From IMG/VR virus record IMGVR_UViG_3300037231_000144, positions 1-21,247 of that record: a stretch of 21,247 nt of DNA; one strand, given 5' to 3'. How positions within the stretch are numbered: position 1 is the first letter of the stretch; every line of letters begins with the position of its first letter. The notes under the pieces were generated by a model. That model ran no database searches. It was not told the DNA's origin and saw only the letters and a program-made list of their open reading frames with translations. Source of the stretch: a virus. Position numbers and translations under genes: made by a program. Positions 1-21,247 of this stretch are shown here, piece after piece.

Positions 1-1132
1 CCAACATGTCCCCGCGCCGCCGTATCGCACTCGCATGCACCGCCGCCGTTTGTTCGCCTTTGTAATACTCGTCATAGACATACATCGTGTCGGTTTCACG
101 GTCCATTGCTGCCCACAACGCCGCCGTCTTGTTCCAACCCACATCGAGCGCGTACCCGCGCGGCCAAAACTTTGGCAACGGAATAGGATCGATCAAAAGG
201 GTTTCAATATCGATTGGATAAATCGCACCCACGCCGATTGTCGGAATACCTGCCGAGCGCGCTTTGCGCAAATGCACCGGTGTGAGTCGAAACAACTCGT
301 CTTTGGCGGCCTGGCTCAAGTGCGGGACATCATTCCACGTCGCCGTACAATACCACTTGATATCTTCGTTCTCGTGATCGAGAAACGCCTGCACGACTTC
401 AGTCATACCGAGAATTGGCGTAAAGGTGTAGGCCATCAAGCCGTCATTGGTCATGGTCCGCATTACTGCTTCACCGGCGATGTCGGCGGGCGGTTCCTCG
501 TCCAAGCCGATGAAATCGATTTCAGTGCCTTGCCACGCTTCGCGCCCCTGATCGTAGGTCTTGAGCGAAATGGAACTCACTCCGCCCGTCTTGTGCTTGA
601 CCAGGATGGTTTCTACTGCATCAGGGACACCACGCCGATTGGTTGTGCTGATAACCAACTTGCCACGGATGAGACCGGAACCAAATTCCCCGACACGACC
701 CAATAACTTGAGTTGTAAAATGTCACGCACCGTAGTCGATGTGTCGCCGCCAAGCCAAATTGTAGTTGGCCGAAGAAATCGACGACCGGGCCACCAATCA
801 GGGTACTCACCGGTTGCATGCAAAGTCGCTTCATAGAGCAATACCCCTTCGGTTTTACCCACGCGGTTCGCAGCCATCATCAACCGTTCGCGCTTGGTCC
901 GGCCCTTGGCAAAAAATTCCATGTGGACCGGGTACTGTGAGCGGTTTAACGCTGTCACATAGAAAAGATCGATCTTGTTTTGGGTTTCGCGCTTTTTTAA
1001 TTCTGCTGCGATCGAAATGGCTTCTTCAAGCTGTTCGGGAGAAAGCTTGGCAAGGTCAAGCGGAGATTTTGAAGGTGCCTCGAGCGGCGCGGGTCGCACG
1101 CCAAGCAATTCATCGAGCGCCGCGAGGCTCAT
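1..1132 (-). CDS. terL: Phage terminase large subunit, partial (N-terminal 377 residues)
   Basis: This is the ATPase/nuclease motor that packages phage DNA into the prohead. The frame is open from the ATG at 1132 to the left edge, so the C-terminus lies outside the window. Visible motifs are Walker A AANRVGKT (residues 87-94), Walker B FIGLDEEPP (207-215) and the first nuclease acidic motif ALDVGWNKT (328-336, Asp330). The ATPase part carries HATGEYPDWWPGRRF just after Walker A, a pattern seen in P22-type and related podovirus terminases. The start overlaps the upstream stop as ATGA (1129-1132), which indicates translational coupling to the papain-like gene. No strong Shine-Dalgarno precedes it. 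Family assignment is secure; the exact subfamily is inferred. Confidence 0.95.
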   Translation of the reverse strand, partial: MSLAALDELLGVRPAPLEAPSKSPLDLAKLSPEQLEEAISIAAELKKRETQNKIDLFYVTALNRSQYPVHMEFFAKGRTKRERLMMAANRVGKTEGVLLYEATLHATGEYPDWWPGRRFLRPTTIWLGGDTSTTVRDILQLKLLGRVGEFGSGLIRGKLVISTTNRRGVPDAVETILVKHKTGGVSSISLKTYDQGREAWQGTEIDFIGLDEEPPADIAGEAVMRTMTNDGLMAYTFTPILGMTEVVQAFLDHENEDIKWYCTATWNDVPHLSQAAKDELFRLTPVHLRKARSAGIPTIGVGAIYPIDIETLLIDPIPLPKFWPRGYALDVGWNKTAALWAAMDRETDTMYVYDEYYKGEQTAAVHASAIRRRGDML

Positions 1133-1596
1133 ACCGATGTGAAAGCCGAGCAGACCAGTAATGCGTCGTCCGGCGCGATCTTATTGCAAGGTGCCGAGAG
1201 TTTATGCACGAAGCCCGAACCTTCCAGGCACCACATAAAGAATTCGGAACAAAACCAGCTGTCGGCGGCGCGCCAATCGCGGTTTGCCGCGAAGCCTGCA
1301 ATCGCGGTTGAATCATAAGCCTTGCCGATTTGACTGTACGCAAGCCGATAAAACTCTGCGGCCACCACGTCAGTGGCTTCCAGCTCGACTTTGAGCGTAG
1401 TGAAACCGGCCACATACCCCGCTGGCCGAATCTGCACGCCTTTAGGCACACCGTAAATCACATCGTCGCGCGCACCGAGCAGCGAACCGTCCGGCAGAAC
1501 GATATCGACATGACTATAAAGGCCGTGGTCGTACCATTCGATCAGCTTCGAGCCGAGCGAGCCATTTGCAGCGAATTGCGCGACGAGGTAGGCCAT
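1129..1596 (-). CDS. Permuted papain-like (YiiX/NlpC-P60-type) putative peptidase or amidase, 155 aa
   Basis: The catalytic pattern is permuted: a His comes first in LYSHVDIVLPDG (His29) and the Cys comes later in DSWFCSEFF (Cys116). This order is known from YiiX/YebB-like members of the NlpC/P60 superfamily, which cut peptide or amide bonds in cell wall or lipid substrates. There is no signal peptide or membrane span. I chose the ATG at 1596, two bases past the preceding stop (1598-1600); a GTG at 1632 would add 12 residues inside the upstream gene. Its stop overlaps the terL start. Beside terminase it could be a virion-borne wall-degrading enzyme or a maturation protease. The fold assignment is moderately strong; the role is inferred. 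Confidence 0.72.
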   Translation of the reverse strand: MAYLVAQFAANGSLGSKLIEWYDHGLYSHVDIVLPDGSLLGARDDVIYGVPKGVQIRPAGYVAGFTTLKVELEATDVVAAEFYRLAYSQIGKAYDSTAIAGFAANRDWRAADSWFCSEFFMWCLEGSGFVHKLSAPCNKIAPDDALLVCSAFTSV

Positions 1597-1597
1597 G

Positions 1598-1957
1598 TTA
1601 TGCGCCGCCAACCGGTACAGCAGCAACGCCACTGCCTATTTCGGTGCCGATTTGGGTCGCCGTGACTGGTGCGGTTGCAAATTGGCTCGTCAATGAAGTA
1701 ATCAGCGCTTGTGCGAGCTGCGCAATGCCCGCCACCGCCGAATTTTCAATCACCGGAAGCGTCGCGGTCATGTCGGCGATGAACTTCGCGACGAAAAGCC
1801 CCGAATTCAGCGGGTTCAATACCGTTTGCGGGTTCGAGCTGACTTGCGAGAGCGCGGCGGTAATCACCGGACCAGCTGCTTGAAACGTCTGATTGGCAAT
1901 CAGAGCGGCCAATTGTTGAAAAATTTGGGCTTGTGTGGCAGGCGCGGGCGTAGTCAT
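1598..1957 (-). CDS. Alanine/threonine-rich phage protein of unknown function, 119 aa
   Basis: I do not recognise a family. The protein is rich in Ala, Thr, Gln and small hydrophobic residues, with long predicted helical stretches (for example AQIFQQLAALIANQTFQ near the N-terminus and AVAGIAQLAQALITSLTSQF in the middle). It ends in a Gly/Val-rich tail. There are no cysteines, signal peptide or catalytic motif. The ATG at 1957 follows a GGAAA stretch; an upstream in-frame start at 1996 would add 13 residues unlike the rest. It sits between two other late genes and is probably expressed with terminase, so a minor virion or assembly role is plausible but unproven. Confidence 0.7.
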   Translation of the reverse strand: MTTPAPATQAQIFQQLAALIANQTFQAAGPVITAALSQVSSNPQTVLNPLNSGLFVAKFIADMTATLPVIENSAVAGIAQLAQALITSLTSQFATAPVTATQIGTEIGSGVAAVPVGGA

Positions 1958-2025
1958 GGCATTTTCCAAGTAGTCTTGAGGGAAACAAATCCGCAATTCA
2001 GCGGCATAAAAGAAAGGCGTTTCTG

Positions 2026-2628
2026 TTACGGCAGTTGCGTATCGAGCGCAGCCGGTGGAACCGGATCGGATTCGATTCGTTGTTGCAAAGTCGGCAAATC
2101 CTCAACCGCCTGGTGCATTTTCTTGCACGCCGCCGTGATGCCTTGCGTCGCTTGCGACTCAGGAATCATTTGCAGCCAGCTTTGAATCTCCGCGATCGGA
2201 CCCGACACCAACGGCATCACGGCGGCGGCCAGGTTGAGTTCCTGCGAAAAGTAGCCCGGTTCGGTTTCAGCTTCCGGCGCGCCACCTAGCAATGCATCCA
2301 GGCTGTTGATATTCGTCTGACGCGTGGTCGGCGTGGTCGCACTCGCGTTGGCCGTGTCAGGGGCCCCCGGAACCGGGACAGTCGTTGTCGGTACCGCGCC
2401 GCCAATTGGGGCTTGCCCAGGAACTTGCAACGCGTCTTGGTTGCCACCTAGCGTTGTCGCAGCAGGGACTGCAACGACACCTGTCAGCGTGCCAGATTCG
2501 TCAACGGTCGTCACGTTCAACGGCTGTCCGGTCGGGGACTCGATTCCACTATCGGTTTGAGCAGCGGGAAACGGATTCGGTTGAATCAAATTCGGATTGA
2601 CTTGCGCACCCTCGATTGGCTCAGACAT
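2026..2628 (-). CDS. Late-region protein with disordered Pro/Thr-rich N-terminal half, 200 aa
   Basis: A good Shine-Dalgarno (AGGAG, about seven bases before the ATG at 2628) supports the start. Residues 1-105 are low complexity and rich in Pro, Thr, Val and Gly, so probably disordered. A short acidic linker follows (SLDALLGGAPEAETEPG), then an Ala-rich helical domain (about residues 125-190) with KKMHQAVEDLPTLQQRIE. No enzyme motif or membrane segment is visible. Its place in the packaging block suggests an assembly or scaffold-like accessory role, but this is only positional inference. It contains one of the LxxLLG motifs discussed in the findings. Confidence 0.75.
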   Translation of the reverse strand: MSEPIEGAQVNPNLIQPNPFPAAQTDSGIESPTGQPLNVTTVDESGTLTGVVAVPAATTLGGNQDALQVPGQAPIGGAVPTTTVPVPGAPDTANASATTPTTRQTNINSLDALLGGAPEAETEPGYFSQELNLAAAVMPLVSGPIAEIQSWLQMIPESQATQGITAACKKMHQAVEDLPTLQQRIESDPVPPAALDTQLP

Positions 2629-2643
2629 GCGGTACTCCTGCGG

Positions 2644-3168
2644 TTAAGTAATGTGCGCCCACGTGCGGCGACGCTTGATATTGGATATCGTCACATTCGA
2701 CACCCCGAACAATATTGCCTGTTGTCGATTGGTCAATGGGGAGCGTCGAATCTCTCGAATATGATACTCCGTCAAATCACTCTGACCATTCTTGACCCGC
2801 TTGTTGCGCTGGCCAAGTAACTTTTTTAATGCGTAATGCTCCGCGCGCAGCGACCAGGAAAGATTGTCCAATCGATTGTTTCGTTTGTCACCATCGGCAA
2901 AACTCGCTTCATGCCCTTCGGGCTTCGGACCAATAAACGCAGTCAACACCATCAGATGCACCCCCTGCCTGCGCGATTGGCCATCCTTGCTCAGTGATAC
3001 TTCCAGGTGCCCTGTCTTCGCGTGTGGGCTTGGCTTCAGGATGGCTTTCTGGCGGCGCGTACCGAGAAGCGTGTCAAGCGGCGTCAAGCGCGCAAGCGAG
3101 CGGATCCGGCCTTCATCAGAGACTTGATGCGCGCCAATATACCCTTCGACATCACGCCAGATTTCCAT
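2644..3168 (-). CDS. NUMOD4-HNH homing-endonuclease-like protein, catalytic His apparently replaced, 174 aa
   Basis: The N-terminus WRDVEGYIGAHQVSDEGRIR (residues 4-23) is a NUMOD4 DNA-binding motif. The middle matches the HNH/His-Me finger layout: VHLMVLTAFIGPKPEG (70-85), then ADGDKRNNRLDNLSW (91-105). The C-terminus (about 138-172) resembles a helix-turn-helix ending in KRRRTWAHI, common in phage HNH proteins. In family members I know, the residue just before the A/I-DG turn is the catalytic His; here it is Phe90. A GGAGAA ribosome site precedes the ATG at 3168. The gene lies between the two terminase genes, a usual place for free-standing homing endonucleases. It may bind DNA without cutting, or cut with altered chemistry. 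Confidence 0.88.
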   Translation of the reverse strand: MEIWRDVEGYIGAHQVSDEGRIRSLARLTPLDTLLGTRRQKAILKPSPHAKTGHLEVSLSKDGQSRRQGVHLMVLTAFIGPKPEGHEASFADGDKRNNRLDNLSWSLRAEHYALKKLLGQRNKRVKNGQSDLTEYHIREIRRSPLTNRQQAILFGVSNVTISNIKRRRTWAHIT

Positions 3169-3520
3169 TTTAAATTCTCCGCTTGTGTGGTTTTACCTAT
3201 TGTAGCGGATAAGTGGGCATCTAGGTTAATTTAGTTTTTATCCGGGATTTGTGCAGCCGCGATTGTGCAAAAAATTTTCCCCCCGTCCGTGGGCCCCGAG
3301 TTGGGCGCGCAGGATTTCAATCAGCTTACGGAACCGGGTCAGACATTACGATAGGCTTGCTCGACGCATACAGCGAACCTTCAGTTGAACCTGGATGCAC
3401 GTAGGGTTAATCTGGTTGTCCTCACTGTTGATAACCGGCCACCCTCCGAGCCTTGACGGGTAAGCCTGACAGCATGGTACGTGCCCACTTACCGACTTGA
3501 CGTAATAAGGATTATCACCA
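3169..3520. other. Intergenic stretch between the HNH gene and terS (352 bp)
   Basis: I see no convincing gene here. A 60-codon leftward frame starting at a GTG (3528) is open but has no family look and no ribosome site. A separate leftward frame (about 3343-3246) is open and reads FRKLIEILRAQLGAHGRGEN but lacks any start codon, so it could be a gene remnant. The stretch ends with a candidate -10 element for the HNH gene. A run of six G followed by A4T6 on the minus strand (about 3272-3288) lacks a clear stem. I found no tRNA and no group I intron core by eye. Confidence 0.4.
3199..3204 (-). promoter_or_regulatory. Candidate -10 element for the HNH gene
   Basis: On the minus strand the hexamer TACAAT (5 of 6 consensus positions) lies about 30 bp before the HNH start. 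The -35 side is weak (TTAACC at a spacing of about 19). An own promoter would fit a free-standing homing-endonuclease gene, but this is a match by eye only. Confidence 0.3.
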
Positions 3521-3940
3521 TCAATCACCCAGCAGGTCGGCCAGGCTAGGCTTCTCGATCACTTCAACGTCCACGACATCTAAGCCCACTTTGCGCCCCG
3601 CTAGCACACTCGCCAGGCGCGCCTGTAACGCCTCGGTTGGCTGATCGTCCAGTGTGTCTTTGAGTTCTAGCGTGAGACTGGTTAGGTCAGGCACGCACTT
3701 CGCTAACAACACTACAGCGGCGCGTACCTGGTTGGCGTTCATGATAACTGGCTTGCCCTTAGAATCAAGCCTATCAAGGGCGAATAGTTTCAAACGATCG
3801 GCTAGAGCGCGAGGCTCGCAAGTCAATCGAAAGGCATTTAATTGATGTGTCGTGAGCCGCGTGACTTCGCCGGGCCTTTCATGATGCCACGGAGCGGCAC
3901 TTCGACCAACCGCGTAGGGTGATTTGCGCGATCCGCTCAT
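3521..3940 (-). CDS. terS: Putative terminase small subunit, 139 aa
   Basis: The protein has the layout of many phage small terminases: a helical region (LADRLKLFALDRLDSKGKP, about 46-64) followed by NANQVRAAVVLLAKCVPDL (68-86), the conserved stretch that scans and oligomerises around DNA. It would recognise phage DNA and hand it to the TerL motor encoded downstream on the same strand. The HNH gene and structural unknowns lie between them. The C-terminus ends SLADLLGD, a tail shared with the ssDNA-binding protein in this window. The start at 3940 has only a distant AGGA, about 12 bases upstream, so its precision is moderate. The gene is first in the leftward late block and divergent from DUF932. 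Confidence 0.78.
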   Translation of the reverse strand: MSGSRKSPYAVGRSAAPWHHERPGEVTRLTTHQLNAFRLTCEPRALADRLKLFALDRLDSKGKPVIMNANQVRAAVVLLAKCVPDLTSLTLELKDTLDDQPTEALQARLASVLAGRKVGLDVVDVEVIEKPSLADLLGD

Positions 3941-3974
3941 GATAAGGGTTTATCCTAGTGTTTTTATTCCTGCA

Positions 3975-4005
3975 ATTAAACGAATAACGCTTGTAACGAA
4001 GTCAA
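3975..4005 (-). promoter_or_regulatory. Candidate leftward promoter for terS and the packaging block
   Basis: On the minus strand a -35-like TTGACT (complement of 4000-4005) is followed after 19 bp by TTTAAT (complement of 3975-3980). Both are close to sigma-70 consensus but the spacing is long. It faces terS and overlaps the opposing DUF932 promoter, so the two would compete for polymerase. Confidence 0.35.
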
Positions 4006-4018
4006 AAAGCTTCTACTA
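3991..4018 (+). promoter_or_regulatory. Candidate rightward sigma-70 promoter for the DUF932 gene
   Basis: TTGTAA (3991-3996) and TACTAT (4013-4018) are separated by exactly 17 bp, each matching 4 of 6 consensus bases. The predicted start is about 50 bp before the DUF932 ATG. An AGGAA ribosome site (4064-4068) lies eight bases before the ATG at 4076. Confidence 0.5.
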
Positions 4019-4075
4019 TTGACTTGTCGCACCTCACCAAGCGTTGCTAACCTTTTTACCTATAGGAATTCTACC

Positions 4076-5059
4076 ATGTCCCACGAACTCACGATTACGA
4101 ACGGCGTTGCAGAGATGGCGTATGCAGGCGAAACCCCATGGCACGGCCTAGGGCAATCGGTCGCGCGCGGTTCATCCCTCGAAACTTGGGCTAAAGCGGG
4201 TGGCATGCAATGGCAGATTGAATCGTCACCCGTTCAATACCAGGCAAACTTCAAGGGTTTGAAAACCACAATCAAAATGCCCGATCAAAAAGTGTTATAC
4301 CGCTCGGATTCACTCGCTGCGCTTGGCGTTGTTGGCTCAAAATTCAATGTTGTGCAACCCGCACAAGTGCTTGAATTTTTCCGCAATTTAACGGAAAAGC
4401 AAGGGTTTCAAATCGAAACTGTTGGAACACTTTTTGGGGGTCGTCGCTTTTGGGCTTTGGCTCACATTGGGGAGGGTTGTGAGATTGTGCCGGGCGATAA
4501 AATCGGCGGTTACTTGCTTCTCTGTACAGGTGCAGACGGTACCCTTGCGACAACCGCACGCTTTACCACGGTACGCGTGGTGTGCAATAACACGCTATCC
4601 ATGGCGCAAAGCGAAGCGGGAGGTGTGCGCACGACGCACCGCTCTGTATTTGACCCCACGCACACGCAAGCACGACTCGGACTTGCGCACGAAGAATTCG
4701 ACGCCTTCAAAGCCAACATGAAACGCCTGGCCGACAAAAACGTGTCACTCGCCCGCGCCGAACGATTGGCTTTTGACTTGCTCAAACCCGCCAACATCGA
4801 CGTATCAAACCTTAAATCGATCGAGAAGGTTTCGGACTCGCGCGCGTTCCGCTCAGTGTTGGCCTTATTCGAAGGGGGTGGACAGGGGTCTACGCTCGAC
4901 GGTGTAACGGGCACGGCTTGGGGTTTCGTCAATGCAGTAACGGAATACGTCGATCATACGTCGCGCGCAACCAGTGTCGATAACCGTTTAAATAGCGCGT
5001 GGTTTGGTGCAGGCGACGCGCTCAAAACAAAAGCCGTTGACCTGGCGCTCGCATTCTAA
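4076..5059 (+). CDS. DUF932 / phage-plasmid-like protein, 327 aa
   Basis: The N-terminus carries the family signature: AGETPWHGLGQSV followed by a Leu/Trp-rich segment (ETWAKAGGMQW) and a beta-rich core. The central FTTVRVVCNNTLSMA and the C-terminal AWGFVNAVTEYVDHT with NRLNSAWFGAGDALK are typical of the DUF932 (TIGR03299-type) proteins found on phages and plasmids. Their molecular function is not established. The ATG at 4076 has a good AGGAA site; an in-frame start at 4019 would lie on the promoter. The gene has its own promoter and is closed by a hairpin at 5068-5088, so it looks like a separately expressed unit opposed to terminase. Confidence 0.92.
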   Translation: MSHELTITNGVAEMAYAGETPWHGLGQSVARGSSLETWAKAGGMQWQIESSPVQYQANFKGLKTTIKMPDQKVLYRSDSLAALGVVGSKFNVVQPAQVLEFFRNLTEKQGFQIETVGTLFGGRRFWALAHIGEGCEIVPGDKIGGYLLLCTGADGTLATTARFTTVRVVCNNTLSMAQSEAGGVRTTHRSVFDPTHTQARLGLAHEEFDAFKANMKRLADKNVSLARAERLAFDLLKPANIDVSNLKSIEKVSDSRAFRSVLALFEGGGQGSTLDGVTGTAWGFVNAVTEYVDHTSRATSVDNRLNSAWFGAGDALKTKAVDLALAF

Positions 5060-5067
5060 TTTCAGAG

Positions 5068-5088
5068 AGCCCGCGCAAAGCGGGCTTT
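5068..5088 (+). terminator. Intrinsic terminator-like hairpin after DUF932
   Basis: A perfect 7-bp GC-rich stem (agcccgc / gcgggct) with a 5-nt loop is followed by TTTAAT. The T-run is short, so termination may be partial and let the downstream membrane-protein cassette be read. Confidence 0.6.
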
Positions 5089-5120
5089 AATCATCTAACC
5101 CTGATCTATAAGGATTGACC

Positions 5121-5222
5121 ATGAAATCAATCGTGCTCGCGCGTTTCGTCGTCGCGCTGTTCGCCAGCGGTGTTTCGATTTTGCTCTATGTCGCCTGGGG
5201 TATCGGATCCGGGCATTTCTAA
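5121..5222 (+). CDS. Small one-helix membrane protein, copy 1 (33 aa)
   Basis: A well-placed AAGGA (5110-5114) precedes the ATG at 5121. The product is almost entirely one hydrophobic helix (residues 4-26, including VALFASGVSILLYVAWG), with a Lys near the N-terminus and the ending GIGSGHF. It could be a membrane-inserted phage protein (lysis, exclusion or envelope signalling), but size and hydrophobicity do not separate these. It is strikingly similar to the gene at 5587-5724: the last two thirds and the 3' flank are a 91 percent identical direct repeat, which suggests duplication and supports coding use. Confidence 0.65.
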   Translation: MKSIVLARFVVALFASGVSILLYVAWGIGSGHF

Positions 5223-5273
5223 ACACGGACACCGAGTCTGTGCTCGCACAATTGAAAACAGGCTCGGGACAAT
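5151..5273 (+). repeat. 123-bp direct repeat, copy 1
   Basis: This copy covers most of the first membrane-protein gene plus about 50 bp beyond its stop. It aligns without gaps to 5653-5775 with 11 mismatches by my count (about 91 percent). The downstream part, ending GGACAAT, lacks the second arm of the hairpin completed in copy 2. Confidence 0.9.
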
Positions 5274-5305
5274 CATCGAACATTCAACCAACAAGGGCTA
5301 ACACC

Positions 5306-5590
5306 ATGTACGCAAATCAAAATTACCCGACGAAAAACGAACTGATCGCACTGGCGCGGCGCGACTCAGTACAGGTGTTTTATATCGACGCCAAGCGCGC
5401 ACTGGCCGAACGGCAACAGGCCGTGAAAGATATATTGACGGATGGCACACAGTTTACGAGTGCGGGGTGGTGGTATTGGGTATGTACGCCAGGATGCTTG
5501 CCTGACAGTGACGCGCATGGGCCGTTTCGCAGTGAACTACGCGCGTATAGAGACGCGTTTGATTACGAGTTTGTCGGGGTGGAATCATGA
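5306..5590 (+). CDS. Phage protein of unknown function, 94 aa
   Basis: The ATG at 5306 has an AAGGG site (5293-5297); the earlier in-frame ATG at 5240 lies inside the 3' repeat of the previous gene and is less likely. The protein is soluble and Trp/Tyr-rich in the middle (SAGWWYWVCTPGCLPD, two cysteines), then has HGPFRSELRAYRDAFDYEF. The GPF-ELRAYRDA segment resembles small conserved phage proteins of unknown role. Its stop overlaps the next start as ATGA (5587-5590), so the second membrane protein is probably translated by coupling. It sits between two copies of a duplicated membrane gene, which suggests the three act as a unit. Confidence 0.72.
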   Translation: MYANQNYPTKNELIALARRDSVQVFYIDAKRALAERQQAVKDILTDGTQFTSAGWWYWVCTPGCLPDSDAHGPFRSELRAYRDAFDYEFVGVES

Positions 5591-5724
5591 ACGCTCTAAA
5601 AAAACAAACAATGAAATCCTTCGTCACCGCTTGTCTTTTCGCGCTCGTCACCGTCGCGCTGTTCGCTAGTGAAGTTTCGATTTTGCTCTACGTTGCCTGG
5701 GGTATCGGGTCCGGGCATTTCTAA
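5587..5724 (+). CDS. Small one-helix membrane protein, copy 2 (45 aa)
   Basis: The start at 5587 overlaps the preceding stop (ATGA). An in-frame ATG at 5611 would give a 37-residue form whose length and start (MKS) mirror copy 1, so two forms are possible. The N-terminus is basic (MNALKKQTMKS), then there is one long hydrophobic helix (about residues 13-38, including VALFASEVSILLYVAWG) and the same GIGSGHF end as copy 1. Relative to copy 1, a glycine inside the helix is replaced by glutamate (FASG to FASE), an unusual charged residue for a membrane span. Function is unknown; lysis or envelope roles are only possibilities. Confidence 0.68.
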   Translation: MNALKKQTMKSFVTACLFALVTVALFASEVSILLYVAWGIGSGHF

Positions 5725-5775
5725 ACACGGACATCGAGTTTGCGCTCTCACAATTGAAAACAGGCTCGGGACAAT
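5653..5775 (+). repeat. 123-bp direct repeat, copy 2
   Basis: This is the second copy of the repeat at 5151-5273, same length, 11 mismatches. Several differences are synonymous in the membrane-protein frame. It is followed directly by the second arm of a terminator hairpin that copy 1 lacks. Confidence 0.9.
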
Positions 5776-5784
5776 TCGAGCCTG
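5761..5784. terminator. Bidirectional intrinsic terminator between convergent genes
   Basis: A perfect 8-bp stem (caggctcg / cgagcctg) with an 8-nt loop lies between the rightward membrane gene and the leftward gene at 5833-6024. Reading leftward, the hairpin is followed by TTTTCAATT, a fair U-tract; reading rightward it is followed by TTCGCATTT, a weak one. It probably ends the leftward transcript and partly the rightward one. Confidence 0.6.
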
Positions 5785-5832
5785 TTCGCATTTACCGCAA
5801 TAGAGATGAAAAACGCTGGGCATCAGTGAACC

Positions 5833-6024
5833 TTACTTGCCTTGATTGTGACCCAGCTTGTTGCCACCCATTTTTGTGCCCAGGCTTGCATCGAGAACCT
5901 GGCTGCTGTTGCGGCCAACGTTGACGGGGTTTGACTTCAGACTGTAGACGCTCGGGGTGAACCCCGCATGACTACTTGTCACGTTGCCATTCTTGCCTGT
6001 ATGCAGTTTGTTGCTGTGTTTCAT
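5833..6024 (-). CDS. Small Asn/Lys/Gly-rich basic protein, 63 aa
   Basis: I chose the ATG at 6024 because GGGAG lies seven bases before it; an earlier in-frame start at 6039 would lie on that site. The product begins MKHSNKLHTGKNGNV and ends MGGNKLGHNQGK. It is polar, basic, lacks cysteine and hydrophobic stretches, and is probably unstructured alone. No family is recognised. It lies 68 bp downstream of another tiny basic gene on the same strand, with a terminator-like hairpin beyond it, so the two probably form a short leftward transcript. Such small basic phage products often bind nucleic acid or host enzymes, but that is only a possibility here. Confidence 0.6.
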   Translation of the reverse strand: MKHSNKLHTGKNGNVTSSHAGFTPSVYSLKSNPVNVGRNSSQVLDASLGTKMGGNKLGHNQGK

Positions 6025-6092
6025 GATAGTGACTCCCAAGGGTTTGTTACTCGCGAGTCGCTATTATCGCACGGCGCACAACGATGAAACGC

Positions 6093-6239
6093 TCACACGT
6101 CGCTACGCTTGAAAGGCTTGTTGAATTTGCCGTTTTTGGTTGTCGGCTTGCCCTTCTGATTCACAACAGGCAAACCTTTGACTTGCTGCTCGCCTTGCTT
6201 CTTTTCTGGGTGCTTGACTTTGACGCGTTTCATAACCAT
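6093..6239 (-). CDS. Tiny lysine-rich protein, 48 aa
   Basis: A clear ribosome site (CAGGAG, about six bases before the ATG at 6239) supports this short gene. The product starts MVMKRVKVKHPEKKQGEQQ and ends KFNKPFKRSDV; lysine and arginine make up over a quarter of it. No hydrophobic span or cysteine is present. It is the first gene after a divergent promoter shared with the regulator at 6340-6636. A nucleic-acid-binding or inhibitor role would fit the charge, but I recognise no family. Confidence 0.6.
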   Translation of the reverse strand: MVMKRVKVKHPEKKQGEQQVKGLPVVNQKGKPTTKNGKFNKPFKRSDV

Positions 6240-6282
6240 GACAATCTCCTGAGGGTTGATTCACTGTGCGTTCACTAGGCGC

Positions 6283-6311
6283 TTGCGCGGGATGAAATAC
6301 CGATACACTAT
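6283..6311 (+). promoter_or_regulatory. Candidate rightward promoter for the HTH gene
   Basis: TTGCGC (6283-6288) and CACTAT (6306-6311) are spaced by 17 bp. The predicted start falls after 6315, which rules out translation from the in-frame ATG at 6292 and favours the GTG at 6340, itself preceded by AGGA (6330-6333). Confidence 0.45.
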
Positions 6312-6315
6312 AGCA
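6307..6315 (-). promoter_or_regulatory. Candidate leftward extended -10 promoter for the two small basic genes
   Basis: On the minus strand TGC-TATAGT is an extended -10 element (TATAGT, 5 of 6). It overlaps the opposing -10 of the HTH gene base for base, so only one direction could fire at a time. The leader to the first gene would be about 60 nt. Confidence 0.45.
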
Positions 6316-6339
6316 GCCAAAACCCTTCTAGGATTGATC

Positions 6340-6393
6340 GTGCCAAGCAAAACTACACTGCCAGGCAAAACCGCGCTGCCGAGCAAAACCTTC
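6340..6393 (+). repeat. Three tandem 18-bp repeats in the HTH gene
   Basis: Units 6340-6357, 6358-6375 and 6376-6393 each follow the pattern xTGCCRRGCAAAACxxxx and encode VPSKTT, LPGKTA and LPSKTF. They are in frame with each other, so unit gain or loss would not break the gene. Confidence 0.75.
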
Positions 6394-6636
6394 CGCGCCC
6401 TTCGTTACATGAAAGAAACAGGTTGCACCGCCGCCGCCGCCGCAAAACATTTCAACATGGCTTCGACCCAGCTGTACTTTGAGATCAACCGCCCGCGTTG
6501 CGCATGTTGCGGCCACCCGCTCGACGCAACCGTCAACCGCGTGATCGAAGCTCGCCGCCAACGATCAGACCCTGTGTTCTACGACAAAATCCCGCTCGCA
6601 AAACTAATCGACGATTTACTCGATGCGAAAAAGTAA
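6340..6636 (+). CDS. Small HTH-like / Cys-pair protein, probable regulator, 98 aa
   Basis: The GTG at 6340 is preferred: it has an AGGA site six bases upstream and lies downstream of the predicted promoter, while the ATG at 6292 has no ribosome site. Residues 1-18 are three six-residue repeats of (V/L)PxKTx. Residues about 18-48 (FRALRYMKETGCTAAAAAKH) look like a helix-turn-helix with the turn near GCTA. CACCG (about 52-56) could be half of a metal site. The C-terminal helix reads LAKLIDDLLDAKK. It may control the divergent pair of small basic genes and itself. No close family is recognised; an HTH reading is inferred from pattern alone. Confidence 0.6.
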   Translation: MPSKTTLPGKTALPSKTFRALRYMKETGCTAAAAAKHFNMASTQLYFEINRPRCACCGHPLDATVNRVIEARRQRSDPVFYDKIPLAKLIDDLLDAKK

Positions 6637-6681
6637 AAATTTTTGGGTACGAGTTTTCAGTAGGTGATTTAGGTTACCAAT

Positions 6682-7140
6682 TTAGATCGCCTGCAACAAT
6701 TCATTCAATTGTTGCCCAAACGATTTAACGGCCTGTAGCGGGTCCGACAGCGTTGGTTGGCTCCAATACCAGGACAAGGCATCCTTGGCCTCTTGTACCC
6801 CCCTGCAAACGCGCACAAAATACCCCGCCGTCGTTAATCTCAATCCCCAATCCGTTTGTTCCTGCGAAGTACGGCTATTTTTCGTCCTTTTCATTTCAAT
6901 AAAACAACCATGGTACGGACCGCGTGCCAACAAGCACCCCAAATCAGGAAAGCCGGGGCTAACCCCTTCGGCTTTCAAGCGAATTGCTTCACGCACTGCG
7001 CGGTACCCACCGTTCGGACACGCGAACATGAAATCCGCTTCTCGCGGGTGAAAAGTTCTTGCCCACGCAAACAACGCAACTTGTTCCGCATGCTCAGTCG
7101 GAACTAAGCCATTAACTTTATCGTGCATCTTTCTTACCAT
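6682..7140 (-). CDS. VRR-NUC domain nuclease, 152 aa
   Basis: VRR-NUC is a PD-(D/E)XK nuclease fold found in phage replication modules and in the FAN1 family, acting on branched or flapped DNA. Key residues are visible: Glu in TEHAEQVALFAWAR (Glu16/Glu19), the conserved NGGYRAVREAIRLKAEGVSP (43-62), the catalytic Asp in GFPDL (Asp66), FIEMK (Glu82, Lys84), then SQEQTDW and the GYFVRVCRG strand. A perfect GGAGG four bases before the ATG at 7140 decides the start; an upstream ATG at 7194 would put that site inside the gene. It lies downstream of the primase-helicase on the same strand, separated by the TGACCGATT repeat zone. Confidence 0.93.
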   Translation of the reverse strand: MVRKMHDKVNGLVPTEHAEQVALFAWARTFHPREADFMFACPNGGYRAVREAIRLKAEGVSPGFPDLGCLLARGPYHGCFIEMKRTKNSRTSQEQTDWGLRLTTAGYFVRVCRGVQEAKDALSWYWSQPTLSDPLQAVKSFGQQLNELLQAI

Positions 7141-7158
7141 GCTACCTCCGACGACTTG

Positions 7159-7528
7159 TGACCGATTGGGACTGACCGATTCGTCAAATTTCATTCTAGC
7201 GTATAGAGAGAGAATATTGAATGAAAGCTATTTGAAAGTTTAGACAAAATACTATTTCTTCTCTATAGGTGTAGTCTTTACTTATATCGGACAATCGGTC
7301 AATAATAATAAAGAATCTAGGTATGACAAGGGTTTCCAGTGTGACCGATTCCTGCCCGATTGCCCTTAGAATGACCGATAAATCGGGCAAATCCAGTAAA
7401 TCTTTACTCTTTGCTGTAGTCATCTCGGTTATCAACCATCGGCCCGAATTCAGCGCCTGCTGAATAAGTGCCCCTGACCGATTCCGCCAACGCCGAAGGA
7501 AACCAACCAATCCCAAATTTATCGGTCA
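7159..7528. repeat. Cluster of TGACCGATT motifs around the primase 3' end (possible iterons/operators)
   Basis: TGACCGATT occurs at 7159-7167, 7173-7181, 7342-7350 and 7475-7483, inverted at 7293-7301, and as TGACCGATA at 7372-7380 and inverted at 7520-7528. Close variants TGCCCGATT lie at 7353-7361 and inverted at 7381-7389, so 7372-7389 forms an imperfect palindrome. The stretch 7196-7403 is AT-rich and holds no confident gene. Such spacing and both-strand use fit binding sites for a repressor or replication initiator. It is not a CRISPR array: units are short and spacing is irregular. Confidence 0.7.
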
Positions 7529-9968
7529 GCGCTTGCGCGTTTTTTGTCCACATTCGATGTCGGATCCCGTCAACGAACAACCTGTTTTCCCAACTGTCTA
7601 ATTTTACGGGAAGCCATCCGGCCCGCAAAAGTACGGTAACCAACCTTTTTCCATAGGGTTTTTCGGGTGCGGACGAGTCGAAATTCCATTCGGACAGTAA
7701 CCAAGTGGCGGACATCAATTCGGAATTCTTACCAAAAACGCCGCCTTTCTGTTCCAGGATGTCGTCGATATGCGTCGAATAATCGTCTCGCGAGAGCTGC
7801 GCCATTTCGGCTTTGTCCCCTCCGACAGGAGCACGATCCTTGGGACGAAAATCTGCACTAATCTCCCGTTCCATGAAAAATTTGCGAAATGCGCCTGCGT
7901 GTGAATCCAAATCCCCGTACAACCGGGCGAAGAACCCTGGATTGGCTGCGCGCCACGCGTCAAAAGCACTCCGATTACCCCAGCGCGAGAAAATCACGTA
8001 ATAACGCGTGTCGGTTTCCTCCAATGGCACGGCATCCCTAAAATTGGTGAACAGAATGTGGTTCATCACGTTCGGCACCTGGTATTCTTCCTGGCGCATG
8101 CGGCGGATCGGCACGGTCGCATTGGTCAAATAGGGTTTGATCTTGTTCAAGGTCTCGTAACCACTGTGACCATGCAGCTTGATTTCTTCGATAAAACCCA
8201 TGTGTCCCGAATCGGCCCAGCCGGTAAATTGTCCTTTCAACGCTTCACCTGAAATCATGCGCACGTTATCCGCGCCGAGCATGCGCGCGCACAGCTGCGC
8301 GAAATAGGTTTTACCGTCACCCTCTTGACCTTGCAGCAAAATGACCCAATTAATCTTTTTGCCAGGAAACTGGATGCAGTACGTCAGATAGTCCAGAAAG
8401 ACGCGCTGGTCGGTCGGCTCGGGAATGAGGTTGCGGATATGCTCGCCTAGCAATGCAAAAGCAGCACGGTCGGCGTGCGTGAGCACGTCAGGCATCGGCG
8501 CACCCAGGTCGGAGCGATACCGATTGGCAAAGCGTTGCTTGTCTTGTTCGAATAATGGTTCCGCGCCAGGCATATAACGCACGCCACGAACAATGGGTAT
8601 TTGGGCTTGTTCAAGCGCGATGCGCGCCGCCGAGACAAATTCCCCTTCACCATCCGAACCCAGAATTCGATTGAACGCCGCGTCAAACGCCTGGCGGGTC
8701 AAACTCTCTTTCACGTCCAGATTGAAAAACTTGTCTTCCTCCGTGACGTAGACCCAACCATCACACCAAGGGTGCGCAACGTTGCCGTCCGTTACCTCGG
8801 TGAGCACCGCGCGACGCTTGATGACCTTGCGCACGGTTTCAATCGAGACGGGCGCGCCGGTCAACACCTTGGCGCGGCGTTTGACTAAATCGAGCACCTT
8901 CTCGTAGAGCAGGGGGAATTGATCGACGAAGGTATTGGCCGCAGTCTTGACTGAGCCCGTCATGAGCGTTGAATACGAAGCACACTCGTTGATGGTTTTT
9001 TCGATGTGCTGCAAGGCTGCATCGGATTGTTCGAGTCGCGCATCGTCCGCCCACTTGAACAGCGAGTGGATCGTTACCGGATTAGTTTTGTGGGCACTAA
9101 ATCGGTCCCATCGATAACGCGTATCGTCCGGTCCGGCATAAACGCCGCCGTTGGTTTTAGACCACTGATCCCATAGAGCGTAGCCTTCGTCCGCCCCGTC
9201 GAATTGGTGGTGCAGTGCCATCCCCACGGCAAGCCATCGGTCATAGTCCGCAGCACTGAGCCCGTCAAGTGCTGCTGCAATTTGGCTTGCATCAATTTGT
9301 TTCGATTCGTTGTGTTGTAAGAGATACGTTTCCGCACGGTCGGAATTCGGTGCAGCCGCTTGGTTTTGGCTCTGCACCACATGCCAAAGCCCCAGCGAAA
9401 CTTGCTGTTCCGCAATGGTCTCAAACGAGCCAATAATGATTTGTGCGATTTCGCGGTTAATTTTAGGGAGTTCAACCGCCGCAATATCCGCAGGGCCTTT
9501 GATGGGCCACGCGTAGTCACGAAGGGTGTCCGGGTGTGTGTGATACGCCGCGAACTGTTGCCCGTCACACAGTATTTCAACTTGAGTAGTCTCGCCAGTG
9601 GGCAACGCATATTTTTTGCTCCTCAACTTGGAAAAGGGTTCGTCAGTGCGCGTGAGCAGAATCAGACGCGGCGCGCGGCCAATCCGGTACGGTAGATCGG
9701 TACCGAGCAACGAACGAATCGACAGGTATAGTTCGCGTACCACGTCCGCGTCGCCGACATCGATATCAATGGCGGGTGTGTGCTTCGTGAGAATCCCGAC
9801 ACCCGCGTCCCGCAACCAATTTTGTTTAAGCCAACTATCCAATACGATTTTATCCGCATTGACTTCGGGCCACTTCTCGATGCTGGGTCTTTTTTCCCCG
9901 TATTTGATTGGAACGATTTTGTACCCGTTATCGATCAGTTGTTGACCGAATTCACGTAAGTGAGCCAT
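7404..9968 (-). CDS. Prim-Pol primase-polymerase fused to SF3 helicase (replication primase-helicase), 854 aa
   Basis: Domains in order: an AEP-type Prim-Pol domain (about 1-160), with PAIDIDVGD (65-73) as the acidic metal motif and QVEILCDG followed by AAYHTHPD (about 129-147). Next is a PriCT-2-like linker (about 232-308, with DRWLAVGMALHHQF and GYALWDQWS). The last large part is an SF3/D5-type ATPase (about 500-670) with Walker A GQEGDGKT (547-554), Walker B-type HMGFIEEI (589-596), sensor HILFTN (637-642) and TDTRYY (652-657). It would prime and unwind phage DNA. GGTGG precedes the ATG at 9968, 22 bp after the YdaS-like gene ends. It is typical of P4-like phage replication proteins. Confidence 0.95.
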   Translation of the reverse strand: MAHLREFGQQLIDNGYKIVPIKYGEKRPSIEKWPEVNADKIVLDSWLKQNWLRDAGVGILTKHTPAIDIDVGDADVVRELYLSIRSLLGTDLPYRIGRAPRLILLTRTDEPFSKLRSKKYALPTGETTQVEILCDGQQFAAYHTHPDTLRDYAWPIKGPADIAAVELPKINREIAQIIIGSFETIAEQQVSLGLWHVVQSQNQAAAPNSDRAETYLLQHNESKQIDASQIAAALDGLSAADYDRWLAVGMALHHQFDGADEGYALWDQWSKTNGGVYAGPDDTRYRWDRFSAHKTNPVTIHSLFKWADDARLEQSDAALQHIEKTINECASYSTLMTGSVKTAANTFVDQFPLLYEKVLDLVKRRAKVLTGAPVSIETVRKVIKRRAVLTEVTDGNVAHPWCDGWVYVTEEDKFFNLDVKESLTRQAFDAAFNRILGSDGEGEFVSAARIALEQAQIPIVRGVRYMPGAEPLFEQDKQRFANRYRSDLGAPMPDVLTHADRAAFALLGEHIRNLIPEPTDQRVFLDYLTYCIQFPGKKINWVILLQGQEGDGKTYFAQLCARMLGADNVRMISGEALKGQFTGWADSGHMGFIEEIKLHGHSGYETLNKIKPYLTNATVPIRRMRQEEYQVPNVMNHILFTNFRDAVPLEETDTRYYVIFSRWGNRSAFDAWRAANPGFFARLYGDLDSHAGAFRKFFMEREISADFRPKDRAPVGGDKAEMAQLSRDDYSTHIDDILEQKGGVFGKNSELMSATWLLSEWNFDSSAPEKPYGKRLVTVLLRAGWLPVKLDSWENRLFVDGIRHRMWTKNAQALTDKFGIGWFPSALAESVRGTYSAGAEFGPMVDNRDDYSKE

Positions 9969-9990
9969 GTGTGAGCCACCGGTGTGTTGT

Positions 9991-10236
9991 CTATCGAAGC
10001 CTGTCCCAAATTTTTATATCGGGCCGGATTTGTTCTTTTGTTAGCGGGCAACCTTCAAACGCCGCGATGGTTTCAGCGCAAGCTTTTGAGACACGCCCGA
10101 CCGAGAGCCAGTGCGTGCCGGTTGATGGCACAACGCCTGCTATCTTACACAGTCCGCCAATCGAGCCCGCCCAATCGACCAGGCGTTGCAGAGCCGCGTG
10201 TGATTGTCGTCGGTATTGTTTAGCGAAACGGCTCAT
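9991..10236 (-). CDS. YdaS/Cro-like small DNA-binding protein, 81 aa
   Basis: Residues about 16-60 have the YdaS/Cro-type helix-turn-helix layout: LQRLVDWAGSIGGLCKIAGV, then HWLSVGRVSKACAETIAAF, ending CPLTKEQIRPDI, the usual close of this family. These proteins act as lytic repressors or Cro-like switches in lambdoid phages. The start at 10236 overlaps the upstream stop as ATGA; a much longer in-frame opening to 10809 is rejected because its extra part is antisense and unrelated. It is followed 22 bp later by the primase-helicase. It could bind the TGACCGATT sites or its own promoter; both are untested. Confidence 0.82.
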   Translation of the reverse strand: MSRFAKQYRRQSHAALQRLVDWAGSIGGLCKIAGVVPSTGTHWLSVGRVSKACAETIAAFEGCPLTKEQIRPDIKIWDRLR

Positions 10237-10532
10237 TCGTGTTCTCGCGGGTAAGGTGCATCGTCCGGCATAATCACCGCCGTTAGTATCAGTTCGGCCA
10301 TAAACGGATTTTTTATAGCATTTTGTTGTTTTTCCAAAGATAGATACGGGGCGAAACAGAGTGGAAGCCCAAAGATATCGGGGGCTGCCCGATAAACCTG
10401 TGCTCCAAACTGCGCACGTGCAATTTTTAACCGTTCTGCGTTCCGCTCGCGCAGCGCAAACAGGCTTTCGTCGTTGATAACCTCTTTGAGGGCAGGGAAA
10501 AAGCCTAGATCGACGGTCAACTTTTCTTGCAT
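10233..10532 (-). CDS. Phage protein of unknown function upstream of the YdaS-like gene, 99 aa
   Basis: The ATG at 10532 has a GGAG site six bases upstream; two earlier in-frame starts (10571, 10544) lie on or before it. The protein has an amphipathic helical middle (NDESLFALRERNAERLKIARAQFGAQVYRAA is one long helix by look) and a hydrophobic C-terminal part (FMAELILTAVIM) too polar-flanked to be a sure membrane span. No family is recognised. It is the first gene of the leftward regulatory/priming transcript and is coupled to the YdaS-like gene through an ATGA overlap, so it probably works with it. A regulator role in the lytic decision is a guess from position. Confidence 0.72.
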   Translation of the reverse strand: MQEKLTVDLGFFPALKEVINDESLFALRERNAERLKIARAQFGAQVYRAAPDIFGLPLCFAPYLSLEKQQNAIKNPFMAELILTAVIMPDDAPYPREHE

Positions 10533-10641
10533 GTCGTTCTCCATCCGGTTGTGTTGACCGAAATAGTACACCCAAACGTTGAAATTTCTTGCAAATTTTT
10601 TTGAAGTGTTCTAGTCTTGCGTCAACGCTAAGGAAAACGCA
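10533..10641. promoter_or_regulatory. Divergent control region between the leftward regulatory and rightward replication operons
   Basis: The AT-rich gap (with seven T in a row) separates divergent operons. Rightward, TTGCAA (10589-10594) and TAGTCT (10612-10617) are 17 bp apart, a fair -35 but poor -10. Leftward, TACTAT (complement of 10563-10568) is a fair -10 without a well-spaced -35. A TGACCGAAA, one base off the 7159-7528 motif, lies at about 10554-10562, where a shared regulator could act. Confidence 0.45.
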
Positions 10642-10815
10642 ATGGACTGGCGCAATTGGCTTCATCAAACGATCACCCTGGCCGTGTTTGCGATGTGGGT
10701 TGCTGCGATGCTGGGTTGCACGAGCTGGTATGCGCAGTGGGCCACGGCAAGTGTGGTTTCGGTTGTATCGATGTTCGTGGATATTTTTGTTTATTCTGTG
10801 TTGAGGCAAGAATGA
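10642..10815 (+). CDS. Small membrane protein, first gene of the replication operon, 57 aa
   Basis: AAGGA seven to eight bases before the ATG at 10642 supports the start. After a polar MDWRNWLHQT, residues about 10-52 are mostly hydrophobic and form two likely helices (ITLAVFAMWVAAMLG and ASVVSVVSMFVDIFVYSVL) around a short TSWYAQW turn. This suggests an inner-membrane hairpin protein. Its stop overlaps the next start as ATGA (10812-10815). No family is recognised. A membrane protein heading a replication operon could anchor replication at the membrane or block superinfection, but nothing in the sequence decides. Confidence 0.68.
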   Translation: MDWRNWLHQTITLAVFAMWVAAMLGCTSWYAQWATASVVSVVSMFVDIFVYSVLRQE

Positions 10816-11150
10816 CTATCTCACAAGAACGTGTGCAAGACTTTCTTGACGCACTGGTGCCACCGTGGCAAAAAGCGATTGAAAAGCATTATCTAGAACG
10901 CAAGCCGGTAGACGCGCAGCAAGGAGAAGGGATCAGTGCTTTCCAGGCGCTCAAATCAGCCTTGCAGGGTGACCAAGATTATGCATGGTCGTGGCATTGC
11001 AGTCTCGCGATGCCGATCATGGATTCGATCAAAGTATCTCACGCGCAGGCAAATGAAGCCGGCGCGCATTTGATGAAGTATTTATTCGACATTGATGTGA
11101 CAACGTTCCCTGAATGGTATGCCGCCGCGCAGCAAGGGGAAGGGAAATGA
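10812..11150 (+). CDS. Conserved-type phage hypothetical protein, 112 aa
   Basis: The start at 10812 is set by the ATGA overlap with the membrane gene; a longer opening from 10656 overlaps that gene in another frame and is rejected. The pattern DYAWSWHCSLAMPIMDS (about 58-74) with SHAQANEAGAHLMKYLFDID is seen in small phage proteins of unknown function that share a W-x-WHC and H-x-x-AN layout. There is no known catalytic set. It contains AQQGEG internally and ends AAQQGEGK, a repeated string discussed under findings, whose DNA supplies the next gene's ribosome site. Confidence 0.78.
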   Translation: MTISQERVQDFLDALVPPWQKAIEKHYLERKPVDAQQGEGISAFQALKSALQGDQDYAWSWHCSLAMPIMDSIKVSHAQANEAGAHLMKYLFDIDVTTFPEWYAAAQQGEGK

Positions 11151-11153
11151 ACG
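11127..11153 (+). repeat. 27-bp gene-end/ribosome-site repeat, copy A
   Basis: The unit encodes the QQGEGK end of one gene, contains GGGGAAGGGAA, and includes ATGAACG of the next gene's start. It matches 11309-11335 at 25 of 27 positions. A shorter version lies at 10914-10932, inside the same upstream gene. Confidence 0.85.
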
Positions 11154-11332
11154 ACGATCTTAACCGTACCGAATTATCCCGAATCTCGGAATACCTGCGG
11201 GTGAGGGCTAACGATCAACAAATGACTTGGGGGCGCAACGACATTATGGCTTCCGCCTGCGCTATAAGGCTGCTTGCTTGGGCTTCTCTAATAGATGCTC
11301 TGTCCGCAGCACAGCAGGGGGAAGGGAAATGA
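11147..11332 (+). CDS. Small phage hypothetical protein, 61 aa
   Basis: The ATG at 11147 overlaps the preceding stop (ATGA) and is served by the purine-rich GGGGAAGGG just upstream. The protein is mainly helical and polar (ELSRISEYLRVRANDQQMTW, then ASACAIRLLAWASLIDAL) and ends AAQQGEGK, identical to the end of the previous gene. The spacing and coupling support translation although the sequence has no recognisable family. It may be a short accessory of the replication operon. The identical tails may mean the terminal string is kept for its ribosome-site function rather than for the protein. Confidence 0.65.
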   Translation: MNDDLNRTELSRISEYLRVRANDQQMTWGRNDIMASACAIRLLAWASLIDALSAAQQGEGK

Positions 11333-11335
11333 ACG
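11309..11335 (+). repeat. 27-bp gene-end/ribosome-site repeat, copy B
   Basis: Second copy of the unit at 11127-11153 with two mismatches. It again ends one gene with QQGEGK and starts the next with ATGAACG, here the methyltransferase-like gene. Confidence 0.85.
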
Positions 11336-11922
11336 TGCTTGTTGGCTGCGAAGAATCAGGTGTCGTGCGGGAGGCGTTCGCCGCGCTTGGGCACAAGGTC
11401 ATCTCGTGTGATCTTGTTGAAACGCGTGTGCCCGGTGCGCATTATCAAGGCGATATTTTTGACGTGATCGACTACCCATTTGATCTTGCAATCTTTCATC
11501 CGCCATGCACGCATACTTCGGTCAGCGGCGCGCGGCACTTTGCCGAGAAGTGGCTAGATGGTCGGGGCGCTGCGGGCGTGGCGTTTTTCATGCAGTTATG
11601 GCGACGTGCGCAGCACATACCGCACGTTGCGTTCGAACAGCCGGTATCGGTCATCAATAGCTTGTTTCGCAAGCCGGATCAGATTATTCAGCCGTGGCAG
11701 TTCGGCCACGGCGAAACTAAAACAACGTGTCTATGGCTGCGCGGGTTGCCACCACTGACGCCGACCAATATCGTTGCGGGCCGCGTTGAACGCGTGCATA
11801 GAATGTCACCAAGTCCGACTAGGGCGCGCGAGCGTTCAGCCACATATACAGGTATAGCAAAAGCGATGGCAGAGCAATGGAGCGCCGCACAGCACGCGCC
11901 GCAACCGGGAGCAGAGAAGTGA
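11329..11922 (+). CDS. Cytosine-methyltransferase-like phage protein, 197 aa
   Basis: The N-terminus VLVGCEESGVVREAFAALGH (3-22) with SCDL (26-29) is the SAM-binding start of a family of small phage proteins related to C5-cytosine methyltransferases. FHPPCTH (56-62) holds the Pro-Cys pair of the catalytic motif. FEQPVSVIN (102-110) stands where many relatives have ENP. KPDQIIQPWQFGHGETKTTC (115-134) and ATYTGIAKAMAEQW (171-184) are also typical. It is much shorter than true C5 enzymes and lacks a clear target-recognition region, so it may modify DNA poorly or have another use. It could protect phage DNA. The start is set by ATGA coupling. Confidence 0.82.
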   Translation: MNVLVGCEESGVVREAFAALGHKVISCDLVETRVPGAHYQGDIFDVIDYPFDLAIFHPPCTHTSVSGARHFAEKWLDGRGAAGVAFFMQLWRRAQHIPHVAFEQPVSVINSLFRKPDQIIQPWQFGHGETKTTCLWLRGLPPLTPTNIVAGRVERVHRMSPSPTRARERSATYTGIAKAMAEQWSAAQHAPQPGAEK

Positions 11923-12179
11923 CCAAACTATCAGATTTGAAGATAGCCGCTCGCGTTACCCAGGGCGATGTTGAACGCCTTGCCCTGCTAGATTGGTGGC
12001 TTGATAATGTCGGTCGAATCCAGCTGCACAGCCATTCGCTCGATAAGGGCAACACTTTTACGCACGAATGGATTCTTAACCCGCCCGGATACCGCAATCA
12101 GTATCGACCGCAAGACGTAGAAGACGCGTTGGTGCGGATTCGCGAGCGGCTGAAGGCACCCCAATATGGTGTGCGCTAA
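11919..12179 (+). CDS. Phage hypothetical protein, 86 aa
   Basis: I chose the GTG at 11919, which overlaps the methyltransferase-like stop (GTGA) and has GGAG about seven bases before it; a start at 11877 would run antiparallel in meaning to the upstream gene's end. The product has a central VERLALLDWWLDNVGRIQLH and a C-terminal helix RPQDVEDALVRIRERLKAP. It is soluble, without cysteine. No family is recognised. Its stop (TAA at 12177-12179) is directly followed by the GTG of the helicase gene, so the two are probably translated in series. Role unknown. Confidence 0.7.
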   Translation: MTKLSDLKIAARVTQGDVERLALLDWWLDNVGRIQLHSHSLDKGNTFTHEWILNPPGYRNQYRPQDVEDALVRIRERLKAPQYGVR

Positions 12180-13976
12180 GTGACGGTTTCGTACCCTCAC
12201 CAGGTTGAAGGTGCTGCCTGGATCGACTCGCGCAACAAGTGCCTGCTCGCGGACGAAATGCGGCTTGGCAAGACGCGTACAACGCTGCTATCGACTTTGC
12301 ATCATTTGCCGCTCGTGATCCTACCCCCGGCAAGTGCGAAGCTGATCTGGCGCGATGAAATCAAGGATTTGTGTGACGCAAAAATCGATATCGTTCAAGG
12401 CACCACGCACAAATTTAATAAGCTTGCGGACGTGACCATCATCAACCACGAGGTACTGGATCATTACATGCGCGCGCGCACGATGCCGGTCCGCTTGCTC
12501 GGTAAAACCTTGGTGGTCGACGAGTTGCACCGGTTTGCGAATGAAAAGGCCAAGCGCACACAAATTGCAATGGGCTTTGTTGGGCATGCGCGCCGCGCCG
12601 TAGGCTTGTCGGGTACGCCGATGCCGAGCCGTACCGCGCAGCTGTGGCCGATGTTGTTTGCGCTCGGCATTGTCAAGATGGATTATATGACGTTCACGCG
12701 TCGGTATTCGGCCGGTTGGCAAGCACCTTGGGGTTGGGATGCGCGAGGATCGAGCGAATTGGATGAATTGCGCAAGCTGATTGCACCACACATGCTACGG
12801 AGGACCAAAAAACAAATTTTCGGAGACTACATTCCTTATGAGTCGAAATTGATAACCTTCGACAGACCCCCTGACGCACGTGAGGGAAATTTCGACTTGG
12901 CAACGCTTGATAAGCGAGATAACCCATTGAAAAGTGTTGAAGGACTGTCCGAAGTGGTCAAAGCCAGCGGTTTGTTGAAGGTGCCGGATGCCATTGATTT
13001 TATTTCGGACCGAATTTTTGAGTCAGAAAGTGGCAAAGTGCTGGTTTTCGCGTACCATCACGAAGTCATTGACGCGCTGGAAATCGGGTTGGCTAAATTC
13101 CATCCGCTCAAGTTGACCGGGAAAAACACCCCGAAGCAGAAAGAACACGCGAAAATTCTGTTTAAAGAATTGTCGCACCATCAGGTTTTGATCGGAAATA
13201 TCTTGTCGGCAGGCGAAGCGCACGATTTTTCGTTTGCTGACACGAGCATTTTTGTCGAAACCGATTGGGTTCCGTCACACATCGACCAGGCCGCACAACG
13301 GACCGAATCGATGCAGAAGTTGGGTTTTTGCAGTACGGCGTATTTTTTGACACTCGAAAAGTCTATCGATCATGTCATGCTGCGTCGCGTTTTAGAAAAG
13401 TCCGCTGTTATCGAGAAGGTCATTGTGCAAACTAGACCGCTATCAGTCATCCAACCACTAGGAAACAAAAACATCATGAGTAAAGTCGATTTTTACCAAG
13501 CAATGGCGAGCGCGCACACCACAATGGCCGCTGCATTCAAGCAAGCATCGCTAGACGAAGCGGGTGTCAGTAAAGGCCCGGCAACCCCTGCAGCAGAAGC
13601 CCCCGCCAAGGGCAAAGCAGGCCGCCCTGCCAAAACGGCCCCAGCAGAACAAGCTGACCCGCTGGCGGGCCTGTCCGGTGCGCCTGAAACCGTTGCTGAC
13701 GAACCCGAAGCCGATGCGTTGGGGGACTTGCTCGGCGCGGAACCGGTTGCTGACGAACCCGCTGGCATCACGGTTGCCACGCTCAAGAAAACCCTCGGCG
13801 CGTTTGTCGCGGCGGTTGATGGCGTGAAGGGCAAAGGCAAGGGTCAAGACGCATTGATCGCGCTGTTCAAGAAGCACGGTTCGACGACGATCACCGACCT
13901 GGACGAATCGAAGTATCAGGCGTGCGCGGACGAAGCGCAAAAGATCCTGGACGTGATCGCCACAATGAAGAAGTAA
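12180..13976 (+). CDS. SF2 (SNF2-type) helicase fused in frame to an AT-hook/acidic-linker protein, 598 aa
   Basis: Residues 1-420 are an SF2 DNA translocase: motif I LADEMRLGKT (23-32), motif II VVDELH (112-117, DEAH-type variant), motif III GLSGTP (142-147), and motif VI-like HIDQAAQRTES (367-377). Phages place such helicases in replication modules. Residues 433-598 look like a different phage protein: MSKVDFYQAMASAH, an Ala/Pro/Lys linker with an AT-hook core GRPAK (481-485), acidic repeats with VADEP twice, and a small helical domain (about 531-595). In relatives I recall, this part is encoded separately. The only ATG-free start is the GTG at 12180, directly after the previous stop. Confidence 0.85.
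   Translation: MTVSYPHQVEGAAWIDSRNKCLLADEMRLGKTRTTLLSTLHHLPLVILPPASAKLIWRDEIKDLCDAKIDIVQGTTHKFNKLADVTIINHEVLDHYMRARTMPVRLLGKTLVVDELHRFANEKAKRTQIAMGFVGHARRAVGLSGTPMPSRTAQLWPMLFALGIVKMDYMTFTRRYSAGWQAPWGWDARGSSELDELRKLIAPHMLRRTKKQIFGDYIPYESKLITFDRPPDAREGNFDLATLDKRDNPLKSVEGLSEVVKASGLLKVPDAIDFISDRIFESESGKVLVFAYHHEVIDALEIGLAKFHPLKLTGKNTPKQKEHAKILFKELSHHQVLIGNILSAGEAHDFSFADTSIFVETDWVPSHIDQAAQRTESMQKLGFCSTAYFLTLEKSIDHVMLRRVLEKSAVIEKVIVQTRPLSVIQPLGNKNIMSKVDFYQAMASAHTTMAAAFKQASLDEAGVSKGPATPAAEAPAKGKAGRPAKTAPAEQADPLAGLSGAPETVADEPEADALGDLLGAEPVADEPAGITVATLKKTLGAFVAAVDGVKGKGKGQDALIALFKKHGSTTITDLDESKYQACADEAQKILDVIATMKK
13476..13976 (+). CDS. Possible separately translated AT-hook protein inside the helicase frame, 166 aa
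   Basis: The ATG at 13476 is in frame with the helicase and has AGGAA (13460-13464) 11 bases upstream. The product would start MSKVDFYQAMASAHTTMAAA, which reads like a true N-terminus, followed by a Pro/Ala/Lys-rich linker with GRPAK, acidic DALGDLLGAEP, and a folded end with TLKKTLGAFVAAVDG and QDALIALFKKHG. If used, it gives a DNA-binding accessory protein in addition to the full fusion. Alternatively the stop between two genes was lost by mutation. I cannot tell which product is made. Confidence 0.45.
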   Translation: MSKVDFYQAMASAHTTMAAAFKQASLDEAGVSKGPATPAAEAPAKGKAGRPAKTAPAEQADPLAGLSGAPETVADEPEADALGDLLGAEPVADEPAGITVATLKKTLGAFVAAVDGVKGKGKGQDALIALFKKHGSTTITDLDESKYQACADEAQKILDVIATMKK

Positions 13977-13987
13977 TTCTGCTGCCT

Positions 13988-14022
13988 GACCGGGCACGTT
14001 CTCGACGCGGGTCCGGTCTTTT
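13988..14022 (+). terminator. Weak hairpin with T4 tail after the helicase fusion gene
   Basis: GACCGG (13988-13993) pairs with CCGGTC (14013-14018) around a 19-nt loop, followed by TTTT. The loop is long and the tail short. The next gene's GGAG site lies right behind it, so this may attenuate rather than end transcription. Confidence 0.35.
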
Positions 14023-14032
14023 GGAGCACCAC

Positions 14033-14257
14033 ATGTACGAAGAAGACGACTTTACCGAATGGTTTGACCCCGAAGAAGTCCCGGCGCGGATCGGTCATTA
14101 TCAGTGGGAAGGAATTCGCGGCTCGGTATTTTGGGGCGGCAAATCTTGGCAATTGAAGGTCGGTACCATTTCGCATTATCGGCAAGAAGCGGTAGTTCGC
14201 TGGCGCGGCCTGGCTAAACCCACGGTTGGCCAATTATTGGACTTGCACCATGTCTGA
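14033..14257 (+). CDS. Small acidic/Trp-rich phage protein, 74 aa
   Basis: GGAG six bases before the ATG at 14033 sets the start; the open frame back to 13922 overlaps the helicase gene and is rejected. The product begins MYEEDDFTEWFDPEEVPARI and continues with WEGIRGSVFWGGKSWQLKVG, a beta-strand pattern. The N-terminus is strongly acidic, the rest basic and aromatic. No family is recognised. Its stop overlaps the start of the DUF2800 nuclease by eight bases, so the two are co-translated. An accessory role beside the nuclease is plausible only by position. Confidence 0.68.
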   Translation: MYEEDDFTEWFDPEEVPARIGHYQWEGIRGSVFWGGKSWQLKVGTISHYRQEAVVRWRGLAKPTVGQLLDLHHV

Positions 14258-15557
14258 CGCCTGGGAAGTGGTGGATAAACCGCATGCCACGCGCGGCGCG
14301 TCGGGGTACTTCAAATGGGGCAATTGTCACGGCTCACTGCGCCTGGAAGCCCGTTATCCGAACGAAGACAGCCCGTATGCTGCTGAAGGGACCAAAGCCC
14401 ACCTGGTTGCCGAACGCCTGGCGCGCGCAGCCATCAAAGATAAGTGGAAGCCCGGCCCGGCTCGCACGATCGAACGCGCTTGCTTTTTCAATGCGGAATC
14501 GGACTTAAAAATTTCGATCAAGCAGTCCGGTGAAATGATGGATGCGTGTGAAGCCTATGTCAATTACCTGCGTGGATTGATTGGCGCATACCCTGACGCG
14601 ACATACGCGGTTCTGATTGAACACGAATTCAATCTGTCGTGGTTGCGACCCGATATGTGGGGGACGTGTGACGCGCTCGTGATCGTGCAGTGGACCGATG
14701 CGGACGGTGAAATCTTTTGTGAATTGCACGTGATCGATTTTAAATACGGCATGGGTGTGATGGTCAGCGCGAAGGAAAATTGGCAACTTGCTTACTACGC
14801 GCTCGGTGCGTACACCGACCTGTCGATTATTTACAATTTTACCTCGGTTCACTTGCATGTCGTGCAGCCCCGTATCGAAAATTTTGATGGGTGGGAAACA
14901 ACTGTCGAATGGTTGACAGGCGAGTATCAAGATCGGCTTGCTGCGAACTACGATGCAACGCTCAACCCGAACGCGGAGTTAAACCCCGGAACGTGGTGCA
15001 AGAAAAATTTCTGTCGCGCGCGGGGCAATTGCCCGGCCATTATCAAAATGGGTTTGCAAGTCTACAATGCGAAGTTTTCGGGCGATGCCGAGGTGTTGGT
15101 GCGCCAGGTTCACAGCGACGACGCCCTTGCCATGCGCGTAATTAACGTGGTGCGGGTATGGGCCGATGCGCGCGAAGCGGAAATCAAGCAAAAGTTGTTG
15201 TCGCACCGTCCGACTACGGCGGCAAGCATGTTCAAGGTAGTGCCCGGCAAAGCTTCCAGGGTTTTAATCAACGAAGCCAAATTGGTCAAGCAATACCCGT
15301 TCAAAGAGTACCCGGAACTGTGGGAAGCACCTGCGTTCAAGAGTCCGGCCCAAATTGAAAAAGCGTGCAAAGCAGACATATTTGGCGTGTTGGACTTTGC
15401 CAATTTTGCACCGTACATTGAGAAGACGCCTGGCGCACCAACCATTGCCCCTATCGACGATAAGCGCGCACCGATCGATAAAATTTCACAAGCGCAATCT
15501 GAATTTACTGGGGGTCTCATCGACGAGACAAATTTACTCGACCAACTATTAGGTTAA
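14250..15557 (+). CDS. DUF2800 PD-(D/E)XK nuclease, Cas4/RecB-like, with four cysteines, 435 aa
   Basis: DUF2800 proteins are RecB/Cas4-like nucleases found beside phage polymerase and DUF2815. Visible signs: YAAEGTKAHLVAE (43-55, Glu46 and His51), EHEFNLSWLRPDMWGTCDAL (124-143, catalytic Asp141 in GTCD), VIDFKYGMG (161-169, Asp163 and Lys165) and KENWQLAYYALGA (175-187). Cys26 in WGNCHGS and the group Cys250, Cys255, Cys261 (WCKKNFCRARGNCPA) are placed like the four iron-sulfur ligands of Cas4/AddB enzymes. The ATG at 14250 overlaps the upstream gene's end. The C-terminus is NLLDQLLG. It probably processes DNA ends during replication or recombination; the cluster is inferred. Confidence 0.9.
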   Translation: MSDAWEVVDKPHATRGASGYFKWGNCHGSLRLEARYPNEDSPYAAEGTKAHLVAERLARAAIKDKWKPGPARTIERACFFNAESDLKISIKQSGEMMDACEAYVNYLRGLIGAYPDATYAVLIEHEFNLSWLRPDMWGTCDALVIVQWTDADGEIFCELHVIDFKYGMGVMVSAKENWQLAYYALGAYTDLSIIYNFTSVHLHVVQPRIENFDGWETTVEWLTGEYQDRLAANYDATLNPNAELNPGTWCKKNFCRARGNCPAIIKMGLQVYNAKFSGDAEVLVRQVHSDDALAMRVINVVRVWADAREAEIKQKLLSHRPTTAASMFKVVPGKASRVLINEAKLVKQYPFKEYPELWEAPAFKSPAQIEKACKADIFGVLDFANFAPYIEKTPGAPTIAPIDDKRAPIDKISQAQSEFTGGLIDETNLLDQLLG

Positions 15558-15592
15558 ATCGAACAATTCACAAACCGAACAAAGAGAAAATC

Positions 15593-16288
15593 ATGTCAAA
15601 AAATCAAGCAACGAAAATGGTCACCGCGAAGGTCCGCACGTCTTATTTTTACGCGATCGTACCGGCAGAAGACAAAGACGATGCAGGCAATTCTAAAACG
15701 CTATTTCGTACGCAAATCATCATCGACAAAACCGACAAGGTGACGCTCGATCGGATGAAAGCGTGCATCAAGGCCGCGATTCAAGAAGCGACCGGCAAGA
15801 AGTGGAACGGCACGACGCCTGCCAAGTTGGCGTTGCCGTTGCGTGACGGTGACACGGAAACTGGTGAAGACGGCAAGCCGCTGCCCCCTGATATTTACAG
15901 TGGCAAATGGTTCATGAATGTCAAGACGGCAGACAAGCCAGGCATCGTCGGTACCGAACTCGACGCCGAAGGGCAACCGCTGCCCCTGTATCTGCGCAAT
16001 GCCGCTGGCGAGCCCCAGGTTGACGATTTGTACGGAGGATATAAATTCAATCCGCATGCGATCAATTCAGGTGATTACGTGCGCGTGTCGCTCAACTTCT
16101 ACGGCTATTCGTACATGGGCAAAAAGGGCGTGTCAGCCGGGTTGAATAACGTGCAATTTCTCTCGAAAGGTTTGCCGTTAGGGAGTAAGCGCAGTGCGTC
16201 ACAAGACTTTGCCGACGGGTTCGTGGACGACGAAGCTGACGAAACCCAAACCGGCGAGGATGCACTGTCTGGGCTGTTAGGCGATTGA
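15593..16288 (+). CDS. DUF2815 single-strand DNA-binding protein (T7 gp2.5-like), 231 aa
   Basis: DUF2815 proteins are phage SSBs with an OB fold like T7 gp2.5. The sequence shows the N-terminal strand VTAKVRTSYFYAIVPA, the core WFMNVKTADKPGIV, SGDYVRVSLNFYGYSYMGKK (158-177) and GVSAGLNNVQFLSKG, all typical. The C-terminal 25 residues are acidic (VDDEADETQTGEDA) and end LSGLLGD, like the protein-interaction tail of SSBs but without a terminal Phe. AAAGAGA precedes the ATG at 15593. It is 35 bp after DUF2800 and just before the polymerase gene, so it probably coats template strands for that enzyme. Confidence 0.93.
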   Translation: MSKNQATKMVTAKVRTSYFYAIVPAEDKDDAGNSKTLFRTQIIIDKTDKVTLDRMKACIKAAIQEATGKKWNGTTPAKLALPLRDGDTETGEDGKPLPPDIYSGKWFMNVKTADKPGIVGTELDAEGQPLPLYLRNAAGEPQVDDLYGGYKFNPHAINSGDYVRVSLNFYGYSYMGKKGVSAGLNNVQFLSKGLPLGSKRSASQDFADGFVDDEADETQTGEDALSGLLGD

Positions 16289-16295
16289 GCATGTG

Positions 16296-16324
16296 CGCGC
16301 CGGTTTTCCTCGGATCGGCGCGTT
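16296..16324 (+). terminator. Hairpin after the SSB gene, possible attenuator
   Basis: A perfect 7-bp GC stem (cgcgccg 16296-16302 / cggcgcg 16316-16322) with a 13-nt loop is followed by only TT. It may partly stop or stabilise the mRNA after the SSB gene, lowering polymerase expression relative to SSB. Confidence 0.4.
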
Positions 16325-16358
16325 AGATCACATCACACACAAACACGGAGCACACAAA

Positions 16359-16574
16359 ATGAAAAAACTTATTGAAGAATTATTGCAAATCGAAACTTTG
16401 ACGGACTCGCAAAAAGCTGCGTTGCTTGCTGATATCGTGCAGGCGATTCGGCTCGATTTTTATAAAGCTGCGGCGTTGCAAGGCATCATCGCACATTACG
16501 GCACAACGGTCGCAGCACCTGAAAAAATCATTCCTTTTGCACATGAATTGGCGTGTCAGGCGATTCTTGATTAG
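16359..16574 (+). CDS. Small helical phage protein before the polymerase, 71 aa
   Basis: CGGAG about nine bases before the ATG at 16359 supports the start; the open frame back to 16293 has none. The product is almost all helical: MKKLIEELLQIETLTDSQKA, AALLADIVQAIRLDFYKAAA, then a short C-terminal segment (APEKIIPFAHELACQAILD). It has one Cys and no enzyme motif. No family is recognised. It ends one base before the polymerase start, so polymerase translation is probably coupled to it. A small accessory of the polymerase is possible by position. Confidence 0.72.
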   Translation: MKKLIEELLQIETLTDSQKAALLADIVQAIRLDFYKAAALQGIIAHYGTTVAAPEKIIPFAHELACQAILD

Positions 16575-16575
16575 C

Positions 16576-18588
16576 ATGCGCCGCCTGCACATAGATATTG
16601 AAACCCAATCGGAACTCGACCTTTCTAAAGTCGGAGTGTACAAATATGCCGAGCACCATTCCACAAGAATTACTTTCGTTGCTTGCGCACTCGATGATGG
16701 ACCAGTATCACTCCCGGTTAGAAGCGGGCAAATTTGGCCCGTGCGCTATCGAATCGATGACATTGAACTTGCAGCTCACAATGCCGAATTTGAACGGGTC
16801 GTCCTTGGAAGTGCTTGTGGCAAGCAAATTGGCTTTCCACAAACGCGGATCGATCAGTGGGTATGTACTGCATCTAAAGCGTCGGTTCATGCACTTCCGA
16901 GGGCACTAGAAAAATGCGCAATTGCGTTGGGTCTCGCTAATCGGATCGATCCGACCAAGCGAGCGAACATGCTTTCACTTGCCAAGCCCAACAAGGCCGG
17001 GGTGTTCTGGACCCCTGAGACACAACCGCAAAAGTTCGAACAATGGGGCAACGATTGTATGGCGGACGTGGAAGCCGAGCGGGAAATCGACCAGCTTTTG
17101 CCGGACCTGATTCCATCGGAAAAACGGCTCTATGTTCTCGACCAGGTTATCAATCAGCGCGGCTTCGCGGTTGACGTTGATACTGCCATTGCGGTGTGCA
17201 AGCTGCGCGACGAGCACGTTGCCGAACTGGTTGAAGAATGTATGAAAATCAGCGGTTTCGCACCAAGCCAGCGCGCCGAGATTTTGAACTGGCTGACAAG
17301 CAAGGGTGTGGAGCTGAAAGACTACACCGCCAAAACCATAAAAGATGCACTCGACGGACCACACGAAAATGAACGCGTTCTCCAAATTCGCCGCGAAACC
17401 GGCAAGACTTCCGTGGCAAAATTTGATTCGTTATTGCGTACTGTGTGCGCTGATGGTCGCATACGCGGGTCATATCTGTTTCACGGTGCTTCACCCGGCC
17501 GTTGGACAGGAAAGGGTTTTCAACCGCACAACATCGCTAAGCCCACAATTGATTGGGAAGTGGATTTAGCGGAGCAGCTTAAAACCATGTCGCTCGCTAC
17601 GCTCGCCACGCTTGAGCCATCCGTTATGGACGCGCTCTCGTCGTGCGGGCGACCCATGATTATCGGAGGGCCGGGCCGCGAGCTGATCGCCACCGATTTT
17701 TCCTCGGTCGAATCGCGCATTACCGCGTGGTTGTGTGATGAACAATGGAAGTTGGACGTGTTTCGGGGTGACGGGAAAATCTACGAAGCGGTCGCGGCAC
17801 GCATGTTTAAAAAGCCGGTTGAATTTTTTGCTGAATACCGAGCCAAAACCGGCAAGCACCATGCCTATCGGGATTTGGGCAAGCGCACGGAGCTAATGTG
17901 CGGGTACGCGGGCGGTTTAGCTGCGGTCAAGCGTTCACCGGGGTTTGAAAAGACCGGTGCGACCGACGAGGAAGTCCTACAGTGGGTTGCTTTGTGGCGT
18001 GAGGCATGTCCGCGTACTAAAGGCATGTGGAAGGGCTTGGAGCGGCTGATAGCGAACGCGATCGAGTCCGGCCAGGTGACGCAAGGCTATAAATGTCGTT
18101 TTGGGCTGGTGACCTATGCGAACGGCTACAAATTTCTAAAAATTCAGCTACCTTCCGGGCGCGGCATCTTCTTTGCAAACCCGAAGGTGGATAAACGCAA
18201 CGTAGTGTGGTCGGAAGAATTAAAACGCTACGTGGCGTATAACCCTGATGCGCACAAAGACGCCTATGTGAAGGTGCAACGGGAAATCGGGTTCTGGCAA
18301 CAAATCAAGGAGCAATGGGTTTATGACACAGCGCACGGCGGGATTTTTCTACAGAATATCGTCGAAGGTGTGGGCCGCGACTTACTCAAGTCAGGCATGC
18401 TTCGCCTGGACGCGGCTGGCTATGAGATTGTTGGTCATACCCACGATGAAGCGTTTAGCGAGGTTGACTATGGCACGCGCTCGGTTGCGGAACATGATGC
18501 ATTGATGTGCGAATTACCAATATGGGCCGGAGGGCTCCCGATGAATGCAGCAGGCTATCGACACAAGAGATACCACAAAGATGAGTGA
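16576..18588 (+). CDS. Family A (PolA-type) phage DNA polymerase, 670 aa
   Basis: The 3'-5' exonuclease domain (1-180) shows LHIDIET (Asp7, Glu9), AAHNAEFERV (67-75) and NDCMADVEAE (159-168). The polymerase domain has GASPGRWTGKGFQPHN (304-319), motif A ELIATDFSSVESR (369-381, Asp374), motif B RDLGKRTELMCGYAGG (432-447) and motif C IVGHTHDEAFSEV (618-630, Asp624 and Glu625). The layout matches the phage-type PolA proteins of about 650 residues, lacking a 5' nuclease. The second exonuclease motif has Glu where many have Asp, which is frequent in this phage group as I recall. The ATG at 16576 is right after the previous stop. It is the replicative polymerase. Confidence 0.96.
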   Translation: MRRLHIDIETQSELDLSKVGVYKYAEHHSTRITFVACALDDGPVSLPVRSGQIWPVRYRIDDIELAAHNAEFERVVLGSACGKQIGFPQTRIDQWVCTASKASVHALPRALEKCAIALGLANRIDPTKRANMLSLAKPNKAGVFWTPETQPQKFEQWGNDCMADVEAEREIDQLLPDLIPSEKRLYVLDQVINQRGFAVDVDTAIAVCKLRDEHVAELVEECMKISGFAPSQRAEILNWLTSKGVELKDYTAKTIKDALDGPHENERVLQIRRETGKTSVAKFDSLLRTVCADGRIRGSYLFHGASPGRWTGKGFQPHNIAKPTIDWEVDLAEQLKTMSLATLATLEPSVMDALSSCGRPMIIGGPGRELIATDFSSVESRITAWLCDEQWKLDVFRGDGKIYEAVAARMFKKPVEFFAEYRAKTGKHHAYRDLGKRTELMCGYAGGLAAVKRSPGFEKTGATDEEVLQWVALWREACPRTKGMWKGLERLIANAIESGQVTQGYKCRFGLVTYANGYKFLKIQLPSGRGIFFANPKVDKRNVVWSEELKRYVAYNPDAHKDAYVKVQREIGFWQQIKEQWVYDTAHGGIFLQNIVEGVGRDLLKSGMLRLDAAGYEIVGHTHDEAFSEVDYGTRSVAEHDALMCELPIWAGGLPMNAAGYRHKRYHKDE

Positions 18589-18811
18589 GCAAATTGTTCG
18601 ACGGGTCAAACCGAAATTACAAAAAATCCGGCATGGTTACTGTGCCGGATCGTGGATTTGTTCAAGCGACTCGATGACTATCGGTATGGGGGCGACTCCG
18701 CAAGCAGCGTATCGACTTTGGTTCTATCGGTATTCGGCTCGAAGCCACCAACCCCGATTTGTGCCTCAGGATTTTGTTGACGCGCATTACTCGCGTTCTC
18801 TGCTGCGCTGA
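18581..18811 (+). CDS. Small phage protein at the end of the replication operon, 76 aa
   Basis: The ATG at 18581 overlaps the polymerase stop by eight bases. Residues about 17-50 (HGYCAGSWICSSDS, then MGATPQAAYRLWFYR) match a layout common in small phage proteins: an aromatic/Cys strand pair, then G-x-TP-x-x-AY and W. The last 25 residues (SARSHQPRFVPQDFVDAHYS...) have no match and lie antisense to a late gene. The 3' 134 bp of this gene overlap the leftward coiled-coil gene tail to tail. It also contains the late terminator. The family function is unknown. Confidence 0.7.
   Translation: MSEQIVRRVKPKLQKIRHGYCAGSWICSSDSMTIGMGATPQAAYRLWFYRYSARSHQPRFVPQDFVDAHYSRSLLR
18621..18650 (-). terminator. 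Intrinsic terminator of the leftward tail operon, inside an opposing gene
   Basis: On the minus strand a perfect 8-bp stem (ATCCGGCA / TGCCGGAT) with a 9-nt loop is followed by five T (complement of 18625-18621). It begins 27 bp after the stop of the coiled-coil gene. It lies within the coding part of the rightward gene at 18581-18811. Confidence 0.8.
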
Positions 18812-19007
18812 TTTTGTCTTGCCCTTGCAGCTCGACAATGCGTTTGACTGCACGATCGAGCTGATCTTGCGCGGTCTTGAGCTGTTGGTCGCGCGCACCC
18901 AGAATTGTCGCTTGGTGCGCAATCACGTTGTTGGCCTGGTCGCGCTGTTGTTGCATCGCTTGAACCAGGCCGCGCAAGTATTCCGGGTCGTTGTTGAGTT
19001 CGCTCAT
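18678..19007 (-). CDS. Coiled-coil late protein of unknown function, 109 aa
   Basis: AGGAA about nine bases before the ATG at 19007 is a clear ribosome site. Residues about 8-68 form a long coiled coil (YLRGLVQAMQQQRDQANN, later DQQLKTAQDQLDRAVKRIVE), with a polar tail rich in Asn, Gln and Pro. There is no membrane helix, so it is not a holin or Rz spanin by this sequence. It is last in the leftward tail-fibre block and 27 bp before its terminator. A structural or chaperone role for tail parts is possible. The C-terminal 44 codons overlap an opposing gene, which limits how freely either can change. Confidence 0.75.
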   Translation of the reverse strand: MSELNNDPEYLRGLVQAMQQQRDQANNVIAHQATILGARDQQLKTAQDQLDRAVKRIVELQGQDKISAAENASNARQQNPEAQIGVGGFEPNTDRTKVDTLLAESPPYR

Positions 19008-19069
19008 TTTTATTTCCTGTGTGGTTAATTAAGTTTTATCCATCCGACCGTACCAGAAGCACTGACCAC

Positions 19070-20326
19070 TCAAAATAGCCCTGGCGCGTTAAACACCGCG
19101 CTGGCAACATCGCTGTAGCCAACCGCCAAGCAATGCAGCGGGTCCCACATATAACCCAATGCGTTTGCCGCAGCCCATGAAACAAAACGTTTTCTCAAGT
19201 CGATCACGGGAAGGTTGTTCGCCGCCGCAAGTGCGTATTGCGCTGTTACAAACTGCTCCTGTGTGGCCTCAGGAATAATTGTCGTTTCGCTCGGCACTTC
19301 GATCAACATAATCATGTCTGACACCGCCGTAACTGCGGTGATGAACTGTTGATAGGCTGCAATATATGCTGCTACAGTAATCTCGCGCGAATCGTTAATT
19401 CCGATTCCACAAATCACAAGTGACGGAGCCATCGAAACCAAACCGGGTTGCCACGACCAGGGGGAAGAGGTACTTGATAACGAAAGTGCCGTTGCGCCAC
19501 AATCACCATTATTCCAAACAGAAACAGTCGGCTTCGTAGAATTTAAGGTTTCGACGCCGATGACGAAAGTGGACGCGGGCGTGCCACTGATGCGCACGTT
19601 TACCGTTCCTGTAGCAGGCGCAGCTCCGGTCGAAATCGTTTTGCGAACAAACGCGCCCACGCCTGCGGTCGAAAAGGTCGAAAGTGCTGCACCGCCGATG
19701 TCAACGGCAAGCGTGCCGAGCGCAGTGTTTTGCACATAAGTTACAACGATAGTATCGAACGCGTTGACAGGGGTAAACGCAATGGGGTTTGTCGTCGTAT
19801 TGTTAAAAAAGGAGCTTCCCCCGACACTTGGAACACCAGTTGGCCCCCAACCCGCACCTAACACGATTCGCGGGTCCACTACAGGAACGGTTGCCCCCGC
19901 TACGGTAGCAAAGCCGTTGTCACCCCAAAACGAATCAGCTTGCGCCGGTACGGCGTAGGCGTTTAGTAACTGCTGAAGCCATGCAGGATAGGCAAGAGCA
20001 TGCGCCCCTGTGTAGCCGTTACCGCCAGGCGCACCTAACCCCGCAGACGTTGAATCTCCGGTCAAGGCAATTTGCGCGTTGCCTGCTCCCGTTCGAACTT
20101 GCGCCAGGGCCAAACGGAACCGTGGCAGTGAATTCGGGGAGAAATTAGTGTAGGCACTCGACAAAGCTGGCTCTAACAGTGAAAGCGGAACTTGAACGTC
20201 TTTCCCTGCTTGTACAGCAGGCACTGTTTCGGTTCCGGTTAGCGCTGTCGCAACAGGCAAACCGAGATACCAACGCGGGGTAATGTGATAACTGCCGATG
20301 CCTTTTGCGTCTGAGGGGTTGCCCAT
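19070..20326 (-). CDS. Tail protein with SGNH/GDSL-type hydrolase domain, 418 aa
   Basis: SGNH blocks are visible: IALTGDSTSAG with the nucleophile Ser in GDS (90-92), GIGIND (307-312, Asn311) and WDPLHC (394-399, Asp395 and His398). The gap between the first two blocks (about 215 residues) is far longer than in free esterases (usually under 100) and holds a beta-rich insert (about 170-280). Such domains in tail spikes remove acetyl groups from surface sugars during adsorption. The start at 20326 is two bases after the preceding stop; a longer opening to 20377 overlaps that gene. The neighbouring tail-fibre genes support a virion role. The enzymatic activity is inferred. Confidence 0.85.
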   Translation of the reverse strand: MGNPSDAKGIGSYHITPRWYLGLPVATALTGTETVPAVQAGKDVQVPLSLLEPALSSAYTNFSPNSLPRFRLALAQVRTGAGNAQIALTGDSTSAGLGAPGGNGYTGAHALAYPAWLQQLLNAYAVPAQADSFWGDNGFATVAGATVPVVDPRIVLGAGWGPTGVPSVGGSSFFNNTTTNPIAFTPVNAFDTIVVTYVQNTALGTLAVDIGGAALSTFSTAGVGAFVRKTISTGAAPATGTVNVRISGTPASTFVIGVETLNSTKPTVSVWNNGDCGATALSLSSTSSPWSWQPGLVSMAPSLVICGIGINDSREITVAAYIAAYQQFITAVTAVSDMIMLIEVPSETTIIPEATQEQFVTAQYALAAANNLPVIDLRKRFVSWAAANALGYMWDPLHCLAVGYSDVASAVFNAPGLF

Positions 20327-20327
20327 T

Positions 20328-20708
20328 TTATGTGCCTGCGGGGTAAGCGGGTTTAGTCGGTAAAGCGATTGTAGCATCGCCGGTTGCTGTTCCTACGATC
20401 GCGCGCAAAGCCTTGCGGTATGTGGCCCACGCAGTTGGAACGACAACTGCATTTTCATAGCACCGCAAGATTGTTTTGTCGGATTCGGTCAGTGCTGCTT
20501 GCGCTAGGCTTTGTTGCGTGGCCCATGCGGCGGCGGCAAGTTGCGCGGTTGTCGGTGCTGGTACGGTATAGGGTTGGAGCGTCAAGGGAACCGCCAACAC
20601 CACGCCGAGCACAGTAGTGAAAGTGCACACGCCCGCGCTGTCCGTGACGACCACGTTATCATCAAAAGCCCATACTTTTTGAGTCACTGTATCAATAAAG
20701 GTTTGCAT
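20328..20708 (-). CDS. Tail-fibre-associated/assembly-type protein, 126 aa
   Basis: The start at 20708 overlaps the preceding stop (TAATG) and has GGAG seven to eight bases upstream. The N-terminal 50 residues are beta-rich (VWAFDDNVVVTDSAGV), then there is an Ala/Gln helix (TTAQLAAAAWATQQSLAQAA). The C-terminal part SDKTILRCYENAVVVPTAWA followed by YRKALRAIVG and LPTKPAYPAGT is a pattern I know from small proteins next to tail-fibre genes (tail fibre assembly/XkdW-like). It probably helps fold or is attached to the fibre encoded just upstream. The exact role is inferred. Confidence 0.78.
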   Translation of the reverse strand: MQTFIDTVTQKVWAFDDNVVVTDSAGVCTFTTVLGVVLAVPLTLQPYTVPAPTTAQLAAAAWATQQSLAQAALTESDKTILRCYENAVVVPTAWATYRKALRAIVGTATGDATIALPTKPAYPAGT

Positions 20709-21247
20709 TAGCTCAACTCCGACCAACCCGTGACGGTACCACCCGCGCCCGCGCCAATGCCAATTTCATAAGTGGCACCAGGTGGTACAAGAAAGGTCAA
20801 TACCGCATCAGCGGACGCAAGGGATTGTGTTGTGGAATCCCCGATTGCCGTCGAATTAACAAAAACAACAAATGTCACATCGGTGCCGGTTGTGGTCAAT
20901 GTCGCAAAAACAAACATAGGCCGCGCGGTCGAATTTGTGTAAATCGTCGTTAATGCGCGAGAACCTGTGACGTTCGCGTACGTTGCCCCGGCAAGGGACT
21001 GCGCCAGTGTTGTGACTTCAGACGCAGTGGCCGCGTTCGCAGCGCTAAAAACCTGACTAGACGAACCCGCAAGTGCCGCCGCGCCGAGCGAGGTTAAAGC
21101 CAGTGGCGCAGTAATCGCGCCGGTGCCGCCTGACGTAACGGGCAAAGCAGTCGTTGCACTCAACGTGGTAAAAGCACCTGTGGAGGGAGTGCTGTTGCCA
21201 ATCGGTGTGCTATTTATCGATGTTGCACTTAGCGCGCCGGTAATGGT
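20708..21247 (-). CDS. Tail fibre protein, C-terminal part (5' end outside the window)
   Basis: The frame is open to the right edge with no start needed in the window; 179 residues are visible. The first part has fibre-type repeats (SINSTPIGNSTPSTGAFTTL, then SATTALPVTSGGTGAIT), which form beta-rich shafts. The last part (ANVTGSRALTTIYTNST, then ADAVLTFLVPPGATYEI and GTVTGWSEL) resembles the C-terminal receptor-binding or knob domain of many phage fibres. An internal TTG at 21163 could look like a start but lies inside the repeat region. The gene is followed on the minus strand by the assembly-type protein, a standard order. Confidence 0.88.
   Translation of the reverse strand, partial: TITGALSATSINSTPIGNSTPSTGAFTTLSATTALPVTSGGTGAITAPLALTSLGAAALAGSSSQVFSAANAATASEVTTLAQSLAGATYANVTGSRALTTIYTNSTARPMFVFATLTTTGTDVTFVVFVNSTAIGDSTTQSLASADAVLTFLVPPGATYEIGIGAGAGGTVTGWSELS

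Follow-up and report, generated by a model that had tools for sequence, protein, structure and literature searches.

What does a cluster of short repeats do at the 3′ end of a phage primase gene, and which protein would read it? The question arose with the IMG/VR virus contig IMGVR_UViG_3300037231_000144, analysed as one strand over its 21,247 bases (the window). A sequence-only reading of this stretch had offered two answers for the repeats: iterons of a replication origin beside an initiator or helicase gene, or operators for a nearby YdaS/Cro-like protein. The former was strengthened by the conserved position of the array, by an AT-rich element and by a motif that covaries with the winged-helix region of the primase; the latter became unlikely on account of two relatives, L009 and AH2, and the lack of an exact site near the Cro gene. 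From sequence comparison, structure modelling and analogy with known systems, we consider it probable (roughly 0.8) that the array is an iteron-type replication origin which the prim-pol/helicase itself recognises through its C-terminal winged-helix domain.

The array and its surroundings in the window

A motif search of the whole contig reproduced the sites, orientations and palindrome described in the sequence-only reading. The sites and neighbouring features are as follows.

7159..7528, no strand assigned: iteron array of nine sites, proposed replication origin (motif search and cluster statistic)
7159..7167, plus strand: iteron, exact TGACCGATT (motif search)
7173..7181, plus strand: iteron, exact TGACCGATT, 14 bp from site 7159 on the same strand
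7293..7301, minus strand: iteron, exact TGACCGATT, inverted, abutting a promoter-like -10 hexamer
7342..7350, plus strand: iteron, exact TGACCGATT (motif search)
7353..7361, plus strand: iteron variant TGCCCGATT, 11 bp from site 7342
7372..7380, plus strand: iteron variant TGACCGATA, left half of the palindrome
7381..7389, minus strand: iteron variant TGCCCGATT, right half of the palindrome
7475..7483, plus strand: iteron, exact TGACCGATT, within codons of the primase C-terminal tail
7520..7528, minus strand: iteron variant TGACCGATA, within codons of the primase C-terminal tail
7186..7330, no strand assigned: AT-rich zone between iteron sets, candidate DNA unwinding element (GC scan)
7329-7302, minus strand: promoter-like TTGTCA-16-TATTAT, its -10 hexamer touching site 7293
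6682..7140, minus strand: VRR-NUC nuclease gene following the array; its start is now placed at the ATG at 7140 instead of at 7194
7404..9968, minus strand: prim-pol/PriCT-2/DUF5906 (NrS-1-like) helicase of 854 amino acids, proposed initiator (domain searches)
7533..7718, minus strand: predicted C-terminal winged-helix domain of this protein, about residues 751-812, proposed iteron reader (AlphaFold2 and scan)
9991..10236, minus strand: Cro/YdaS-like protein encoded ahead of the primase (its Pfam match is weak and falls short of the curated cut-off)
16426-18588: PolA-like phage DNA polymerase

The imperfect palindrome TGACCGATAAATCGGGCA at 7372-7389 consists of the paired sites 7372 and 7381. 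When the motif was counted over the whole contig, as the sequence-only reading had advised, TGACCGATT with at most one mismatch was found at 18 sites, against 5.7 ± 2.2 in dinucleotide shuffles, none of 100 of which reached 18. Half of these sites (five exact copies and four one-mismatch variants) are confined to 370 bp, and the rest of the 21-kb contig holds no exact copy. The cluster statistic gave z = 13-18 for the primase 3′ region, and three control regions taken from this contig scored between -1.2 and 0.8. Short repeats are thus clustered beside the putative initiator gene and absent elsewhere, as is characteristic of iteron origins. An Rfam search returned no match.

The array had been described as lying between the primase-helicase and VRR-NUC genes and extending into the primase 3′ end, which was borne out with one refinement. 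Judged from the sequence, translation of VRR-NUC most likely begins at the ATG at 7140, which is preceded by GGAGG. This makes 7141-7403 an intergenic interval, and of the nine sites 7475 and 7520 alone fall within the primase gene, in an unconserved C-terminal tail that follows the predicted winged helix. The helicase part of the primase matches 6k9c by profile (E about 1e-20), which we take to be the structure of the phage NrS-1 primase, and its N-terminus matches structures of pRN1 ORF904 (E 2e-4, by profile). The best annotated relatives of the primase belong to Casjensviridae (AH2, BcepNazgul and chi, 26-35% identity).

Genes for an SNF2-type helicase, DUF2800, an Enc34-type ssDNA-binding protein and PolA run divergently from Cro and the primase, and an early-operon protein at 11227-11922 (plus strand) matches the phage DNA methyltransferase family phrog_757. 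The remainder of the contig (DUF932, HNH and tail fibre genes) is organised differently from a standard Casjensviridae genome, and the 21,247 bases yielded no terminase gene. The NUMOD4/HNH endonuclease gene at 2644-3168 (minus strand) is probably of the homing type and has a similar-looking ORF at 8997-9548 in L009; the DUF932 protein at 4064-5059 (plus strand, E 5e-58) likewise resembles an L009 ORF at 6722-7777 (minus strand). The tail-region protein at 19070-20377 (minus strand) carries a GDSL/SGNH-type hydrolase domain.

The AT-rich stretch mentioned in the sequence-only reading proved to be an extreme: the lowest-GC 100-mer of the whole contig is 7213-7312 (26% GC), and it is bracketed by iteron sets, which agrees with the AT-rich segment expected within or beside the iterons of an origin. 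Likewise, 41 of 55 loci have their GC minimum within the array, compared with 2.2 expected by length, and this holds for the window too. Cumulative GC skew, proposed as a check around 7.3 kb, has its contig minimum at ~9.2-9.5 kb instead, near the Cro/primase region. As this position coincides with a switch of gene direction, the minimum was not counted. The corresponding minimum of AH2 is at 55,043, ~2.5 kb away from its array.

Arrays at the primase 3′ end of related phages

Relatives were collected as primase loci from viral contigs, retrieved with an alignment query and tblastn and reduced to 93 non-redundant ones; a single-sequence primase scan of viral contigs and megablast against phages gave no matches. 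A scan of genome contigs for close relatives of the window phage gave none, and the one close relative found is L009, the nearest, which has a 62-63% identical primase and the same gene order. Arrays were called by a blind repeat-cluster statistic (z ≥ 4) in a fixed 600-bp interval at the primase 3′ end. A significant short-repeat array was present in 43 of 92 non-redundant viral loci, while control regions reached this threshold in 1/93, 1/93 (inside the primase gene) and 1/90 (upstream of the primase) cases. About half of the loci thus have no detected array at this position; in some further ones it lies 0.5-2.9 kb downstream, past inserted genes and beside cos. False clusters arising from tandem coding repeats were removed by inspection (L009 +1259, L038, L058 +1877 and L062 +1922). 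A 27-bp tandem repeat encoding KPPAPPVPL units, at ~6010-6150 of L009 and close to its replication region, was a false top match in the repeat search.

Each phage group has its own array motif.

AH2 and BcepNazgul: AGGTCCGAAT
L015: ATTCGGTATG
Erythrobacter phage R22L: AATCGGTTCC
Suzuki: ACTGTCACAA
chi: GGTTACAA
L009: AAC[TC]AGACCC, unrelated to the window motif
BPP-1 (L326), as a possible array: inverted pair of doubled 9-bp TTGCCTCGT repeats 3′ of the primase

Neighbouring sites on the same strand are most often 8-12 bp apart, in blocks that alternate in orientation. The AH2-type and L015 sites occupy near-identical positions after the stop codon in a different spelling, and the AH2 array is placed between two convergent genes. 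The layout of the array is therefore conserved across relatives and its motif sequence is not, so that the conservation of spacing anticipated by the sequence-only reading holds for the arrangement and fails for the letters. In the literature on BcepNazgul, AH2, chi and Casjensviridae we found no published replication origin for these phages, and the AH2 paper does not mention repeats or iterons.

Which protein follows the motif

In the AlphaFold2 model (mean pLDDT 76, core 82-93; L003 and L008 were left out of the folding alignment), residues 773-782 of the primase are helical, and a wing of the strand-turn-strand type spans residues ~797-808. The proposed recognition helix, ~773-782, is preceded by P771-Y772. 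A Foldseek search against the PDB gave no significant match to a solved winged helix, the best being a PadR wHTH with E 0.32, and a sequence search of solved structures with the winged-helix profile found nothing significant.

Motif similarity was compared with identity along the primase in 47 phages and in a stricter subset of 34. A global partial Mantel test of motif against winged helix, controlling for the primase core, was run first on all pairs and gave rho = 0.067 and p = 0.068. Rank-based sliding scans along the primase over all pairs were not significant either, most motif pairs being unrelated. Once the Mantel result was known, a tail test on similar-motif pairs was adopted; such pairs are few and partly related, and label permutation leaves some of this relatedness in. 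In a blind scan of the whole primase with this test, residues 765-807 had the top excess identity among similar-motif pairs (+0.078, permutation p = 0.0005), and the excess persisted in the stricter set (p = 0.0006-0.0014). Two cases illustrate it, both noticed by eye ahead of the formal test. L015 and L063, whose primase cores are 38% identical, have in common TCGGTATG and the wing VFVxGRPRRYW, and the AH2-type phages and L062 (cores 40-41% identical) have in common GGTCCGAA, the helix start PQTxxL and FRVxGRY. The structural model and the covariation among similar-motif pairs favour a match between the specificity of the predicted winged helix and the iterons, for which the global Mantel test fell short of significance.

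The same comparison bears on the idea that the Cro/YdaS-like repressor, or another regulator, uses the repeats as operators to control VRR-NUC or the primase operon. The gene for the Cro-like protein directly precedes the primase, the palindromic pair is what such a repressor might bind, and VRR-NUC could be repressed from site 7293, because the minus-strand promoter-like sequence abuts that site. However, Cro showed no excess identity among similar-motif phages, its similarity being independent of motif similarity, and the Cro-like protein of L009 is 82% identical to that of the window, with the helix region VVPSTGT[HR]WLS nearly unchanged, yet serves a phage with an unrelated motif. Furthermore, between the convergent gene ends that enclose the AH2 array there is no promoter to regulate, and exact sites are absent near the Cro gene of the window. 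The motif follows neither the repressor nor its promoter; given the L009 mismatch and the absent covariation, this explanation was rejected as very improbable.

A second candidate reader is the small terminase subunit, which would bind the repeats as cosB-like or pac-like packaging signals. Lambda-type cosB consists of repeated protein-binding sites near cos that are read by this subunit, and here too repeated sites lie close to cos. In Casjensviridae, the array stands between the primase and cos and stays near cos when genes are inserted after the primase, and that of AH2 resumes past cos with two sites in inverted orientation (188 and 205). Beyond these, no other AH2 sites above 12.2 bits were seen in the 58-kb genome, scanned except for about 1.1 kb. 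The terminase-binding explanation was taken seriously because of this linkage of array and cos. Unlike in lambda-type cosB, however, TerS does not covary with the motifs: among 30 cos phages with comparable TerS, neither the whole protein nor its N-terminal part showed an excess (p = 0.13-0.96), whereas the primase winged helix did (p ≤ 0.001), and L062 carries the AH2 motif with a TerS N-terminal part just 18-25% identical to the AH2 type. Adjacency to the packaging site was seen in Casjensviridae; the arrays of the window, L009 and L065-L085 have no nearby match to the Casjensviridae cos consensus, which may merely mean a different cos sequence in these loci. The GC minimum inside the array also suits an origin better. 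As the motif does not follow TerS, packaging signals were rejected as the function of the repeats and appear very improbable. Many of the loci that extend far enough (L012, L014, L015, L017, L286, chi and others) carry the cos consensus itself, GCGGCTCWGCGCMCYC, on the same strand, between about +410 and +930 from the primase stop. The match to AH2 TerS has one in-frame stop in each of the three contigs from which L034, L039 and L040 come.

The proposed origin among known systems

In the preferred reading, an iteron-type origin read by the primase, the prim-pol/helicase would bind the 9-bp TGACCGATT sites through its C-terminal winged-helix domain, and several protomers would load onto the iteron sets that flank the AT-rich zone. 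The helicase ring would then assemble on the array and melt this zone, and the same protein would prime synthesis there for the PolA-like phage DNA polymerase. Binding, melting and priming are steps that we infer.

The closest precedents place repeats and initiator in a similar arrangement. According to the account of Ubeda et al. (2007) in PMC7581432, SaPI Rep uses its C-terminal domain to recognise iterons that immediately follow the Rep gene, and as far as that account goes the likeness extends to a helicase-type initiator whose C-terminal domain (in a role that is predicted here) sits on multiple short repeats. In contrast to SaPI, the putative initiator here joins an AEP prim-pol to an NrS-1-like helicase in one protein, it occurs in tailed phages, and the ~9-bp sites are in mixed orientation and extend up to or across cos in Casjensviridae. 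In SCCmec, the initiator helicase Cch2 binds direct repeats at a putative origin, located in the intergenic stretch that follows the cch2 gene (PMC7581432), a layout like the one proposed here; this origin has three 5-nt iterons only, and the primase-polymerase is a separate protein. The P4 alpha protein binds origin repeats via a winged-helix domain (Yeo et al. 2002, as cited in PMC4234260) and, to the extent of that citation, likewise unites primase, helicase and C-terminal winged helix in one protein with repeats at the origin, where binding is what we propose for the present phage. The P4 primase, however, is of the bacterial Toprim type, whereas the present one is archaeo-eukaryotic, and P4 alpha was not among the fold and sequence search matches of the window primase.

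Plasmid pRN1 and the Bordetella phages BIP-1 and BPP-1 share the gene order: a repressor gene, a prim-pol/SF3-type helicase with a C-terminal winged helix, and then the origin, which in pRN1 lies downstream of the prim-pol/helicase gene (PMC4234260). This architecture (AEP prim-pol, helicase, winged helix and upstream repressor) is present in the window, where the repressor call and the winged-helix fold match are weak, and the Bordetella phages also have the PriCT-2 domain in their primase. The pRN1 origin requires its stem-loop, and for BIP-1 the same authors proposed a stem-loop and saw no convincing iteron origin (PMC4234260). By extension, the origin in the window could be a structure-specific stem-loop with the repeats merely as its arms. 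Single-stranded 7141-7403 does fold better than shuffles (z = -2.1, 5/200), its outer stem being formed by iterons 7293 and 7159, which are inverted relative to each other, and the inverted TTGCCTCGT pair of BPP-1 3′ of the primase points the same way. This signal is modest, however, and inverted iterons yield it automatically; many direct tandem and single sites are superfluous for a hairpin, and the motif covaries with a domain of a double-strand-binding type. Where pRN1 has a large stem-loop without iterons, the window has a clear iteron array, and we regard the stem-loop explanation as very improbable.

The BPP-1 element is a perfect inverted repeat with two 9-bp-spaced TTGCCTCGT units per arm, ~466-570 bp past the primase stop between bbp28 and bbp27. 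It is possibly the stem-loop reported for BIP-1, and the two could be the same element, viewed here as iterons; this iteron reading is offered as a suggestion, because four copies barely exceed shuffles.

The kind of origin proposed is itself known, and what is new is the combination of an AEP prim-pol initiator, iterons that switch together with it and an overlap with the cos region in many relatives. More tentatively, and at somewhat less than even odds, Casjensviridae and their relatives may share a modular iteron origin in which the array sites co-switch with the helix and wing of the primase, giving dozens of mutually exclusive specificities in one layout, and in which the members with cos couple the start of replication to the genome end. 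If the origin reading is true, it would provide a predicted origin and initiator for many Casjensviridae-type phages and would fill in the sequence-specific sites missing from the pRN1 authors' account of such prim-pol initiators. The ~50 natural pairs of motif and winged helix would then be a resource for the DNA recognition code of this domain and for phage incompatibility.
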